From Lachnospiraceae bacterium JLR.KK008 (lineage in GTDB: Bacteria; Bacillota; Clostridia; Lachnospirales; Lachnospiraceae), in NCBI GenBank assembly GCA_037015955.1, contig CP143548.1:1978001-2042000 (forward strand): 64,000 nucleotides of DNA, written 5' to 3'. The notes under the pieces are model-generated. The model saw nothing but the letters and a program-made list of their open reading frames with translations. It searched no databases and was not told where the DNA came from. The position numbers were made by a program, and so were the translations under genes. Below, one piece after another: positions 1 to 64,000 of this stretch; positions within the stretch are counted from its first letter, which is position 1, and every line of letters starts with the position of its first letter.

Positions 1-29
1 CTCCACCCTGTTTCTGATCACGCTATTTG

Positions 30-49
30 GCAGGCATTAGTGCCTGCCC
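30..49 (-). terminator. Hairpin downstream of the rhomboid/sigma-like operon
   Basis: Perfect inverted repeat, GGCAGGCA / TGCCTGCC around a short loop, 27 bases past the stop of the last gene of the minus-strand trio. The position suits a transcript end. On the minus strand it is followed by AAATAG rather than a T run, so it may only stabilise the 3' end. Confidence 0.35.
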
Positions 50-76
50 CCCCACATCCTTCCGGATGAGTCCGCC

Positions 77-493
77 CTACAGGCTCATCAGCATCATCTG
101 CAGTTTGCCGATCACCATCTCTTCCACGACAATCCGGTCTTTATCGGCCTGCCATTTCTCTCCCCCGACAATCTCCTCAATCGTATGGTATGAGCTCTGA
201 TACTGCCAGACGCTCTTTCTCGACAGCACCGGGACATGCAGCTTGAATTTGATCTTCATCTGCCGGTACACCATATAAGAAAGATCCGTATCTTTCATAT
301 AAAAAATATGATTTTCCGGCGTTGTGTCTCCCGCGACCTCCTTGAGGATATAATGGCTGAGAATCGCCTTCCACTTAAAGGGCACGTCCTCCGCCTCCAT
401 CATCTCCTGATACGAATAACGGGCACCGATATAGATCCTTGACGGGTCCTGTAGCACATATTTAAAATCTCTGTTTTCCGTTTCCACGTTCAT
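77..493 (-). CDS. Conserved hypothetical protein, third gene of the trio
   Basis: A 138-residue soluble protein that I do not recognise. It has no signal peptide, membrane segment or clear catalytic motif. The composition is mixed and charged, with many aromatic residues (several YQ, YS and WQ pairs), which suggests a compact globular fold. Its start codon lies inside the end of the sigma-like gene (32-base overlap), and a purine-rich GAAGAGATAGAAG stretch precedes the ATG, so translation is probably coupled to the gene before it. Being last in a three-gene run with a degenerate sigma-like protein and a rhomboid-like membrane protein, it probably acts with them. No function is assigned. Confidence 0.7.
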   Translation of the reverse strand: MNVETENRDFKYVLQDPSRIYIGARYSYQEMMEAEDVPFKWKAILSHYILKEVAGDTTPENHIFYMKDTDLSYMVYRQMKIKFKLHVPVLSRKSVWQYQSSYHTIEEIVGGEKWQADKDRIVVEEMVIGKLQMMLMSL

Positions 494-1223
494 CTTCTAT
501 CTCTTCGATCTTTCTGGCCGACAGTCGCAGCGCCTCCTGAATCTCTTCAGCCGAAAACCCTGATTCCGCCGCCAGTTCCCCGACCGTCACCTTTCTCAGA
601 AGTGCATCGGATAGCTCCTTCGCCGCATCCCTCACCTTATTGACCCGCTCCGCAGCTTGTTTCCCGATATTTCCTGACTGCATATTCTCCGCAATATGAG
701 CCTCCATGGCATCCATCACTGCCCTCGCTAGCATTCCCTGCACCTCCGATGCCTGTTCAAGTGCGCCGAGCATCTCCACAGCGCAGGCAAGAGCCACATT
801 CCCCTCGCCGATCAAGTCTTCCAGAAAGACGCCCTGGCCCGTATACAGTTTGGCAATATCCACGACCGAAGGAAGATAGAGAGTGATCAGCTTCTTTTTT
901 GCCTTCGTCTCCCCTGCCATCGCAGACAGTGTCACAGCCTCTCTTTCTCCCTCGCTGACTGTGTCTGACAGGGCAAGCTCCTGTAAATAGAACGCCAGAT
1001 ATTTTTTATCTTTGTTATCCAGATAATCATCCGGATCGGATGGTTCTCCCACACCGATCCCGTGTTTTTTCAGATAATCATAGATGAGAACAAGCTGCGC
1101 TTCCTCCAGTGCAAGCGAGGAAAACGCCTCTCTCACATCCTCCTGCGAGATCACATTGCCCTGCTCCCTGGCCTTCTTTCTCACCGCTTCCAGTGTCTGC
1201 CCAAAAACAACTTTTCTGTCCAT
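462..1223 (-). CDS. Degenerate sigma-70-like protein (regions 1.2/2.1-2.2 and 3 only)
   Basis: A 253-residue protein. Residues about 70-155 resemble sigma-70 regions 1.2 to 2.2: a YLxxxL-type segment, an acidic SEGER stretch, then LYLPSVVDIAKLY...FLEDLIGEGNVAL, which matches the core-polymerase-binding helices. The aromatic region 2.3 and the -10-reading region 2.4 that should follow are not recognisable. Residues about 195-240 look like region 3 (VGELAAESGFSAEEIQEAL). Region 4, which reads the -35 box, is absent. Start chosen at the ATG after GGGAGG. It begins 11 bases past the rhomboid-like gene and overlaps the next gene. It may bind RNA polymerase without reading promoters by itself; an unrelated helical protein is less likely. 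Confidence 0.65.
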   Translation of the reverse strand: MDRKVVFGQTLEAVRKKAREQGNVISQEDVREAFSSLALEEAQLVLIYDYLKKHGIGVGEPSDPDDYLDNKDKKYLAFYLQELALSDTVSEGEREAVTLSAMAGETKAKKKLITLYLPSVVDIAKLYTGQGVFLEDLIGEGNVALACAVEMLGALEQASEVQGMLARAVMDAMEAHIAENMQSGNIGKQAAERVNKVRDAAKELSDALLRKVTVGELAAESGFSAEEIQEALRLSARKIEEIEDERGNGKQRF

Positions 1224-1234
1224 ACTGCCTCCCG

Positions 1235-2116
1235 TCAATGCCGCCTCACATGCTCATGCGTAAACAAATGGTCCTGACAGTATTCATAATTGCCCTCACA
1301 TTTGGAACAGAACCGGAATTCCAGATTGCCATCCGCCTCCGTGCGCCCGCAAATCGCACATTTATGCCTTGTCGTGCCTGTGCTCCTCCTCATCTCCTGC
1401 CGGAACACCTGACGCCTGCGAATCTGTTTCGGACTCATCCGCATGACACTTCTTGTCGCCAGGAAAAAGATTACCACATTGAGCAGTGAAGCGCCGATCA
1501 CAATCCTGATCGCAGGACCACCGAGGAAAAAGCCATATAAAGTGAGCGCCACATCAAAAAGTCCCAGCCATTTCACTTTGATCGGAATCACAAAAAACAG
1601 CCGCACCTGTACTTCCGGAAAGGTAAGCGCAAAAGCGAGAAAAATCGACAGATTCACATAATAGGTGCTGAACAGGCTGAACGAATTCCGAATTTCATGA
1701 AAAAAGGCCGTGGAACCCAGAACCGCGATCTCCGGCGCATACTGGATGTAACAAAATGCCAGAAGCACAAAACTGCCCAAAATCGTAAAGAAAATACCAC
1801 CCAGCAAAAACAAATTATAGCGAAATGTCCCCCATGTCCGCTCCAGTGTCGTACCCAGCCAGTAATAAAAATAAAGGGAAATCAGGGTAAAGAAAATATC
1901 AAAACCTGCCGGCGGTATGATAATCCAGGTGACAAGCCGCCATACCTGTCCGCGCAGGATCAGATAAGAATTGAGCGTCAGATAGTTCAGAAATCCCGGA
2001 TTGACAATCTGAATGGCATATCCGAACCCATAGCAGATAATCAACATCAATGATATATTCTGAATAGCATATTTGCCAAATTTTTTTTCTAACCGGTCCA
2101 ATAATTTCATTTCCAA
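1235..2116 (-). CDS. Rhomboid-like membrane protein with C-terminal zinc-binding tail
   Basis: A 293-residue protein with about six hydrophobic segments between residues 15 and 225 in the rhomboid arrangement: a GQVWRLVTWIIIPP motif after the first segment and ERTWGTFRYNLFL after the second. The catalytic serine motif GxSG is replaced by GSTAFF, and no histidine is seen in the last helix (LGGPAIRIVIGASLLN), so it is probably not a protease. Residues about 253-290 carry CxxC plus further Cys and His residues (CAICGR, FCSKC, YCQDH), a likely zinc-binding cytosolic tail. First gene of the trio with the sigma-like protein, behind a recognisable promoter. Confidence 0.75.
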   Translation of the reverse strand: MEMKLLDRLEKKFGKYAIQNISLMLIICYGFGYAIQIVNPGFLNYLTLNSYLILRGQVWRLVTWIIIPPAGFDIFFTLISLYFYYWLGTTLERTWGTFRYNLFLLGGIFFTILGSFVLLAFCYIQYAPEIAVLGSTAFFHEIRNSFSLFSTYYVNLSIFLAFALTFPEVQVRLFFVIPIKVKWLGLFDVALTLYGFFLGGPAIRIVIGASLLNVVIFFLATRSVMRMSPKQIRRRQVFRQEMRRSTGTTRHKCAICGRTEADGNLEFRFCSKCEGNYEYCQDHLFTHEHVRRH

Positions 2117-2151
2117 TTTCTCCCATCATGTTCTACAGCGTATATGAATAT

Positions 2152-2180
2152 ATTCTAACATTCCCTGAAATAAAAGTAAA
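2152..2180 (-). promoter_or_regulatory. Sigma-A promoter of the rhomboid/sigma-like operon
   Basis: Minus strand TTTACT, 17-bp spacer, TAGAAT, ending about 35 bases before the rhomboid-like start codon. It is placed back to back with the promoter of the divergent activase gene. Confidence 0.55.
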
Positions 2181-2230
2181 CGGAACTTTCTCTAAATATT
2201 AACCTCATAATTTTTTAAGAATTTGCCTGA

Positions 2231-2259
2231 TTGCAATTTGTCAAAAGCTGTCGTATAAT
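2231..2259 (+). promoter_or_regulatory. Sigma-A promoter of the activase-like gene
   Basis: TTGCAA, 17-bp spacer, perfect TATAAT. Transcription would start near 2266, giving a leader of about 45 nt with a purine-rich AAGAAGAAAG ribosome site. Confidence 0.75.
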
Positions 2260-2308
2260 AGTCAGGGTTTTTATGCCTGCCAGAACATATAGTAAATAAG
2301 AAGAAAGA

Positions 2309-5300
2309 GTGATGATTTTTATGGATAACTCTCGTTATTATCTGGGAATCGACATCGGTTCCACCACAGTAAAAATAGCCATTCTGGACAAACAAAATAC
2401 CATCCTTTTTTCCAATTATAAACGACATTTTGCTAATATAAAGGAAACGCTCTCCGACCTGCTGCAGGAAGCGCATGGCAGACTGGGAAATATCATCCTC
2501 CATCCGGTTATCACCGGTTCCGGCGGACTGACACTTGCCAATCATCTGCAGGTTCCTTTCGTGCAGGAAGTGATCGCTGTCGCTTCCTCTCTGGAGACGT
2601 TTGCCCCCAAGACCGATGTAGCCATCGAACTGGGCGGCGAGGATGCAAAGATCATCTATTTCGAAGGCGGTAACGTCGAACAGCGCATGAACGGGATCTG
2701 CGCCGGCGGTACCGGGTCTTTTATCGACCAGATGGCATCTCTGTTACAGACAGATGCCTCCGGTTTAAATGAGTATGCCAAAAATTACCAGTCCTTATAC
2801 ACTATCGCGGCGCGCTGCGGCGTATTCGCCAAATCTGACATTCAGCCGCTGATCAATGATGGCGCCACGAAAGAGGACTTATCGGCTTCTATCTTTCAGG
2901 CGGTTGTCAACCAGACAATCAGCGGACTCGCCTGCGGCAAACCCATCCGCGGACATGTGGCTTTTCTCGGCGGCCCTCTGCACTTTCTGTCCGAATTGAA
3001 AGCCGCTTTTATCCGTACGCTGAAGCTCGATGAAGAACACGTGATCGATACAGACAATTCCCATCTGTTCGCCGCCATGGGGTCTGCACTCAATTATAAA
3101 GAAGAAGTATCTGTCACCATGGAAGAAATGGTCGGCAAACTGTCCGGCGACATCAAAATGGAATTCGAAGTGGAACGAATGGATCCGCTCTTCTCCTCCC
3201 GGGAGGAATATGACGCGTTCTGTTCCCGCCATGCCGCCCACCGCGTGCGGACGGCTGACCTTGACAGCTATCATGGCAACTGTTATCTGGGCATCGACGC
3301 AGGGAGTACAACGACCAAAATTGCCCTTGTGGGAGAAGATGGTTCGCTGCTGTATTCTTTTTATTCCAATAACAATGGCAGTCCTCTGAAAACCGCCATT
3401 GGCGCTCTGAAAGACATCTATGCCAAGCTGCCCGCGGGAGTACGGATCGCCCGTTCCTGTTCAACCGGCTACGGGGAAGCGCTGATGAAAGCCGCTTTCC
3501 TGCTTGACGACGGCGAGGTGGAAACGGTCGCTCATTACTATGCGGCCGCCTTTTTCAATCCGCAGGTAGACTGTATCCTCGACATCGGCGGTCAGGATAT
3601 GAAGTGTATCAAGATCAAAAACCAGACGGTCGACAGCGTCCAGCTCAACGAAGCCTGCTCCTCCGGCTGCGGCTCCTTTATCGAAACATTTGCAAAATCG
3701 CTGAACTACAGTGTTCAGGATTTTTCTTCCGCAGCCCTGTTCGCGGAGCACCCGATCGATCTTGGCACACGCTGTACCGTATTTATGAATTCCAAAGTAA
3801 AACAGGCCCAGAAAGAAGGGGCGGAAGTATCCGATATTTCTGCAGGCCTTGCCTACTCTGTTATCAAAAACGCCTTATTTAAAGTGATTAAAGTCTCCGA
3901 TGCTTCCGACCTCGGCAGGCACATCGTCGTCCAGGGAGGTACGTTCTATAACGACGCTGTACTGCGCAGTTTTGAAAAGATCGCCGGCTGTCAGGCCATC
4001 CGTCCGGACATCGCCGGGATTATGGGGGCATTCGGCGCAGCGCTCATTGCCAGAGAACGATTTCAGTCCCAGCCGGATTACCGGACGACAATGCTCTCTG
4101 TGGAAAAGATCACAGCGCTTCGGTTCGAGACAAGCATGGCCAAATGTAAAGGCTGCACAAACAGTTGTCGGCTGACAATCAACAAGTTCACCGGCGGCAG
4201 ACAGTATATCTCCGGCAACCGCTGCGAACGGGGACTTGGCAAAAAGAAAAATGAACAGCATGTCCCCAATCTGTTCGATTATAAATTAAAGCGAATGTTT
4301 GATTACGAACCGCTCACGGCAGACAATGCGCCCCGGGGCAAAGTCGGTATTCCGCGTGTACTGAACATGTATGAAAACTATCCGTTCTGGTTCACCTTTT
4401 TCACGGATCTCGGCTATCAGGTCGTACTCTCTCCGGTATCCACCCGAAAGATCTACGAGCTCGGCATTGAGTCCATACCAAGTGAATCCGAATGTTACCC
4501 CGCCAAACTGGCGCACGGACATGTGACATGGCTGTTAAAACAGGGCGTGCCTTTTATCTTCTATCCCGCCCTCTTTTATGAGAGAGCGGAATTCGAAGAC
4601 GCCAACAACCATTACAACTGTCCGATTGTCACTTCCTATTCGGAAAATATTAAAAACAATATCAGCGAGATCGGCCGGGGAGATGTCGTCTTCCGCAATC
4701 CGTTTCTCTCTTTTCAAAATGTGCACACAGTTACAGAAGCGCTGACAAAAGAATTTGAAGAGATACCAGCCGGAGAAATCCGGGCTGCCGTAGAACATGG
4801 CTGGCAGGAACTGGAACACGCCCGCAACGATATGCGTCAAAAAGGGGAAGAAACCTTAAACTATCTGAAAGAGACCGGCAAACACGGCATAGTTCTCGCC
4901 GGCCGGCCCTACCACATTGACCCGGAAATCAATCATGGCATCCCCGAACTGATTACCGGCTATGACGTGGCTGTTCTCACGGAAGATTCGATCTGTCATC
5001 TCGGCAAACCGGAACGCCCGCTCATTGTCTCTGACCAGTGGATGTATCACTCCCGGCTCTATGCGGCTGCCGCCTATGTACGTACAACTGATCAACTGGA
5101 TCTGATCCAGCTCAACTCCTTCGGCTGTGGCCTGGATGCTGTGACGACCGATCAGGTCAATGATATTTTGTCCGCTTCCGACAAAATCTATACCTGTCTG
5201 AAGATCGACGAAGTCAACAACCTCGGCGCCGCCAGAATCAGAGTGCGTTCTCTGCTGTCCGCGCTTCGCGTCAGAGAGCAAAAGGGAACGCAGCGTAACA

Positions 5301-6553
5301 TCCGCTCCTCCGCGATTCATAAAATTGCCTTTACGGAGGAGATGCGCAGAGAATATACGATTCTCTGTCCCCAGATGTCTCCGATCCATTTTGAACTATT
5401 GGAAGCTGCCATCCGCAAATGCGGCTATCATCTGGAAGTACTGCCCAATGCCAACAAACAGGCAGTCGATATGGGCCTGAAATATGTAAACAACGACGCC
5501 TGCTACCCGTCTCTGATGGTCGTGGGACAGATCATGGAGGCGCTGCACTCAGGCAGATATGATTTAAACAAAGTAGCCGTCATAATCAGTCAGACCGGCG
5601 GCGGCTGCCGCGCTACCAACTACATCGGTTTTATCCGCCGCGCACTGGAGAAGGCCGGCATGGAACAGATACCGGTTATCTCCCTGAATCTGTCCGGTAT
5701 TGAAAACAACCCTGGCTTTCGTCTGAATGCAGGGCTGCTCACAAGAGCGGCTTATGCCGTCCTGCTCGGAGATGTTCTCATGCGCTGTCTCTATCGGATG
5801 CGTCCTTATGAGAAGGAGCCCGGCTCCGCGAATGCGCTGCACCGCAAATGGGCCGAGAACTGCAAGCGTTTTGTCTCCGGCAGCCATCCCGGCTACTTGC
5901 GCTTTGGCCGCCTGTGCGCAGACATCGTCCGTGACTTTGATGCTCTCCCGATAACAGATGCGAAGAAACCCCGTGTGGGCATCGTCGGTGAAATCCTTGT
6001 CAAATTCATGCCTGCGGCTAACAACTATCTTGTCGATCTGCTGGAAGCAGAGGACGCGGAAGCCGTCGTACCCGATCTGCTTGATTTCATGCTCTACTGT
6101 TTCTACAACCAGATTTACAAAGCGGAGCATCTGGGCACAAGCAAAAAGAACGCACTGCTGGCAAACCTTGGCATCCGTGTTCTCACGTTTCTGCGAAGAC
6201 CTGCGGCAAATGCGTTTAAAAAAAGCAGGCATTTCACTCCGCCTGCCAATATTTATGATCTCGTCCGCTATGCCGAACCGATCGTTTCCATCGGCAATCA
6301 GACCGGGGAAGGGTGGTTCCTGACTGCGGAGATGATGGAGCTGATCCACAGCGGCGTCGGCAACATCGTCTGCGCCCAGCCTTTCGGCTGTCTCCCCAAC
6401 CACGTGGTAGGGAAAGGTGTGATCAAAGAGCTCCGTCGTCGCTACCCTGCCTCAAATATCGTGGCTATCGATTATGATCCGGGCGCCAGCGAGGTCAACC
6501 AGCTCAACCGCATTAAGCTGATGCTTTCCACTGCCCAGAAAAACCTGCAATAA
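2309..6553 (+). CDS. Giant acyl-CoA dehydratase activase-like protein
   Basis: A 1414-residue cytosolic fusion of the 2-hydroxyacyl-CoA dehydratase activator type. Two BcrAD/BadFG ATPase domains lie in tandem. The first (about 10-265) has [21 protein letters not shown] and the cysteine loop ICAGGTGSF. The second (about 325-580) has [21 protein letters not shown] and [10 protein letters not shown] cysteine cluster follows at about 612-640 (CKGCTNSC...C), then a DUF2229-like domain (about 680-900), then a C-terminal part resembling the dehydratase subunit HgdB (about 1010-1400). Known two-component systems use the homodimeric activator's 4Fe-4S cluster to send an electron to the dehydratase; here both parts sit in one chain. 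The substrate is unknown. Starts at GTG 2309, ATG 2312 and ATG 2321 are all possible; 2312 is best spaced from the ribosome site. Single-gene unit with its own promoter and terminator. Confidence 0.9.
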
Positions 6554-6653
6554 TACAGAACCGCGTCTTGAGCGACTCCCGTGCTCAAACGCAAACGAGC
6601 CGTGAAGCAGCACAGGGAATGATTTCTGTCATAAAAAATATAATCGTAGTCAA

Positions 6654-6708
6654 AAATGCGCCGTGCACACTTTCTCGTTTTCTCTGTGCACGGCGCATTT
6701 GGTTTTTT
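6654..6708 (+). terminator. Strong bidirectional terminator
   Basis: A perfect 15-bp stem (AAATGCGCCGTGCAC and its complement) with a 17-nt loop, followed on the plus strand by GGTTTTTT and on the minus strand by TTTTTG. It ends the activase transcript and can also end the convergent SGNH hydrolase transcript. Confidence 0.9.
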
Positions 6709-6779
6709 ATCTGGCGGCAGCCTGAAATTTTCTATCTGGCAGCCTGAAATCTCGTTCTCACTTCATAAAAACCGACGCT

Positions 6780-7853
6780 CTACCGAAGGCCATTGACAGC
6801 CGCCCTGCCCATCAGCGCCTGCCCGGCGCGGTTCGGATGAATATCGCCCGGCTTTCTGACATAATCCTTTATATTTTCCCCTGTAATGCCACACGGATAA
6901 AGATCAATGACATGCAGGCCCAATTCCCCGCCCACCGCGCGGATCACATCATTCATCTGCAGCACATACAGCTCCAGCAATCGGTTTCTGTCATCTTCCG
7001 TCCCGTCGCCGATATACGGATAGGTAAAAAGGATGATCTCAGCCTCCGGGTATCTGTCTCCGGTCTTTTCCAACATCAATCGGTACTCATTTGCCACTAC
7101 CCCGATGTCCTTTCCCACGAACAGATCATTCAAACCAAGCAGAACGAAAATACAGTCCGGCTCATGGTCCCTGGTATGGAGATTCGTACATTGATTCAAA
7201 CCGCTGTTTCCCGCGCCCTCGGGCACATCCACGCCAACCCCGGTACTGCCGACCGCTCTGTTCGCCAGTATATTCATGCCCAGCTCTTTCGCAGCAAGAT
7301 ACCACCACTTAGTCGCCACATTCAGCCCTTCCCCGTCGCTCTGCAGACTGCCCGCCAGTTCCACAGACGAAAGACTGTCACCGAGAATCGACAGATATTG
7401 TCCCGTATAGGCAGACAGATTTGCCTGCGCACCGGGAATGCCTGCGTTCAGAGACTCCACTTCACTCTCATAAATATACATCCCCACTTCCCTTATATCG
7501 TCAGGCAGAGAAATGCTGTGCGTCCCGGACCCAAATGTCCCCAGCATGACCTGCTCTCCGTTCGCACGGGCGCCCCACACACTGTGGACTTCATTTTGCG
7601 TAAACGTAACTTGCAGCGACGTCAGCGGACACATCTGTTCCTCCGCCTCAATCATGTAAGTGATCACTTCATTTCCTTCTACGGCCATCACATGCCCATA
7701 CACGGATACCGGAGCGGAGGACAAAGCGTAACCGCCGACTCCCACTTCCTCTGCACTTACGGAAAATGCACAGAAAAAAGTGAACCATAATACAAAGACC
7801 GGCAGGCCATATAATTTCCTTTCCTTATTTCTTTGTTCTCTCGGATTTTTCAT
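6780..7853 (-). CDS. Secreted SGNH/GDSL hydrolase
   Basis: A 357-residue protein with a signal peptide (hydrophobic residues about 16-33 ending SVSAEE). The SGNH catalytic blocks are present: ILGDSLSS (block I serine) near residue 158, the GLNDLF asparagine block near 240, and DIHPN, giving the Asp-His pair, near 338. The first 150 residues form a beta-rich region of the kind often found before SGNH domains. Likely an extracellular esterase that deacylates carbohydrate or cell-wall substrates; the substrate cannot be read from the sequence. Ribosome site GGGGAGA lies before ATG. It is convergent with the activase gene and separated from the upstream tRNA by a terminator, so it is probably a single-gene unit. 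A second, different SGNH hydrolase lies at 18.7 kb. Confidence 0.85.
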   Translation of the reverse strand: MKNPREQRNKERKLYGLPVFVLWFTFFCAFSVSAEEVGVGGYALSSAPVSVYGHVMAVEGNEVITYMIEAEEQMCPLTSLQVTFTQNEVHSVWGARANGEQVMLGTFGSGTHSISLPDDIREVGMYIYESEVESLNAGIPGAQANLSAYTGQYLSILGDSLSSVELAGSLQSDGEGLNVATKWWYLAAKELGMNILANRAVGSTGVGVDVPEGAGNSGLNQCTNLHTRDHEPDCIFVLLGLNDLFVGKDIGVVANEYRLMLEKTGDRYPEAEIILFTYPYIGDGTEDDRNRLLELYVLQMNDVIRAVGGELGLHVIDLYPCGITGENIKDYVRKPGDIHPNRAGQALMGRAAVNGLR

Positions 7854-7931
7854 AATGTCTCCCCTATTACCTTATTGGCTGCCTGTATTACCGATTATCT
7901 GTAATCCGCAATTACCTTACCCTGAAAACCA

Positions 7932-7966
7932 AAAATTGACCGCCAAAGAAAGCAGTCAACTTTTTG
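7932..7966 (-). terminator. Terminator after tRNA-Pro
   Basis: Hairpin with a TTGAC/GTCAA core stem and loop TTCTTTG, followed on the minus strand by TTTTTGGTTTTC. It is placed 25-60 bases past the tRNA 3' end. The plus-strand T run suggests it works in both directions. Confidence 0.75.
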
Positions 7967-7990
7967 TTTCTCATCATTCATTTCTGATAG

Positions 7991-8065
7991 TCGGAGTGAC
8001 AAGATTCGAACTTGCGGCCTCCGCCTCCCTAAGACGGCGCTCTAACCAAACTGAGCCACACCCCG
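7991..8065 (-). tRNA. tRNA-Pro, anticodon AGG
   Basis: A full 75-nt cloverleaf. The acceptor CGGGGTG pairs with CACTCCG (one G-T). The D arm is GCTC...GAGC with loop AGTTTGGTTA. The anticodon stem CCGTC/GGCGG encloses the loop TTAGGGA, so the anticodon is AGG. The variable loop is AGGCC, and the T arm GCAAG/CTTGT has loop TTCGAAT. The discriminator base is A, and CCA is not encoded, so it must be added after transcription. Adenine at position 34 of a bacterial proline tRNA is uncommon; such a tRNA would normally be read as inosine after deamination. Confidence 0.95.
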
Positions 8066-8095
8066 ATTCCGCATATCATCTATGACAGCTTTAAT

Positions 8096-8124
8096 ATAAT
8101 ATCATATTTTCCTGCTGGAATCAA
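8096..8124 (-). promoter_or_regulatory. Sigma-A promoter of tRNA-Pro
   Basis: Minus strand TTGATT, 17-bp spacer, TATTAT with an upstream TGA (extended -10). It ends 30 bases before the mature tRNA 5' end. Confidence 0.75.
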
Positions 8125-8155
8125 GAGGTTTGCCGTTTTTCTATATAAAATTTAT

Positions 8156-8929
8156 TCAGAGAAATAACTCACAGTCTTTCCTGACGGAACATACTTTTTT
8201 CATTGCCAGCGCCGCGGCGGATACCATACCGCCGTTGACTTTTCTCGCAGAATAAGGACAGTTTACGACACAGCGCATACAGGAAATACATTTCTGTGAA
8301 TCTGCTTTTCTGATCTGATTCCGGTCGATGGCTCCTGCCGGACACTGCTTTGCGCACAGGCCGCAGTTGACACAGTCATTTCCCGCTTTCGGAACAAGAC
8401 CAACACCTCCTGTTTTCTTATACGGCCGATCACCGGGGATCTGCATCGCAGCATCCGCCGATCCGTTTCCGATCTTATTGATTTTTTCCATAATCATTCC
8501 GGCATATGTTTTCAGCTGCCGTATGTCGTCCGCGTCCGGCCGCCCGGTTGCATACTGGTGCATGATCGAATGCTCCGCGACCGCAGAGACAGCCGCAGCT
8601 ACCAGAAAACCACAATCCTGCGCAAGATCAGCCATTTCGACTAACGTATCCTCATAGGCCCGATTACCGTACACGCAGAGCAGGACACAACTGGCGCCGT
8701 TTCCCCGGATCTGTGACAGCCGTTTTGCTGCAAGAGCCGGTACCCGCCCGCCATAAGACGGCAGCGCAATCAGAACCATGTCCTCCTGCTCTATCTTACA
8801 GTGGGAAAAATCTGCATTTGGATCAGAGAGGTCGATCGTTGTCACACTGTCGCTCCACGCTTCTGTCATTGTCTCCGCTACTCGCTTCGTCCCGCCTGTC
8901 GGGCTGAAAATTATCTGTATGTACTTCAT
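8156..8929 (-). CDS. Flavodoxin-ferredoxin fusion (EFR1-type)
   Basis: A 257-residue cytosolic electron-transfer protein. Residues 1-155 form a flavodoxin-like domain with the FMN phosphate loop FSPTGGTKR near residue 9 and ALPSYGGRVP near 53. Residues about 185-240 carry two 4Fe-4S motifs: CVNCGLCAKQCPAGAI and CISCMRCVVNCPYSAR. This domain order is that of the EFR1 family of clostridial flavodoxin-ferredoxins, which pass low-potential electrons to partners that are mostly unknown. The start ATG is the first in frame, preceded by AGGAGAACAAA. Neighbours (tRNA-Pro, metA) give no clue to the partner. Confidence 0.85.
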   Translation of the reverse strand: MKYIQIIFSPTGGTKRVAETMTEAWSDSVTTIDLSDPNADFSHCKIEQEDMVLIALPSYGGRVPALAAKRLSQIRGNGASCVLLCVYGNRAYEDTLVEMADLAQDCGFLVAAAVSAVAEHSIMHQYATGRPDADDIRQLKTYAGMIMEKINKIGNGSADAAMQIPGDRPYKKTGGVGLVPKAGNDCVNCGLCAKQCPAGAIDRNQIRKADSQKCISCMRCVVNCPYSARKVNGGMVSAAALAMKKVCSVRKDCELFL

Positions 8930-9037
8930 TTTGTTCTCCTGTCCTGTTTTGGTGATTGTTTCCTTCGTTGATTATTTAAACTGTCTTATTTTCCTGACAT
9001 TCTGCATTTGATACCGTTTTTTTGTTCGATCAGAATC

Positions 9038-9955
9038 TCATCCGATTTCATCCAGATCATACGGCGTCGCCTGATAGACGTAATAGTTGAGCCAGTTGGA
9101 ATAGAGCGTATTACAGTGGGCCCGCCACTGCAGATTTGGGCGCACCGTATAATCACCGTCCGTATAATAATTTTCCGGCAGCGCAATCTCCAACCCTTTC
9201 CCTTTATCCCGCATAAATTCATTATGTAATGTCACCCGGTCATATTCCGGATGGCCCATGACAAAGATCTGACGCCCACCCTCTGTCATACACAGGTAGA
9301 CACCCGCTTTCTCCGACTCCGCCAACACAAGCAGATCCGCACAGGCATGAATGTCCTCGCTTGATACGGCTGTGTGTCTGCTGTGCGGCGCCAGGAAAAT
9401 ATCATCAAAGCCCCGTACAAGCGGCACCTTTCTGTTTTTTACTTTATGCGCAAACAGACCGAACAGTTTGGCATCCAGAAGATGTTTACGGATTCCAAAA
9501 TGATAATAAAGCCCTGCCTGCGCTCCCCAGCAGATGTGAAACGTAGATGTCACATGACCTTTTGTCCAACGCATGATCTCACACAACTCCTCCCAGTAAT
9601 CGACGTCCTCGAACGCGATCTGCTCCACAGGAGCTCCGGTTATGATCATCCCATCATATTTCTGGTCTTTCAGCTCATCAAATGTATTGTAAAACTTATT
9701 CAGGTGTGTCACCGAAGTGTTCAGCGACACATGACTGTTCATCTTCATAAAAGTGATATTGATCTGAAGCGGCGTATTGGACAGTGCCCGCAAGAGCTGC
9801 AGCTCCGTATCTTCTTTTATCGGCATCAGGTTCAGAATACAGATTTGCAACAGACGAATGTCCTGATGAATCGATCTGTTCTCATCCATAACGAATATAT
9901 TTTCATTTTCCAATATCTCCTTAGCCGGAAGATCATTTTGTACTTTGATCGGCAT
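9038..9955 (-). CDS. metA: Homoserine O-acetyltransferase
   Basis: A 305-residue MetA-family acyltransferase that activates homoserine at the start of methionine synthesis. The catalytic triad is complete by count: Cys142 in FHICWGAQ, and His235 and Glu237 in MGHPEYDR. Residue 111 is Glu (GAPVEQI). In this family Glu at 111 goes with acetyl-CoA and Gly with succinyl-CoA, so acetyl-CoA is the expected donor. The start chosen is ATG 9955 (MPIKVQ), with AAGGAGTG seven bases before it; a longer frame to 10018 runs into ligA and lacks a better site. It starts just past the ligA stop, so it is probably cotranscribed with rluF-like and ligA. No SAM or T-box leader is visible. Confidence 0.95.
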   Translation of the reverse strand: MPIKVQNDLPAKEILENENIFVMDENRSIHQDIRLLQICILNLMPIKEDTELQLLRALSNTPLQINITFMKMNSHVSLNTSVTHLNKFYNTFDELKDQKYDGMIITGAPVEQIAFEDVDYWEELCEIMRWTKGHVTSTFHICWGAQAGLYYHFGIRKHLLDAKLFGLFAHKVKNRKVPLVRGFDDIFLAPHSRHTAVSSEDIHACADLLVLAESEKAGVYLCMTEGGRQIFVMGHPEYDRVTLHNEFMRDKGKGLEIALPENYYTDGDYTVRPNLQWRAHCNTLYSNWLNYYVYQATPYDLDEIG

Positions 9956-9959
9956 ATGC

Positions 9960-12026
9960 TCACTCCTTCTTTTCTTTTTCTCTGCCTGCTTCCCCGTTTT
10001 GCAGATATTGCCCCGCAAACGCTTCCTCCGAAAGAATGGGAATCCCCAGCTCTTTCGCTTTTTTGTTTTTGGAAGAATTGGAGGCAGTGTCGTTGTTGAT
10101 CAGCGCGGTCGTCTTCGATGTCACACTTCCTGTCACCTTACCGCCCCTTCGCTCGATCTCTTCCTTGAGTGCATTCCGGTTTTCAAAAAGCTGTAAACTG
10201 CCAGTCACGACGAAAACATTTCCTTTCAGTGTCAGGCTGCTCTCATCGACCTGTTCCACCACAATGTCCAGTTCCGGGAGAAGCAGCCTCAGCTCTCTGC
10301 GGTTTTTCTCCTGCTGAAAATATTGGAAAAAAGCGGCGGCAATCACTTCGCCAACCCCGTCTGTCTCACTCAACTGATCCACATCTGCATTCATCATGCG
10401 CTCCAGATCATAGTCAAATTCCCGGCAGAGCATTTTAGCATTGGCTATGCCGATGTTAGCAATGCCAAGACTGTAGATCAGCCTTGGAAGCGTCGTATGC
10501 CTGGCTGTCTCAATGCCCGACAGCAGATTTTGATATGATTTTTCTCCAAAGCCGTCCAGTTCCACGATCTCTTCATGATGGTCGTCCAGATGAAAAATAT
10601 CTGCGTAATGGTGGACAAATCCGCGCGCAATAAACTTCTCCAGTGTCGCCTCCGACAGACCGTCAATATTCATGGCATCTCTGCTGACAAACAGTGTGAA
10701 CGATTTGATCTTTTTGGCGTCACAGTCCGGATTAACACAATACAGAGATTCCACTTCATTTGTCTTTTGTATCTGTGTCGGTCCGCCGCACACAGGACAG
10801 GCGGCAGGCGGTTCGATCGTGCCGCTTCCCGTGAGATTATCCGCGATCTGCGGAATGATCATATTGGCCTTGTATACTGTGATCCGATCGCCTGTTCCCA
10901 GCTTCAGCGCCTTTAAAATACTCACATTATGCACGGATGCGCGGCTGACCGTCGTTCCTTCCAGTTCCACCGGTTCAAAAATCGCCACAGGATTGATCAG
11001 ACCGGTACGGCTGGCACTCCACTCCACTTCCCGCAATGTCGTCTCCGCCTGCTCATCCGCCCACTTAAAGGCAATCGAGTCCCGCGGAAATTTAGCCGTC
11101 GTCCCGAGCGAGCGGCCGTATTCCAGATCATCCAAAGAGAGTACAAGCCCGTCGGATGGCACGTCAAACGTCCGGATCTCCCTCTCAAACCATGCCACGG
11201 CCTCCATAATATTGTCTTCCGATACCCGTCGATAACCCACGACGTCAAACCCCTGCTCTCTCAAAAATAAGAGCTGCTTCTCCCGGGAGTTTTCAAACTC
11301 CACCCCATCTGCCTTCACGAGAGAAAACGCATAGAAACGCACATTCCGGGCTGCTGTCACCTCATTGTTAAGCTGTCTCACCGATCCGCTGCAAAGATTG
11401 CGGGGATTCTTATATCTGGCATCGGCATCTCCGATCGTTTCATTTATTTTTTTAAAATCCGAATAAGTGATCACCGCTTCCCCCCGCAGGGTCAGTTCTC
11501 CCCGACAGGTAATCTGAAGCGGAATATTGCGGAAAACACGGGCGTTGCCTGTGACAATTTCGCCAATCTCACCATTCCCGCGGGTAACTGCTTTTGCAAG
11601 TTTTCCGTCATGATAGTGAAGCACGACTGTCAGTCCGTCCAGCTTCCAGCTGAGGATCCCCTCATGACCTTTGAGAAAATCACGCAGCTCTTCCCGGCTC
11701 TTTGTCTTACCGAGCGACAGCATCGGTCTCTCATGTCGTTCCTTGGGCAGCTCTTCCACCGCCTCATAGCCTATCTGCACAGTCGGACTGCCAGCCAGCA
11801 CAATACCAGTGCTCTGTTCGAGCTGTTCCAGCCGCTCATAGAGAGCGTCATATTCATAATTGCTCATAATCTCCCGATCCTGTGCATAATACGCTCTGGA
11901 GGCTTCCGTCAGACGCTGTGCCAGTTCCTTCATCTCCGCCATCTGCCGTTCACTCCGGTCCCCATGTGTTTCTGGCTGCTCCGGATCCCGCGGTCCCATA
12001 TTTTCCTGTCTTGTTATCTCTGTCAT
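9960..12026 (-). CDS. ligA: NAD-dependent DNA ligase
   Basis: A 688-residue ligase that seals nicks in replication and repair. The domains are in the usual order: NAD-binding Ia (about 30-100, with YYAQDREIMSNYEYDALY), adenylation (Lys128 in WKLDGLT), OB fold, four-cysteine zinc finger (CPVCGG...CVNPDC, near residues 410-435), helix-hairpin-helix repeats (about 460-590) and C-terminal BRCT (about 605-675). The nucleotide motif reads SWKLDG where E(x)KIDG is more usual, a variant I associate with a clostridial LigA subgroup. The ATG overlaps the end of the pseudouridine synthase gene by 4 bases, with AGGAAAGAG before it, so translation is coupled. Length is normal. Confidence 0.96.
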   Translation of the reverse strand: MTEITRQENMGPRDPEQPETHGDRSERQMAEMKELAQRLTEASRAYYAQDREIMSNYEYDALYERLEQLEQSTGIVLAGSPTVQIGYEAVEELPKERHERPMLSLGKTKSREELRDFLKGHEGILSWKLDGLTVVLHYHDGKLAKAVTRGNGEIGEIVTGNARVFRNIPLQITCRGELTLRGEAVITYSDFKKINETIGDADARYKNPRNLCSGSVRQLNNEVTAARNVRFYAFSLVKADGVEFENSREKQLLFLREQGFDVVGYRRVSEDNIMEAVAWFEREIRTFDVPSDGLVLSLDDLEYGRSLGTTAKFPRDSIAFKWADEQAETTLREVEWSASRTGLINPVAIFEPVELEGTTVSRASVHNVSILKALKLGTGDRITVYKANMIIPQIADNLTGSGTIEPPAACPVCGGPTQIQKTNEVESLYCVNPDCDAKKIKSFTLFVSRDAMNIDGLSEATLEKFIARGFVHHYADIFHLDDHHEEIVELDGFGEKSYQNLLSGIETARHTTLPRLIYSLGIANIGIANAKMLCREFDYDLERMMNADVDQLSETDGVGEVIAAAFFQYFQQEKNRRELRLLLPELDIVVEQVDESSLTLKGNVFVVTGSLQLFENRNALKEEIERRGGKVTGSVTSKTTALINNDTASNSSKNKKAKELGIPILSEEAFAGQYLQNGEAGREKEKKE

Positions 12027-12748
12027 CTGCTCTTTCCTGCCGTTTCCGCCGCCCGGTACAAGGTGGCCTTTTCTTCCCCTGAAATCTTCCGATATTCCCC
12101 TGGCTGCAGTCCGTCCAGAGTGATATTAATGACCCGGATCCGTTTCAGAGAAACCACATCCACAGAGAGCTCCCGGCACATTCTCCGTATCTGCCTGTTC
12201 AATCCCTGAGTCAGTATGATATGAAACGTGTATTTCCCTTTTTGTGCAATATGGCAGGGCCGTGTCGTTACATCCAGCTCCCGCAGATAAACCCCCTCCG
12301 CCATCTTCTGCAAAAAAGCCTCTGTGATCTCCTGTTTTGTCTTTACGATATATTCTTTTTCGTGTCCGGCAGAGCCCTTCATCATACGCTGAATCAGATC
12401 ACCGTCGTTACTCAGAAGCAACAGCCCTTCCGAATCCTTATCCAGACGGCCTGCATAGGTAACCCGCACCGGATAACCGATCTCCTCCGTCACGATACGA
12501 TCCGCGTATTTATCCCTTTCCGTACAGGTAACGCCCTGTGGCTTATAATAAGCAAGTACGACCGTCTCTTCTCTGCCCTGTACCGCTTTGCCATCTAGCG
12601 CCACAATATCTGTCTGTCTGACTGACAGGCCCATCGGGGCCGTAGTCCCGTTTACCGACACCCGGCCCGCCGCGATCAATTTATCTGCTTCTCTTCGGGA
12701 ACAGATACCGCACTGCGCCAGATATTTATTCAGCCGAACTTCTTCCAT
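12023..12748 (-). CDS. rluF: rRNA pseudouridine synthase, RluB/RluE/RluF family
   Basis: A 241-residue enzyme that turns uridine into pseudouridine in large-subunit rRNA. An S4 RNA-binding domain comes first (residues 4-50, RLNKYLAQCGICSRREADKLI), then the RsuA-type catalytic domain with Asp103 in AGRLDKDSEGLLLL and the NRQIRRM motif near 190. The order and short length fit RluF (23S rRNA near position 2604) best; RluB is the alternative. The gene heads a compact run with ligA and metA: its stop overlaps the ligA start by 4 bases. A TATCCTGC-type -10 is not convincing, so the promoter is left unassigned. Confidence 0.85.
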   Translation of the reverse strand: MEEVRLNKYLAQCGICSRREADKLIAAGRVSVNGTTAPMGLSVRQTDIVALDGKAVQGREETVVLAYYKPQGVTCTERDKYADRIVTEEIGYPVRVTYAGRLDKDSEGLLLLSNDGDLIQRMMKGSAGHEKEYIVKTKQEITEAFLQKMAEGVYLRELDVTTRPCHIAQKGKYTFHIILTQGLNRQIRRMCRELSVDVVSLKRIRVINITLDGLQPGEYRKISGEEKATLYRAAETAGKSR

Positions 12749-12839
12749 CTCCTATATCCTGCTTTCTTTTTTTCTTTCTATTCATCATAGCAGAAGAATT
12801 TTCATGAATCAATCTTTCTCATGGATATTCTGCACCAAA

Positions 12840-12870
12840 AGAAAGCCATCCCCTCGTGGAATGACTTTCT
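12840..12870 (-). terminator. Terminator of the sugar transport/GH32 operon
   Basis: An inverted repeat with arms AGAAAGTCATTCC / GGATGGCTTTCT (two G-U pairs) and a 5-6-nt loop, followed on the minus strand by TTTTGG. It lies 30 bases past the GH32 stop. Confidence 0.55.
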
Positions 12871-12899
12871 CTCATTGATCTGCTGTTCTTTTACGGCCG

Positions 12900-14213
12900 T
12901 TACACCGCATACAGTTCCCATTTTCTCCCGTCTGTCCCCTGCAGTTCATCACTCAGTCCATAGACGACGTTACTGATCACGTACTCCCCATGGTTTACAA
13001 ACACTTCGATCAGATTGCGTTCTGCGTAAATATCCAAATGCCAGCCGTCTTTTACATCCGGCGTCTCAAACCGCAAACGGTACCCGCAGCAGCCAGCAAA
13101 AACGGAGCTTCGATCCGTAGTGATTCGTGTTCCCTGACGGCGGATCAGATACCCGCCGACATTGACTGTCTCCCCATCCTCTATCTCCAGACTGAGCCGA
13201 TACCCCGCGCCTTCTGCTTCCTGCACGGAAGCGATCCGCCTTGAATAGGCCTGATCCACATCAGGATGCACACGAAAATAAATATGTCCGTTGCTGACTT
13301 CCACCACCCGGGGAATGCAATACATACCGATCCACGCCCCGTTCACCGCTTCCGGCATACGCATCCATGCGACCATCACCCGCCGTCCCTGTGCGTCCGT
13401 CGTGCTCTGTGCCGCATACAGATCCAGCCCGTAGTCAATATATTGCCAGTGATCCGAAATGTCCATATCGCACGTTTCTTCGTCAAATACCGCTCGCATA
13501 CAGATTGCCTGTTCTTCCTTCTGTCTGCCATCTTTGAGAAAGCCCATCGGGGAAAACATGAGTACGCCGCCGCCCTCCGTCTCAAAATAGTCCGGACATT
13601 CCCACATCCGCCCAAGTCCCGGTTTCGACACACTGCCTGATAACGACCATTGCAGCAGATCCGCACTCTTATAAAAGAGCAGTTTTCCCTGGCCTTCTTC
13701 CGTCTTGCTGCCGACAACCATATACCAGCCGCCGCTCCCCCGCCAGACTTTCGGATCTCTCGTATCTGTCCTGTCACCGATCCTGCGGTCGCAGACAGGC
13801 GGAATCACCACTGTCTTACGGAAAAAATTGTCGAATGTTTCCCCATCATCAGAGACGAGCAGCATCTGGCATGCCTCAAACCGATCTTCCAGGCACACAT
13901 GAATATTGTCCGGATCGGGCGTTTCGTAATGAATACCTGTATAATACAGATACAGACGTCCTTCATGTTCCACAGCACTGCCGGAAAAGCAACCGTTCTG
14001 ATCGCCATATTTACTTGGAAAAAGGGCAATCCCCTTGTGTTCCCAGTTTACCAGATCCTTACTCACCGCATGCCCCCAGTGCATGGTTCCCCATATGGGA
14101 GCATAGGGAAAGTACTGGTAAAACAAATGGTAGCATCCCTTATAGTAAATGAATCCATTGGGATCATTGATCCAGTTTCCCGGTGCTTTCAAATGTACTT
14201 TGTCTCGTCTCAT
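12900..14213 (-). CDS. GH32 beta-fructofuranosidase (sucrose/fructan hydrolase)
   Basis: A 437-residue glycoside hydrolase without a signal peptide, so it acts inside the cell on imported sugar. The three family-32 carboxylates are present: the nucleophile Asp17 in WINDPNG, Asp153 in TRDPK (transition-state stabiliser) and the acid/base Glu205 in WECPDYF. The five-bladed propeller (about 1-300) is followed by the short beta-sandwich (to 437). It is last in the operon with an ABC sugar importer, 39 bases past the second permease gene. Substrates expected for the family are sucrose or short fructo-oligosaccharides; there is no phosphotransferase gene nearby, so free rather than phosphorylated sugar is likely. 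Confidence 0.9.
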   Translation of the reverse strand: MRRDKVHLKAPGNWINDPNGFIYYKGCYHLFYQYFPYAPIWGTMHWGHAVSKDLVNWEHKGIALFPSKYGDQNGCFSGSAVEHEGRLYLYYTGIHYETPDPDNIHVCLEDRFEACQMLLVSDDGETFDNFFRKTVVIPPVCDRRIGDRTDTRDPKVWRGSGGWYMVVGSKTEEGQGKLLFYKSADLLQWSLSGSVSKPGLGRMWECPDYFETEGGGVLMFSPMGFLKDGRQKEEQAICMRAVFDEETCDMDISDHWQYIDYGLDLYAAQSTTDAQGRRVMVAWMRMPEAVNGAWIGMYCIPRVVEVSNGHIYFRVHPDVDQAYSRRIASVQEAEGAGYRLSLEIEDGETVNVGGYLIRRQGTRITTDRSSVFAGCCGYRLRFETPDVKDGWHLDIYAERNLIEVFVNHGEYVISNVVYGLSDELQGTDGRKWELYAV

Positions 14214-14252
14214 GTCCCGTCAATCCCCTGTTATTTTCATATATTTGGTTCG

Positions 14253-15113
14253 TTATTTTACCGCTCCGGCCACCACGCCGCCGATGATCTGTTTTTGAAG
14301 CACTACATACAGTACGAGGATCGGAATGACGCAGAGAAGTAATCCCGCCATGATTGTACCATAATCAGCCGAATATGTCCCGTAAAAGCTGTAGGTAGAC
14401 AACGGCAGCGTCAGCAGTTCCTTGTCCGTCAACACAAGCGACGGCAACAGAAAATCATTCCAGAATGCCAGTGAATTTAAAATAACCATTGTCGATATAA
14501 TCGGTTTCAGTAGTGGAAACACAATCAGGAAAAATGTCTGTACATGACTGCATCCATCGATACGGCTTGCTTCCTCCAACGCGATCGGAACATTTCCTTT
14601 GATAAATCCATGGAACATAAAAACCGACATTGCCATGGAAAATCCGGTGTGCATAAAAATCAGAGTCAGCCTGTGGTTGAGAATGTTCAATGTACCTCCA
14701 TAAATGCTCACGAGTGGAATCATAATCGCCTGAAAAGGAATAATCATGGAAGCGACCATCAAACCGAAGGTAATGCTGGTGACCTTATTTTTATTACGCA
14801 CGATATAATAGGCCAGCATTGCCGCAAACAATGTGACCAGTACCGTCGAGAGCCCAGTCACGATCAGAGAGTTTTTGAAAGCATTCAGAAAATCCATCTG
14901 TTCAAATGCTCTGACAAAATTATCAAAAGACAGTCCCTTGATCGTAAACAGCCATGAGAATGGGCTCTTGATAATATCTCTCTTTTGTTTCAGCGAGTTA
15001 ATCACAACCATCAAAAAAGGAAACATATATGCTGCAAATAGCATTGCCAGCAGAATGATTGCCAGTATGTGCAGGGCTTTTCTTCTGTTTCCGCCAACTG
15101 TCGTCTGTTTCAT
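14253..15113 (-). CDS. Sugar ABC transporter permease, MalG type
   Basis: A 286-residue inner-membrane permease with six hydrophobic segments. The EAA loop, which docks the ATPase, reads EEASRIDGCSHVQTFFLIVFPLLKP near residue 185. Start chosen at ATG 15113, which has a strong AGGAGGT ten bases before it and shares bases with the stop of the previous permease; the longer frame to 15167 has no site. It works with the neighbouring MalF-type permease and binding lipoprotein. No ATP-binding gene is in the operon, so a shared MsmK-type ATPase from elsewhere is expected, as is usual for this class in Firmicutes. Confidence 0.92.
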   Translation of the reverse strand: MKQTTVGGNRRKALHILAIILLAMLFAAYMFPFLMVVINSLKQKRDIIKSPFSWLFTIKGLSFDNFVRAFEQMDFLNAFKNSLIVTGLSTVLVTLFAAMLAYYIVRNKNKVTSITFGLMVASMIIPFQAIMIPLVSIYGGTLNILNHRLTLIFMHTGFSMAMSVFMFHGFIKGNVPIALEEASRIDGCSHVQTFFLIVFPLLKPIISTMVILNSLAFWNDFLLPSLVLTDKELLTLPLSTYSFYGTYSADYGTIMAGLLLCVIPILVLYVVLQKQIIGGVVAGAVK

Positions 15114-15985
15114 TATGCTTCTACCTCCTGTTTCTTTGTCAGATATACCTGAATACCACTGATGCAAGCCACCACGACAAACAGAATCAGTGCCTCCGCC
15201 TGCCCTACACCAAACGCTCTGGACGTAAACGCCTTTTCATATACGTGCATGGCCGCCATCTCCGTCGTACCATAAGGTCCGCCTGCCGTGAGAGACAGAT
15301 TGACATCATATACCATAAACGCACGCGATAATGTCAGGAAAAGACAGATTGTAATGGACGACATCATCAGCGGTACGACGACGCTCACCATCCTTCTCCA
15401 GCCGGAAGCGCCGTCTATACTTGCCGCTTCCATAACATCTTCGCTCAATCCCATAAACCCGGCGACGTAGATCAGAATCATATAGCCCGAAAGCTGCCAT
15501 ACGGACACGAGTACCAGCGCCGCAAACGCTTTTCCTGGCGTAGAAAGCCAGGAAATCTCAAACAGATCCCAGCCCGTCGATTCACCGATATTGACAAACG
15601 CCCTCGAAAACACGAATTGCCAGATATAGCCGAGCACAATACCGCCGATCAGATTCGGGGTGAAAAATCCTGCCCGGAAAAAGTTCTGTCCTTTGATTCC
15701 TCTCGTCAACAGATAGGCAATGGCAAACGCAAACACATTCACGAGAAGGACAACTACAATCACATACTGAAAAGTAAGAAGCAGTGAGGTCCAGAACTGT
15801 CCGTCCCGCACGACTCCCAGAAAATTGGCAGCTCCGATAAAATTCTTCTTCGTGGCCACACCGTCCCAATCCGTCATCGTCAGATAAACGCCATACACAA
15901 ACGGAACAATAACGACTGCGAAGAAACAAAATAATCCCGGCAATCCGAATATGCAGAAATCTTTTCCGCTGTTTTTTGATTTCAT
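15113..15985 (-). CDS. Sugar ABC transporter permease, MalF type
   Basis: A 290-residue permease of the CUT1 class with six membrane segments. The first is at about 10-32 after a short cytosolic end, and the EAA loop is MEAASIDGASGWRRMVSVVVPLM near residue 190. The ribosome site GGAAGGAG precedes the ATG, 15 bases past the binding-protein stop. It forms the membrane pore with the MalG-type partner; its gene's stop overlaps that partner's start codon. The substrate is inferred as a fructose-containing sugar only from the GH32 enzyme in the same operon. Confidence 0.92.
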   Translation of the reverse strand: MKSKNSGKDFCIFGLPGLFCFFAVVIVPFVYGVYLTMTDWDGVATKKNFIGAANFLGVVRDGQFWTSLLLTFQYVIVVVLLVNVFAFAIAYLLTRGIKGQNFFRAGFFTPNLIGGIVLGYIWQFVFSRAFVNIGESTGWDLFEISWLSTPGKAFAALVLVSVWQLSGYMILIYVAGFMGLSEDVMEAASIDGASGWRRMVSVVVPLMMSSITICLFLTLSRAFMVYDVNLSLTAGGPYGTTEMAAMHVYEKAFTSRAFGVGQAEALILFVVVACISGIQVYLTKKQEVEA

Positions 15986-16000
15986 AACTCCTTCCCTCCT

Positions 16001-17377
16001 CTATTTCTGCTGCGCCCAATAGGCGGCAATCGATTGTGTCAGTTCCTCTCTGTCACTTCGATCAGCCATATATTTCTGCATTGCCGATCCCAGAACCGAC
16101 CAATGGTCATTGGGAACGATGGCCGAAGCGTTGAACGCGTTACCCGCATGGACTTTCTCATAAATATCTCTGCTCAGAGGATCCAGCGGTTCATAAGGGT
16201 TATTCCGGAAAGGCGGAATCACATTGCATGTCTTTACAAGCATCTGCTGACCGATCTCGCTGTACACAATCCAGTTCAGGAACTCCCGGGCCGCCGCCTG
16301 CTCCTGCTGTGATGCAAATTGTCCATCCACCATCACCTGTTTTGACGGCGAGGCCTGAATCTCCCGGTTCGCAAAATCTTCGACATCATTATTCATAAAG
16401 TAAGGCAGAAATCCGTATTCATCCGTATTTACCGCTCCCGCTTCCTCCAAGTTCGGCCACGCCCAGTTGCCGTTAAACCAAAAAGCGGTCTTGCCATCCG
16501 CCAAATCAATGGCCATCTCATCATAGTCAGCACCAAGAGGATCTCCTTTGGCCACATTATATTTTTTCAATATATCGAACATATCCAGAAACTGAGAGAG
16601 CCGGTCATATTCCTCCAGCTTCACCTCTCCGGCTCTGATTCGCCCGATCGCGTTCTGTGCTCCCTCAGAAGTCCCGTCGTAAGTCTCATAGATATACTGA
16701 AGGTGATGTGCCCCCAGAGACCAGTCTTCTTTTGCCAGAGAGACCGGTTTCTCCATACCCGCACGCACAAGTTCATCCAGAAGCTCCGTAAATTCTTCCT
16801 GTGTCGTGATCTCGGAAGGATCAAAAGACCTGCCCAGAATATCTTCTATGACCGCCTTATGATAAATGATCCCCCGTCCTTCAATGCAAAGCGGCAGGCT
16901 GTATACCTTTCCGTTTACAAACGTCAGATACCCTTCCGCCTCCTTCGTCCACGGCTCATCCGTCAGATCCGCCGCCTTTTCCTCCGCAAGGGCAATGACA
17001 TCCGTCGTGTCCAGAATCGACAGTGTAGGCGGGTTTCCCGAATTATAAAGGCTCACTACCTTCGTATACGGAGAATCTCCATCCGTGACCGGCATGACCT
17101 CTACATGGACGCCTGACCGCTCTTCATACTCCGCGCTCATCTTTTCCAATGCCACCTGAATCTCAGCCTTGGAATTAAGAAGTGTAATGCTTGTTCCTCT
17201 CAGAGAATCGTCGTAAGCAAAAGAATCCACTGACAGATCAATGGGAACTTCTTCTTTTACCTCGTCCGGATCATCTGGATCGCTGGCAAACCCAAAGGTA
17301 CAGCCTGTCAAAGCGGCCGCTGTCATGACGGCTGCCGCCACGATCCCGACGACTCTCCATGAAATCGTTTCCTTCAT
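16001..17377 (-). CDS. Sugar-binding lipoprotein of the GH32 operon
   Basis: A 458-residue extracellular solute-binding protein, family 1. The signal peptide ends in a lipobox LTGC with Cys26, so it is anchored to the outer face of the membrane. The body has the two-lobed pattern of CUT1 binding proteins: LNSKAEIQVALEKMSAEYEERSGVHVEV near the start, DGKTAFWFNGNWAWPNLEEAG in the middle, and a C-terminal LTQSIAAYW helix. It delivers sugar to the two permeases encoded just downstream. First gene of the operon; GGAGGAAGG precedes its ATG, and a LacI-type operator lies 31 bases upstream. Confidence 0.93.
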   Translation of the reverse strand: MKETISWRVVGIVAAAVMTAAALTGCTFGFASDPDDPDEVKEEVPIDLSVDSFAYDDSLRGTSITLLNSKAEIQVALEKMSAEYEERSGVHVEVMPVTDGDSPYTKVVSLYNSGNPPTLSILDTTDVIALAEEKAADLTDEPWTKEAEGYLTFVNGKVYSLPLCIEGRGIIYHKAVIEDILGRSFDPSEITTQEEFTELLDELVRAGMEKPVSLAKEDWSLGAHHLQYIYETYDGTSEGAQNAIGRIRAGEVKLEEYDRLSQFLDMFDILKKYNVAKGDPLGADYDEMAIDLADGKTAFWFNGNWAWPNLEEAGAVNTDEYGFLPYFMNNDVEDFANREIQASPSKQVMVDGQFASQQEQAAAREFLNWIVYSEIGQQMLVKTCNVIPPFRNNPYEPLDPLSRDIYEKVHAGNAFNASAIVPNDHWSVLGSAMQKYMADRSDREELTQSIAAYWAQQK

Positions 17378-17407
17378 GTAACCTTCCTCCTTTTCCTCAT
17401 TCTTTTT

Positions 17408-17431
17408 GTAACCGGTTAAGTGACCGGTTAC
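17408..17431 (-). promoter_or_regulatory. LacI-type operator of the sugar operon
   Basis: Perfect inverted repeat GTAACCGGT, 6 bases, ACCGGTTAC. It lies just downstream of a candidate -10 (minus strand TATAAC at 17441-17436), the classical place for blocking transcription start. The same pattern, slightly degenerate, occurs before the divergent regulator gene. Confidence 0.8.
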
Positions 17432-17540
17432 TCTTGTTATATAAACACATTACCACATGAAACTTCAGAACGTCAATCCAGAGAAAAAACTTTGTAAATC
17501 TTCTATAATTTTCACTGGCCTCTTTTATTTAATTTTCACA

Positions 17541-17563
17541 AAACCGGTTACGTAATCGGTTAT
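17541..17563 (+). promoter_or_regulatory. LacI-type operator before the regulator gene
   Basis: Inverted repeat AAACCGGT, 6 bases, ATCGGTTAT, the degenerate twin of the operator at 17408. It ends four bases before the -35 box of the lacI-family gene, which suggests weaker autoregulation. The two operators are 110-135 bp apart, close enough for looping. Confidence 0.7.
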
Positions 17564-17566
17564 TCC

Positions 17567-17595
17567 TTGTTTTTCCTGATATTTCCTGCTATACT
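17567..17595 (+). promoter_or_regulatory. Sigma-A promoter of the LacI-family gene
   Basis: TTGTTT, 17-bp spacer, TATACT. The -10 ends only 8 bases before the ATG, so the start of transcription falls at or within a few bases of the start codon. Confidence 0.6.
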
Positions 17596-17603
17596 GTTCC
17601 ATT

Positions 17604-18635
17604 ATGAGAAAGAAAAAGAATGTTACATTCAGCGATATTGCAAAATATACCAACTTTTCCAAGACTACCATTTCCCGATATTTCAATGATCCGGACTCCC
17701 TCACTCTGGAAAACCAGGAAATTATTTCCGCGGCGCTAGAAAAACTGGATTACAAAGAAAACAAGGTTGCACGTATTCTTGCTAATGGAAATACGGAATT
17801 TATCGGTATCATCATTCCCAATATGTTTTACCGCTATTATTCCGAAATGATGAACCGTATCCTGTCCACTTATGAAACCTTCGGTTATAAATTTCTTGTC
17901 TTTATCGGAGATCAGGACGAAGAGGCCGAGCGGCGCTATATCAGAGAATTGTTAGCCTATAAGATAGAGGGCCTTATCATTTTAAGCGATACGATCCCCT
18001 CCCGGGAACTGGCGCAGCTTCAGATTCCCATCGTTACCATCGAACGTGAGGATAAATATGTATGCAGTGTAAATACCGATAATTACATGGGCGGAATTCA
18101 GGCCGTCAGTCTGCTGGCAAAACATAACTGTGACGTTTTCCTACACATCAATTCCCCGACACCACCGGAAGTTCCTGCCTTTGGTCGTATTCAGGGATTC
18201 CTGGATTTCTGCGTGGAACATCATCTGGAACACCGGACAGTCTATAAGGAAATGGGTGCCCGTTACGAACTCGTACAGGAAAATATGAAGGAAATCCTGA
18301 CAGAGCTGGAGCAGCGCTATCCTGGCAGAAAAAAAGGGATTTTTGTTTCCAATGATACCCATGCCAATGTCCTCGTCAACCTTCTGGTAAGAAAATATGG
18401 AACACTGCCGGATGATTACCTGATCGTTGGCTTTGACAATTCCCCGATCTCCACGGAAGCGGTTATCCCCATCAGCACGGTCGGTCAGCAAATCGACAAA
18501 ATTGCATACGAAGCAGTCAGTCTTCTCGTAGAGCAGATGAAAGAACGCCAGAAAAGAAAACCGGTCCCCTTGAAAGAACCCATCCACAAGGTGATCGTCC
18601 CTGTCTTAAAACGGCGGGAGACAACAGAAAAATAA
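17604..18635 (+). CDS. LacI-family repressor of the sugar operon
   Basis: A 343-residue regulator. The N-terminal helix-turn-helix (residues 6-27, TFSDIAKYTNFSKTTISRYFN) and hinge helix (ENKVARILANGNT, near 55) are typical, followed by the two-lobed sugar-binding domain: TEFIGIIIPNMFYRYYSEMM, then ending with a TVGQQIDKIAYEAVSLLVEQM helix. It is divergent from the binding-protein/permease/GH32 operon, and matching operators lie in front of both, so it should repress the operon until the sugar or a derivative binds. No ribosome site precedes the ATG and the promoter is almost on top of it, so the messenger may be leaderless. No alternative in-frame start with a site is seen. Confidence 0.92.
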   Translation: MRKKKNVTFSDIAKYTNFSKTTISRYFNDPDSLTLENQEIISAALEKLDYKENKVARILANGNTEFIGIIIPNMFYRYYSEMMNRILSTYETFGYKFLVFIGDQDEEAERRYIRELLAYKIEGLIILSDTIPSRELAQLQIPIVTIEREDKYVCSVNTDNYMGGIQAVSLLAKHNCDVFLHINSPTPPEVPAFGRIQGFLDFCVEHHLEHRTVYKEMGARYELVQENMKEILTELEQRYPGRKKGIFVSNDTHANVLVNLLVRKYGTLPDDYLIVGFDNSPISTEAVIPISTVGQQIDKIAYEAVSLLVEQMKERQKRKPVPLKEPIHKVIVPVLKRRETTEK

Positions 18636-18651
18636 ATATAAATAATATGAA

Positions 18652-18683
18652 ACAGGGAGAGACGCTTCACGCGCTCTCCCTGT
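18652..18683 (+). terminator. Bidirectional terminator between lacI and the SGNH operon
   Basis: A 10-bp perfect stem, ACAGGGAGAG / CTCTCCCTGT, with a 12-nt loop, placed between two convergent genes. On the minus strand it is followed by TTTCATATTATTT and on the plus strand by TATCTTTATC. Neither T run is perfect. Confidence 0.7.
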
Positions 18684-18717
18684 TATCTTTATCATAATAT
18701 TGTCTCTAATGACAGAC

Positions 18718-19746
18718 TCAATTCTGAACTGTCACATCAGACACAGCCATTTCATACGGATTCTCAAACAACTGGCGGTACACATAAGCACCGATCAGTG
18801 CCTGCCCTGTCGCATTGGGATGCAGTCCATCCACAAGATATGAGGATTTACTGGAAAAATCCAGCTCCGGTTCATTGAAAAGATCTATGACCCGAATCCC
18901 CCAGAACGCCGCCATCTGCTGAATCGCCAGCACATACTGGTTCAGGTAATAACCATTCCGGTTTCTCCGCATATACCCTACCCGGCGCAGCGGTGTCATA
19001 AAGACGATCTCACCGTCCGGATACATCTGTTTCAAACCGCACATCATCAGATTGAGACTCCCATAAAAAGTATCGGGTGTCATATCTCCGATCTGTCCGA
19101 TAATCGTACCGTCTTCGTTACGCCCACCGTAGTCATTGGTTCCGCCAAGTACTAGAATCAGGTTGGCATCCCGCGCCATCGTCGGGTAGCGGTCGATCAG
19201 TCTGTCCGGATGAGGCCCCGCTACACTCGAGCCGTTCCATCCATAATTGTTCAGACAGACCGCACCTGCCTTCGCACTGACAACATTGGGAAACGACAGC
19301 GACGTATCGGAAAGTTTATCACCATAAGTAATACTGTCGCCGAGGGCATTGATCTTTATGTCCCCTTCAATGGAAATCTCTCTCCAGAGCGTGGGCTCAG
19401 GCATCACGTAATTCTCCGCCGCGTCTCCGGGAATATATCCGATCATTCCCATATAGTAGATCTGTACCCATCCGTTGTCCATCCTGCTTATCGCGATTGC
19501 AGGCTGCCCTTCTTTCAGAACGCCAAGCACATCCCATGACGTTCCCGGCTGAATATGCACCTGCGTGTCCGCTTTCATCGACAGATAAACGGACATGTCA
19601 ATCTGTGGTCCCTGACCTGCATCGGTCGTAGTCTGTGTCGTCTCGTTTTGTACCGGCTCCTGCGCGGCGACTGTCCTTCCTCCTGCGAAAGAACAGATGC
19701 CGCCAAGCAGGATACCGCCGAGCAGCACTGCTGTTCTTCGTATCAT
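18718..19746 (-). CDS. Secreted SGNH hydrolase with SH3-like domain
   Basis: A 342-residue protein with a signal peptide (residues 1-29, cleavage likely after TVAAQ). A bacterial SH3-like domain lies at about 52-112 (KADTQVHIQPGTSWDVLGVLKEG...GYIPGDAA), a fold that often binds peptidoglycan or wall polymers. The SGNH hydrolase domain follows: INALGDSITYG (block I Ser) near 133, LVLGGTNDYG near 198 and VDGLHPNATG (Asp-His) near 308. Likely a cell-surface esterase that removes acyl groups from a polysaccharide. It is last in the run binding protein - histidine kinase - DUF5722-like - SGNH, 44 bases past the DUF5722-like gene, so it is probably cotranscribed. It differs in architecture from the SGNH protein at 6.8 kb. 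Confidence 0.85.
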   Translation of the reverse strand: MIRRTAVLLGGILLGGICSFAGGRTVAAQEPVQNETTQTTTDAGQGPQIDMSVYLSMKADTQVHIQPGTSWDVLGVLKEGQPAIAISRMDNGWVQIYYMGMIGYIPGDAAENYVMPEPTLWREISIEGDIKINALGDSITYGDKLSDTSLSFPNVVSAKAGAVCLNNYGWNGSSVAGPHPDRLIDRYPTMARDANLILVLGGTNDYGGRNEDGTIIGQIGDMTPDTFYGSLNLMMCGLKQMYPDGEIVFMTPLRRVGYMRRNRNGYYLNQYVLAIQQMAAFWGIRVIDLFNEPELDFSSKSSYLVDGLHPNATGQALIGAYVYRQLFENPYEMAVSDVTVQN

Positions 19747-19790
19747 ACTGCGATCAATCTCCGATCATTTTGCTGATTTGTTCTCATCCC

Positions 19791-21413
19791 TTATCTCGGG
19801 GAGATCACCTGGCTCAGATCGGCAACGCCTCTGAGTGCCAGAGCCTGCTGAAGGTAAGCAGCTGCATTCGGGCCATCCAGGTTTTTATAGCAATCATAGG
19901 TCGTCTTATGGCTGCCGTCAACATTCGTCAGACCATAGATAAGTCCCTGAGGAATCTCCGCTGCAATATCAGACTGTCTGGAGAAGATAAATGTGTCGAT
20001 ATGCTGATTGTTTGCAGCCTGCTGATATGCCAGCACCATTGCTGCACATGCATAGTTCTCACCCTGTGTCGTATTATAACCTGCACCTACCTGAATGGAA
20101 CGTACCTGTCCTGCCGGATTGAGAAGTTCCGGTCTGCACATATAGTCTGTCAGCACTTCGATGTTCTCCATCGTTACATAAGGAGAATTCTCGTTATGTT
20201 TTACAAGATTCTTGTAATATGCGCCGCCTGTCCAGTAAGCTGCCCATGTAAGCGGTACCGGATAAGGATGGTTCATCAGACCCCAGTCAATGTTACCGCC
20301 TGCAATAATCGCATTGTTGAACGCATTGATGAAATCTTTCGCATCATACTTTCCTGCTTCCCGTGTATTGCGGTCCCACTGCTGATCCGTACAGATATTG
20401 ACATGCGCATTGGCATTTTTGCTCTTGATCGCATTGTAGCACAGACGTACCGCTTCCGCATACTCATTGGCATACGCGTTCAGATCGGAAATATTGACAT
20501 AGTTCCACTCATATCTCTTGTTGACTTCGTTACCAACGATCCAGTTATCTACTTTACCGTTCTTATCGTTGCTGAAATGCTCCGCACAGAAAGAAGCAAC
20601 AGCTACCAGATCTTCCACTGCCTGTGCTTCCGCCGTATTCAGGGCATAGTGAGGGCTGTTAAACCCGTCTCTGGAAAGCGGATGAAGGAAATGGCCGTTT
20701 CTGCCATTGTTCTCATTCAGGAAGATTGCTGTAATCTGGATTCCGTTCCTGCCGAGCGTACCGAAGATATGCTCATACTCTGCGACAAGAACACCGTTCA
20801 TCTGATAGGTCTTTCCGTTGTATGTATAGTTGATCGTAGGATAAGCCGGGTTATCCGTAGGCCCTAACATTCTGTTGACAGAAATGTTGTAAAGCACCTG
20901 TTTAACACCCAAATCCTGAAGTTCTCCGTTTGACAGCTTTGCCGGATCAATCAGAAGACCTTTCAGCCCTGTTTCTGTTCTGGCAAAAGTCTTTGTTGCG
21001 AGCGCTTCCGGGTTTACGATAAATGCACCCGAATTGAGCGGCACATACTGTCCGCCCTGCACTGCGGCTACGATAAATTTGTCGTACAGACGGGAATTGG
21101 CACTGTCTGCATTGAGCGGTGTCGTGAACGTAGCGTTTGCCGCTGCCGGAACACTTGCCAATGCACTTGTCGTGATCCCATCCGAATAGATCGGCTCTGC
21201 GAACAGGTATAACATCCCATCATCGCTGGCCGGAGCAGCAGTCGCAGCTGCCACAACATTGACATTACTGCCGCTGATCGCTGCCTGCACATTCATGCCT
21301 GCCGGGGCTGCCTCCACCACACTGACATCGTTACCTACGCCGCCGGTTACCCCCAGCAGTAACGCGGAAACGATGCCTGCGGCAAGAATGCGCATCATCT
21401 TTTTTTGTTTCAT
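19791..21413 (-). CDS. Secreted DUF5722-like protein, probable glycoside hydrolase
   Basis: A 540-residue exported protein with a signal peptide (about 1-35, hydrophobic ILAAGIVSALLLGVTGG) and an alanine-rich linker (40-62). The body is a predicted beta/alpha barrel. VDNWIVGNEVNKR places Glu296 after Asn, the usual acid/base position of clan A glycoside hydrolases, and VTMENIEVL near residue 405 is a candidate nucleophile strand. The whole pattern matches what I know as DUF5722, for which no substrate is known to me. It is followed 44 bases later by a secreted SGNH esterase and preceded by a sensor kinase, so a polysaccharide-degrading role is plausible but inferred. Confidence 0.65.
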   Translation of the reverse strand: MKQKKMMRILAAGIVSALLLGVTGGVGNDVSVVEAAPAGMNVQAAISGSNVNVVAAATAAPASDDGMLYLFAEPIYSDGITTSALASVPAAANATFTTPLNADSANSRLYDKFIVAAVQGGQYVPLNSGAFIVNPEALATKTFARTETGLKGLLIDPAKLSNGELQDLGVKQVLYNISVNRMLGPTDNPAYPTINYTYNGKTYQMNGVLVAEYEHIFGTLGRNGIQITAIFLNENNGRNGHFLHPLSRDGFNSPHYALNTAEAQAVEDLVAVASFCAEHFSNDKNGKVDNWIVGNEVNKRYEWNYVNISDLNAYANEYAEAVRLCYNAIKSKNANAHVNICTDQQWDRNTREAGKYDAKDFINAFNNAIIAGGNIDWGLMNHPYPVPLTWAAYWTGGAYYKNLVKHNENSPYVTMENIEVLTDYMCRPELLNPAGQVRSIQVGAGYNTTQGENYACAAMVLAYQQAANNQHIDTFIFSRQSDIAAEIPQGLIYGLTNVDGSHKTTYDCYKNLDGPNAAAYLQQALALRGVADLSQVISPR

Positions 21414-21499
21414 ACGTTATTGTCCTCCTTCATAAGTAATTGTACGTTACATTATCATTCTATCAAAATAACCTCACAGCCGCAACTGTTTTGCATACT

Positions 21500-24448
21500 T
21501 TAGTCCCTTTTCTCAAAAATTTCGGCAACTACATTGCCCAGCAGCTCCAGATTGACCGGTTTGGCCACATGGGCATCCATACCGGCATCCAGCGCATTCT
21601 TAATATCTTCTGCAAACGCATTGGCAGTCATGGCGATGATCGGGATCGTCTTCGCCAGCGGATGATCACAGGCGCGAATTGCCCGTGTCGCTTCATATCC
21701 GTTCATAACCGGCATCTGTACATCCATCAGGATCAGATCATATTGTCCGGGCTGCGACTGCTGGAATTTTTCCAGAGCGATCTGTCCGTTTTCAGCCATC
21801 TCACAAGTCGCCCCGGCCATATCAAGCAGCTCCACAAGAATCTCCGAATTCAATTCATTGTCTTCCGCCGCCAGAATATGTTTTCCTGACAGACTGCCGG
21901 ATGAGGGCTCTTTCTTCGGAATAATCTCTTTTTTCTCCCGCAGCCGCTCCACTGTCTGTTTGAAGTTGGTGAGGAAAAACGGTTTCGGGAGAAATCCGTC
22001 AATTCCCGCAGAAACAGCCTCTTCTTCAATTTCGCTCCAGTCATAGGCAGTGAGAACCATAATCAGCGTATCGGACGATATGATCTCCCTGATCCGGCGA
22101 GCCGTCTCAACACCGCCCATATCCGGCATTTTCCAGTCAATCAGCACAAAGTCAAAATCGTTGCCCTCTTCATGTGCCTGTTCCACCATTTTTACAGCAT
22201 CCAGACCCCTTACCGCAAATTCTGCCGCCACGCCTGCGCTTCTCATTGCACCAGCCACACTTGTACAGACATCTTCCTCATCGTCCACAATAAGTGTATG
22301 CGTCACTCCATATTTTTTCCAGAACTCTTTGTCGACGCCCTGATCCTGCATACGCAGCTCCAGATTCACATGGAAAGCGGTACCCTTCCCCGGTTCGCTC
22401 TCTACCGTGATCGTCCCTCCCATTAGATCGACGAGGTTTTTTGTGATCGCCATGCCAAGTCCGGTACCCTGAATGCGATTCGTCGTGCTGTTAATCTCCC
22501 TGGTAAACGGCTGGAAGATTGTGTCGATATATTTTTGGGACATTCCGATGCCATTATCCTGGATTGTAAACTGCAGATTGACATAGTTTTTCGTATCCTG
22601 AGGCATCTGCCGGATAATCATTTCTATACAGCCGCCCGGCTTTGTATACTTTACGGAATTAGACAGAATATTAATCAATATCTGGTTAATGCGCAGCTTA
22701 TCGCCAAGCAGATGTTCCACTTTTACATCATAGACGGAAATCTCAAATGTCTGCCGCCTTGCTTTTGCCTGCGGCCGTATGATCGTTCCCAGCTCCTCCA
22801 CGATCTCCGCCAGGCTGATCTCCGAAATATTCAGCGTTGTCTTGCCGGATTCAATCTTACTCATGTCAAGGACATCATTGATCAAGCCAAGCAAATGCTG
22901 GCTGGAAGCTGTAATCTTCCTCGTGTGATCCCTAACTTTTTCCGCATCGTCTGCATCTCTCTGTAAGAGAGTGCACAGGCCGACTACCGCATTCATCGGT
23001 GTGCGAATATCATGACTCATATTGCTGAGAAACGCACTCTTGGACTGGTTCGCCACTTCGGCAATTTCCAGTGCCTGCTCCAACGCCTGCTCTCTTTGTT
23101 TATCCAGCGTTTTATCAAAAAAGGAAACGATCAGTTTCTCCGTATCATCAATTATTACCTTATACAATGTCTCGGTAAACCAGAGATGTTCTCCCGTTGT
23201 CCTGTGAACCCGTTCTCCTTCCGATACAATGGAAGAACCCGGTTCCATCCTTCTGATTTCCTGTCTGCCGACCATTTGTTCCTCTTCTCTTCGCTCTCTC
23301 CGAAGTACGGTAAAGTCAGCCTTCACTTCTTCCAGCGGAATTCCCAGAACCCGTTCTATATTCGGACTTATGTACTCTACTTCATAGTCGCCCGTCGTAA
23401 ACATGGCGTAGACGTCATCCGTATTGTTTGTCAGAATTCCAAACAGCTGTTCGCGATACTTGACTTCCTGTTCCACTTCCATAATATCTTTGTGGCTTCT
23501 CCATAATAGCAGCATAAAAGAGGCAAAAACAATCATTGATGCGCCGACAAGAAAGATAAAGATCTGAGAACTTTTCAGCACCTGATCCGCCTGCGTCATA
23601 ATGACCCGATTGGGAATGATTGTGATCAGATACCAGCCGTTTGTGATCTCAATCGGCACATAGGCATACACATACTCTTCGGATCGGTAGAAAAAGCGGG
23701 CTACACCGGTCTTTCCTTCCGTCAGTGCATTGCGAAAGCTCTCCGATATATCCACACTGTTCTCCTCAAGATTGATCACATCGAACACATTACGAAAAGT
23801 ACGATTACTGTTGCGATGCTCCGAACGAATCAGAATATCTCCCGATGAATTCACCACATAGGAAAAACCTGCATTATTATAGAAGGAAAGCGAAAATTCT
23901 TCCGCGATTGACGAAAGAAGCTGCTCTTTCTTAAGCAGTCCTCTCGCTCCATCCATAAACTGAAAACACTCGTAATATCCCATCATCCTCTGGCCGGTGT
24001 CTTCACTTAGATATGGCTCCTCAATACCACTGCCGGAAAAGCCCTCATAGCCTGCCAGCTGTTCGTCGGACAGTTGTGCGATCTCAATATTGGTTCCGCC
24101 CTGCTTAGAATACAATACGCCATTGTCCAGGTCTACGACAGAATAATTGGCACCGGTTTCACCGAACGCATTCAGTTTGGCCATGATCGCCTCTTCGTCC
24201 CAGGAATATCTCTGTTCGAGATTCAACGTAATTCCGTGCAGCATTTCCATATCTTTTGTGATATACACTTCAAATGCGTGAGCGCCCTGTGACGTCACTT
24301 CTCTCACATCCGTGACAGACTTCATCCAGAGAGACTCCTGCACCCCCGTCATATACTCTCTGCCTCCGGCCAGAATCAGTACTGTTGACAAGACTGCCAG
24401 CAGTATACCCATCTTTTTCCTTCCAGTCATAGCCTGTTGCTCCTTCAA
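21500..24448 (-). CDS. Hybrid sensor histidine kinase with two receivers
   Basis: A 982-residue membrane sensor. TM1 is at about 13-29, a large extracellular region (about 40-285) has the look of a double Cache domain (YSVVDLDNGVLYSK; FSYVVNSSGDILIR), and TM2 is at about 295-316. In the cytosol come PAS (about 335-445), HisKA with His479 in SNMSHDIRTPMN, HATPase (N box NILSNSVKYT near 592, G boxes DNGIGMS and GTGLGMAI), and receiver 1 with Asp771 and receiver 2 with Asp909. No HPt or DNA-binding domain follows, so output needs another protein. It starts 37 bases past the orphan binding lipoprotein gene, which may feed it ligand. Downstream come the DUF5722-like and SGNH genes. Confidence 0.93.
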   Translation of the reverse strand: MKEQQAMTGRKKMGILLAVLSTVLILAGGREYMTGVQESLWMKSVTDVREVTSQGAHAFEVYITKDMEMLHGITLNLEQRYSWDEEAIMAKLNAFGETGANYSVVDLDNGVLYSKQGGTNIEIAQLSDEQLAGYEGFSGSGIEEPYLSEDTGQRMMGYYECFQFMDGARGLLKKEQLLSSIAEEFSLSFYNNAGFSYVVNSSGDILIRSEHRNSNRTFRNVFDVINLEENSVDISESFRNALTEGKTGVARFFYRSEEYVYAYVPIEITNGWYLITIIPNRVIMTQADQVLKSSQIFIFLVGASMIVFASFMLLLWRSHKDIMEVEQEVKYREQLFGILTNNTDDVYAMFTTGDYEVEYISPNIERVLGIPLEEVKADFTVLRRERREEEQMVGRQEIRRMEPGSSIVSEGERVHRTTGEHLWFTETLYKVIIDDTEKLIVSFFDKTLDKQREQALEQALEIAEVANQSKSAFLSNMSHDIRTPMNAVVGLCTLLQRDADDAEKVRDHTRKITASSQHLLGLINDVLDMSKIESGKTTLNISEISLAEIVEELGTIIRPQAKARRQTFEISVYDVKVEHLLGDKLRINQILINILSNSVKYTKPGGCIEMIIRQMPQDTKNYVNLQFTIQDNGIGMSQKYIDTIFQPFTREINSTTNRIQGTGLGMAITKNLVDLMGGTITVESEPGKGTAFHVNLELRMQDQGVDKEFWKKYGVTHTLIVDDEEDVCTSVAGAMRSAGVAAEFAVRGLDAVKMVEQAHEEGNDFDFVLIDWKMPDMGGVETARRIREIISSDTLIMVLTAYDWSEIEEEAVSAGIDGFLPKPFFLTNFKQTVERLREKKEIIPKKEPSSGSLSGKHILAAEDNELNSEILVELLDMAGATCEMAENGQIALEKFQQSQPGQYDLILMDVQMPVMNGYEATRAIRACDHPLAKTIPIIAMTANAFAEDIKNALDAGMDAHVAKPVNLELLGNVVAEIFEKRD

Positions 24449-24485
24449 ACTCTTGTATTATTCTGGTCTTATTTCAACTGTTTTT

Positions 24486-25790
24486 TTATGTATCAAGAAG
24501 ATCGGAAAGATATGACAGCGCTTTCTCTGCGCTCATTCCCTGCAACATCTCCTCACAACACTTTGTCAAAGCATTATCTAAAGGCAGTTTCAATCTATAA
24601 TCCGAACCGATCACACTCTGCCCGTTCGTGAGATACGGCAATACGGGCGCTATCGTCTGATCTGCAGGAATCCGGTCGTCCTTCAGCGGCGTAAACGAAT
24701 TCTGACTGTCACAATACTCCCACACGACGTCCGGCCGTGTCAGATATTCTACGAGCCTTTTGGCATCTTCCAGATGAGCGCTGTCAGCGCTCACGCTGAC
24801 ACAAGTATTGACTTCTTCCACAAGGACACTGCCGTCATCCAGCACCGGAAGCGGATAAACTTCATAGGCAAAATCAGGTTTCATGGCACTCACTCTCACC
24901 GAAACCCAGCCACCCGCTATCATAAAAGGCCGTTCCCCGGTTGAAAAGATGTCCAGATCATCTGAGATCGGGTCCGTTACCAGCGCTTCCTCACAGTCAA
25001 ACCAGCCTTTTTCTATCATTTCTCCGACCATTTCTATACCAGGCTGCAGTGTCTCCACAATATCCGCTTCTCCACGGTTGAATTTTTCGATCTCTCCAGC
25101 CGTGTCTTCCTTCTGATAGACAGGATACAGGCCTTTGGCAACGATCAGACTCCGCAGAGAAGTATAGTTGTTGGCAACAATCGGAGTGATACCCTGGGAA
25201 ACAAAATAATCGCATACCTGTGTGAACTCTTCCAGATTCGTCGGAACTTTCTGCCCGTGCTCTTCCAGCATATCGAGGTTCACATGCAGCACATAGGCGG
25301 CAATACAGGTTGGCAGAAAATAGACGCTGCCGTCCTCTTCCACAAACTGGCTCCGTGCCAGAACATCAAAATTATCTACCGTAGTCAGGCCTGACAAATC
25401 TGCCAGCATGTTTTCCGCACGGAGCGCCAGCATACGATCATGATCGATCATCACAATGTCATCCATATTCCCGGTGTCCGCCCTTTTTTCAAAAGCATCC
25501 CAGTAGATGCTCGTTCCTTTGATGCTTTCATAAGTTACCGTTATATGTTCATTTTCATCCATAAATCCGTGAAGTGAGTTTTCGATTGCCACAAGATCCA
25601 GCGCATCCGCCTTATGGCCGAGGAACGTGAGCTTTTCCTCTTTTTCGCCGTTTTGCCCCTCTTCTTCTTCCAAAATGATATTGATATTTTGATTCTGTTC
25701 CGAACAGCCAACGACCAGTCCGCTTATCACGACTGTGGCGACTAAAAAGGCCACTATCCTCTTCGCTCTTTTATATGTAATCTGTCTCAT
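24486..25790 (-). CDS. Orphan solute-binding lipoprotein upstream of the sensor kinase
   Basis: A 434-residue sugar-type binding protein. The signal peptide ends LVVGC (lipobox Cys29), followed by an acidic linker rich in Glu (EEEEGQNGEKEE). The family-1 binding-protein body is intact: AIENSLHGFMDENEHITVTYESI, DDIVMIDHDRMLAL, GERPFMIAGGWVSVRV. Start chosen at ATG 25790, after GGGAGG; the longer frame has no site and would add charge before the signal peptide. No permease or ATPase is nearby. It heads a run with the hybrid kinase, so it more likely presents a ligand to the kinase's extracellular domain than serves import; use with a distant transporter cannot be excluded. Confidence 0.9.
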   Translation of the reverse strand: MRQITYKRAKRIVAFLVATVVISGLVVGCSEQNQNINIILEEEEGQNGEKEEKLTFLGHKADALDLVAIENSLHGFMDENEHITVTYESIKGTSIYWDAFEKRADTGNMDDIVMIDHDRMLALRAENMLADLSGLTTVDNFDVLARSQFVEEDGSVYFLPTCIAAYVLHVNLDMLEEHGQKVPTNLEEFTQVCDYFVSQGITPIVANNYTSLRSLIVAKGLYPVYQKEDTAGEIEKFNRGEADIVETLQPGIEMVGEMIEKGWFDCEEALVTDPISDDLDIFSTGERPFMIAGGWVSVRVSAMKPDFAYEVYPLPVLDDGSVLVEEVNTCVSVSADSAHLEDAKRLVEYLTRPDVVWEYCDSQNSFTPLKDDRIPADQTIAPVLPYLTNGQSVIGSDYRLKLPLDNALTKCCEEMLQGMSAEKALSYLSDLLDT

Positions 25791-25824
25791 TTTTTCCCTC
25801 CCGAGCCAATGCCGTAATATCAAG

Positions 25825-25853
25825 ATTTTATCACTTTTCTCCTTTATTTGCAA
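25825..25853 (-). promoter_or_regulatory. Sigma-A promoter of the binding protein - kinase operon
   Basis: Minus strand TTGCAA, 17-bp spacer, TAAAAT with upstream TGA (extended -10), ending 34 bases before the start codon. Confidence 0.7.
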
Positions 25854-25999
25854 CTGTATGAACGGCCGGAACAGACAACATTTCCCCAGACCCCCTGTCC
25901 ATTTCCCATATTTTCTGCTATACTGAGTACCAGTGCCACCGGTGACTGATTCATTTGACAGTCACGTCTGGCACAAGTATCCGAAAAGGAAGTTTGATT

Positions 26000-27742
26000 A
26001 TGGCATTTGATGGAATCACAACCGCATGTATCACAGACGAGCTGCGCCGCGCCCTCACAGGCGGACGCATCTATAAGATCGCACAGCCGGAAAACGACGA
26101 ACTGCTGATCACAGTGCGGCGGGAAAAAGAACAGTATCGGCTCCTGCTCTCCGCCAGCGCTTCCCTGCCTCTGGCTTACCTCATCCCGGACAATCTGCCA
26201 AGTCCAATGACAGCGCCTAATTTCTGTATGCTTTTACGCAAACATATTCAGAACGGAAGAATCGTCTCTGTGAGCCAGCCCGGGCTTGAGCGCATCATCC
26301 GTATCGACGTGGAACATTTAAACGAACTGGGCGACCTCTGCCGGAAATCACTGATTATTGAGATTATGGGAAAACACAGTAACATCATATTTTGCGACGA
26401 TACTTCGATTGTCATCGACAGTATCAAGCACATATCGGGAATGGTCAGTTCCGTACGCGAAGTGTTACCCGGCAGACCATACTTCATTCCCCAGACACAG
26501 GAAAAAGCAGATCCGCTGAGCATCAGTGAAAAAGGATTCTGGCAGACGCTCTCCGGCAGAGCCATGCCTGTTTTCAAGGCGCTCTATATGGCGTTCACCG
26601 GCCTCTCGCCCTTTATCGCTCAGGAACTATGCTGGCGGGCACAGGTTGACGCAGACAAACCCGTGCAGTCTCTCATTTCACAGGAATCAGACAGACTCTG
26701 GCACGCCTTTTCTTCCCTGATGCAGACCGTAAAAGACCGGACCTTTCTACCTCACATCGTATATGAAAACGGACAGCCAAAAGAATATGCCTGTGTAGCT
26801 CTTACAATCTACGAAAAAGACCAGACAAAAGAATATCCGTCTGTTTCCGGGCTGCTCCACTCATTTTATGCGGAAAAAAATGCAATCACCCGAATCCGCC
26901 AGAAGTCTTCGGACCTGCGCCGCATCGTACAGACTGCGCTGGAACGAAACGTCAAAAAATATGACCTGCAATGCCGACAGATCAAAGACACGGAAAAGAG
27001 AGAGACTTATAAAATTTACGGGGAACTGCTCAATACGTATGGTTACAATGTGCCGGCAGGCAGCAAATCTATGGAAGCCGTCAACTACTATACCGGCGAG
27101 CCTGTCACCGTTCCGCTGGATCCTACGCTCACCCCTTCGGAAAATGCCAAAAAGTATTTTGACAAATACGGAAAATGCAAGCGGACTTTCGAAGCGCTCT
27201 CTGAACTGACGCTGCAGGTAAAACATGAAATAGACCATCTGGAATCGGTCGCCGCCTCTCTCGACATTGCCCTTCGGGAAGAAGATCTCGTACAGATCAA
27301 AGAAGAATTGATTGAGAGCGGTTATATCCGGCGAAAAGGCGGAACGAAAAGGGCAAAAATCACAAGCAGGCCTTTTCATTACGTCAGCAGCGATGGTTAT
27401 GACATTTATGTCGGAAAAAACAATTATCAGAATGACGAACTGACATTTCGGTTCGCAGAAGGCGGAGACTGGTGGTTTCACGCCAAGGGCATCCCCGGTT
27501 CCCACGTCATCCTGCGATCCGCAAAGGAAGGCGAAATGCCCGATCGGGCATTTGAAGAAGCGGGAAGACTTGCCGCTTACTACTCCAAAGCAAAGGGACA
27601 GCAGAAAGTGGAAATCGACTACACACTGAAAAAGAATGTCAAAAAGCCCGGCGGAGCAGCGCCCGGCTTTGTCGTATATTATACGAATTATTCTCTCATA
27701 ATTGACAGTGATATTTCCTCCGTAACGTTGTTATCCGACTGA
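26000..27742 (+). CDS. rqcH: Rqc2 homologue RqcH (NFACT protein)
   Basis: A 580-residue ribosome quality control protein. Family members bind the split 50S subunit with a stuck nascent chain and recruit tRNA-Ala to add C-terminal alanine tails; in older annotation they are fibronectin-binding proteins. NFACT-N is at 1-about 200, a coiled-coil middle at about 275-420, and NFACT-R at about 455-570 with WWFHAKGIPGSHVIL. The Asp-Arg pair known to matter in RqcH is Glu97-Arg98 here (GLERII). Start chosen at ATG 26000, with AAAAGGAAG eight bases upstream, rather than the longer frame from 25955. Single-gene unit, closed by a terminator shared with glgA. Confidence 0.93.
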   Translation: MAFDGITTACITDELRRALTGGRIYKIAQPENDELLITVRREKEQYRLLLSASASLPLAYLIPDNLPSPMTAPNFCMLLRKHIQNGRIVSVSQPGLERIIRIDVEHLNELGDLCRKSLIIEIMGKHSNIIFCDDTSIVIDSIKHISGMVSSVREVLPGRPYFIPQTQEKADPLSISEKGFWQTLSGRAMPVFKALYMAFTGLSPFIAQELCWRAQVDADKPVQSLISQESDRLWHAFSSLMQTVKDRTFLPHIVYENGQPKEYACVALTIYEKDQTKEYPSVSGLLHSFYAEKNAITRIRQKSSDLRRIVQTALERNVKKYDLQCRQIKDTEKRETYKIYGELLNTYGYNVPAGSKSMEAVNYYTGEPVTVPLDPTLTPSENAKKYFDKYGKCKRTFEALSELTLQVKHEIDHLESVAASLDIALREEDLVQIKEELIESGYIRRKGGTKRAKITSRPFHYVSSDGYDIYVGKNNYQNDELTFRFAEGGDWWFHAKGIPGSHVILRSAKEGEMPDRAFEEAGRLAAYYSKAKGQQKVEIDYTLKKNVKKPGGAAPGFVVYYTNYSLIIDSDISSVTLLSD

Positions 27743-27788
27743 CAACATACAGAAAATCGTTTCCCTCTGCTTCACCATACAAAAGAAA

Positions 27789-27825
27789 AAGGCGACGCCG
27801 AAAACATTCTGCGCCGCCTTCCTTT
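27789..27825 (+). terminator. Bidirectional terminator between rqcH and glgA
   Basis: Stem AAGGCG(A)CGC / GCG(C)CGCCTT with a 12-nt loop, followed by CCTTTTT on the plus strand and TTTTTCTTTTG on the minus strand, between convergent genes. Confidence 0.85.
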
Positions 27826-27864
27826 TTATCTTCACTTCATTCTATTGTTGCTTTTCCTGACGAC

Positions 27865-29310
27865 TTAGCCTACCAGCCAGTCATACATTTCCTGATACTT
27901 TTTCGCTGATACATTCCAGGAAAAATCCGTGGCCATCGCTCTGTCCACGATCTTATTCCACTCTCTCTTCTTATCATAATAGATACGCTCCGCATAGCGG
28001 ACAGCATCCAGCATTTCATGCGCATTGTAATTGGTAAAGCTGAAACCAGTTCCTCTGCTCTCATACTCGTTATAAGATTCCACCGTATCTTTCAGTCCGC
28101 CTGTCTCACGAACGATTGGTACCGTACCATAGTGCAGCGCCATCAGCTGACTGAGTCCGCAGGGCTCAAACAATGAAGGCATCAGGAATGCATCACAGCC
28201 ACCGTATATCTTATGAGACATTGCCTCGGAATAATAAATGTTGGCAGATACTTTGCCTGCATATTTCCAGTCAAAGTGGCGGAACATATTTTCGTATTGC
28301 GGATCTCCCGTTCCCAGGACAACAAGCTGAACATTATCCTGACAGAGCTCATCCATTACATAAGCGATCAGGTCAAACCCCTTCTGATCGGTCAGGCGGG
28401 AAACGATACCGATCATAAATGTCTTATCATTCTGATCAAGCCCCAGTTCTTTCTGAAGTTCCCGTTTGTTTTTAATTTTCTCCTTGCGGAAGTTCACCGC
28501 ATTATACGGATAGGGAAGGTAAGCGTCATTCTCCGGATTAAACTCATCATAGTCGATCCCGTTGACAATACCGCGCAGGTCACCCGCTCTGGCACAGAGC
28601 AGCCCGTTTAAGCCCTCTCCATAAAAATCTGTCTTGATCTCTTCCGCATAGGTATCGCTGACTGTCGTGATTGCATCCGCATATACCATACCGCCTTTGA
28701 GCAGATTGGCGTCTTTATAGCATTCCAGTTTATCGGGCGTAAAGAAATAGTCCGGAAGTCCTGTAATCTCCTTCACCGTCTTTACATCCCATTTTCCCTG
28801 GAATTTGAGGTTATGTATCGTCATAACCGTTTTTATGCCATGGTAAAATTCATTCCCCTGAAATCTTTCCTTCAGATACACGGGAACAAGACCTGTCTGC
28901 CAATCATGACAATGGATCACATCCGGTCTGAACTCGATGACGGGAAGAATAGAAAGCACTGCTTTGGAAAAAAACGCATATTTGGTAATTTCCCAGAGGG
29001 TATCATCTCCATAAGGTTTCGGACCGCCAAAGAACTCTTCATTGTCGATAAAGTAAAAAGTCACTCCCTCTACCTGCGCCGTCATAATGCCCACATACTC
29101 ACTCTTATAATGGAAATCCATATAAAAATGAGTCACATATGTCATCCTGTCCTTGACTTCCTGCTTCATACAGGGATATTTCGGCATGACAACTCTTACG
29201 TCAAAAAATTCCTTATCAATACATTTGGGGAGGGAACCTACCACATCGGCCAATCCGCCGGTTTTAATAAAAGGGACCCCCTCTGATGCTGCAAATAAAA
29301 TACGTTTCAT
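27865..29310 (-). CDS. glgA: Glycogen synthase (ADP-glucose)
   Basis: A 481-residue GT5 glucosyltransferase that extends alpha-1,4-glucan from ADP-glucose. The N-terminal KTGGLADVVGSLP (substrate-binding KxGGL) begins at residue 16; HDWQTGLVPVYL and GIDYDEFNPEND follow; the C-terminal GT-B half has PSLFEPCGLSQLMALHYGTVPIVRETGGL with the conserved EPCGL Glu. Length is normal for GlgA. Start fixed at ATG 29310 (MKRILFAASEG) with GAGAGGAT before it: the open frame runs 149 codons further upstream, but only through repeat DNA. The mRNA likely carries a leader of about 500 nt. No other glycogen genes are adjacent. The gene before it encodes a Spo0A-like protein, and glycogen storage often precedes clostridial sporulation. 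Confidence 0.95.
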   Translation of the reverse strand: MKRILFAASEGVPFIKTGGLADVVGSLPKCIDKEFFDVRVVMPKYPCMKQEVKDRMTYVTHFYMDFHYKSEYVGIMTAQVEGVTFYFIDNEEFFGGPKPYGDDTLWEITKYAFFSKAVLSILPVIEFRPDVIHCHDWQTGLVPVYLKERFQGNEFYHGIKTVMTIHNLKFQGKWDVKTVKEITGLPDYFFTPDKLECYKDANLLKGGMVYADAITTVSDTYAEEIKTDFYGEGLNGLLCARAGDLRGIVNGIDYDEFNPENDAYLPYPYNAVNFRKEKIKNKRELQKELGLDQNDKTFMIGIVSRLTDQKGFDLIAYVMDELCQDNVQLVVLGTGDPQYENMFRHFDWKYAGKVSANIYYSEAMSHKIYGGCDAFLMPSLFEPCGLSQLMALHYGTVPIVRETGGLKDTVESYNEYESRGTGFSFTNYNAHEMLDAVRYAERIYYDKKREWNKIVDRAMATDFSWNVSAKKYQEMYDWLVG

Positions 29311-29390
29311 AACTATCCTCTCATACCTTCTTTTGTTTTGCTGTGTTTCGGGCACAGCTGCCACCACCCATTTATGTTGCATAGATACAG

Positions 29391-29725
29391 TGCTCGCGTG
29401 CTGCGCACGTTCGCACTCTCCGCAAACCTCTTTCGCAGTGCGCTCACGTGCTGCGCACGTTCGCTCGCTTTGCAAACATGTCTTCGCAACCTTCTCTCGC
29501 AGTGCGCTCGCGTGCTGCGCACGTTCGCTCGCTTTGCAAACATGTCTTCGCAACCTTCTCTCGCAGTGCGCTCGCGTGCTGCGCACGTTCGCTCGCTTTG
29601 CAAACATGTCTTCGCAACCTTCTCTCGCAGTGCGCTCGCGTGCTGCGCACGTTCGCTCGCTTTGCAAACATGTCTTCGCAACCTTCTCTCGCAGTGCGCT
29701 CGCGTGCTGCGCACGTTCGCTCGCG
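29391..29725 (-). repeat. 64-bp tandem repeat array in the glgA leader
   Basis: Four consecutive, identical 64-bp units at 29460-29523, 29524-29587, 29588-29651 and 29652-29715, with a 10-base start of a fifth unit on the right. On the left come a diverged 50-bp unit (29410-29459) and a 19-base stub. Each unit holds the hairpin GTGCGC / GCGCAC and the words TTTGCAAA and CGCGAGCG. The period is not a multiple of three, yet all frames stay open, which produces false proteins on both strands. This array, the palindrome and the promoter fill the 541 bases between glgA and the Spo0A-like gene; there is no gene in that stretch. Confidence 0.95.
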
Positions 29726-29796
29726 GGCTTTCGCCCTATGAAAATGTAATCTGTCAAATCTGCCTGCGAGCAGTCAGTTTGCCATCTTACATTTTC
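29725..29796 (-). repeat. Long imperfect palindrome in the glgA leader
   Basis: Reading the minus strand, GAAAATGTAA pairs with TTACATTTTC across 57 bases (29796-29740), with inner matches CAAA/TTTG and CTGC/GCAG, so a long bulged hairpin can form. A second small hairpin, GGGC-GAAA-GCCC (29736-29725), with a stable tetraloop follows directly before the 64-bp repeats. It looks like the 5' part of a structured leader RNA or a dispersed palindromic element. Confidence 0.7.
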
Positions 29797-29820
29797 GCAC
29801 TGCTCAATGCTCTCGCGTAC

Positions 29821-29849
29821 ATTATATCATTTCCATTGTCGGTTGGAAA
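29821..29849 (-). promoter_or_regulatory. Sigma-A promoter of glgA
   Basis: Minus strand TTTCCA, 17-bp spacer, TATAAT with TGA directly upstream (extended -10). Transcription starting near 29814 would run through the palindrome and the 64-bp repeats before reaching glgA. The -35 box nearly touches the stop of the Spo0A-like gene. Confidence 0.7.
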
Positions 29850-29851
29850 GC

Positions 29852-30370
29852 CTAATCTCGATATTGGAGGCGGATTTTATCGGCGATCAGGGCGATAAAT
29901 TCGGAATTTGTCGGTTTCCCTTTTCCGGTGTTGATTGTATATCCGAACATGGCGTCCAGCGTCTCCATCTTGCCTCTGTTCCACGCCACTTCAATGGCAT
30001 GGCGGATTGCACGTTCCACTCTGCTGGAAGTTGTCTGAAATTTTTTGGCGATCGTCGGATAGAGGATCTTGGTAATAGAATTCAGCATCTCCACATCCTC
30101 CACTGACATCATAATCGCCTCACGCAAATATTGATACCCTTTGATGTGCGCCGGCACGCCAATCTCATGGATCATATCCGTCACATCTTTTTCCAGATCG
30201 CGGACCGCCGGCCTGCTGCCTCCGTAAAGTGTCTTTGTCTCCTCCTGCTGTCCCGCCGACGGGACCGTAATCATGATCTGAAACTCTTTATTCGTATGAA
30301 TTAAATCGGAAAGTAATTTGAAAACCTGCTCGTTATCTTTCGTAGCCGCAACACTCAGTTGTTCCATCAT
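29852..30370 (-). CDS. Spo0A-like regulator lacking most of the receiver domain
   Basis: A 172-residue protein. Residues about 60-172 are a full Spo0A effector domain: [35 protein letters not shown], and the recognition helix region [18 protein letters not shown], ending in [17 protein letters not shown], almost as in Bacillus subtilis Spo0A. The first 32 residues ([20 protein letters not shown]...) still resemble the start of a Spo0A receiver (strand 1, helix 1), but ADDN has become TKDN and the rest of the receiver, including the phospho-acceptor Asp and the conserved Lys, is gone. GGAGG lies before tandem ATGs; the second may be used. It has its own sigma-A promoter. It sits one gene from spoIVB, the usual place of spo0A. 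It could be a phosphorylation-independent regulator, a competitor of full Spo0A, or the remains of it. Confidence 0.88.
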
Positions 30371-30421
30371 TGACCTCCGTTCACTATAATTCTTTACGAT
30401 GTCTCATGAATCGTCTCTATT

Positions 30422-30450
30422 CATTATAAACAGATGTCAATCTACGTTCA
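30422..30450 (-). promoter_or_regulatory. Sigma-A promoter of the Spo0A-like gene
   Basis: Minus strand TTGAAC, 17-bp spacer, perfect TATAAT, followed by about 45 bases of leader and GGAGG before the tandem ATG codons. A promoter this good argues that the gene is expressed and not decaying. Confidence 0.8.
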
Positions 30451-30491
30451 ACTACCATCAATCGCAGAATGCGCGCTAAAACGCCCCTTTC

Positions 30492-32825
30492 CTACAACTT
30501 ACTTTCCAGCTCCTCCAATGACCCATAACCGTAAAGTCTTGCAGAATTGCCGATGATCTCTTCTGCCAGGTTCCTTCCTTCCATGCACAGAGCCGCGATA
30601 AACCTCCCGTACAAATCCAGCGTTCTGTCGGAATACGTCGAGATTTCCCCACGTAAATAAGTCTCATAAGAAGTATTGTACAGACTGTCTTCATACGTGT
30701 GTATACTTCTCGCAAGTCTGGCAGCCTTCGGAAACCGTTCTGCGCATGTCTCCATCCATCCGACCTGGATCTTAACGATCTCTTCAATAATCGCCTTTTT
30801 TTCCTCCGGAATCTCCGCGAAGTGGCCGGAGATGTCCACATAGCCTTCCGGATCCGTACTCTCCATCATCCTCCCATATTTCTCCGCAATCAGATTCCAT
30901 CCCCGCGCGTCGGCCTCCACAAAGTCCTCGATGTAACTCTGCAGCATCGGCACCGTCCAGGCCAGATACTGGCTCTTTCGCATAATGGAAAATGTATTCC
31001 AGTCATCCTGACAATCAGCCCGGCCGCCAATATTCTTCACCTGATCAAATGACTGCCATTCCAGGCCGATTAGTCTCCGCATCAGTTCTTCTTTTACTGT
31101 CGACTTGCTCTCTTCCTTCTGGGTAATGCTGTGCAGGATATTGTCCGTGTGATGATCCAGATAATTATCGCTCCCTGTTGTCAGGCTCTGTTTTTTCATT
31201 TCGTCGATAATAAGCGTGACGATAATTTCTATTGTCTGAGGTATCCTCTCATCTCCGACCGGCATGTCGGCAATCGCATTCAATATGTCACCGATGACCG
31301 CCAGCACCGGAAGATGTTCCATTCCTTTGTGCATCCATTTATAAAAAGGCGCATACCTGCGGTTCAGCAGATAGACAATCGACATCGTATGTCTCATAAA
31401 TTCGCCCAGCGCCACTTCCGCCGTCACCTTATCGCCCCTTTGCAGCATCCGGCTATAGTTATACTGTCCCGACTGCGCAATCAGCGCCGCCTCTCTGGCA
31501 ATTTTCTTGATCCGCACTTCCTCCGGATAATGAGCGAGCAACCCTCTTCTGATTCTTGTAAACTCTCCCAGCTCATCCCGGAACACTCTGCCGCTTGTGG
31601 CTGCCGCGAGCTGATAGTCTTCGGCATACAGCCACTGGCTGCGCGATTCCGGCACATCTGAAAACCCGATCAGCTTCTCGTAAAAATCCCCGATCCGGAA
31701 CACACCGACTCTCTTGGGCGCCTTCGGTGTCACTCTGCGGGTAACGCCCATATACGTCTTGGGCAGCCTGTCGTATTCCGCCTGCAGCGCCTCGCCGATC
31801 TCCTCATAGACCGAGTCTGTTAAAAACAGACAAAAACCCGGGCCGAAATCATGATCTCTCGATATTTCGTCATCAAATCCAAGACACTCCGACCCTTCGC
31901 CGACAAGTCCGGCTGCGATATAAGGCATGTAAGACGGAAATTTCTGCCAAAGCATCGGCTCCCCATATTCATGATAAAAAGACTCGCACAGATCAAGTCC
32001 TTTGGCAAACTGTCTGACGACACTGACTCTCCCCGCCATCTGTTCTTCCACTGCGCTTAAATTCTGAGCTACGATTTCATAGGCGGTAGAACGCCCGGTG
32101 TTTTTCTCAATCTCCGCCAGCGCCATTTTATAATATCTGGCCGACTCCTCCAGATTGCCTGCCATATACTGCGCTTCTCCCATCGCAGACAAAGCGCCGC
32201 TGTAATGAAAGTCTTTCTTCTCATCCATCTCAAAAATAGAGAACGCTTTTTGCAGATGATCCATAGCCTCCTCATACCGTCCAAGTTTCAGCAGAGACGC
32301 CGCCAGATTCGTATGTGTGACCGCCGTCTCAATTCTGGCCTCCGCATACGAACTGACGATAGGCAATGCCTTCTCCAGACAGTGACACGCCTCCTCGAAA
32401 TCTCCCATCTCCTGATAGAGCAGACTCATATTATTGTAGAGACTGGCAAATCGGAAATCATTGGCCTCTAATTGATTCCGGTAGATCAAAAGCACAGTCT
32501 GATAGCCGGACATAGACTCGGCCAGTTTTCCGGCAGCCCGGTAAGCATTGGCAATGTTCAGCAGAGAAGTCGCATAGGGTACGCTCCCCCGCATCTGGTT
32601 GCGCTCCAGCACTTCCATGAGCTTATCACAATACAGGCAGCACTTCTCATATTTGCTCACATCCCGCAGGTACCCGATCATCTCATTCAGCAGAGTGATC
32701 AGCGAGCCGTCGTCCTGCGCCTGCACCGCCTGTGCCATCTGATTCTCCAGAAACCCTTCCACCCGGTCCATCTGGTACGTGGCAAACAGTCGGTCAAGCT
32801 CCTGTAATATTTTTTCCATATCCAT
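30492..32825 (-). CDS. TPR - DUF4037 - DUF4125 fusion protein
   Basis: A 777-residue cytosolic protein. TPR helices fill residues about 70-280 (repeats such as YATSLLNIANAYRAAGKLAES, SLYNNMSLLYQEMGDFEEA, VTHTNLAASLLKLGRYEEA). A DUF4037 domain (about 300-560) begins with a nucleotidyltransferase-like SRDHDFGPGFCLFL motif. A DUF4125 domain (about 580-770) has LEWQSFDQVKNIGGRADCQDDWNTFSIMRKSQ. The chemistry is unknown; the DUF4037 motif resembles a polymerase-beta-type nucleotidyltransferase, so transfer of a nucleotide to a partner is possible. Start chosen at ATG 32825, with AGAGGTGA before it. It lies between spoIVB and the Spo0A-like gene, where the two sporulation genes are usually neighbours. 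Confidence 0.8.
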   Translation of the reverse strand: MDMEKILQELDRLFATYQMDRVEGFLENQMAQAVQAQDDGSLITLLNEMIGYLRDVSKYEKCCLYCDKLMEVLERNQMRGSVPYATSLLNIANAYRAAGKLAESMSGYQTVLLIYRNQLEANDFRFASLYNNMSLLYQEMGDFEEACHCLEKALPIVSSYAEARIETAVTHTNLAASLLKLGRYEEAMDHLQKAFSIFEMDEKKDFHYSGALSAMGEAQYMAGNLEESARYYKMALAEIEKNTGRSTAYEIVAQNLSAVEEQMAGRVSVVRQFAKGLDLCESFYHEYGEPMLWQKFPSYMPYIAAGLVGEGSECLGFDDEISRDHDFGPGFCLFLTDSVYEEIGEALQAEYDRLPKTYMGVTRRVTPKAPKRVGVFRIGDFYEKLIGFSDVPESRSQWLYAEDYQLAAATSGRVFRDELGEFTRIRRGLLAHYPEEVRIKKIAREAALIAQSGQYNYSRMLQRGDKVTAEVALGEFMRHTMSIVYLLNRRYAPFYKWMHKGMEHLPVLAVIGDILNAIADMPVGDERIPQTIEIIVTLIIDEMKKQSLTTGSDNYLDHHTDNILHSITQKEESKSTVKEELMRRLIGLEWQSFDQVKNIGGRADCQDDWNTFSIMRKSQYLAWTVPMLQSYIEDFVEADARGWNLIAEKYGRMMESTDPEGYVDISGHFAEIPEEKKAIIEEIVKIQVGWMETCAERFPKAARLARSIHTYEDSLYNTSYETYLRGEISTYSDRTLDLYGRFIAALCMEGRNLAEEIIGNSARLYGYGSLEELESKL

Positions 32826-32862
32826 AACAATCACCTCTGGTAAGAGTATAGCACTTTTCCGC

Positions 32863-34110
32863 TCATCCCTCCAGCATCTCTTCAATAAAAATACCATACC
32901 CTTTGGTGGCATCCTGCACGAATACATGTGTGACTGCACCTACCAGCTTCCCATTTTGCAAAATCGGAGCGCCGCTCATACCCTGTATGATACCGCCGGT
33001 CTCCTCGATCAGTCTCTCGTCGGTGATCTGCAATACGATCTCTCTGTTGATATGTTCCTTATCATAAGTGATGTCCGTGATCTTTACATCATAGAGCTCC
33101 GTATTTTTTCCGTCCAGGCTGCAGAGGATCTTGGCCGGACCAATCCTCGTATCCTGCTTGAGTCCGATCTCCACCGGTGCAAAGAGCGCTTCTTCCTCCA
33201 GCTCCTCTCCGCAGATACCGAAAATACCCTTGTCCTCATTGCGGTCGATGACCCCCAGCAGATTGTCGTCCCCATAATCGATCAATCCTGTCAGTTCCCC
33301 CGGCTTCCCCGCCTCTCCCTTGCGGATCCCGATAATATCCGTATGGTACAAAGAGCCTTTCTGCAGCGCCATCAGTGTACTCGTATCCATATCGTTGATC
33401 CCATGTCCAAGCGCACCGAATCCGCCGTTTCCGTCGATGTAAGTGAGTGTCCCCACGCCCTGGGCGTTGTCACGAATCCAAATGCCGATTTTATAGACCC
33501 CCGCCTGATCTTTGATTGGAACGGTCTTCACATCAAATACTTCCTTACCTCTGCGGATTGTCAGCACAGTATCCATCCCGTCTGTCTCCTGCAGCGACTT
33601 CATAAACATCTTTTTCCCGGTGACATCTTCACCGTTTATCCCCAGAATATAATCGCCGCTCTTCAGTACGTTTTTGGCCGGAGAATATCTGACGCCGTCA
33701 AAACCCGTAAATTCTCCGGTCCCCACGACGAGTACACCTTCCGTCTTCACATAAATACCGACCGGCATACCGACCGGGATCACGGATGTCCCTTCGATCA
33801 CCTGCACATCCACATTTTTTAAAGGTACGAAGCCGAACAGCTTTACATCCATCTCATAACTGTTTTTCTCATTGGCATAAAAGACAAGCGGACGGCTCAG
33901 ACTGACAGGAATCGCTTCCTCGCCGGAAGCACGGATCATCCCCATAGCCGGCAGCTCCAGATTCATTTCCTCTCGTTCCCCTGCGCGGATCTTGATACTG
34001 TCCGGTGTCCTGTGCCAGACAGACAGGTAGACGGCGCAGAGAAGCAGGCATACCGCATTGCCTGCCAGCATATATAAAATGCGGCGGTATCTCCTCCTTA
34101 ACTCCATCAT
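32863..34110 (-). CDS. spoIVB: SpoIVB serine peptidase
   Basis: A 415-residue forespore protease that starts pro-sigma-K processing across the intermembrane space by cleaving SpoIVFA. A signal anchor lies at about 12-32 (YMLAGNAVCLLLCAVYLSVW). A PDZ domain is at about 120-210 (GVRYSPAKNVLKSGDYILGINGEDV). The SpoIVB peptidase domain (about 215-410) has FGALGHGI with the His and GGIIQGMSGAPIL with the catalytic Ser. Start chosen at ATG 34110 after AAGGAAGTGG. It follows recN, as in most spore formers. A CATACTA -10 of forespore type lies upstream, overlapping the recN terminator. Confidence 0.95.
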   Translation of the reverse strand: MMELRRRYRRILYMLAGNAVCLLLCAVYLSVWHRTPDSIKIRAGEREEMNLELPAMGMIRASGEEAIPVSLSRPLVFYANEKNSYEMDVKLFGFVPLKNVDVQVIEGTSVIPVGMPVGIYVKTEGVLVVGTGEFTGFDGVRYSPAKNVLKSGDYILGINGEDVTGKKMFMKSLQETDGMDTVLTIRRGKEVFDVKTVPIKDQAGVYKIGIWIRDNAQGVGTLTYIDGNGGFGALGHGINDMDTSTLMALQKGSLYHTDIIGIRKGEAGKPGELTGLIDYGDDNLLGVIDRNEDKGIFGICGEELEEEALFAPVEIGLKQDTRIGPAKILCSLDGKNTELYDVKITDITYDKEHINREIVLQITDERLIEETGGIIQGMSGAPILQNGKLVGAVTHVFVQDATKGYGIFIEEMLEG

Positions 34111-34135
34111 TCCACTTCCTTTCCACAACAAAAAC

Positions 34136-34161
34136 AAAAAGCATCCTGCAAGATGCTTTTT
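34136..34161 (-). terminator. Terminator of the asp23-recN operon
   Basis: Stem AAAAAGCATC / GATGCTTTTT with a 6-nt loop; the minus-strand 3' arm runs into GTTTTTG. It lies 29 bases past the recN stop and before spoIVB. Confidence 0.85.
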
Positions 34162-34168
34162 TAGTATG
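34162..34168 (-). promoter_or_regulatory. Candidate sigma-G/F -10 box of spoIVB
   Basis: Minus strand CATACTA, the consensus -10 for forespore sigma factors. The -35 side, AAAGTA 17 bases upstream, is weak. It lies right next to the recN terminator, so a transcript starting 6-8 bases downstream begins inside the first arm of that hairpin. Confidence 0.5.
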
Positions 34169-34189
34169 TGAGGAAATATCATTTTTACT

Positions 34190-35875
34190 TTAGTATTGTT
34201 TTGTATGTGCTGCCAATTCTTTCATTTCTCTTGCATTGGAGATTGCCGCCTCCGTCAGAGAATCACTGCCGAGAAGCCGCGCCAGTTCTTTCGTGCTGTC
34301 CGTCTCATCCAGAGTGAAAATATCTGTTCTGGTATGATTTTCCTCCTGTTTTTTTTCTATTTTAAAATGAATATCGGCCATCGCCGCGATCTGTGGCAGA
34401 TGTGTGATACAGATCACCTGATGCTCCTGTCCCAGGACCGCCAGTTTTTTCGACACCTGCCATGCGGTCTTACCGCTGATACCAGCGTCGATCTCGTCGA
34501 AGATCAGCGTATTGACGGAATCCTTTTCTGCCATCACAGTCTTTAATCCCAACATAATCCTCGAAAGCTCACCGCCACTGGCAATACTTCCCAGAGGTTT
34601 CACCGGCTCGCCCGGGTTTGTGGAGAGCAGAAACTCAGTCTCGTCATACCCCTGCGCACTGATCTTTTCCTCATCAGATGTGACTCTGATCTGAAACTCC
34701 ACTTCCATAAAATTCAGATCATGAAGCGCCTCTGTCATTTGCTGTGCCAGTTCTTTCGCCTGTTTTCTGCGAATTCGGGAAGCCTTCTCACAGAGGGTGA
34801 GCAGACCGGCCCTGACCGTCTCCATTTCATCCTGCAGCTTTTCCAGCCAGGCGTCATAATGATTCAGCTTTTGCAGCCGCTCTTCCTGCTCTTTCTGATA
34901 ATCGAGAATTTCCTCGATCGTGCCGCCATACCGGGACTTTAAATGATTGACAAGATCAAGACGTCTCTGTGTCTGGTCAAACACTTCCGGTTCAAACTCC
35001 AGCCCTTCGCTATAGTCAGCCAGCTCTCTGTGCAGGTCCGTGACCAATCCCTCAATCTGCGCAAGCTGCTCCGTATAGCCCGCCAACGCTTCGTCATAGC
35101 TGTCGATTCCCTTCAGCTCCCGCAGCGCTCTGCCTGTAAATTCGGAGATACTTTCCTGTTCCGTACTGCCAAGAAGCCCGCACACAAGGCAGACGCCTTC
35201 CGCGATCTTCCTCGCATTTGCCATCTTCCGGTAATCCGCTTCCAATGCTTCATCTTCACCGACTGCCAGACGCGCCTCTTCGATCTCCTTCAGTTCAAAC
35301 TCAATCAGAGAACACTCTTTTTCCCGCGCATGGGCGTCACTGTCCGACGCTTCCCATTCTCTTACAAGTTCCCGGTATCTTTTATATTCTCCCGCGATTT
35401 TTTCTTTTATACTTGCTAATTTTTGACCGCAAAATTCATCGAGGATTTCAAACTGCTTTTTTTTACCGGTCAGAGACTGGTGCTCATGCTGACCATACAC
35501 ATCAATCAATACTTCTGCCAGCTCTTTCATCTGTCTGGCCGTCATCGTCTGCCCTCCGGCCCGGCAGACACTTTTGCCGGCCGTGACCTTTCTGGAGATC
35601 ACGAGCGTATCCTCCTCCGTGTCCAGATCAAGTTCTCTGCATTTATTTCTCTGTACTTCATTATCCAGCGTAAATACAAGTTCCACAAGCGCATAATCTT
35701 TTCCGGTACGAATCATCTCTTTATCCGCTTTGGCGCCAAGTGCCAGGTTGATCGAACCGATGATAATAGATTTTCCCGCGCCGGTTTCACCGGTGAGTAT
35801 ATTCAGTCCTTTCGCAAAGTCCACTTCTGTCTCCTCGATCAATGCGAAATTTTTAATATGCAAGCTATTTAACAT
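34190..35875 (-). CDS. recN: DNA repair protein RecN
   Basis: A 561-residue SMC-like ATPase of double-strand break repair and recombination. Walker A is GETGAGKS at about 29-36, long coiled-coil arms run from about 150 to 380, and the ABC signature SGGELSRIMLGLK (near 430) is followed by Walker B TLIFDEIDAGISG. The length is normal. The gene overlaps the end of argR by 11 bases, so it is part of the asp23-recN operon, and it is followed by a terminator before spoIVB. Confidence 0.96.
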   Translation of the reverse strand: MLNSLHIKNFALIEETEVDFAKGLNILTGETGAGKSIIIGSINLALGAKADKEMIRTGKDYALVELVFTLDNEVQRNKCRELDLDTEEDTLVISRKVTAGKSVCRAGGQTMTARQMKELAEVLIDVYGQHEHQSLTGKKKQFEILDEFCGQKLASIKEKIAGEYKRYRELVREWEASDSDAHAREKECSLIEFELKEIEEARLAVGEDEALEADYRKMANARKIAEGVCLVCGLLGSTEQESISEFTGRALRELKGIDSYDEALAGYTEQLAQIEGLVTDLHRELADYSEGLEFEPEVFDQTQRRLDLVNHLKSRYGGTIEEILDYQKEQEERLQKLNHYDAWLEKLQDEMETVRAGLLTLCEKASRIRRKQAKELAQQMTEALHDLNFMEVEFQIRVTSDEEKISAQGYDETEFLLSTNPGEPVKPLGSIASGGELSRIMLGLKTVMAEKDSVNTLIFDEIDAGISGKTAWQVSKKLAVLGQEHQVICITHLPQIAAMADIHFKIEKKQEENHTRTDIFTLDETDSTKELARLLGSDSLTEAAISNAREMKELAAHTKQY

Positions 35876-36323
35876 TGTTTACGATTTCCTCAATCTTCCT
35901 CATAACCGTTTCCGTGTCTTCTCTCGTCCTCACCGCCATCATAATCGTATCGTCACCCGCGATCGTACCTGCGATCTCGTTTAACTGCATGGCGTCAAGC
36001 GCAGCAGCCACTGCCATCGCCATACCTGACACGGTCTTGACAACGAGCAGATTTTCCGCCATTCCCATGGAAGCAAACCCTTCCTTCAGCACCCGGCTGT
36101 ACTTGTCTCCGAGATAAGGCTGCTCCCGGTGAAAAGCCACATATTTCTGTCTGCCGCCACCGATCGACACTTTGGACAGCTTCAGCTCACGGATGTCTCT
36201 GGAGACAGTTGCCTGCGTGACATCAAAGCCCGCCTCCCCCAGACGCAGAGCCAGTTCCTCCTGCGTCCCAATGTCATATTCCGCAATCAGGCGAAGTATC
36301 TCACTTTGTCTTTTTTCTTTCAT
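35865..36323 (-). CDS. argR: Arginine repressor ArgR/AhrC
   Basis: A 152-residue regulator. The N-terminal winged helix (residues 1-65, RQSEILRLIAEYDIGTQEELALRL...TVSRDIRELKL) binds ARG boxes, and the C-terminal domain (80-150, with GTIAGDDTIMMAVRT) binds arginine and forms hexamers. The position between nadK and recN is typical for Firmicutes. The start is taken at ATG 36323, directly after the nadK stop; a GTG four codons upstream inside nadK is possible. No arginine genes are in the window, so its targets lie elsewhere. Confidence 0.95.
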   Translation of the reverse strand: MKEKRQSEILRLIAEYDIGTQEELALRLGEAGFDVTQATVSRDIRELKLSKVSIGGGRQKYVAFHREQPYLGDKYSRVLKEGFASMGMAENLLVVKTVSGMAMAVAAALDAMQLNEIAGTIAGDDTIMMAVRTREDTETVMRKIEEIVNNVK

Positions 36324-36324
36324 C

Positions 36325-37197
36325 TCACTTCTCACTCATCTTTTTATGTAATGTCTCTACAAAGCTGCGCTTGCTGAGCTTCACTATATCCGTCATCTTC
36401 TCCGACTCTGTGATCACGATCCGGTCTCCCGCCTCCAGCGGCGCCATATGGCTGCCGTCAAAATTGACTTCCGCCTGAAAGGCTTCACTTCCCTTACCGT
36501 TGACCATCTCCACAACAACCTCGTCTTCCGCTGACAGCACAATGCTCCTCGTGTTTAACGTATGCGGGCAGATCGGTGTGATTACCATCAGTCTCGCTTT
36601 GGGCTCCACGATCGGACCGCCGGCAGACAGATTGTATCCGGTGGAACCGGTCGGTGTGGAGATGATAATGCCGTCCGCATTGTATTCATTCAAAAATTGT
36701 CCGTTTACATAAATATGAAAATGAATGATGCGCAGTGATCCGGTTCTCGTGATTACAATATCGTTAAGCGCATAGGAACGTTCCAGACAGACGCCGCTGC
36801 GGCAATGCCAGCCGTCCAGCATCATCCGGCTTTCGGTCTCATACTGATCGCGCATCAGAAGTGTCAGCGCATGAGTGACCGCATTTTTTTCCACTTCCGC
36901 CAGAAATCCCAGCGTTCCCAGATTGATACCGAGAAGCGGTACATTCAAGTCAACCGTATCCCTGGCCGCCTCAATCAGCGTCCCGTCGCCACCAAGCACA
37001 AGAATGCACTGCGTATCACCCGGAATCCGGGAGACATCCGTATAGGTCCGCCTGCCTGGACCGGCCTCCCTTTCAAGCTGCATTTCGACCTGCACATTAC
37101 AGGTGCAGCCTTCCCGAATCAGAAAATTCTCGATCTGCCTCGTCGTTTCCAGACCGGGATCTTTCAGGGGATTTGTTATCATAAAAAAATGTTTCAT
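36325..37197 (-). CDS. nadK: NAD kinase
   Basis: A 290-residue enzyme that phosphorylates NAD to NADP. The Gly-rich ATP/NAD motif GGDGTLIEAAR is near residue 72, and the second conserved motif TPTGSTGYNLSAGGPIV is near 180. The start chosen is ATG 37197, which follows GGAGGAAGAG; an upstream in-frame start at 37233 would have no such site. It lies between tlyA and argR in the operon, with one base between its stop and the argR start. Confidence 0.96.
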   Translation of the reverse strand: MKHFFMITNPLKDPGLETTRQIENFLIREGCTCNVQVEMQLEREAGPGRRTYTDVSRIPGDTQCILVLGGDGTLIEAARDTVDLNVPLLGINLGTLGFLAEVEKNAVTHALTLLMRDQYETESRMMLDGWHCRSGVCLERSYALNDIVITRTGSLRIIHFHIYVNGQFLNEYNADGIIISTPTGSTGYNLSAGGPIVEPKARLMVITPICPHTLNTRSIVLSAEDEVVVEMVNGKGSEAFQAEVNFDGSHMAPLEAGDRIVITESEKMTDIVKLSKRSFVETLHKKMSEK

Positions 37198-37254
37198 CTC
37201 TTCCTCCGCGGCATCGCACCAGACATCCCGCATCTCATCTCACATCCGCACTTA

Positions 37255-38079
37255 TCAGTCCAACGCTTCATGTGCTGCGGAAACGATCTGTGCGATCTGT
37301 ATCCTGTCAGATTCCGGTACGTTTTTCTCCACTTTCTTCTTCAGAAAGGTCAGGTATTCGATATTCCCTTCCGGACCTTTGACCGGCGAAAACGTGAGAC
37401 CAGCCACAGAAAACCCCGTCTCTGTGGCAAACCAGAGTACTTTTTCAATCACTTCCCGGTGTACTGCCGGATCTTTGACGACTCCCTTTTTTCCAACCTT
37501 TTCTCTTCCGGCCTCAAACTGGGGCTTGATCAGACAGACCATCTCCCCGTCCGTTTTAAGCAGTTCCCTTGCCGGAGGCAATATTTTAGACAATGAGATA
37601 AAAGACACATCCGCCGACGCAAAGTCGAGATCATCTGCGATGTCTTCTCTCACCATATAGCGGAAATTCGTCTTCTCCATACAGACAACCCGTTCGTCTG
37701 TCCGCAGCTTCCAGTCAAGCTGCCCATGCCCCACATCCACACTGTAAACTTTTCTCGCTCCGTTTTGCAGCATACAATCCGTAAATCCGCCTGTCGAAGC
37801 GCCGATGTCCATGCAGATCTTATCACGCAGAGCAAGTCCGAACGTTTCCACCGCCTTTTCCAGCTTCAGTCCTCCCCGGCTCACGTACTTCAGCGTACTG
37901 CCCCGCACTTCAATCTTCACTGCCTCTTCCGCAAACATGGCTCCGGCCTTGTCCTCACGCTGACCGTCCACAAACACACTGCCAGACATAATGACCGCTT
38001 TCGCCTTTTCTCTTGACTGCGCCAGGCCCTGTCTCACAAGCAATATGTCCAGACGCTCTTTCTTATTTTTACCATTCAT
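37255..38079 (-). CDS. tlyA: TlyA-family rRNA 2'-O-methyltransferase
   Basis: A 274-residue protein with an S4 RNA-binding domain (residues 8-65, RLDILLVRQGLAQSREKAKAVI) followed by an FtsJ-like SAM methyltransferase domain (about 70-260, CMDIGASTGGFTDCML as the SAM loop). Family members methylate ribosomal RNA 2'-hydroxyls; the Bacillus relative is YqxC. It lies 12 bases after dxs and 57 before nadK, in the usual operon order. Confidence 0.92.
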   Translation of the reverse strand: MNGKNKKERLDILLVRQGLAQSREKAKAVIMSGSVFVDGQREDKAGAMFAEEAVKIEVRGSTLKYVSRGGLKLEKAVETFGLALRDKICMDIGASTGGFTDCMLQNGARKVYSVDVGHGQLDWKLRTDERVVCMEKTNFRYMVREDIADDLDFASADVSFISLSKILPPARELLKTDGEMVCLIKPQFEAGREKVGKKGVVKDPAVHREVIEKVLWFATETGFSVAGLTFSPVKGPEGNIEYLTFLKKKVEKNVPESDRIQIAQIVSAAHEALD

Positions 38080-38091
38080 TACAATTCGCTC

Positions 38092-39975
38092 TCAACTTCT
38101 CGCCGCTTCCGCCTCTGCCGATACATAGGCCGTCACCACCCGTTTGGTCACACAGTCCGCGTCGATGCCAAGCTCCTGATACAAAAGATTGACATTGCCG
38201 TGTTCCACATATTCATCCGGAATCGCGATTGACAGCAGCCGGCACGGCGTATTCAGACTATCCATACATTCCCTGACTTTCTCACCGAAACCGCCGCTGG
38301 CAACGTTCTCTTCCATCGTCACCAACAACTTATGACTCTGAGCCATCTCCCTGATCATCACCTCATCGATCGGCTTCACAAAACGGGCGTTGACCAGACT
38401 GCAGGAATAGCCGATCTCCTTCAGCGCCGCGCGCACGGTAGCTGCCGTCCTGACCATGCTGCCGACCGCAATCAGCGCAATATCCTCTTCCTCATATAAA
38501 ACCTCACTTTTGCCAAACTCCATGGGTTTGCGGAATTCTTTCAGCCCGTCCCAGGCGGTTCCCCTTGGATAGCGGACTGCCGCCGGCACGCCCAAAGTCA
38601 GCGCATATTTCAGCATGTCGGAAAGTTCCCATTTATTTTTAGGCGCCATAATGTGCATATTGGGAATGCTGGACAGATAAGACAGATCAAAGATGCCCTG
38701 ATGTGTCTCACCGTCGCTTCCCACGAGTCCCGCCCGGTCTATGGCAAATACGACCGGAAGATTCTGGATACACACATCGTGCAGAATCTGGTCATACGCC
38801 CGCTGTAAAAACGAAGAATAGATGGCTACAATCGGTTTCATACCGCCTGCCGCCAGTCCGGCTGCAAATGTGACTGCATGCTGCTCCGCAATTCCTACAT
38901 CAAAAAATCTGGCCGGATACATATTTCGAAATCGCTTGAGCCCGGTGCCGTCGGGCATTGCCGCCGTGATCGCCACTACTTTCTCATCTCTGGCGCCCAG
39001 CTTTGTCATCACAGTCGAAAACACGTCAGTATAATTGGGCGTCGTCCTCGGATGCGCGGGCAATCCCGTCGTGACGTCAAACGGCTCCGTACCATGAAAT
39101 CGTGCCGGATGACGCTCCGCCGGTGCAAATCCTTTCCCCTTCTGGGTAATTGCGTGAATGAGCACTGCGCTCTTACACCGTTTCGCTTCCCGAAGCACTT
39201 TCATCATCGCCGACACATCATGACCGTCCACCGGTCCCAGATAAGTGATCCCCATATCCTCAAAGAACATGCCCGGAATGACCAGATGCTTGACGCTGCT
39301 CTTGGCCCGCCGGATATTTCTCACAATATGCTCTCCTTTGGGGATATTCTGCAGGGCATTGTATACGCCCTCTTTCAGATCGAGGTATCCGGTCGCGGTG
39401 CGGACATTATTCAAATATTTGGATACGCCGCCCACATTTTCGGAGATCGACATATTGTTGTCGTTGAGGATAATAATAAAATTTGTCTTTAACTGCGCAG
39501 CATTGTTCAGCGCCTCATACGCCATGCCGCCCGTCAGGGAACCATCCCCGATCACAGATACGATCGTCCTGCTTTCCCCTGCCAAATCCCTTGCTTTCAC
39601 AAGGCCCAGACCGGCCGAGATCGAGGTGGAACTATGTCCTGTGTCGAAACAGTCGCAGCTGCTCTCCTTACGTTTCGGAAAGCCGCTCATGCCGCCGTAT
39701 TTGCGCAGTGTCTCAAACCCTTCCCGTCTGCCTGTCAACAGTTTATGAGTATACGCCTGATGCCCCACGTCCCAGACGATCTTGTCGTCGGGCAGATCAA
39801 GGCTCAGATGAAGTGCCATCGTCAACTCCACCGCACCCAGATTCGAACCCAGATGTCCGCCGGTCACACTGATCTTTTCGATCAGAAACTGCCGGATTTC
39901 TTCCGCCAGCGCAGCGTAATCCTCTTTCTCTATCTGCTTTATATCATTCTCTTTTGCAATTTTTTCCAGAAGCAT
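38092..39975 (-). CDS. dxs: 1-deoxy-D-xylulose-5-phosphate synthase
   Basis: A 627-residue thiamine-diphosphate enzyme that joins pyruvate and glyceraldehyde 3-phosphate, the first step of the MEP isoprenoid pathway. The thiamine motif GDGSLTGGMAYEALNNA is near residue 145, and the catalytic His region KGKGFAPAE follows near 280. The central transketolase domain (about 315-475) has DVGIAEQHAVTFAAGLA with the conserved Glu, and the C-terminal domain runs to the end. Length is typical. It starts 12 bases past the ispA stop, so the isoprenoid genes are cotranscribed. Confidence 0.96.
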   Translation of the reverse strand: MLLEKIAKENDIKQIEKEDYAALAEEIRQFLIEKISVTGGHLGSNLGAVELTMALHLSLDLPDDKIVWDVGHQAYTHKLLTGRREGFETLRKYGGMSGFPKRKESSCDCFDTGHSSTSISAGLGLVKARDLAGESRTIVSVIGDGSLTGGMAYEALNNAAQLKTNFIIILNDNNMSISENVGGVSKYLNNVRTATGYLDLKEGVYNALQNIPKGEHIVRNIRRAKSSVKHLVIPGMFFEDMGITYLGPVDGHDVSAMMKVLREAKRCKSAVLIHAITQKGKGFAPAERHPARFHGTEPFDVTTGLPAHPRTTPNYTDVFSTVMTKLGARDEKVVAITAAMPDGTGLKRFRNMYPARFFDVGIAEQHAVTFAAGLAAGGMKPIVAIYSSFLQRAYDQILHDVCIQNLPVVFAIDRAGLVGSDGETHQGIFDLSYLSSIPNMHIMAPKNKWELSDMLKYALTLGVPAAVRYPRGTAWDGLKEFRKPMEFGKSEVLYEEEDIALIAVGSMVRTAATVRAALKEIGYSCSLVNARFVKPIDEVMIREMAQSHKLLVTMEENVASGGFGEKVRECMDSLNTPCRLLSIAIPDEYVEHGNVNLLYQELGIDADCVTKRVVTAYVSAEAEAARS

Positions 39976-39987
39976 GTTCTACTCCTC

Positions 39988-40857
39988 TTATTTCTTCCTC
40001 GTAACAAGAGTCTCCACCAGCGTCTCCAGAAATGGATTACGCCTGTCGAAAGACTTAAGAAGCGCCACGGCCTCCCCGGAAAGCGCCTTCTGATCGACCT
40101 GCGCCTGTGACAATCCCTTTCGTGTAACATAAGTCACCTTACTGTTTTTCTCGTCACTGCCCACAGGTTTACCGAGCGTCTTTGTATCTCCGGTCACATC
40201 AAGAATATCATCCTGGATCTGAAAAGCGACACCAATGTCATACCCAATCTTTTCCATCTTCCGCACTTCTTCCGCAGAAGCTCCCGCCAGAATCGCTCCT
40301 GTCATAAGCGCACTTTGAATAAGCGCAGCGGTCTTATGGGCATGAATAAACACGAGCGTCTCTTCCGTCACCTGCTCCCCCATATTCTCCGCCTCGATAT
40401 CCGCAGTCTGTCCGCCGATCATGCCGAATACCCCCGACTTTTCCGCAAACAATGTGAGCGCCTGTCCGATACGCACCGGATCGCCCCCAAGGGCAAAGGC
40501 TTTCGCTGCCGTCTCAAAAGCCAAGTTGAGCAATCCATCCCCGGCCAGAATCGCCATCGCTTCTCCATATACGACATGCGTAGTCTTTCTTCCTCTGCGG
40601 TATGCGTCATTGTCCATGGCCGGCAAATCATCATGGACGAGAGAATACGTATGCACCATCTCAATAGCCGCCATGAAAGGCTCGATCTCTCTGCCCTGTC
40701 CGCCGAACATTTCATAAGCTTCTTTCATCAGCATTGGGCGCAGCCTCTTCCCACCCGCCAGTATGGAATAATTCATGGCTGCAAGTACCGTCTTCTGCGG
40801 CCCGCGCTCCTCCGGAAGATAACTGCCTATGATCCGCTCTATCTCTCCGGTTTTCAT
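39988..40857 (-). CDS. ispA: Polyprenyl diphosphate synthase (farnesyl type)
   Basis: A 289-residue trans-prenyltransferase. The first aspartate-rich motif, DDLPAMDND (near residue 83), and the second, DDILDVTGD (near 225), bind magnesium and the diphosphates. The short DDxxxxD spacing of the first motif and the bulk around it fit farnesyl diphosphate synthases of the IspA group. The start used is ATG 40857, after AAGGAAGAACAGGAA; an upstream ATG overlaps xseB. The partner dxs follows directly. Confidence 0.95.
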   Translation of the reverse strand: MKTGEIERIIGSYLPEERGPQKTVLAAMNYSILAGGKRLRPMLMKEAYEMFGGQGREIEPFMAAIEMVHTYSLVHDDLPAMDNDAYRRGRKTTHVVYGEAMAILAGDGLLNLAFETAAKAFALGGDPVRIGQALTLFAEKSGVFGMIGGQTADIEAENMGEQVTEETLVFIHAHKTAALIQSALMTGAILAGASAEEVRKMEKIGYDIGVAFQIQDDILDVTGDTKTLGKPVGSDEKNSKVTYVTRKGLSQAQVDQKALSGEAVALLKSFDRRNPFLETLVETLVTRKK

Positions 40858-40870
40858 TTCCTGTTCTTCC

Positions 40871-41074
40871 TTAAAATTCATCCAGTTCTCCGTTTTCGTT
40901 TATTTTCAGTACTTTCTTTTCCACCGTATCGATCGAAGCATTGCAAAACTGCAAGAGTTCCATTCCTTCGCTATAGGCTCTGAATGACTCCTCCAGAGAG
41001 ATGTCTTCCGCTTCCAACCTTCCGATGACTGTCTCCAACTGTTCAAACGCATCTTCCAAAGTCTGTTTTTTCAA
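40871..41074 (-). CDS. xseB: Exodeoxyribonuclease VII small subunit
   Basis: A 67-residue helical protein with the family signature FEQLETVIGRLEAEDISLEESFRAYSEG (split over residues 9-37). Several copies wrap the long helices of XseA to make the active exonuclease VII, which cuts single-stranded DNA. Its start overlaps the xseA stop by 4 bases (translational coupling) and its stop lies just before ispA. Confidence 0.94.
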   Translation of the reverse strand: MKKQTLEDAFEQLETVIGRLEAEDISLEESFRAYSEGMELLQFCNASIDTVEKKVLKINENGELDEF

Positions 41075-42276
41075 CGTATCACGCTCTCCTTCCGCTCTGC
41101 TCTCGCTTCCACAATACCGTTTTTTAAATGGATCGTCAGCAAATCCCCCGGTTCAATCCGGCCAACATCCGTCACTGCCCTCTCCTGCTCGTCCGTCACA
41201 TAGGAAAATCCCTGACTCAGCTTCTCAAGCGGCGATAATCCCCGCAGCTTTTCCGTATACAGTGCAAACTGATGCCGCTTTTGCTGCAGCTTCCTTTCCA
41301 TGGCCGCCTGCAGTCTCTCTTCCAGCCGCAGCGCATATGTCTGCGTCTCTTTGAGTCTTCTTGCAGGGCTGCCCGCACGAAGCCTTACTGCCAGCCCATC
41401 TGCCCTCATACGACACAGATGACACCTTCCTAGTATACCCCGGTAAAGGGCAGTGGCATACTCTTCCATTTTTTCTTCCAACTGGGATATTTCAAAGACG
41501 GCAAGCTCTGCCGCTGCCGAAGGGGTAGGCGCACGCATGTCTGCTGTATAATCAGCAATGGTCGTATCTGTCTCATGTCCTACTGCAGATATGACAGGAA
41601 TCGGGCAGTCAAAGATCGCCTGAGCCACTTCTCTCTCATTAAACGCCCATAGATCTTCTATCGAACCGCCGCCTCTGCCAACAATGATGACATCCACCCG
41701 CTGCTCTGTCAGCGCACGGATGCCCTGGATGATACTTGCTACCGCCTGTTCTCCCTGCACGGTAGCGGGATACAGGATAATCTGTACGTATGGATTGCGC
41801 CTGGAAGCGATCTGAATTATATCCCGGACTGCCGCTCCGGTAGGCGCTGTCACCACACCGAGCCTCTGAATGTATTTGGGAATCGGCTGCTTATACTGTT
41901 CCGCAAACATGCCAAGCTCCAAAAGCTCTGCTTTCAGCTGTTCAAACTGCTCGTAGAGCCGCCCGACTCCGTCCTGCGTGATATGCCGGGCATACATCTG
42001 ATACTTACCGTCCCGCTCATATACATCGATGCTGCCTTCCACGATCACCTGCTGTCCTTCCTGCATCCGAAAGGACAGACCGCTGCGACTGCCTGCAAAC
42101 ATTACACAGGCCACAGCGCTCTTCTCATCCTTCAGTGTAAAATAAATATGACCCAAAGAATGATATTTGCAGTTGCTGACTTCACCTCTGACCCGGATCG
42201 ACTGCAGCATGAAATCCTCTGCAAACATATTTTTAATGTAAGAATTTACCTGTGCTACAGAATAAACGTTTTTCAT
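41071..42276 (-). CDS. xseA: Exodeoxyribonuclease VII large subunit
   Basis: A 401-residue catalytic subunit. An OB fold lies at 1-100 (SVAQVNSYIKNMF, IRVRGEVSN), followed by the nuclease domain (about 120-310) with GVVTAPTGAAVRDI, VGRGGGSIEDLWAFNE and PVISAVGHETDTTIADYTADMRAPTPSAAAE, and a helical C-terminus that binds XseB. The gene overlaps nusB upstream and xseB downstream by 4 bases each. Confidence 0.96.
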   Translation of the reverse strand: MKNVYSVAQVNSYIKNMFAEDFMLQSIRVRGEVSNCKYHSLGHIYFTLKDEKSAVACVMFAGSRSGLSFRMQEGQQVIVEGSIDVYERDGKYQMYARHITQDGVGRLYEQFEQLKAELLELGMFAEQYKQPIPKYIQRLGVVTAPTGAAVRDIIQIASRRNPYVQIILYPATVQGEQAVASIIQGIRALTEQRVDVIIVGRGGGSIEDLWAFNEREVAQAIFDCPIPVISAVGHETDTTIADYTADMRAPTPSAAAELAVFEISQLEEKMEEYATALYRGILGRCHLCRMRADGLAVRLRAGSPARRLKETQTYALRLEERLQAAMERKLQQKRHQFALYTEKLRGLSPLEKLSQGFSYVTDEQERAVTDVGRIEPGDLLTIHLKNGIVEARAERKESVIR

Positions 42277-42698
42277 TCCTCCGGTTCCTTTGTCTCCTGT
42301 GGCGCAAATCTGGCAAGAACACCGTTTACAAACGATTTCGCAAGATCCTGACCAAACTTTTTCGCAAGATCCACCGCTTCGTTGATGGCCACTCCCAAGG
42401 GCACTTCCTCATCATATAGGACTTCATAGACAGACAGCCGCAGAATCGTCAGTTCCACCTTGCCCATTCTGTCTGTCGTCCACTTCTGTGCTTTCTCATT
42501 TAACAGTCTGTCGATCTCCGGCAGTCTCTCCATGATCTTCTCATATTTTGCAGTGATATACCGCCTGTCCGGTTCTGCCAGCTCTTCATCGCTCTCTTCA
42601 AAGAAAAGGCGAAGCTGTTCCGGCATATCCTCTTTTTCGTTAAACTCAATGCGAAATAGCAGCTTAAAAATCTGCTCCCGCTGTTCTCTTCTGCCCAT
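42273..42698 (-). CDS. nusB: Transcription antitermination factor NusB
   Basis: A 141-residue all-helical RNA-binding protein. The arginine-rich start (MGRREQREQIFKLLFRIEF) and C-terminal EAVDLAKKFGQDLAKSFVNGVL are the family hallmarks. With NusE (S10) it binds boxA RNA and prevents early termination in rRNA operons. It lies between asp23 and xseA, overlapping xseA by 4 bases. Confidence 0.95.
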   Translation of the reverse strand: MGRREQREQIFKLLFRIEFNEKEDMPEQLRLFFEESDEELAEPDRRYITAKYEKIMERLPEIDRLLNEKAQKWTTDRMGKVELTILRLSVYEVLYDEEVPLGVAINEAVDLAKKFGQDLAKSFVNGVLARFAPQETKEPEE

Positions 42699-42708
42699 TG
42701 GTAAGCCC

Positions 42709-43089
42709 CTATCCGTTCATAACAACACCGACGATACGAATATTCACGTCATCCACCGACAATCCTGTCATCGTCTCAATCGCACTTTTTACTTTCTCCT
42801 GAATTTTTTCGGAAACTACAGGAATGTTATAACCGTACTTCAGATTCACTGCCATATCCACACTGACAGTCTGCTCCGTCACTTCCACTCTGGCCCCTTT
42901 GTTCATCCCTTTCACTCCGACTTTAGAAAGAAGCTCCTCCGTCACATTGCCGGCCATCGAAGCCACGCCGTCCACCTCCAGCGCCGCAAAGCCGGCAATC
43001 ATCGCCACAACATCATCCGCGATCTGCACTTCACCGATACTGCCGCCGCGCTGCAACGCATACGTATTACGTTCCGTATCTTTTCCCAT
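42709..43089 (-). CDS. Asp23/Gls24 family envelope stress protein
   Basis: A 126-residue protein with the Asp23 domain over nearly its whole length (GSIGEVQIADDVVAMIAGFAALEVDGVASMAG; VDMAVNLKYGYNIPVVSEKIQEKVK; VDDVNIRIVGVVM). The Bacillus gene at this place is yqhY, which is linked to regulation of acetyl-CoA carboxylase; other family members sit at the membrane during envelope stress. First gene of the ten-gene operon that runs to recN, behind a clear sigma-A promoter. Confidence 0.9.
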   Translation of the reverse strand: MGKDTERNTYALQRGGSIGEVQIADDVVAMIAGFAALEVDGVASMAGNVTEELLSKVGVKGMNKGARVEVTEQTVSVDMAVNLKYGYNIPVVSEKIQEKVKSAIETMTGLSVDDVNIRIVGVVMNG

Positions 43090-43118
43090 ATCGCTCTTCC
43101 TTTCCCAAATAATTACTG

Positions 43119-43147
43119 ATTATATCAAAGATGCCATTTCTTGACAA
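43119..43147 (-). promoter_or_regulatory. Sigma-A promoter of the asp23-nusB-...-recN operon
   Basis: Minus strand TTGTCA, 17-bp spacer, perfect TATAAT with TGA upstream, ending 30 bases before the asp23 start codon. GGAAAGGAAGAGCG follows as the ribosome site. Confidence 0.85.
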
Positions 43148-43198
43148 GAGCGCCGGTTCCTGCGTTTCTCCCGCTCCTGCTCGCCCTGCTTTGCACGA

Positions 43199-44452
43199 TC
43201 ACAGCCAGAATGACAGCGCAAGCTGTGCCTCATTTGTCGTATAAGCTACCGTTCCGTCCGTCGTATGCAAATACCGGAATACTTCCTGCTGATCGATCAG
43301 ATGCCGCTCCATCTCCTCGTACACCGCACTGTCCGCACACTTGAATGTCACATACGCAGTTCCGTCCTCGTATGCTTTTGCAAACAGACCCGCGGCCTTG
43401 TCCATATCGGCCTCGGTAAAATAAGCGCCCTCCCGCACATAATAATTGGCTGTCATACTGTTGCACTCCGGAACGGGCACAACACTGCCAATCGTATGGG
43501 TACGAAATAACTGTCTGTCGGGCACACACAGATATTCATAATTGATCTCCGGCAGTTTGCCGTCATAGCCGCTGCCTGGGCCGTCCGCCACATAGGAGGC
43601 ATCGCCCCATGTAGTATCTATATGATAATAATCTCCATCTACCCGGACAATATTCCAGGCATGGTCTTCTCCGCTCTCCACCCTTCCGGAAACAAAGACA
43701 GAATAAATACCAATCCGGTCAAACAGATATTGCGCCGCCTTGGCATACCCCTGACAGACCGACTTGCCGCCCAGGAAAACAGAACATATATTTTGATTGT
43801 CTTCTGCACCCTGCACATATTCCGTATGAGTAATCAGATATTCATACACATATTTGACTTTGTCATACTCACTGCCCGCTGCCGGAACTCCGTCAAGGAT
43901 CTCCGATACTTTTTCCTCAATCTGCTCCTTTCTCTGTGCAATCTCCTGAGGATCATAAATATAGCTGCCTGAAAAGGCGTTGCCTGTCACAATCTCTCCT
44001 TTTGTATACTTGATAAACGTATATCCGTCCACATAAAAGATCTCCGGATGGTCATTGATCACACATTGAAACACTTTCTCAAATACATCCTCCTCCGTCT
44101 CCGGAATCGGCACATCGGAAGCGCTCCGCAGCAGCCCGTCCAGAATGATCTCATAAAGTTTTTGTTCTTCTTTGGAGAGCTGCTGGTAATCATAGGCATG
44201 TTCTGCCAGATCCGCGCGCATGGCAGATGCCCCGTCAGGATCACCGGTTTCTGTCTCACCGGACTCCTCCGCTTCGGCTGCATACTCCGTCTCTGTCAGC
44301 ACCATTCCGTCGGATATTTCCTCCGCTGCTCTGGAAAGATTTTCGACGACCTGCGCCGCCTGTTCCTGTGCCTGCGTATCGTCAGGTACCGCTGCGCTGC
44401 AGCCGGTCATTCCCAGAACAAGCAGACACAGAAAAATTAAAAATCGTTTCAT
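43199..44452 (-). CDS. Transglutaminase-like lipoprotein
   Basis: A 417-residue surface lipoprotein: the signal peptide ends GMTGC with the lipobox Cys near residue 18. After an acidic linker, a helical region (about 80-190) leads to a transglutaminase-like core with the Cys in GKSVCQGYAKAAQYLF (near 232), the His in DHAWNIVRVDG and the Asp in YYHIDTTWGD, so the catalytic triad is complete. Such proteins are probable cell-wall or surface peptidases rather than true cross-linking enzymes. It starts directly past prfC and may share its transcript. Substrate unknown. Confidence 0.85.
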   Translation of the reverse strand: MKRFLIFLCLLVLGMTGCSAAVPDDTQAQEQAAQVVENLSRAAEEISDGMVLTETEYAAEAEESGETETGDPDGASAMRADLAEHAYDYQQLSKEEQKLYEIILDGLLRSASDVPIPETEEDVFEKVFQCVINDHPEIFYVDGYTFIKYTKGEIVTGNAFSGSYIYDPQEIAQRKEQIEEKVSEILDGVPAAGSEYDKVKYVYEYLITHTEYVQGAEDNQNICSVFLGGKSVCQGYAKAAQYLFDRIGIYSVFVSGRVESGEDHAWNIVRVDGDYYHIDTTWGDASYVADGPGSGYDGKLPEINYEYLCVPDRQLFRTHTIGSVVPVPECNSMTANYYVREGAYFTEADMDKAAGLFAKAYEDGTAYVTFKCADSAVYEEMERHLIDQQEVFRYLHTTDGTVAYTTNEAQLALSFWL

Positions 44453-46048
44453 TCAATCACGTCCAAACTCTGAGAGGATCAGCCCCTGATTTCTGTCTAT
44501 TGTCATCCCCACACTCCAGGCATTGACAAACAAAAGAAGCGGATTCCCCTTCATATCCTTTACTTTTTTCATATCGGATGTACCTGTCAGCTTATCCAGA
44601 TCAATCTCCTTGTTTTCGATCCAGCGGATATGCTCATATGGTAAATTTTCCAGACGTATCTCCACATTGTATTCATTTTCCAGACGGTATTTCAGCACGT
44701 CAAACTGCAAAGTGCCCACGACACCGACGATGATCTCCTCCATACCGGTATGGAACTCCTGAAAGATCTGAATCGCGCCTTCCTGCGCGATCTGCGTGAT
44801 CCCCTTCACAAACTGCTTCCGCTTCATCGTGTCCATCTGACGTACCCTTGCAAAGTGCTCCGGCGCAAATGTCGGAATTCCCTCATAGGCAAAATTTTCT
44901 TTTGGCATACAGAGCGTATCCCCGATGGAAAAAATCCCCGGGTCGAAAACCCCGATAATATCTCCCGCATAGGCCTCCTCAACAATCTTGCGCTCGCTGG
45001 CCATGATCTGCTGTGGCTGGGAGAGCCGCATCACCTTATTGCCCTGCACATGCTTTACTTCCATACTGGCATCGTATTTTCCGGAACAGATTCGCATAAA
45101 CGCCACTCTGTCTCTGTGCGCTTTGTTCATATTGGCCTGAATCTTAAAGACAAACGCCGAGAACTCCTGCTCCGCAGGGAAAATCATGCCGGTGTCCGCC
45201 TTTCGCGGAAGCGGCGGCGACGCCATCTTTAAAAAATTCTGCAAGAAGATCTCCACTCCGAAATTAGTCAGTGCGGAACCGAAAAATACGGGCGTCATCT
45301 CCCCTCTGCTCACTTCCTCCATATCAAATTCCACGCTCGCACCATCGAGCAGTTCGATCTCATCGCTGAGCTTGTCCGCCATGTCCTGACCAATAAAGGA
45401 CACGACTGCCTCTTTCTCCTCCATGGGGATCTCTCTCGTCTCCCCTTCTTTCGTCCCTTTCTGTGTATCCTCATAAGTGATGACACATTCTTTCCGGCGG
45501 TCATACACCCCTTTGAATGATTTCCCACAGCCAATCGGCCAGTTGACCGGGCAGGTGGCAATCCCCAACTCTTTCTCAATATCGTCAAGCAGTTCAAACG
45601 TGTCGTTGGCATCCCTGTCCAGCTTATTGATAAACGTAAAGATCGGTATTTTGCGCATGACACATACTTTAAAGAGCTTTCGTGTCTGAGCTTCCACACC
45701 TTTGGACGCATCAATTACCATCACGGCCGAATCAGCGGCCATCAGCGTACGATACGTATCTTCAGAGAAATCCTGATGTCCCGGTGTGTCCAGAATATTG
45801 ATACAACAGCCTCCATATTCGAACTGCAATACGGAAGACGTGACCGAGATTCCTCTCTCTTTCTCGATCTCCATCCAGTCAGAGACCGCGTGTCTGGCCG
45901 TCGCCTTTCCTTTGACGCTCCCTGCGAGATTGATCGCGCCACCATATAACAAAAATTTCTCTGTCAGCGTCGTCTTGCCCGCATCCGGGTGAGAAATGAT
46001 CGCAAATGTCCTTCTCCTGTTGATCTCCTGTGCATAATTATGACTCAC
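44453..46048 (-). CDS. prfC: Peptide chain release factor 3
   Basis: A 531-residue GTPase that recycles release factors 1 and 2 from the ribosome. The P loop is SHPDAGKTTLTEK, followed by the switch region RGISVTSSVLQFEY, the G3 motif DTPGHQDFSEDTYRTL and NKLD. The EF-G-like domains II and III make up the rest. The start chosen is GTG 46048, after AGGAGG with a 9-base spacer and just inside the end of deoB; the frame stays open further upstream only because it overlaps deoB. The resulting length matches the family. Confidence 0.94.
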   Translation of the reverse strand: MSHNYAQEINRRRTFAIISHPDAGKTTLTEKFLLYGGAINLAGSVKGKATARHAVSDWMEIEKERGISVTSSVLQFEYGGCCINILDTPGHQDFSEDTYRTLMAADSAVMVIDASKGVEAQTRKLFKVCVMRKIPIFTFINKLDRDANDTFELLDDIEKELGIATCPVNWPIGCGKSFKGVYDRRKECVITYEDTQKGTKEGETREIPMEEKEAVVSFIGQDMADKLSDEIELLDGASVEFDMEEVSRGEMTPVFFGSALTNFGVEIFLQNFLKMASPPLPRKADTGMIFPAEQEFSAFVFKIQANMNKAHRDRVAFMRICSGKYDASMEVKHVQGNKVMRLSQPQQIMASERKIVEEAYAGDIIGVFDPGIFSIGDTLCMPKENFAYEGIPTFAPEHFARVRQMDTMKRKQFVKGITQIAQEGAIQIFQEFHTGMEEIIVGVVGTLQFDVLKYRLENEYNVEIRLENLPYEHIRWIENKEIDLDKLTGTSDMKKVKDMKGNPLLLFVNAWSVGMTIDRNQGLILSEFGRD

Positions 46049-47213
46049 GTATTCTGTCCTCCTGCAACATGGAATCTCCCCGGAATTCAGGAGTGATCCC
46101 AAAATAATCGAGCACGGTCGCGCCAATATCCGCAAATGTATCCTTTGTTCCCAGATTGCCCGGTCTGATCCGGCTGCCATACATAATAAACGGCGTGTGT
46201 TCCCGTGAATGATCGGTAGAGACCGTATAACCCGGATCACAGCCATGGTCCGCCGTGATCATCAGAATATCGTTCTCCCTCATCTTTGTCAGAAATTCCG
46301 GCAGCTTTTCATCAAAATAAGTCAATGCTTTCGCATAACCGTCAATGTCGTTCCGATGCCCATACAGCATATCATAGTCTACTAAATTGATAAAACACAG
46401 TCCTTCAAAATCCCTGTCCATATATTGCAGGCTTTTCTCAATACCATCTGCATTGCTCTCGGTATACACAAACTCCGTAACACCCTTTCCGGCAAATATA
46501 TCTTTTATTTTGCCCACACCAATCACAGTGAGACCCTTCTCCTGTAATTGGTCAAGCATCGTCACCGAAGGCGGAAGCAGTGAGTAGTCATGCCGCCTCA
46601 CTGTCCTCGTATAGTTCCCGCTCTCGCCCGTAAACGGCCTGGCGATGACACGGCCCACCCCGTGTTCGCCCTGCAGCAGATCACGCGCGATCTGGCAGTA
46701 TTCATACTGCTTCTCAATCGGAATCACACTCTCATGCGCAGCGACCTGGAACACGCTGTCCGCCGAAGTATACACAATCAGTTTGCCTGTCCGCACATGT
46801 TCGTCTCCGTAATCACGGATCACTTCCGTGCCGGAATAGGGCCGGTTACACAAAATACCTCTGCCTGTCCTTCTGGAAAATTCATCCAGTATCTCCTGAG
46901 GAAAACCGTTCGGATAGGTTGGCAGCGGCCTCCCCGAGATCACACCCGCGATCTCCCAGTGCCCCGTCGTCGTATCCTTACCTTTCGAAGCCTCTTTCAT
47001 CCGTGCCACTGCCGCCGTGATCTCCTGCTCCTTCTCACCACAATCTACGCCGTCTATATTGAATAAGCCCATTTTTTTCATATTAGGTACATGAAAATAA
47101 GAGCTGGAAGCGACAGAGCGGATGGTGTTCGTTCCCTTGTCACCATACTCCGCCGCATCTTCCATCTCTCCAATCCCAAAGCTGTCCAATACGATCAAAA
47201 ATATTCGTTTCAT
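46038..47213 (-). CDS. deoB: Phosphopentomutase
   Basis: A 391-residue enzyme that interconverts (deoxy)ribose 1- and 5-phosphate in nucleoside salvage. The alkaline-phosphatase fold shows LDSFGIGEMEDAAEYGDKGTNTI at the start (metal Asp and the conserved Thr) and the metal-binding TADHGCDPGYTVSTDHSREHTPFIMYG near residue 320. It is followed by prfC with an 11-base overlap. Upstream lies a 228-base structured leader with an extended -10 promoter. Confidence 0.96.
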   Translation of the reverse strand: MKRIFLIVLDSFGIGEMEDAAEYGDKGTNTIRSVASSSYFHVPNMKKMGLFNIDGVDCGEKEQEITAAVARMKEASKGKDTTTGHWEIAGVISGRPLPTYPNGFPQEILDEFSRRTGRGILCNRPYSGTEVIRDYGDEHVRTGKLIVYTSADSVFQVAAHESVIPIEKQYEYCQIARDLLQGEHGVGRVIARPFTGESGNYTRTVRRHDYSLLPPSVTMLDQLQEKGLTVIGVGKIKDIFAGKGVTEFVYTESNADGIEKSLQYMDRDFEGLCFINLVDYDMLYGHRNDIDGYAKALTYFDEKLPEFLTKMRENDILMITADHGCDPGYTVSTDHSREHTPFIMYGSRIRPGNLGTKDTFADIGATVLDYFGITPEFRGDSMLQEDRIRES

Positions 47214-47422
47214 ATCGTTCCTCTTTTCTGTATCTCATTGTATTTTGTCCGGGTAATGTCCAAAAGTATCGCTGAACATTTTCACGCAGATATACCCGCA
47301 CCCCTGACTCGCAAATCCGCGCTCCCGCGCTTTTTCGTCCGATTACATCGGACATTTGCTCGTTCATACCGCAAGAAAAACAAATGTCTGCTTCCGCAGC
47401 CGCTTGTTTTTCTTTTGCGGTT
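47214..47422 (-). other. Structured leader region of deoB
   Basis: About 200 bases without a gene. On the minus strand it starts with a long hairpin: CCGCAAAAGAAAAACAA pairs with TTGTTTTTCTTGCGG around a 20-nt loop (47420-47367). Then come a hairpin GTCCGAT...ATCGGAC (47354-47336) and GCGCGGGAGCGCGG. The layout (extended -10, A/T-rich hairpin, GC-rich small hairpins) parallels the glgA leader at 29.3-29.8 kb. I do not recognise a named riboswitch. The frame that runs through it (75 codons) is not convincing as a gene. Confidence 0.5.
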
Positions 47423-47428
47423 ATTATA
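47423..47428 (-). promoter_or_regulatory. Extended -10 promoter of deoB-prfC
   Basis: Minus strand TGATATAAT: TATAAT with TG one base upstream. No good -35 box is visible at 17 bp, as is common for extended -10 promoters. It lies 14 bases past the spoIIIAH stop, which separates the housekeeping genes from the sporulation operon. Confidence 0.6.
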
Positions 47429-47441
47429 TCATGCTTTTTTG

Positions 47442-48203
47442 TTATTTGCTACATTGGATAATGATATTTTCCGGGGCGGTACCGGTCTTTCTTGTGACGA
47501 TGTCTTCGATCTGCGCACACTGTGCCTCTGTCAGTGTCTCCGCATTGACGACGACATCCACGCCAGTCTCGCTGATGCTCACAACAACATCCTCGAACCC
47601 TTTTGCCTCTAAGAGAATCTCAGCCGCTGTCTCCTTCTCCGCAATCTCCGTCAGGGCGATCATTCCCTCAATGGCGTTTTGTTTCTGCTCTTCCGAAATG
47701 CTTGTGCTGTTGATGATTTCCAGCAGAGTCTCTTTATTTTTCGCTCTTGTCTGTTCCTTCATCAATTTGGCTCCGGACATGGAATTTACATTGGTCGTGG
47801 AAGTAAACACTGCCTCACCCGGTGTATCGCTCTCAGTCACTTCACTGCTCGCCATTCCCTCTGACAGATAATCGGTCGAAGCCGTAATATCGTCCGTATC
47901 CAGACTCTCAATATCCTGCAGCGCTGTCTGATCTTCTGCGCCCGCAAGACTAATATCTGTGTCTGCCAGTTCCGTGTCCTCATCGGAAATTTCCAGAGCG
48001 GCGCTCGAATACATATCGCCTGTGGACATCTCCTCCTCCAGCGCAAGCTCCTCCCCGTTCTCCACCACTACCGATTGTCCCGAGACATTCATCAGTTCCT
48101 CATCGCCCAGCTTTGTCCCCGCAAAGTTGAGGTACCCCGCCACCGCAATCATAATTGCCAGGGCTGTGATCATAATCTGGTTTTTTTTCAGTACATTTTT
48201 CAC
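47442..48203 (-). CDS. spoIIIAH: Stage III sporulation protein AH
   Basis: A 253-residue mother-cell membrane protein. One membrane segment (residues 7-28, KNQIMITALAIMIAVAGYLNF) is followed by a long acidic linker (35-130) and a C-terminal YscJ/FliF-like ring-building domain (about 145-250, with RAKNKETLLEIINSTSISEEQKQ). It contacts SpoIIQ in the forespore membrane to form the feeding channel. The linker is longer than in the Bacillus protein, the usual clostridial form. Last gene of the operon. Confidence 0.93.
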   Translation of the reverse strand: MKNVLKKNQIMITALAIMIAVAGYLNFAGTKLGDEELMNVSGQSVVVENGEELALEEEMSTGDMYSSAALEISDEDTELADTDISLAGAEDQTALQDIESLDTDDITASTDYLSEGMASSEVTESDTPGEAVFTSTTNVNSMSGAKLMKEQTRAKNKETLLEIINSTSISEEQKQNAIEGMIALTEIAEKETAAEILLEAKGFEDVVVSISETGVDVVVNAETLTEAQCAQIEDIVTRKTGTAPENIIIQCSK

Positions 48204-48215
48204 GGTATTCTCCCC

Positions 48216-48836
48216 TTACTTCATCACTTTCATTTTAGCTATTTTAATTTTATTCGCATCGATGTCAAATAATGCCTGAATTGCCTCGCTTATATTATTC
48301 TTCACCATCTCGCTGCCGCCTCCCTCTGCCAGCACCGCGACCCCTTCCACTTCAGGCTGCATCGTTTTCCTTACATAAGGAATCTGCCTGCCTTCTCCGT
48401 CCGTGACAAACACGGTCGATTCCTGGCTGCTCAGATCATTGGTATTTCTACTGCCGCCTGTCCCGTCATCCTCCGTCATATTAGACCGCTCTGAAGGCCT
48501 GTCCTTTTCCACAATCTCCTCACCGGTGGACTTTAATGTAATCATCACCTTGACTCTGCCGACGCCTTCCATACAGGTCAGAAGTTCCTCCAGTTCCTGT
48601 TCCATGCACGATACATAGTCGTTCATATCAGAGGCGGCAGCCGCCTGCTCCATTTCCCTGGCATTATCTCCCTTGTCTGTTTTTTCCCCCTCCTCGCTCG
48701 ACAGGCTGCTGCCGATTCCCACATCGGCGCTGCCCAATGTCTGTCCGCCCTCCTTCTTCTTTACCGGAAGACACACGATGAGAAGCAATATACCGGCCAG
48801 TGCAAATATGATAAATTTTTCTTTTTTTTCATTCAT
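48216..48836 (-). CDS. spoIIIAG: Stage III sporulation protein AG
   Basis: A 206-residue protein with an N-terminal membrane segment (9-23, IFALAGILLLIVCLP), an acidic linker, and a ring-building domain (about 75-205) of the type that forms the SpoIIIAG ring in the channel between mother cell and forespore (MEQELEELLTCMEGVGRVKVMI; GVAVLAEGG). It overlaps spoIIIAF by 8 bases. Confidence 0.93.
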   Translation of the reverse strand: MNEKKEKFIIFALAGILLLIVCLPVKKKEGGQTLGSADVGIGSSLSSEEGEKTDKGDNAREMEQAAAASDMNDYVSCMEQELEELLTCMEGVGRVKVMITLKSTGEEIVEKDRPSERSNMTEDDGTGGSRNTNDLSSQESTVFVTDGEGRQIPYVRKTMQPEVEGVAVLAEGGGSEMVKNNISEAIQALFDIDANKIKIAKMKVMK

Positions 48837-49425
48837 CGATCACTACCTCCACCCTGTCTTCTTCCATCCCCAGTATCTGCGCCGCCCTTTGGGTAAATTC
48901 CTTCCCGGCGCCACTCCCTCCTGCATTCTCTTGTCTGCCATTATCATCCTGCAGACCGATTTTATCGATCCGTATCGGTGAGATCTCCGTATCAATCGAT
49001 GACACATATATTTTGATTCTGCAATCTTCTTCTGCTATTTCTCCATCTCCGGAAATTCCCAGTAATTCCACACGTTTTACCTCATATCCCTCTGTAATCG
49101 TGTCATTGTTTAATTTCTTTTTTATCTCCTCTTCCATCATCCGCAGATATGACTGAGAAGGCGTCATCTCCACTGTAAGCTGCCGGCTTGATACTTCTTC
49201 CAGATATGCCGTATATTCATCCACACAGGCCTGATACTTCTCCATCATTCCGCTGCGCAGTAATTCCATAAAAGGAATCACAAAAATAACAACTGTCATG
49301 ATCCCGGCCAGAAATTTAAAGTATTTTTCATAGGAAGGATTCGGCCGGAAATGGATGAGAGCCTGTGACAAAATCATAAAGATACTGGCTCTTTTCATAA
49401 TCGTCATAATATAATCTTCCATCAA
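48829..49425 (-). CDS. spoIIIAF: Stage III sporulation protein AF
   Basis: A 198-residue membrane protein with two N-terminal membrane segments (about 12-25 and 36-55, YFKFLAGIMTVVIFVIPFMELL) and a C-terminal ring-building-like domain (about 85-195). It is a channel-associated protein of engulfment. Its start shares four bases with the spoIIIAE stop. Confidence 0.92.
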   Translation of the reverse strand: MMEDYIMTIMKRASIFMILSQALIHFRPNPSYEKYFKFLAGIMTVVIFVIPFMELLRSGMMEKYQACVDEYTAYLEEVSSRQLTVEMTPSQSYLRMMEEEIKKKLNNDTITEGYEVKRVELLGISGDGEIAEEDCRIKIYVSSIDTEISPIRIDKIGLQDDNGRQENAGGSGAGKEFTQRAAQILGMEEDRVEVVIDE

Positions 49426-50468
49426 AAACCCCGATTCGTCGTCATTGCTACGATTGCTATGGTGACAAGAAACAGTCCGATCGCAGTCAGCAGAATCCGC
49501 AGGATGAGCAGGCTGCCCTCCCCCGCCCGGTCGATGCAGGAAGTGATCCTTCTGTCACTGATTACTCCCGTGAGAGCAGCAGAAAATTTCAGCATCATAG
49601 CAAACAGCCATATTTTGACCGCAGGTACCGCACACAGCAAAACGAGCAGGCAGACAGTCAGTACACCGACACTGTTTTTGATCAATACGGTGGAACCGAT
49701 CACCATCTCCGTCACACTGTCGCTCACATTGCCGATTCCCGGTATGAGAGAGATCGTCTTCTGCATCGCCGACATTTTCATGGAATCAATGACCGGTGTG
49801 ATCATCGACTGGATCATACTGATACCAGTAACGACAGCAAACGAAATTTTCAGTGCATACCCGGCTATTTTCCTGATCAGATCCATCATCATATTCAGCT
49901 TTTCCTCCGTCCACAGACCATTCATAAAGGCAAGAAACAGATAGACTTTAACGAGTGGCATCAAAAATGCGGAGAGCGCCGCCTCCACACCATAGATCAG
50001 CGCCAGAATAAACTGATAATAAAGCAGTGCGGTCGTAACCCCTGTCGCCGCGCCCACAGCGAGAAAATAAACCGGCATAAATAATTTCATAAACAGAAGC
50101 AGATCGGAAATCAACGTCTGTGCCGTATCGGACACAATGCCAAATACCCGCAATAAAATCAATACGAGAAACAGATAGACAAAGTAAAATCCGATGTCTG
50201 CGATTTGCTTATTTTCAAACAATTCTGTCAGATTTGTCAGCAGTGCTGCCAGAATCCCCAGACAGATCAGCAAAATCATGATCTCTGCCAGACTTTTTGT
50301 CTCTCCCTGGAAGATACGCGCCATATCCTCAAACAGCAGTTTCATCACTTCAGTCACTTTTCCCTGCAGGAGCATTTCAAACAATTCTTTCAGATCGATA
50401 TGGCAGTCCGGAAACAAACCGTTGACCTGTTCATTTAACGTAACGATCGCATCTGTCAAATTATCCAT
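49422..50468 (-). CDS. spoIIIAE: Stage III sporulation protein AE
   Basis: A 348-residue multi-spanning membrane protein with about seven hydrophobic segments from residue 60 on (IMILLICLGILAALL; FYFVYLFLVLILLRVFGIV; ALLYYQFILALIYG). It is the predicted export-gate-like core of the SpoIIIA channel. It lacks the cleavable signal peptide I would expect from the longer Bacillus protein. The site GGGGTGAAGC before the ATG, three bases past spoIIIAD, supports this short start. Confidence 0.92.
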   Translation of the reverse strand: MDNLTDAIVTLNEQVNGLFPDCHIDLKELFEMLLQGKVTEVMKLLFEDMARIFQGETKSLAEIMILLICLGILAALLTNLTELFENKQIADIGFYFVYLFLVLILLRVFGIVSDTAQTLISDLLLFMKLFMPVYFLAVGAATGVTTALLYYQFILALIYGVEAALSAFLMPLVKVYLFLAFMNGLWTEEKLNMMMDLIRKIAGYALKISFAVVTGISMIQSMITPVIDSMKMSAMQKTISLIPGIGNVSDSVTEMVIGSTVLIKNSVGVLTVCLLVLLCAVPAVKIWLFAMMLKFSAALTGVISDRRITSCIDRAGEGSLLILRILLTAIGLFLVTIAIVAMTTNRGF

Positions 50469-50471
50469 GCT

Positions 50472-50858
50472 TCACCCCTTGAAATTTTGTATCGTCTGAA
50501 TGACCGAGAGCAGGATCGGCAGCCCCGTCAGCAACACCATCACTTTTCCAAAAATTTCTATCTGTCCGCCCACCGCTCCATACCCGGCATCTTTACAGAT
50601 ACCTGCACAGAACTCACAAATATATGTAATTCCCACAATCTTCAGCAGAATAACAAAAAACCCCCTGTCCTGCCTGATGAACTCCTGAAGCACCTGCATC
50701 TCTTCCATAAAAAGTGCCAGGCTGCGCACTGTATACCAAAAAATCAGAAGTGCGGCCAACACACCGATATACACACCATATTCCGCCTTTACTGTCCGGA
50801 AAAAAACTGCAAACAGAACACCGATAACGCCTAATAATGCAATTTTGACAACTTCCAT
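50472..50858 (-). CDS. spoIIIAD: Stage III sporulation protein AD
   Basis: A 128-residue small membrane protein with four hydrophobic segments (5-22, 31-50, 68-88, 100-125). CKDAGYGAVGGQIEIFGKVMVLL is a family hallmark. It is related to SpoIIIAC and probably to flagellar FliQ-like export components. It lies 9 bases past spoIIIAC and 3 before spoIIIAE. Confidence 0.92.
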   Translation of the reverse strand: MEVVKIALLGVIGVLFAVFFRTVKAEYGVYIGVLAALLIFWYTVRSLALFMEEMQVLQEFIRQDRGFFVILLKIVGITYICEFCAGICKDAGYGAVGGQIEIFGKVMVLLTGLPILLSVIQTIQNFKG

Positions 50859-50867
50859 AAATATCCT

Positions 50868-51062
50868 CTATATTTGAAATAGTTTCTGTATTGTTTCAAA
50901 CAGATCATAAATATACGGAACAATCCATGTCAGTACGACGAGTAGTCCGGCCAGACTGACAAGAAACGCATGTTCTTCTCTGCCACTGTGCTTCAATACC
51001 TGACTGAGAATCGTCACCAGTATGCCAACTGCTGCAATTTTAAAAATCAGACTTACGCCCAT
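50868..51062 (-). CDS. spoIIIAC: Stage III sporulation protein AC
   Basis: A 64-residue protein with two membrane segments (4-20 and 34-52, FLVSLAGLLVVLTWIVPYIY). Length and sequence fit SpoIIIAC, a FliQ-like element of the SpoIIIA complex. The GVSLIFKIAAVGILVTILSQ start and the place between spoIIIAB and spoIIIAD make the call firm despite its size. Confidence 0.92.
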   Translation of the reverse strand: MGVSLIFKIAAVGILVTILSQVLKHSGREEHAFLVSLAGLLVVLTWIVPYIYDLFETIQKLFQI

Positions 51063-51083
51063 CTCTTCCTCCCGGTCGCTGTG

Positions 51084-51602
51084 TTACACGAATATAATAA
51101 TAAGAAGCAGACCTCCCATTATGCCAAAACTCATAGCCATCTTTTCACGCTCTGCCAAATGTGTCTCTGTCTTTTGTATGCTCGCCAGCAGGGCGGCTGT
51201 CTGATTGTCGATCGCCTGTTTCTGAAGCTCTCTGTCCGCATGACCAAAGCTGCGCGCGAAATCAGCAAGCAATGCCTTGTCCTCCTTTTTGAGCGGAAAC
51301 CGTGGGAAAAACTCCTCTACCTGTTTCTCCCAGATGTCCGGAAACGGCTGACCCGTATTTTGCTCAGACTCCTCCCATACGGCTTTGAGCATATCCGAAA
51401 AAGGCGGCTTCATATATCCTTCCGCCATCCTGCATGCCTCCGGAAAGGCCGCAAGGCAATACCCGACCTGGCTGTAAAACAGTTCATACATCCGTTTCAT
51501 CTCATACAGACATTTCAAACGCTCTCTCATATCCACACAATAGCAAAAGCTATACCCTATCGTGCCAGTCAGCAAAAGCATCGAGCCTAATAACCGGAAC
51601 AT
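51084..51602 (-). CDS. spoIIIAB: Stage III sporulation protein AB
   Basis: A 172-residue protein with an N-terminal membrane segment (5-22) and another at the C-terminus (153-171, MSFGIMGGLLLIIIFV), with a soluble helical body between (YEMKRMYELFYSQVGYCLAAFPEA). It is a GspF-like part of the SpoIIIA complex. Its start overlaps the spoIIIAA stop by 16 bases. Confidence 0.92.
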   Translation of the reverse strand: MFRLLGSMLLLTGTIGYSFCYCVDMRERLKCLYEMKRMYELFYSQVGYCLAAFPEACRMAEGYMKPPFSDMLKAVWEESEQNTGQPFPDIWEKQVEEFFPRFPLKKEDKALLADFARSFGHADRELQKQAIDNQTAALLASIQKTETHLAEREKMAMSFGIMGGLLLIIIFV

Positions 51603-52540
51603 AACCTGTAATCCTCATCAAAAATACCCTCCACCACACACTTGTCCTTCTTTCTGCCAAGTACAATAAAACGTCGAAATTCCTGTTGTGCCAACAGTTG
51701 CCCGATATACCGTTTCTCTCTCATCTCTTCCATACTGCTGCCATGAGCGGTAACAATCAGACTGCTGCCGCACCGGAGCACCTGCATCAGCGCCTGCACA
51801 TCTTCCATGCTTCCGATCTCGTCTACCGCCACTACTTTGGGAGACATAGAGCGGATCAGCATCATCATCCCCGCTGCCTTGGGACAGCCATCAAGCACAT
51901 CTGTGCGAATACCGATGTTATTCTGGGCAACTCCCATATAACTTCCCGCGATCTCCGACCGTTCATCCACCACACCGACACAGCGCCCTCCGCCATATGG
52001 GTTCCCGTCGGAAACCTGTCGGATAATGTCTCTGAGCATTGTCGTCTTGCCGCAGCCCGGCGGAGAAATGATCATACCACTCAAAAATCTCCCCTTCTCA
52101 TACAGATAGGGCATGACCCGGTCTGCCGCGCCAATGATCTCATGTGCAATTCTGATATTCATGTATGAAATATGCTTGAGCTTTCTGATTCCGCCATCCT
52201 CGTCTGCCACTGCCTGTCCGGCTACTCCGATACGGTGTCCTCCGGGTACCGTCAAAAACCCCTGCCGCAGCTCTTCCTCATACGCATAGACCGAATACCG
52301 GCATATGTGATTTAAGACTGCTTCCAGTTCCCTGGCACGAATCCGATATGCCTGTCCTTCATCAGCAGTCGTCCCGCCATCTTTGCCCAGAAAGCATTCT
52401 CTCTGCCCCAAAAGTACCGTCACTGGCTTGTCTGCCCGCAGACGAATCTCTTGCAGACTATCAGCCTGACTGGCAATGTTCTGCCACAGTCCCCTGAGAA
52501 AATCCGGAAACAGACCTAATATTTCTTCTCTGTGTACCAT
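51587..52540 (-). CDS. spoIIIAA: Stage III sporulation protein AA (ATPase)
   Basis: A 317-residue cytosolic ATPase of the secretion-ATPase type that powers the SpoIIIA channel. Walker A is SPPGCGKTTMLRD (near residue 160), Walker B is PKVVAVDEIGS, and a conserved LIVTAHGSSMEEM follows. First gene of the operon. AGAGGTGAGGGC precedes the ATG, and a sigma-E-type promoter lies 20-48 bases upstream. Confidence 0.95.
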   Translation of the reverse strand: MVHREEILGLFPDFLRGLWQNIASQADSLQEIRLRADKPVTVLLGQRECFLGKDGGTTADEGQAYRIRARELEAVLNHICRYSVYAYEEELRQGFLTVPGGHRIGVAGQAVADEDGGIRKLKHISYMNIRIAHEIIGAADRVMPYLYEKGRFLSGMIISPPGCGKTTMLRDIIRQVSDGNPYGGGRCVGVVDERSEIAGSYMGVAQNNIGIRTDVLDGCPKAAGMMMLIRSMSPKVVAVDEIGSMEDVQALMQVLRCGSSLIVTAHGSSMEEMREKRYIGQLLAQQEFRRFIVLGRKKDKCVVEGIFDEDYRLCSGY

Positions 52541-52559
52541 GCCCTCACCTCTTTATCTC

Positions 52560-52588
52560 AATATATGAAGGGGGTAAAAAGTTATGAC
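52560..52588 (-). promoter_or_regulatory. Sigma-E-type promoter of the spoIIIA operon
   Basis: Minus strand GTCATAA, 14-bp spacer, CATATATT, close to the mother-cell sigma-E consensus in both boxes and spacing. It ends 20 bases before the spoIIIAA start codon. Sigma-E control is the known regulation of this operon. Confidence 0.75.
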
Positions 52589-52674
52589 TGTTTTTTGGAA
52601 GATTCACCAGTCAGGCCCGTCAGCACAAATTTACACTGTATACAAAAAAATACATAATTTTCCTCAAAAAATAC

Positions 52675-52703
52675 TAGACATAATCAATCTCCAGTGATAT
52701 TAT
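52675..52703 (+). promoter_or_regulatory. Sigma-A promoter of the glycyl radical protein gene
   Basis: TAGACA, 17-bp spacer, TATTAT with TGA upstream (extended -10). A TATAAT three bases further on is an alternative. The surroundings are very A/T rich, unlike the rest of the window, as for a strongly expressed gene. Confidence 0.65.
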
Positions 52704-52758
52704 AATAACATAAACAGTAACCATTATTATTATTAAAGGAAATAAAGGAGTGGACATT

Positions 52759-53004
52759 ATGGCAGCAACGAACACAGCGCAGGTTGAAAATTTGGTATCT
52801 TTATTGGACGGTTATGCAACAAAAGGCGGACATCATTTGAATGTTAATGTATTGAACAGAGATATGCTGTTGGATGCTCAGAAACATCCTGAAAACTATC
52901 CTCAGCTTACCATTCGTGTATCCGGATATGCGGTGAACTTTATTAAGCTGACACCGGAACAGCAGGCTGACGTTATTTCAAGAACATTCCATGAGTCTAT
53001 TTGA
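52759..53004 (+). CDS. grcA: Small stand-alone glycyl radical protein (GrcA/YfiD-like)
   Basis: An 81-residue protein. From residue 25 to the end it is like the C-terminus of pyruvate formate-lyase: [16 protein letters not shown], then [15 protein letters not shown] with Gly56 as the radical glycine, then [18 protein letters not shown]. The 24 residues before it form a short helix. Stand-alone proteins of this kind (YfiD/GrcA in Escherichia coli, about 127 residues) replace the radical domain of oxygen-damaged pyruvate formate-lyase. This one is shorter and has almost only the radical domain. Start at ATG 52759 with AAAGGAG eight bases before; a GTG at 52750 is inside that site. Divergent from spoIIIA, with its own strong promoter. 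Confidence 0.9.
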
Positions 53005-53051
53005 TCAGATTGATAGTGTTTCTATTATTGTTTTTTAATCTTTAAATTCAA

Positions 53052-53098
53052 GAATTCTGCTCTGCAGGATTCTCCGCCTGCGGCGGGCCGCTTCGGCG
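53052..53098 (+). repeat. Cluster of three small hairpins after grcA
   Basis: Three adjacent inverted repeats: GAATTCTGC / GCAGGATTC (53052-53072), CCGCC-TGC-GGCGG (53074-53086) and GCCG-CTT-CGGC (53088-53098). They lie in the 3' untranslated region between the grcA stop and the terminator, and could protect the 3' end or be a dispersed repeat. Confidence 0.55.
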
Positions 53099-53147
53099 GT
53101 ATTCCCTTCCTGCCGCAGTGTGGCGCCAAACTTGCAGACATAACAAA

Positions 53148-53193
53148 AGGTGTAAAGTCGGGGGCAATCCCGCAGTCTTTACACCTCTTTTTA
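53148..53193 (+). terminator. Bidirectional terminator between grcA and lgt
   Basis: Stem AGGTGTAAAG / CTTTACACCT with an inner CGGGG/CCCG extension, followed by CTTTTTAT on the plus strand and TTTTGTTAT on the minus strand. It lies 13 bases past the lgt stop and about 145 bases past grcA. Confidence 0.85.
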
Positions 53194-53205
53194 TAATATG
53201 ACTTA

Positions 53206-54108
53206 TTATTTCTCTTTCTCGATATAGTCCGATTCTTTTTCTCTGATGCACGCTGCCCTTCTGCGGACTATGACCTCCGTCAAAAGCGCAAACAGCACGA
53301 GTATCCCGGCCAGCACCTGAGACACTGCAATCTCCGTGTGAGGAAGCAAAAGCTGGTCTGTGCGCAGACCCTCGATCACGCATCTCCCCAATCCATAGCC
53401 GCCCAGATAAAGCAGCATAATCTCTCCCTGGAATTTTTTATGTTTCCGATATAACAGCAACAGACAGAGAATCAGCAGATTCCACAGACTCTCATATAGA
53501 AACGTCGGATGCACCTGAATATAATTCGTCCCCTCCAACATATGCTCAGACAGAGAAGTCGAGATTTCCCAGGGCCTTACCGCCTCCACCGGCAGACGCA
53601 TGGCAAACAGATTATCCGTATACTGTCCGAAAGCCTCCCGGTTCATAAAATTCCCCCATCTGCCGATGATCTGACCCAGAATCAGTCCCATGACCGCCGT
53701 ATCCCCAAGCTGAAAAAAGGAGATCTTTTTGACATAGCAGTAAATCGCCGCCGTGAGAAAAGAAGCAATCACCGTACCGTAAATCGCAAGCCCGCCGCCC
53801 CGCAGATTAAATATGCTCAGAAGGTTATCTTTATATTGATCCCAGGAAAATATCACATAGTAGACCCTTGATCCCACAATGGAAAAGAAAATAGCATAAA
53901 TCGCAAAATCCCAATAAATATCCGGGTCCTGGCCTGTGATTTTCGCTTCATGAACGACCATCCATACGCCGGCGATCACACCAATCCCGATAATCAGTCC
54001 ATAAAATGCAACCGGAAATCCAAAGACCGAAAATGTCTTCGGCACATTTTCCAGATAGATGCGCAGATGGGGAAATGCAATATCTCCCGTATTCATCAGT
54101 TCCTGCAT
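53206..54108 (-). CDS. lgt: Prolipoprotein diacylglyceryl transferase
   Basis: A 300-residue membrane enzyme that attaches diacylglycerol to the lipobox cysteine of lipoproteins, of which this window alone encodes several. Seven hydrophobic segments are seen. The Lgt signature GRWGNFMNREAFG is near residue 150, and YGLIIGIGVIAGV and RGGGLAIYG (conserved His-less variant of the HGG loop) come before it. The ribosome site AAAGGAATG precedes ATG. It follows ychF in the same direction with a 56-base gap. Confidence 0.94.
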   Translation of the reverse strand: MQELMNTGDIAFPHLRIYLENVPKTFSVFGFPVAFYGLIIGIGVIAGVWMVVHEAKITGQDPDIYWDFAIYAIFFSIVGSRVYYVIFSWDQYKDNLLSIFNLRGGGLAIYGTVIASFLTAAIYCYVKKISFFQLGDTAVMGLILGQIIGRWGNFMNREAFGQYTDNLFAMRLPVEAVRPWEISTSLSEHMLEGTNYIQVHPTFLYESLWNLLILCLLLLYRKHKKFQGEIMLLYLGGYGLGRCVIEGLRTDQLLLPHTEIAVSQVLAGILVLFALLTEVIVRRRAACIREKESDYIEKEK

Positions 54109-54164
54109 TGTTTCATTCCTTTCCGCCTACGATTCACAGCAAAGCATTCCCAGCCATGCCATTT

Positions 54165-55265
54165 CTATACATTGAACCGGAATAAGATCACATCCCCGTC
54201 CCTGACGACATATTCCTTTCCTTCCATACCGACAAGTCCCTTTTCTCGCGCAGCGGCAAGAGACCCCTGTTCCAGCAGATCTTTATAATTGACTACCTCA
54301 GCCTTGATAAACCCACGTTCAAAATCCGTATGAATCTTACCGGCAGCCTGCGGCGCTTTGGTGCCAATCCTGATCGTCCATGCACGTGTCTCGTCCTCTC
54401 CTGCCGTGAGAAAACTCTGCAGACCAAGCAGACGGTAACTTGCCCGGATCAGTTTTTCCAGACCCGACTCTTTTAACCCCAGATCTTCCAAAAACATCGC
54501 TTTTTCGTCCTCATCCAGCTCCGCGATCTCCTGTTCGATCTGCGCACAGATGACAAACACCTCGCTGCTTGTCTCAGCGGCAAATTTGCGGACTTTCTCC
54601 ACGCCTGCATTGCCCCTGCCGTCTTCAGCAAGATCTTCCTCGCTCACATTGGCGGCGAAGATAACCGGTTTTGCCGTGAGCAGGTTATAACTGCTGAACA
54701 AGAGTATTTCCTCTTCCTCTTCTCCCGGATCAAAATTCAGAGCCAGACTTCCATTTTCCAGATGCGCTTTCAGGCGCTCCAAAAGTGCCAGCTCTTTTGC
54801 CAGCGCCTTGTCCATTCTGGCCCCCTTGGCCACTCGGGCGATCCTCCGTTCTATAATCTCAATATCTGAAAAAATCAGTTCCAGATTGATCGTCTCTATA
54901 TCACGCAGCGGGTCAACGCTCCCATCCACATGAATGACATTATCATCCTCAAAACAACGGACCACATGTACAACGGCATCCACCTCACGAATATTACTCA
55001 AAAACTGGTTGCCCAGCCCTTCTCCTTTTGATGCGCCTTTTACAAGTCCCGCAATGTCAACAAATTCTATGACAGCCGGCGTCACCTTTTTCGAATGATA
55101 CAGATCTCCCAGAAGTTTCAGCCTCTCATCCGGCACGGTAACGATCCCGATATTAGGATCTATCGTGCAGAAAGGATAATTGGCCGACTCTGCCCCCGCC
55201 TTTGTCAATGAATTGAACAATGTACTTTTCCCTACATTCGGCAGTCCTACGATGCCCAGTTTCAT
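54165..55265 (-). CDS. ychF: Redox-regulated ATPase YchF (Obg family)
   Basis: A 366-residue P-loop protein. The G1 motif is [17 protein letters not shown] at residue 6, G3 is [17 protein letters not shown], and the NKxD place reads [11 protein letters not shown] as in YchF, which prefers ATP. The C-terminal TGS-like domain (about 280-366) ends with [11 protein letters not shown]. It associates with ribosomes and is linked to oxidative stress. A TGATATAAT extended -10 about 125 bases upstream (minus strand 55392-55387) is the probable promoter. Confidence 0.95.
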
Positions 55266-55386
55266 ACTTATCTTCCCCTGTCCGAAAATCCTTCGTTTAT
55301 TTAAAAGATTCTCGCCTTTCTCTATACTTTAGCCACACCGGCCTTTGCCATCCGCTTTCCTCGGAAACTGCTTTATACAGCTTGTC

Positions 55387-55415
55387 ATTATATCATATCA
55401 TCTCTGGTTTTGGAA
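55387..55415 (-). promoter_or_regulatory. Probable promoter of ychF
   Basis: Minus strand TTCCAA, 17-bp spacer, TATAAT with TGA upstream. The leader to the ychF start would be about 115 nt; no clear structure was seen in it. Confidence 0.5.
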
Positions 55416-55482
55416 TAATCAAATCTACTTTTCACTCTAAAATTATTGTCTCCTGCCTCATCAAAATTTGTACCATTTTTCA

Positions 55483-55511
55483 TAGACTTTCCAATTCAAC
55501 TATGATATACT
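55483..55511 (+). promoter_or_regulatory. Sigma-A promoter of the coiled-coil gene
   Basis: TAGACT, 17-bp spacer, TATACT with TGA upstream (extended -10), followed after 10 bases by AGGAGGTGA and the start codon. Confidence 0.6.
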
Positions 55512-55534
55512 CGACGCACAGGAGGTGAAACAAT

Positions 55535-56062
55535 ATGACAGATAGTGAAAAACTTGACCTGATCTTAAATGAGGTGCAGGGCATGAAATCTGATATGCAT
55601 GGTTTGAAAATTGACGTGCAAAATCTGAAGAGTGATGTGCAAGAACTGAAAAACGATGTGCAAGAACTGAAAAACGATGTGCAAGAACTAAAAAATGATG
55701 TGCAAGAACTGAAAAGTGACGTACACAATCTGAAAAATGATGTGCAAGAACTGAAAAGCGACGTACACAATCTGAAAAACGATGTACAAGAACTAAAAAT
55801 TAAAGTAAAGAACCTGGAAACTGGCATGGAAAATCTGAACACAGAACTTCAGGAAGTAAAGCGGCGCGTCACTAAAACAGAGCTGACGATCGAAAACGAA
55901 ATCCGCATCAACATCCAGCGTGTGGCGGAGGGCCATCTTGACTTGTTAAGAAAGCTAAACGAATTGGTAAAACTCTACGGTGAAATCAAAGATAAGCAGG
56001 AAGTGCATGACATTTATATCAACATGCACGATAATAAGTTAAAAGCATTGGTGGCACAGTAA
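55535..56062 (+). CDS. Heptad-repeat coiled-coil protein
   Basis: A 175-residue soluble protein that I cannot name by family. Residues about 20-105 are made of almost perfect heptads, mainly DVQELKN, DVQELKS and DVHNLKN, about 12 in a row, with hydrophobic Val and Leu at the a and d positions: a long parallel coiled coil. The C-terminal third (RRVTKTELTIENEIRINIQRVAEGHLDLLRKL) is also helical. The repeat is copied at DNA level as 21-bp units with few changes, so unit number may vary between strains. It has a strong ribosome site AGGAGGTGA and its own promoter, in opposite orientation to its neighbours ychF and rsgA. Likely oligomeric scaffold; partner unknown. Confidence 0.8.
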   Translation: MTDSEKLDLILNEVQGMKSDMHGLKIDVQNLKSDVQELKNDVQELKNDVQELKNDVQELKSDVHNLKNDVQELKSDVHNLKNDVQELKIKVKNLETGMENLNTELQEVKRRVTKTELTIENEIRINIQRVAEGHLDLLRKLNELVKLYGEIKDKQEVHDIYINMHDNKLKALVAQ

Positions 56063-56151
56063 TAATCACTTTGTCAGATCGGCGGCGAAAAAGTAAACTA
56101 CCAAATCCCAGATCGCTTCTACCGCCAGTTACTCAAATCTCAGATCATATC

Positions 56152-57030
56152 TCAATATTTTTTCTGATTTTTTAATTCCTCGTACAGCAGGCAGTAATTA
56201 TCATAGCGAATTTTATTGATCTTTCCTTCAGAAAGTGCCGTTCTGACCATGCAATCCGGCTCATGTACATGTACGCAGCCCATAAACCTGCACTTGTTCT
56301 CATAAGGCAAAAATTCCGGATAAAGGTACCGCAGTTCTTCCTTCTCCAAGTGAAACAGTCCCAGTGAACTGAATCCCGGCGTATCCATCAGGTACGTATC
56401 CTCTGCAATGCAGATCAGTTCACTGTGACGTGTCGTATGCTTTCCTCTGGCAATCTTCTCGCTGACAGCCCCTGTCTCCATCCGTACATGAGTCTGCAGC
56501 GTATTGACAAGAGAAGATTTACCAACGCCGCTTGGACCTGCAGCCGTTGTTGTTTTTCCCTGCAGCAAATCTTTCAGTTCCTCGATACCACTGCCATCCA
56601 GGGTGCTTGTAAAGACCAAACGGCAGCCCACTGCTCCATATATATCCCGAAATGCCTGCTCTTCCTGCTGCGTAGCCATGTCCGTCTTGTTAAAGCAGAC
56701 GATGCCAGGCAGGCCCTGCTGCCGGATCATCACGAGAAATCGGTCCAGGAGATTAAAATTGGGCAGAGGACGATTCATGGCAAATATGACAAGCGCCTGA
56801 TCGACATTGGCAACTGCCGGCCTGATCAAGGCATTTTTTCTGGGAAAGATCTGATCGACATTGCCCTCTTTTGCACTCTCATCGATCACAGACATCTCCA
56901 CATCGTCTCCAACCAGAGGTTTTATCCCCAGCTTACGGAAAATGCCCTTTGCCTTACAGGTATAGATCTCCCCTTTCCCCGTATGGACATAGTAAAACCC
57001 TGCAATTCCCCTGATGATCTTTCCTTTCAT
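56152..57030 (-). CDS. rsgA: Ribosome small subunit-dependent GTPase RsgA
   Basis: A 292-residue circularly permuted GTPase in 30S maturation. The OB fold (1-70) is followed by the G domain with G4 NKTD first, G1 GPSGVGKSSLVNTL near 168 and G3 DTPGF, then the zinc-binding C-terminus with C...CxHxxxxxC (NKCRFMGCVHVHEPDCMV). Start chosen at ATG 57030, 16 bases past the prkC stop, with GGAAGGG before it. It completes the prpC-prkC-rsgA order seen widely in Firmicutes. Confidence 0.95.
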   Translation of the reverse strand: MKGKIIRGIAGFYYVHTGKGEIYTCKAKGIFRKLGIKPLVGDDVEMSVIDESAKEGNVDQIFPRKNALIRPAVANVDQALVIFAMNRPLPNFNLLDRFLVMIRQQGLPGIVCFNKTDMATQQEEQAFRDIYGAVGCRLVFTSTLDGSGIEELKDLLQGKTTTAAGPSGVGKSSLVNTLQTHVRMETGAVSEKIARGKHTTRHSELICIAEDTYLMDTPGFSSLGLFHLEKEELRYLYPEFLPYENKCRFMGCVHVHEPDCMVRTALSEGKINKIRYDNYCLLYEELKNQKKY

Positions 57031-57046
57031 GATACCCTTCCGCCTG

Positions 57047-59179
57047 CTATGATTCCGGTGTAAACTGTACCGGCCTTTCAATGATCCTCTGTTCCTGACT
57101 CCCCGGAACCGTAATCTGCTCTCCGGTAGCCGGATCAGTCGTCACTGTCGGCTGTGTCTCCGCCGTGTATACAAATGTAAGTTTCCCTGCTGAACTCCCT
57201 TTAATGCCCGCGATATTAATGGAAAAAGGGAAACTGGTTCTGTTATTTTCACGAAGCAGTTCCTGACCGCTGTCAGTCGTCAAAACGACCGTCACAGGCG
57301 TACCTGCCAGAAATGCCGGGTCTTCCAGTACCGGACTATCCACATTGGCTACATAACCGTAAGTCAACTCTGCCGGCCCCACACTGATCCTTATATCGAT
57401 CGGCGTTGACGGATCAACGAGCATATCCGGAGACGTGCTCTGATAACATACAAGACCGGTAAATGCCGGGTCCTCATAATTAACTTCCTCCACATTGCCA
57501 ACTACAAGCCCTGCTTCTGTGAGTGTGACAGTGGCATCCATCTCCGACATGCCCATGACACTGGGCACACGTACCTTACTCGTATCCGGCCCGCTGCTGA
57601 TCTGAAGACTTACGGTAGACCCTCTGGGCACCTTCTCTCCTGCCTTGGGAGACTGACCTGCCACATTGCCTTTCTCTACCGTATCGGACGGCACATCCGT
57701 CTTTCCGACCTGAAATCCTTCTTTTTCCAGAAGCGCTGTCGCTTCCGCCAGTGACTTTCCGGTCACATCGATCATCTCGATACCTTCTTTGCCCGCACTC
57801 ACCGTCAATTCGACTGTCGTACCAGCAGCAGCCATTCTCCCTGCTGCGATGTTACTGCCGATTACAATATCCTGTTCATATTCGGAAGATTCTTCATACG
57901 CCACACTGTAACTAAGGCCAAGCTCGCTTAACATTTCTTTCGCCTTTGTCAGCGACATTCCTTTCACATCCGGCATCTCTACTTCTTCTTGCTTCTCTGT
58001 GCCGAATCTGGATTTAATATCATCCAGATCCACGATCCCCAGTGTCTTGCCTGCAATAAAAAGGACGATACAGCCAATGAGTACCGCTGCGATTACTGCC
58101 AGTATCGTAGTAATGCGTTCCATCTTCGGATCATAATCGTCCTCATCCTCTTCGTCGTCTTCCATTCTCTCGCTTCTGCTTTTACCGGACTTGCTCTTTT
58201 TCGGTTTCCTGCCAGTATCGTTGAGACGCAGATGTTCTTCTTCATTATCCTTTTTGGATGACTTTTTCTTTGGTTTTATATTTTCACTGCCTTGCTCCGT
58301 CACAACCTTGGTCTGTCCCGCCGTATCTCCATCGTCAATCACGACAAAGTCTTCATCCGGATTGATCAGAGAATGTTTCAGGTCCTCAATGACTGCTGCC
58401 ATTTTCTGATAACGTCTGTCGGGACTTTTCTGTGTACATTTGTACACGATCTGCTCCGCACTGACAGGGATTTCCGGTACAAAATCTCTCGGAGACGGCA
58501 TCTGATCCTGAATATGCTTAATCGCAATAGCTACTGTCGTCTCCCCATTAAAGGGGACCCTGCCGGTCAGCATCTCAAATAATGTGACACCAAGAGAATA
58601 AATATCGCTTTTCTCGTCGCTGTAACCACCTCTCGCCTGTTCCGGAGACGTATAATGTACCGAACCCATGACATTGGACGTGATCGTATTGCTTGTCGCC
58701 GCCTTGGCAATCCCGAAATCCGTTACCTTCACTTTACCGTCTTTAGATATGATAATATTCTGCGGTTTGATGTCCCTGTGAATGATATGGTTGTTATGCG
58801 CGGCTTCGATCCCCATGGAAACCTGAATCGCAATACTGATTGCTTCCTTGACCGACAGTCTCGCCTTTTTTTCTATATATTTCTTTAATGTAATGCCCTC
58901 TACAAGCTCCATTACAATATAATAAATATCGTTTTCCTCTCCGACATCGTACACATTGACAATGTTGGGGTGCATCAGCCCCGCTGCCGCTTGTGCCTCG
59001 CTCCGGAATTTGGAGACAAAATTGGTGTTTTCACTGAATTCCTGTTTTAACACTTTTACCGCCACAAAACGGTTCAGTTTGTGATCTTTTGCTTTATATA
59101 CATCAGACATACCGCCGGTGCCGATCTTTTCCAATATTTCATATCGGTCGCCTATGAGCATTCCAATCTTTATCATCAT
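57047..59179 (-). CDS. prkC: PASTA-domain Ser/Thr kinase
   Basis: A 710-residue membrane kinase of the PrkC/Stk1 family. The kinase domain (about 12-275) has GTGGMSDVYKAKD, VAVKVLKQ, HRDIKPQNIII and DFGIAKA, all complete. A charged linker (290-350) is followed by one membrane segment (about 357-378, ILAVIAAVLIGCIVLFIAG) and three PASTA domains (about 395-600: VEMPDVKGMSLTKAKEML, EMIDVTGKSLAEATALL, VRVPSVMGMSEMDATVTL), then a further extracellular C-terminal domain (to 710). PASTA repeats bind muropeptides and link wall state, and in spore formers germination, to phosphorylation. It lies between prpC, which reverses its action, and rsgA. Confidence 0.96.
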   Translation of the reverse strand: MMIKIGMLIGDRYEILEKIGTGGMSDVYKAKDHKLNRFVAVKVLKQEFSENTNFVSKFRSEAQAAAGLMHPNIVNVYDVGEENDIYYIVMELVEGITLKKYIEKKARLSVKEAISIAIQVSMGIEAAHNNHIIHRDIKPQNIIISKDGKVKVTDFGIAKAATSNTITSNVMGSVHYTSPEQARGGYSDEKSDIYSLGVTLFEMLTGRVPFNGETTVAIAIKHIQDQMPSPRDFVPEIPVSAEQIVYKCTQKSPDRRYQKMAAVIEDLKHSLINPDEDFVVIDDGDTAGQTKVVTEQGSENIKPKKKSSKKDNEEEHLRLNDTGRKPKKSKSGKSRSERMEDDEEDEDDYDPKMERITTILAVIAAVLIGCIVLFIAGKTLGIVDLDDIKSRFGTEKQEEVEMPDVKGMSLTKAKEMLSELGLSYSVAYEESSEYEQDIVIGSNIAAGRMAAAGTTVELTVSAGKEGIEMIDVTGKSLAEATALLEKEGFQVGKTDVPSDTVEKGNVAGQSPKAGEKVPRGSTVSLQISSGPDTSKVRVPSVMGMSEMDATVTLTEAGLVVGNVEEVNYEDPAFTGLVCYQSTSPDMLVDPSTPIDIRISVGPAELTYGYVANVDSPVLEDPAFLAGTPVTVVLTTDSGQELLRENNRTSFPFSINIAGIKGSSAGKLTFVYTAETQPTVTTDPATGEQITVPGSQEQRIIERPVQFTPES

Positions 59180-59215
59180 TTACCTCCAGCAGCGCAGCAT
59201 CTGCGCCATCAGTAA

Positions 59216-59962
59216 CTATTTCTCTTCCCAGGTCGCAAAGGAATCAATCAGGATCACTGCAATGTTGTCTTTCCCGCCATTTCTGTTGGCTGCGTCAACA
59301 AGCTGCCGTCCTTTTTCCGAGAGGCTCCCGTCTCCGCTGACGATCTCCCGGATCTCTTCATCCTCCAGCATATTCGTAAGCCCGTCCGAACATAGCAATA
59401 TAAGGTCGCCCGGTGTCACAGATACCTGAAAAAAATCGATCTCTATCGTATCCTGTGCACCCACGGCTCTCGTAATAATATTTTTATCAGGATGACTTCT
59501 GGCTGCCTTTTTATCGATACCTCCCATACGGACCATCTCTTCCACAAGAGAATGATCCTTTGTGATCTGCCTGATCTCTTCCCGGTCGATGATGTACAGA
59601 CGACTGTCCCCGACATTGGCGCACTGTAACACAGCGTCCTCAAGCGTGGCTGCCACTACCGTAGTGCCCATCCCGAAAAGATTCTCATTTTCCTGCGCCA
59701 TCCCCCGGATATACGTATTTGCCTCCCGAATGGCATTACCCAGTATCCATACGGGTTCCGTCTGCTCCGACAGCCTGATCTGATGCTCCATCATCTCAAC
59801 CGTATATCGGGACGCATAGTCACCCGCATTGTGGCCGCCCATACCATCCGCCACAATAAACACATTCGGAAGGTTTCCAATGGGGCATACCGATGCGAAC
59901 ACATAATCCTGATTCAATTTTCTCCGCTTTCCAATATCTGTGATGGAAAATGCCTGTAACAC
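59216..59962 (-). CDS. prpC: PP2C-type protein phosphatase
   Basis: A 248-residue metal-dependent phosphatase. Metal-binding motifs are NQDYVFA, VADGMGGHNAG, the LCSDGLTNML Asp and GGKDNIAVILI. It counteracts PrkC, encoded 36 bases downstream. The start chosen is GTG 59962 with GGAGG seven bases upstream; an open frame to 60034 exists, but its added residues are hydrophobic and unlike the family. A sigma-A promoter lies about 105 bases before the start. Confidence 0.93.
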   Translation of the reverse strand: MLQAFSITDIGKRRKLNQDYVFASVCPIGNLPNVFIVADGMGGHNAGDYASRYTVEMMEHQIRLSEQTEPVWILGNAIREANTYIRGMAQENENLFGMGTTVVAATLEDAVLQCANVGDSRLYIIDREEIRQITKDHSLVEEMVRMGGIDKKAARSHPDKNIITRAVGAQDTIEIDFFQVSVTPGDLILLCSDGLTNMLEDEEIREIVSGDGSLSEKGRQLVDAANRNGGKDNIAVILIDSFATWEEK

Positions 59963-60067
59963 CTTTATGCCTCCTGCAAATAAACCTACTATTCCATATT
60001 TACAAATATTAGCATACATACAGTAAAAGAGCAAGTGAAAACTCCCCTGCTCTTATAGTAGCCGATT

Positions 60068-60096
60068 ATTATACTTTAAATTCCGCATAAATGCAA
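60068..60096 (-). promoter_or_regulatory. Sigma-A promoter of the prpC-prkC-rsgA operon
   Basis: Minus strand TTGCAT, 17-bp spacer, perfect TATAAT. The leader includes a 7-bp hairpin AAGAGCA / TGCTCTT followed by TTAC (60056-60024), which may act as a weak attenuator. Confidence 0.8.
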
Positions 60097-60112
60097 GTTA
60101 TAAAACGAACAC

Positions 60113-60844
60113 TCACGGCATCACATCCCGAAGCCGGGCCGTATCGATAAATTCAGCGACAAAATCCGTGCCGGGATACAGGCAGATGTCCTCGGGCGTA
60201 CCGGTCTGCTCGATCCTGCCTGCATTGATGATTACGATCTGATCTGCCACTTCCATCGCTTCCTCCTGATCATGGGTTACAAAAATGCTCGTAATTCCCA
60301 CACTGCGGATCATCTCTTTCAGCCATGAGCGCAGTTCCCGTCTCACCTTGGCATCGATTGCCGCAAAAGGTTCATCCAGCAAAAGGAGCTGAGGATCAGG
60401 CGCAAGCGCTCTCGCAAATGCCACCCGCTGACGCTGACCGCCGGAGAGCTGATGGGGAAACCGTTTGCCCAGATCGCGCATGGCGATCAGTTCCAGCAGA
60501 GCGTCAACCCGGTCATCGATCTCTGCCCTCTTCTTTTTCTGTACACGCAGACCAAAGGCAATATTTTCCCGCACTGTCATATAGCGAAACAGAGCATAAT
60601 TCTGAAAGACAAACCCGATCCCCCGACGGCTGCCCGGTATGTCGTTGACTCTCTCTCCATTGATAAGGATGTCTCCGGAATCCGGCCGGTCCAGTCCCGC
60701 GATCATCCTCAGAATCGTTGTTTTCCCACTGCCGCTCGGACCGAGCAGCGCCGCCAGTTCTCCCTTCCCGATACCGAAGCTGACGTCTTCGGAAGCCTGA
60801 AATCCGTCAAATGTTTTATTGATATGCCGCATCTCCACATACAT
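60113..60844 (-). CDS. cysA: Sulfate-type ABC transporter ATP-binding protein
   Basis: A 243-residue ATPase of the CysA type. Walker A is GPSGSGKTT near residue 35, the signature LSGGQRQRVAFARALA follows, then Walker B LLLLDEPFAAID and the H loop FVTHDQEEAMEV. It ends right after the ATPase domain; the TOBE-like C-terminal extension of longer CysA proteins is absent. The start chosen is ATG 60844, after CAGGAGAGCAGCC; the open frame runs 46 codons further upstream, with a basic, low-complexity stretch that is unlikely to be translated. Last gene of the sbp-cysT-cysW-cysA operon. Confidence 0.9.
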   Translation of the reverse strand: MYVEMRHINKTFDGFQASEDVSFGIGKGELAALLGPSGSGKTTILRMIAGLDRPDSGDILINGERVNDIPGSRRGIGFVFQNYALFRYMTVRENIAFGLRVQKKKRAEIDDRVDALLELIAMRDLGKRFPHQLSGGQRQRVAFARALAPDPQLLLLDEPFAAIDAKVRRELRSWLKEMIRSVGITSIFVTHDQEEAMEVADQIVIINAGRIEQTGTPEDICLYPGTDFVAEFIDTARLRDVMP

Positions 60845-60986
60845 GGCTGCTCTCCTGTCTGTTTTTCGTTGTTCTCTTCTGTACTGCCTTTTTCTTACAC
60901 TTTTATTTCCGGTTTTCTTCCCTGAATCTTCTCCGTACTTTCTATCTTGCCGCCTCTGCGTGTTTCCTCTCTGTTTCCGCACCCTG

Positions 60987-61913
60987 TCATTTTTGTTTCC
61001 ATTCGATCAGGTTACGCGCAAGTAACAGCAATACCGCAAGCACAACCAGTATCGACGATACCGCAAAGGCGGCCGTCGTCTGAAATTCATTATATAAAAT
61101 CTCCACATGAAGCGGCAGCGTATTCGTCTTCCCCCGCAAATGGCCGGAAATCACAGACACAGCGCCGAATTCTCCCATCGCTCTGGCCGCGCATAAGACT
61201 ACCCCATATAGCAGCGCCCAGCGGATATGGGGAAACGTAATCTTACAAAATATCGTAAATCCCTTTGCTCCCATCAGCGCCGCCGCTTCCTCTTCTTCTT
61301 TCCCCTGTGCATTCAGAACCGGAAACAGTTCCCGGAATACAAACGGTAGCGTGACAAAAATAGTCGCCAGAATCACACCGGGCACCGCAAACACAATCTT
61401 TATGCCATGCATTTTCAGGAAATCCCCCATCCACCCCATATTGCCGAAAGTCAGAATAAACACCAGTCCTGCAATGACAGGAGAGACCGAGAACGGAAGA
61501 TCGATCAGCGCCGCCAGCGCTTGCCGTCCCTTAAAATAATATTTCGACAATAGCCAGGAGGCAAACAGACCAAATATCGTATTAACCGCCACTGCACACA
61601 ACGTCGCTGATACCGTTAGCTGTAGCGCCTTTTTTGTATATTCATCCAGCACGGCGTCCCCATATGCTTTCCAGCCGTCCCGCAGGGCATTTGCCACGGT
61701 CACGATCAGGGGCAGAACAAGCATTAACAATAAGAATGCCGCGCTGACGCCGATCAGCACGGCCTTCATGCCCCGGTCTGACGGAACCTTATGCGGCGGA
61801 ATCACTTTCCGTATGGCAGTAATACCGTCTCCCGTAATATCCTGTTCATAGCTTTTCCTCAATCTTTGCGACTCTGTTTTCCTCAATGTCAGTTTCTCAG
61901 CTTTCCTGTTCAT
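60987..61913 (-). CDS. cysW: Sulfate-type ABC transporter permease CysW
   Basis: A 308-residue permease with six hydrophobic segments from about residue 50 on. The cytosolic EEA-type loop EEEAAALMGAKGFTIFCKITFPHIRW is near residue 205, and the CysW-like ARAMGEFGAVSVISGH follows. It pairs with CysT to form the sulfate/thiosulfate pore. The start is uncertain: the first 48 residues are basic and unlike the family, and an ATG at residue 49 (MKAVLIG) is possible, but neither has a good ribosome site. Confidence 0.9.
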   Translation of the reverse strand: MNRKAEKLTLRKTESQRLRKSYEQDITGDGITAIRKVIPPHKVPSDRGMKAVLIGVSAAFLLLMLVLPLIVTVANALRDGWKAYGDAVLDEYTKKALQLTVSATLCAVAVNTIFGLFASWLLSKYYFKGRQALAALIDLPFSVSPVIAGLVFILTFGNMGWMGDFLKMHGIKIVFAVPGVILATIFVTLPFVFRELFPVLNAQGKEEEEAAALMGAKGFTIFCKITFPHIRWALLYGVVLCAARAMGEFGAVSVISGHLRGKTNTLPLHVEILYNEFQTTAAFAVSSILVVLAVLLLLARNLIEWKQK

Positions 61914-61994
61914 CGTCTGTTCCGATCCCGTTCTCCTCTTTGCAGACGCCGCACCGTCCGTTTATCACGCTGTCATGCGTCTTTCTTTTGTCTT

Positions 61995-62849
61995 CTAACT
62001 GTCTCTGCTGAATTTCTGCATCGCCAGCTGCACAGAATTGATGAGAAACATCAGCAGGAATGACAGCACAAGCAGTACCAGAGCGATTGCCGCAGCATCC
62101 TCATATTTATATTGTTCCAATTTCATCATGATAAGCAGCGGCGCAATCTGTGTTTGAAAAGGAATATTTCCGGCAATAAATACAACGCTGCCATACTCGC
62201 CAATACCTCTGGCAAACGCCAGCCCAAACCCGGCCAGAAGCGCCGGAAACAGCTCTGGTAAAATCACATGGAAAAAGGTATACGCCGGTCCTGCGCCAAG
62301 CATCGTGGCAGCCTCCTCATATTTCACATCCAGTTTCTCCAGGACCGGCTGCACAGCCCGGACAACAAAAGGAATTCCCACAAACACCATCGCAATCGTA
62401 ATGCCGGTTCTGGTATAGGCGATCCGTATACCGGTCCTCGCTAACAGAGCACCGATCCATCCCTGATCAGAATAGAGATATGTGAGTGCAATACCCGCCA
62501 CAGAAGTCGGCAGGGCGAGCGGCAATTCGATCAGCCCGTCCATCAGACGCCTGGCTGGAAACTCATAGCGCACGAGAACCCAGGCGAGAAGCAGTCCGAA
62601 GGCAGCGTTGATAACCGCCGCCATAAACGCGCAGGAAAGACTGACGGCATAACCGGTCATCACCTGCCGGCTTGTGACAATATCTGTAAATTCCTGAACG
62701 CTGAGCTGTCCCGCATATAAGAAGAGCGATGCCAGTGGTATGAGCACGAGACTGCCGAGCATGGCAAGTGTGATACCGAGAGACAGTCCAAACCCGGGAA
62801 TGACTCTGATGCCATTGCGATTGATAATCTTTATGATCCGCTGTTCCAT
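61995..62849 (-). CDS. cysT: Sulfate-type ABC transporter permease CysT
   Basis: A 284-residue permease with six membrane segments (first at about 20-42). The EAA loop reads EEAATMLGAGPAYTFFHVILPELFPA, and FARGIGEYGSVVFIAGNIPFQT is the family motif after it. Strong ribosome site AGAAGGAGCACTT before the ATG, 34 bases past the binding-protein stop. Together with CysW it takes in sulfate or thiosulfate; molybdate is less likely given the sulfate-type binding protein. Confidence 0.92.
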   Translation of the reverse strand: MEQRIIKIINRNGIRVIPGFGLSLGITLAMLGSLVLIPLASLFLYAGQLSVQEFTDIVTSRQVMTGYAVSLSCAFMAAVINAAFGLLLAWVLVRYEFPARRLMDGLIELPLALPTSVAGIALTYLYSDQGWIGALLARTGIRIAYTRTGITIAMVFVGIPFVVRAVQPVLEKLDVKYEEAATMLGAGPAYTFFHVILPELFPALLAGFGLAFARGIGEYGSVVFIAGNIPFQTQIAPLLIMMKLEQYKYEDAAAIALVLLVLSFLLMFLINSVQLAMQKFSRDS

Positions 62850-62883
62850 AAGTGCTCCTTCTCCTGTTCATGCGACCGATCGT

Positions 62884-63996
62884 CTATTCATAAATCTGAT
62901 CGAAGACAGCGCCATCGTCAAAATAAGTGGCATACGCTTCTTTCCATCCGCCGAAATCATCGATTGTCACAAGAGTCATCTCCAAGTCAAACTGCCCGGA
63001 AAATTCCTGCAGAATTATCTCATCGGACGGACGATAATAATGTTCCCCGGCAAGACGCTGTGCCTGCTCACTGTACAGATACGACAGATAAGCCCCGGCG
63101 GCTTCCACTGTTCCGTGGGCGGAGGCGTTGGCATCCACAACCGCCACCGACGGCTGTGCCAGTATACTGATACTCGGCGTCACAATCTCGAACTCTCCCG
63201 GATATGCTTCCATGGACAGATATGCCTCATTTTCCCAGGCAATCAGCACATCTCCCTGTCTGTTCTCCACAAATGTATTGGTCGCCGCTCTGGCACCGGA
63301 GTCGAGAACGAGCACGTTTTCATATAACTTCTTCATCTGTGCCTTCGTCTCCTCTTCTTTCTCTCCATCCTGTTTCTGCCAATATGCCCAGGCGGCGAGG
63401 AAATTCCAGCAGGCCCCGCCGGATGTCTTCGGATTCGGCGTGATCACCTCCACACCGTCCCGGACCAGATCATCCCAGTCCCGGATGTTTTTTTCATTGC
63501 CTTTGCGTACCAGAAAGACTATCGTAGAGGTATACGGTGCACTGCCCTTTGCAAACTCTTCCATCCAGCCAGGCTCGACCAGCCCCGCTTCTTCGATGGC
63601 CATAATATCATGGGCCAGCGCCAGTGTCACCACATCGGCCTCATTTCCTTCGATCACCGAGCGGGCCTGAGAACCGGAACCGCCGTGCGACTGCGTTACC
63701 ACCACGTCCTGCCCGCCCGTTTCCTTCCAATAGGCAACAAACAATTCATTATAAGCGGCATAAAATTCGCGGGTCGGATCATAGGAGACATTGAGCAGCT
63801 CCACCGCCCCATCAGCGCCTGCTACCTGCTGCGCCTCATCTCCGCATCCTGTCAGAACGCCGCAAAGTATCAGCAGCGCCGCTGCCGCGGAGACCGGGCG
63901 CGAAACAAACCGCCGCCAGTTTGTCTTTTCATCCGTTCTCACCATTCTCATTGCCTTTATCATTTTTTTCCCGGCTGTCTTTCTTAGCACAGTCAC
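62884..63996 (-). CDS. Sulfate-binding lipoprotein
   Basis: A protein of up to 370 residues. The lipobox VLTGC gives a membrane-anchored protein. The body matches the sulfate/thiosulfate-binding Sbp/CysP family: LLNVSYDPTREFYAAYNELF, VTQSHGGSGSQARSVIEG (oxyanion-binding loop), ITPNPKTSGGACWNFLAAWAYW. It is first in the operon with cysT, cysW and cysA. The start is uncertain: GTG 63996 lies 4 bases from the window end, and ATG 63963 (MIKAMRM) after GGGAAAAAA is as likely. Promoter and any further upstream gene lie outside the window. Confidence 0.9.
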   Translation of the reverse strand: MTVLRKTAGKKMIKAMRMVRTDEKTNWRRFVSRPVSAAAALLILCGVLTGCGDEAQQVAGADGAVELLNVSYDPTREFYAAYNELFVAYWKETGGQDVVVTQSHGGSGSQARSVIEGNEADVVTLALAHDIMAIEEAGLVEPGWMEEFAKGSAPYTSTIVFLVRKGNEKNIRDWDDLVRDGVEVITPNPKTSGGACWNFLAAWAYWQKQDGEKEEETKAQMKKLYENVLVLDSGARAATNTFVENRQGDVLIAWENEAYLSMEAYPGEFEIVTPSISILAQPSVAVVDANASAHGTVEAAGAYLSYLYSEQAQRLAGEHYYRPSDEIILQEFSGQFDLEMTLVTIDDFGGWKEAYATYFDDGAVFDQIYE

Positions 63997-64000
63997 TTTA

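Follow-up and report, generated by a model that had tools for sequence, protein, structure and literature searches.

A Spo0A deprived of its receiver in the laboratory is active unphosphorylated in Bacillus subtilis, and a free-standing DNA-binding relative of response regulators, GerE of the LuxR/NarL type, acts late in sporulation. Phosphorylation of Spo0A is regarded as the gate to the endospore, and species differ in the route that the phosphate takes, through a relay or directly from kinases (PMC6136694 and PMC11210211, available excerpts). Response-regulator lines that have abandoned phosphorylation are known in the aspartate-less receivers (ALRs), which keep the receiver domain minus its Asp (PMC4395418, excerpt). 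We found no report of a natural receiver-less Spo0A in the available portions of the open-licence PMC literature, including PMC6136694, PMC11210211, PMC8340488 and PMC7924749. Here we describe such a protein from Lachnospiraceae bacterium JLR.KK008, encoded within a 64 000-nucleotide stretch of its genome that was analysed as a whole (the window).

The protein, of 172 aa, matches PF08769 (Spo0A_C) over the whole profile (positions 1–104 of 104, residues 63–166, 159.4 bits) and has no other Pfam domain above cut-off; the Response_reg receiver model gave no match even at E 1. TIGR02875 is barely reached (201.3 against a cut-off of 200), the match starting at profile position 139, and a PDB comparison at E 0.001 brought up two structures of the Spo0A DNA-binding domain, 1FC3 and 1LQ1, and nothing else. 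Profile comparison of 11 short N-termini with nine full-length Lachnospiraceae Spo0A sequences paired residues 1–32 with receiver residues 1–32 (41% identity, E 6.9e-7, probability 92%). What would follow in a receiver, from approximately residue 32 up to the linker, is missing; the phospho-acceptor Asp region has gone with it, as has the last strand's conserved Lys. The acidic pair has lost its first Asp (K in the window protein) and retained its second. The initial annotation was thus right that the DNA-binding half is almost fully conserved, that ADDN has become TKDN and that the phospho-acceptor Asp is missing; its description of the receiver as reduced to the first strand and helix agrees with the homology of residues 1 to approximately 32 and leaves out a strand-like stretch beyond helix 1, the most conserved piece of the remnant. 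Relatives start MEQ, so the second ATG (30367) is as likely a start as the first. A frame-shifted receiver upstream was considered and rejected, as the open frame has just 11 codons ahead of its first ATG and the next gene is 121 bases away from the spo0A ORF.

In its full Spo0A_C match, its conserved 15-residue stretch, the spoIVB gene upstream and the 0A-box promoters at spoIIG and spoIIE, the locus resembles that of Spo0A in B. subtilis and Clostridia (TIGR02875; 1FC3, 1LQ1); it differs in lacking a receiver past residue 32 or so, a phospho-acceptor and a 0A box at the spo0A promoter. Lacking a phosphorylatable receiver, the short protein is not classed as a two-component response regulator: judged from its sequence, it is a Spo0A by descent and DNA-binding domain and not a response regulator by architecture. 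Nor is it an ALR, since the deletion takes away most of the domain past the second strand, not just the Asp. With the laboratory construct it shares a DNA-binding domain freed of receiver inhibition, whereas it is natural and clade-wide, with a selected N-terminal remnant and an altered promoter. GerE likewise puts an output-type domain to work alone in sporulation, but belongs to another family and acts late rather than at initiation.

Table 1. Positions of spo0A, its parts, its neighbours and its paralogues. Coordinates are those of the window unless a locus handle is given.
Feature	Position	Strand	Basis
Short (receiver-less) spo0A	29852..30370	-	172 aa ORF, Pfam and TIGR02875 matches
Putative receiver remnant, 38 codons: strand 1, helix 1, then strand-like stretch	30257..30370	-	homology
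Variable linker	30185..30256	-	dN/dS 0.214
Spo0A_C DNA-binding domain, 15-residue stretch intact	29873..30184	-	Pfam match and alignment
spo0A promoter: GCGAT 30465-30461, TTGAAC 30451-30446, TATAAT 30428-30423	30423..30465	-	pattern search
glgA, downstream neighbour	27865..29310	-	named by eye from sequence
TPR + DUF4037 + DUF4125 protein, 815 aa, between spoIVB and spo0A	30492..32939	-	Pfam
spoIVB, upstream	32863..34182	-	TIGR02860, 353.6 bits (cut-off 305.25)
Mini-Spo0A paralogue, 132 aa, without receiver	L166:6361-6759 (window genome match C1:2772408-2772716)	-	Spo0A_C
Third Spo0A_C protein of the window genome, divergent, 148 aa	L167:6486-6932		Spo0A_C, 48 bits

The gene had been placed at the usual spo0A locus, which spoIVB upstream bears out (table 1), except that one gene, for a TPR/DUF4037/DUF4125 protein, intervenes; glgA lies downstream. 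Among 65 short loci, five have that insertion, and these are the closest to the window protein. Across short loci, glgA follows spo0A in 76 of the 78 with at least 2 kb of downstream sequence; tblastn located spoIVB no further than approximately 4 kb upstream in 25 loci out of 65 and did not find it there in the other 40. A tandem repeat of 64 bp (4.8 copies, 97% matches) occupies 29417–29724, between spo0A and glgA.

We consider it probable that this receiver-less Spo0A, cut stepwise in one Lachnospiraceae clade, persists as a phosphorylation-independent regulator of sporulation, acting on spoIIG and spoIIE and gated by its own expression. The early sporulation genes were compared among 27 near-complete short-form genomes (counting G238, whose Spo0A is described below), 32 full-length genomes and 18 genomes without Spo0A_C. 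SpoIVA (TIGR02836, all 59 matches above cut-off) was found in 26 of the 27, from 20 genera, in all 32 and in one of the 18 (G042), which indicates that Spo0A and sporulation are retained or lost together; there was no match in G182, and the SpoIVA of G173 contains one internal stop. SpoIIE was detected in 26 short-form genomes, with no match in G194. SpoIIGA and SpoIIAA matches were obtained in 20 of 20 short-form (G238 included) and 10 of 10 full-length genomes, although the curated cut-off was reached by none of either group for SpoIIGA, and by none and four, respectively, for SpoIIAA. In all 30 genomes the loci read have sigE beside spoIIGA, and spoIIAB and sigF beside spoIIAA. The window genome itself encodes SigE, SigF, SigG, SigK, SpoIIAA, SpoIIAB, SpoIIGA, SpoIIE, SpoIVA and SpoIVB, the SpoIIAA, SpoIIGA and SpoIIE matches lying below curated cut-offs, together with a candidate sigH assigned by eye and from its neighbours. 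Genes for Spo0E-like proteins, which are phosphatases of Spo0A~P, occur in none of the 27, seven of the 32 and none of the 18; their absence from short-form genomes is weak evidence, because they are rare even in full-length ones.

SpoIIE is a second initiation protein that is trimmed in short-Spo0A genomes, here at L164:4220-5407 (minus strand). None of the 26 matches begins before profile position 410; the N-terminal membrane part is missing from each, and the cut reaches as far in just one of the 32 full-length genomes (G085). The protein measures 387–463 aa in the 18 short-form genomes read and is already shortened to 460–505 aa in many full-length genomes.

The promoters of these genes provided a second line of evidence. 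The exact 0A box TTTGTCRAA was present upstream of spoIIGA in 13 of 20 short-form genomes (G238 included; 0.20 expected from dinucleotide shuffles) and upstream of spoIIE in 13 of 18 (0.28 expected), the full-length figures being 5/9 and 4/10. With one mismatch allowed the excess in short-form genomes was smaller, at 18/20 (4.8 expected) for spoIIGA, 15/18 (4.3) for spoIIE and 3/19 (4.1) for spoIIAA. Regions upstream of spoIIAA, used as the negative comparison for both box and layout, contained no exact box in 19 short-form or 10 full-length genomes (0/29; loci L201–L230), so another factor seems to drive spoIIA in this family. At spoIIGA and spoIIE a 0A-box-like site stands 20–22 bp from a TATAAT or TATACT hexamer: the pattern YGACA-N20..22-TATAMT was found at 19/20 and 16/18 short-form promoters, respectively (G238 included; 0.00 in shuffles), with a 21 bp spacing in 33 of 35, and at 6/9 and 5/10 full-length ones. 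It was absent from spoIIAA in genomes of either form (0/19 short-form). This layout matches the long-spacer sigma-A promoter, the type activated by Spo0A in B. subtilis. In the window genome the boxes read TTTGACAAA at spoIIGA and, with one mismatch that counts against our reading, TATGACAAA at spoIIE. Given how little its DNA-binding domain has changed, the short form most likely recognises these sites. Within the window, three exact 0A boxes were found, no excess over chance (1.64 expected). A second T-G-C, 10 bp past the box, has its G in 19 and its C in 22 of 33 short-form 21-bp promoters, against 3/11 for each in full-length ones, a weak comparison given related, non-independent genomes and the small full-length sample.

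Retention of the early cascade and of Spo0A-type promoters suggests that the short protein is the sporulation regulator itself, and the initial annotation, in proposing a stationary-phase switch separate from the phosphorelay, probably understated its part. The clade could instead be non-sporulating, with short Spo0A kept for stationary-phase or surface genes while the spo genes depart. We regard this as unlikely. In its favour, sporulation genes have gone in places: of ten genomes of the same genus, eight, the window's included, have the short form, and no Spo0A_C at all was seen in G001 (99% complete) and G004 (83%); G001 has lost SpoIVA and SpoIIE as well. SpoIIE is shortened throughout and SpoIIGA and SpoIIAA score below cut-off; the gaps in G182, G173 and G194 also count against our reading. 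A machine-learning predictor called 24 of 24 Lachnospirales MAGs of one set, including an Acetatifactor, non-sporulating (PMC12536801, excerpt), and we found no recorded spores for any clade strain in the available text of open-licence PMC papers on Acetatifactor and Kineothrix. Against this stand SpoIVA above cut-off across 20 genera, the universal SpoIIGA and SpoIIAA matches with their sigma-factor neighbours, and the 20–22-bp layout at spoIIGA and spoIIE, which drift would erase.

A receiver-less protein might also occupy 0A boxes and keep genes off, with sporulation started by something else; the initial annotation had likewise offered a competitor for 0A boxes. The window genome, a single contig of 3 188 748 bases (99.17% complete), was searched with Spo0A_C and yielded three genes: short spo0A, a 132-aa protein (L002/L166) and a divergent 148-aa protein (L003/L167). 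No full-length Spo0A was found. In a re-search of 33 genomes, 28 of them near-complete and 27 of these of short or G238 form, none of the 27 likewise showed a Spo0A of full length whose DNA-binding domain is normal, and a competitor role is not supported. Three (G194, G329 and G080) encode a receiver fused to a very divergent Spo0A_C (38–75 bits), and these regulators count against our reading; they form a Spo0A-like family of 262–278 codons (L304–L307), with the receiver called by Pfam in three of the four and by eye in L307. A further Spo0A_C match of 108–141 bits, in an open frame of at most 205 codons, occurs in 26 of the 27 genomes and could share or assume the role that we assign to short Spo0A. 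Such genes, and the capacity of a free DNA-binding domain to bind without activating, keep a repressive role conceivable. We judge it improbable, as the 27 genomes showed no full-length competitor of normal type and the box sits at −35 with a spacing of approximately 21 bp, a layout common to full-length genomes.

Over 16 independent pairs, the remnant (37 aa) had a dN/dS of 0.033 and the DNA-binding domain one of 0.003; the linker, taken as an internal control and calculated only from pairs of equal linker length, gave 0.214. The remnant is under purifying selection. The gene had been described as not obviously decaying, a view strengthened by this figure, by the occurrence of the short form in at least 109 loci and by the conserved 0A-box promoters at spoIIGA and spoIIE; the same three observations favour the suggestion that the protein is active without phosphorylation, of which it is very probably independent. 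M2, E3, D12, L23, F30, I32, I34, V36 and P37 are invariant in 48 aligned sequences chosen from the 109 loci, some omitted loci varying there (for example at P in L061). We prefer to derive the second strand from receiver strand 2, which is of equal length; the alternative, compatible with the G238 junction, is strand 5. Could a receiver be supplied in trans, so that phosphorylation still acts through this remnant? Its strong selection and the one acidic-pocket Asp that it keeps would suit such a split arrangement, yet its second strand is unlike the receiver strand aligned with it, and we think the idea very improbable. As for an assembly or sequencing deletion, we found nothing in its favour, and we reject it in view of the purifying selection, the single change on the tree and the recurrence of the form in at least 109 loci, whose titles point to many sequencing projects.

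The 109 loci comprise the best 80 of 369 tblastn relatives, all of short form under a query (the short N-terminus) that favours such forms, and 29 loci from further genomes; some share species, and nearly all are labelled Lachnospiraceae where named. Labels among the best 80 of 369 are mostly of MAGs, as Lachnospiraceae or Acetatifactor, with a few Clostridia, Clostridiales, Bacillota or bacterium and one Muribaculum (L108); the cultured strains among them are Acetatifactor muris DSM 23669, Kineothrix sp. MSJ-39 and Lachnospiraceae bacterium 28-4. Record titles name Lachnospiraceae of many animal hosts. A class-wide sample of 392 genomes, whose kin-sorted list includes 18 from the family, showed the N-terminal module in five, all of this family and one with the linker end only. 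In a family sample of 346 genomes (at least 90% complete), 238 have Spo0A_C; among the matches listed, the best open frame is 179–223 codons in 26 genomes (G238 included) and 263–378 in the others. Twenty genomes from 20 other families of the order have best frames of 262–310 codons, so full-length Spo0A is ancestral. No full-length Spo0A was seen in the ten same-genus genomes, and the refuting observation named in the initial annotation, a full receiver here in relatives, was not made.

On a tree of 30 genomes built from SigF, SpoIIAB, SigE and SpoIIE (1021 columns, with good support on 12 of its 27 inner branches), one change separates the short (19) from the full-length (10) genomes, with branch supports of 95/97 and 100/100. 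G238 stands alone between the groups. Its Spo0A (L034) has strand 1 and helix 1 fused in frame to strand 5 and helix 5 (YFMVKPYDPEQMRNRLKNL), the intervening part being gone; among 60 relatives of G238, mostly from other genera, no listed open frame points to another genome of this kind. The simplest history would be a loss of the receiver in steps, and G238 offers a rare view of a response regulator losing its receiver by stages.

The promoter of spo0A has changed too. The near-consensus sigma-A promoter and good ribosome site noted initially are present as TTGAAC-N17-TATAAT (30451–30423) and a GGAGG ahead of the gene, and GCGAT-N9-TTG-N20..21-TATAAT has its single match in the window here. 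The 0A box, scored as TGTCGA, lies no more than 150 bases ahead of spo0A in 19 of 31 full-length genomes, mostly at −49/−48 from the −10 hexamer, and occurs in one of 67 non-redundant short-form promoters (2.1 expected); the G238 promoter also lacks it. Conversely, 51 of 66 short-form promoters have GCGAT in the interval from −55 to −20 (2.07 expected), 49 of them at −38/−37, as do four of 32 full-length ones (L025, L045, L048 and L277), where G238 is counted in the 32 and has no GCGAT. When TGTCGA is followed by TGCG within 12 bases in full-length promoters, the start-to-start distance is 10 in five of seven, one helical turn. We read this as a former tandem Spo0A site whose distal half would have been lost and whose proximal half, GCGAT, would have become fixed in short-form promoters. 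TGCGAT is possibly read by a different protein. Mini-Spo0A was dropped as that reader: three of the four GCGAT-bearing full-length genomes show one Spo0A_C among the matches listed, so the element is independent of this paralogue.

Taken with the promoter evidence, we propose that the receiver was removed in steps and the receiver-less protein retained. Unphosphorylated short Spo0A would bind the 0A box at −35 of spoIIG and spoIIE and activate these sigma-A promoters once its amount suffices. The decision would thereby shift from histidine kinases acting on Spo0A to the amount of Spo0A, with the signal entering via its expression, at transcription from the rebuilt promoter or at later steps. 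The 37-aa remnant would probably serve self-association or the binding of a partner protein. Self-association is our first guess because Spo0A~P dimerises upon receiver phosphorylation, although the accompaniment of dimer formation by phosphorylation in B. subtilis and C. difficile counts against our reading (both PMC11210211, excerpt). More tentatively, this clade of gut Lachnospiraceae may form endospores without Spo0A phosphorylation after a stepwise loss of input from the full receiver through the G238 form to the 37-aa remnant, having swapped the auto-activating 0A box of spo0A for TGCGAT one helical turn downstream and turned the remnant into a new small domain that pairs the protein with itself or with a signal.

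If the clade sporulates, control must lie elsewhere, because the signal-receiving half of Spo0A has been cut off; the gate would have been discarded and the downstream programme kept, and a sporulation decision made by the amount of a regulator alone becomes testable. Surveys of spo0A by gene name or loose similarity could score short-form genomes as spo0A-less or as normal. Some human-gut Lachnospiraceae with sporulation genes are described as having 'lost spo0A' on the basis of Prokka names (PMC11170972, excerpt), and PMC8340488 (excerpt) scored by tblastn at 30% identity.

The further Spo0A_C proteins also deserve mention. Mini-Spo0A is like short Spo0A in having Spo0A_C without a receiver, but has no receiver remnant. 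Of the further Spo0A_C matches of 108–141 bits in short-form genomes, 11 were read and eight contain the stretch QKVERAIRNAIEVSW, and most of 15 loci viewed by eye include GDP-mannose/fucose or glycosyltransferase (glycan synthesis)-like genes. A paralogue in G011 (L308:692-1423), without a Pfam receiver match, has a remnant-like stretch in front of its Spo0A_C by eye. Among the nine further genomes of the genus, five have relatives of the divergent 148-aa protein at 50–56 bits; a shorter match, of 31 bits, occurs in a sixth.
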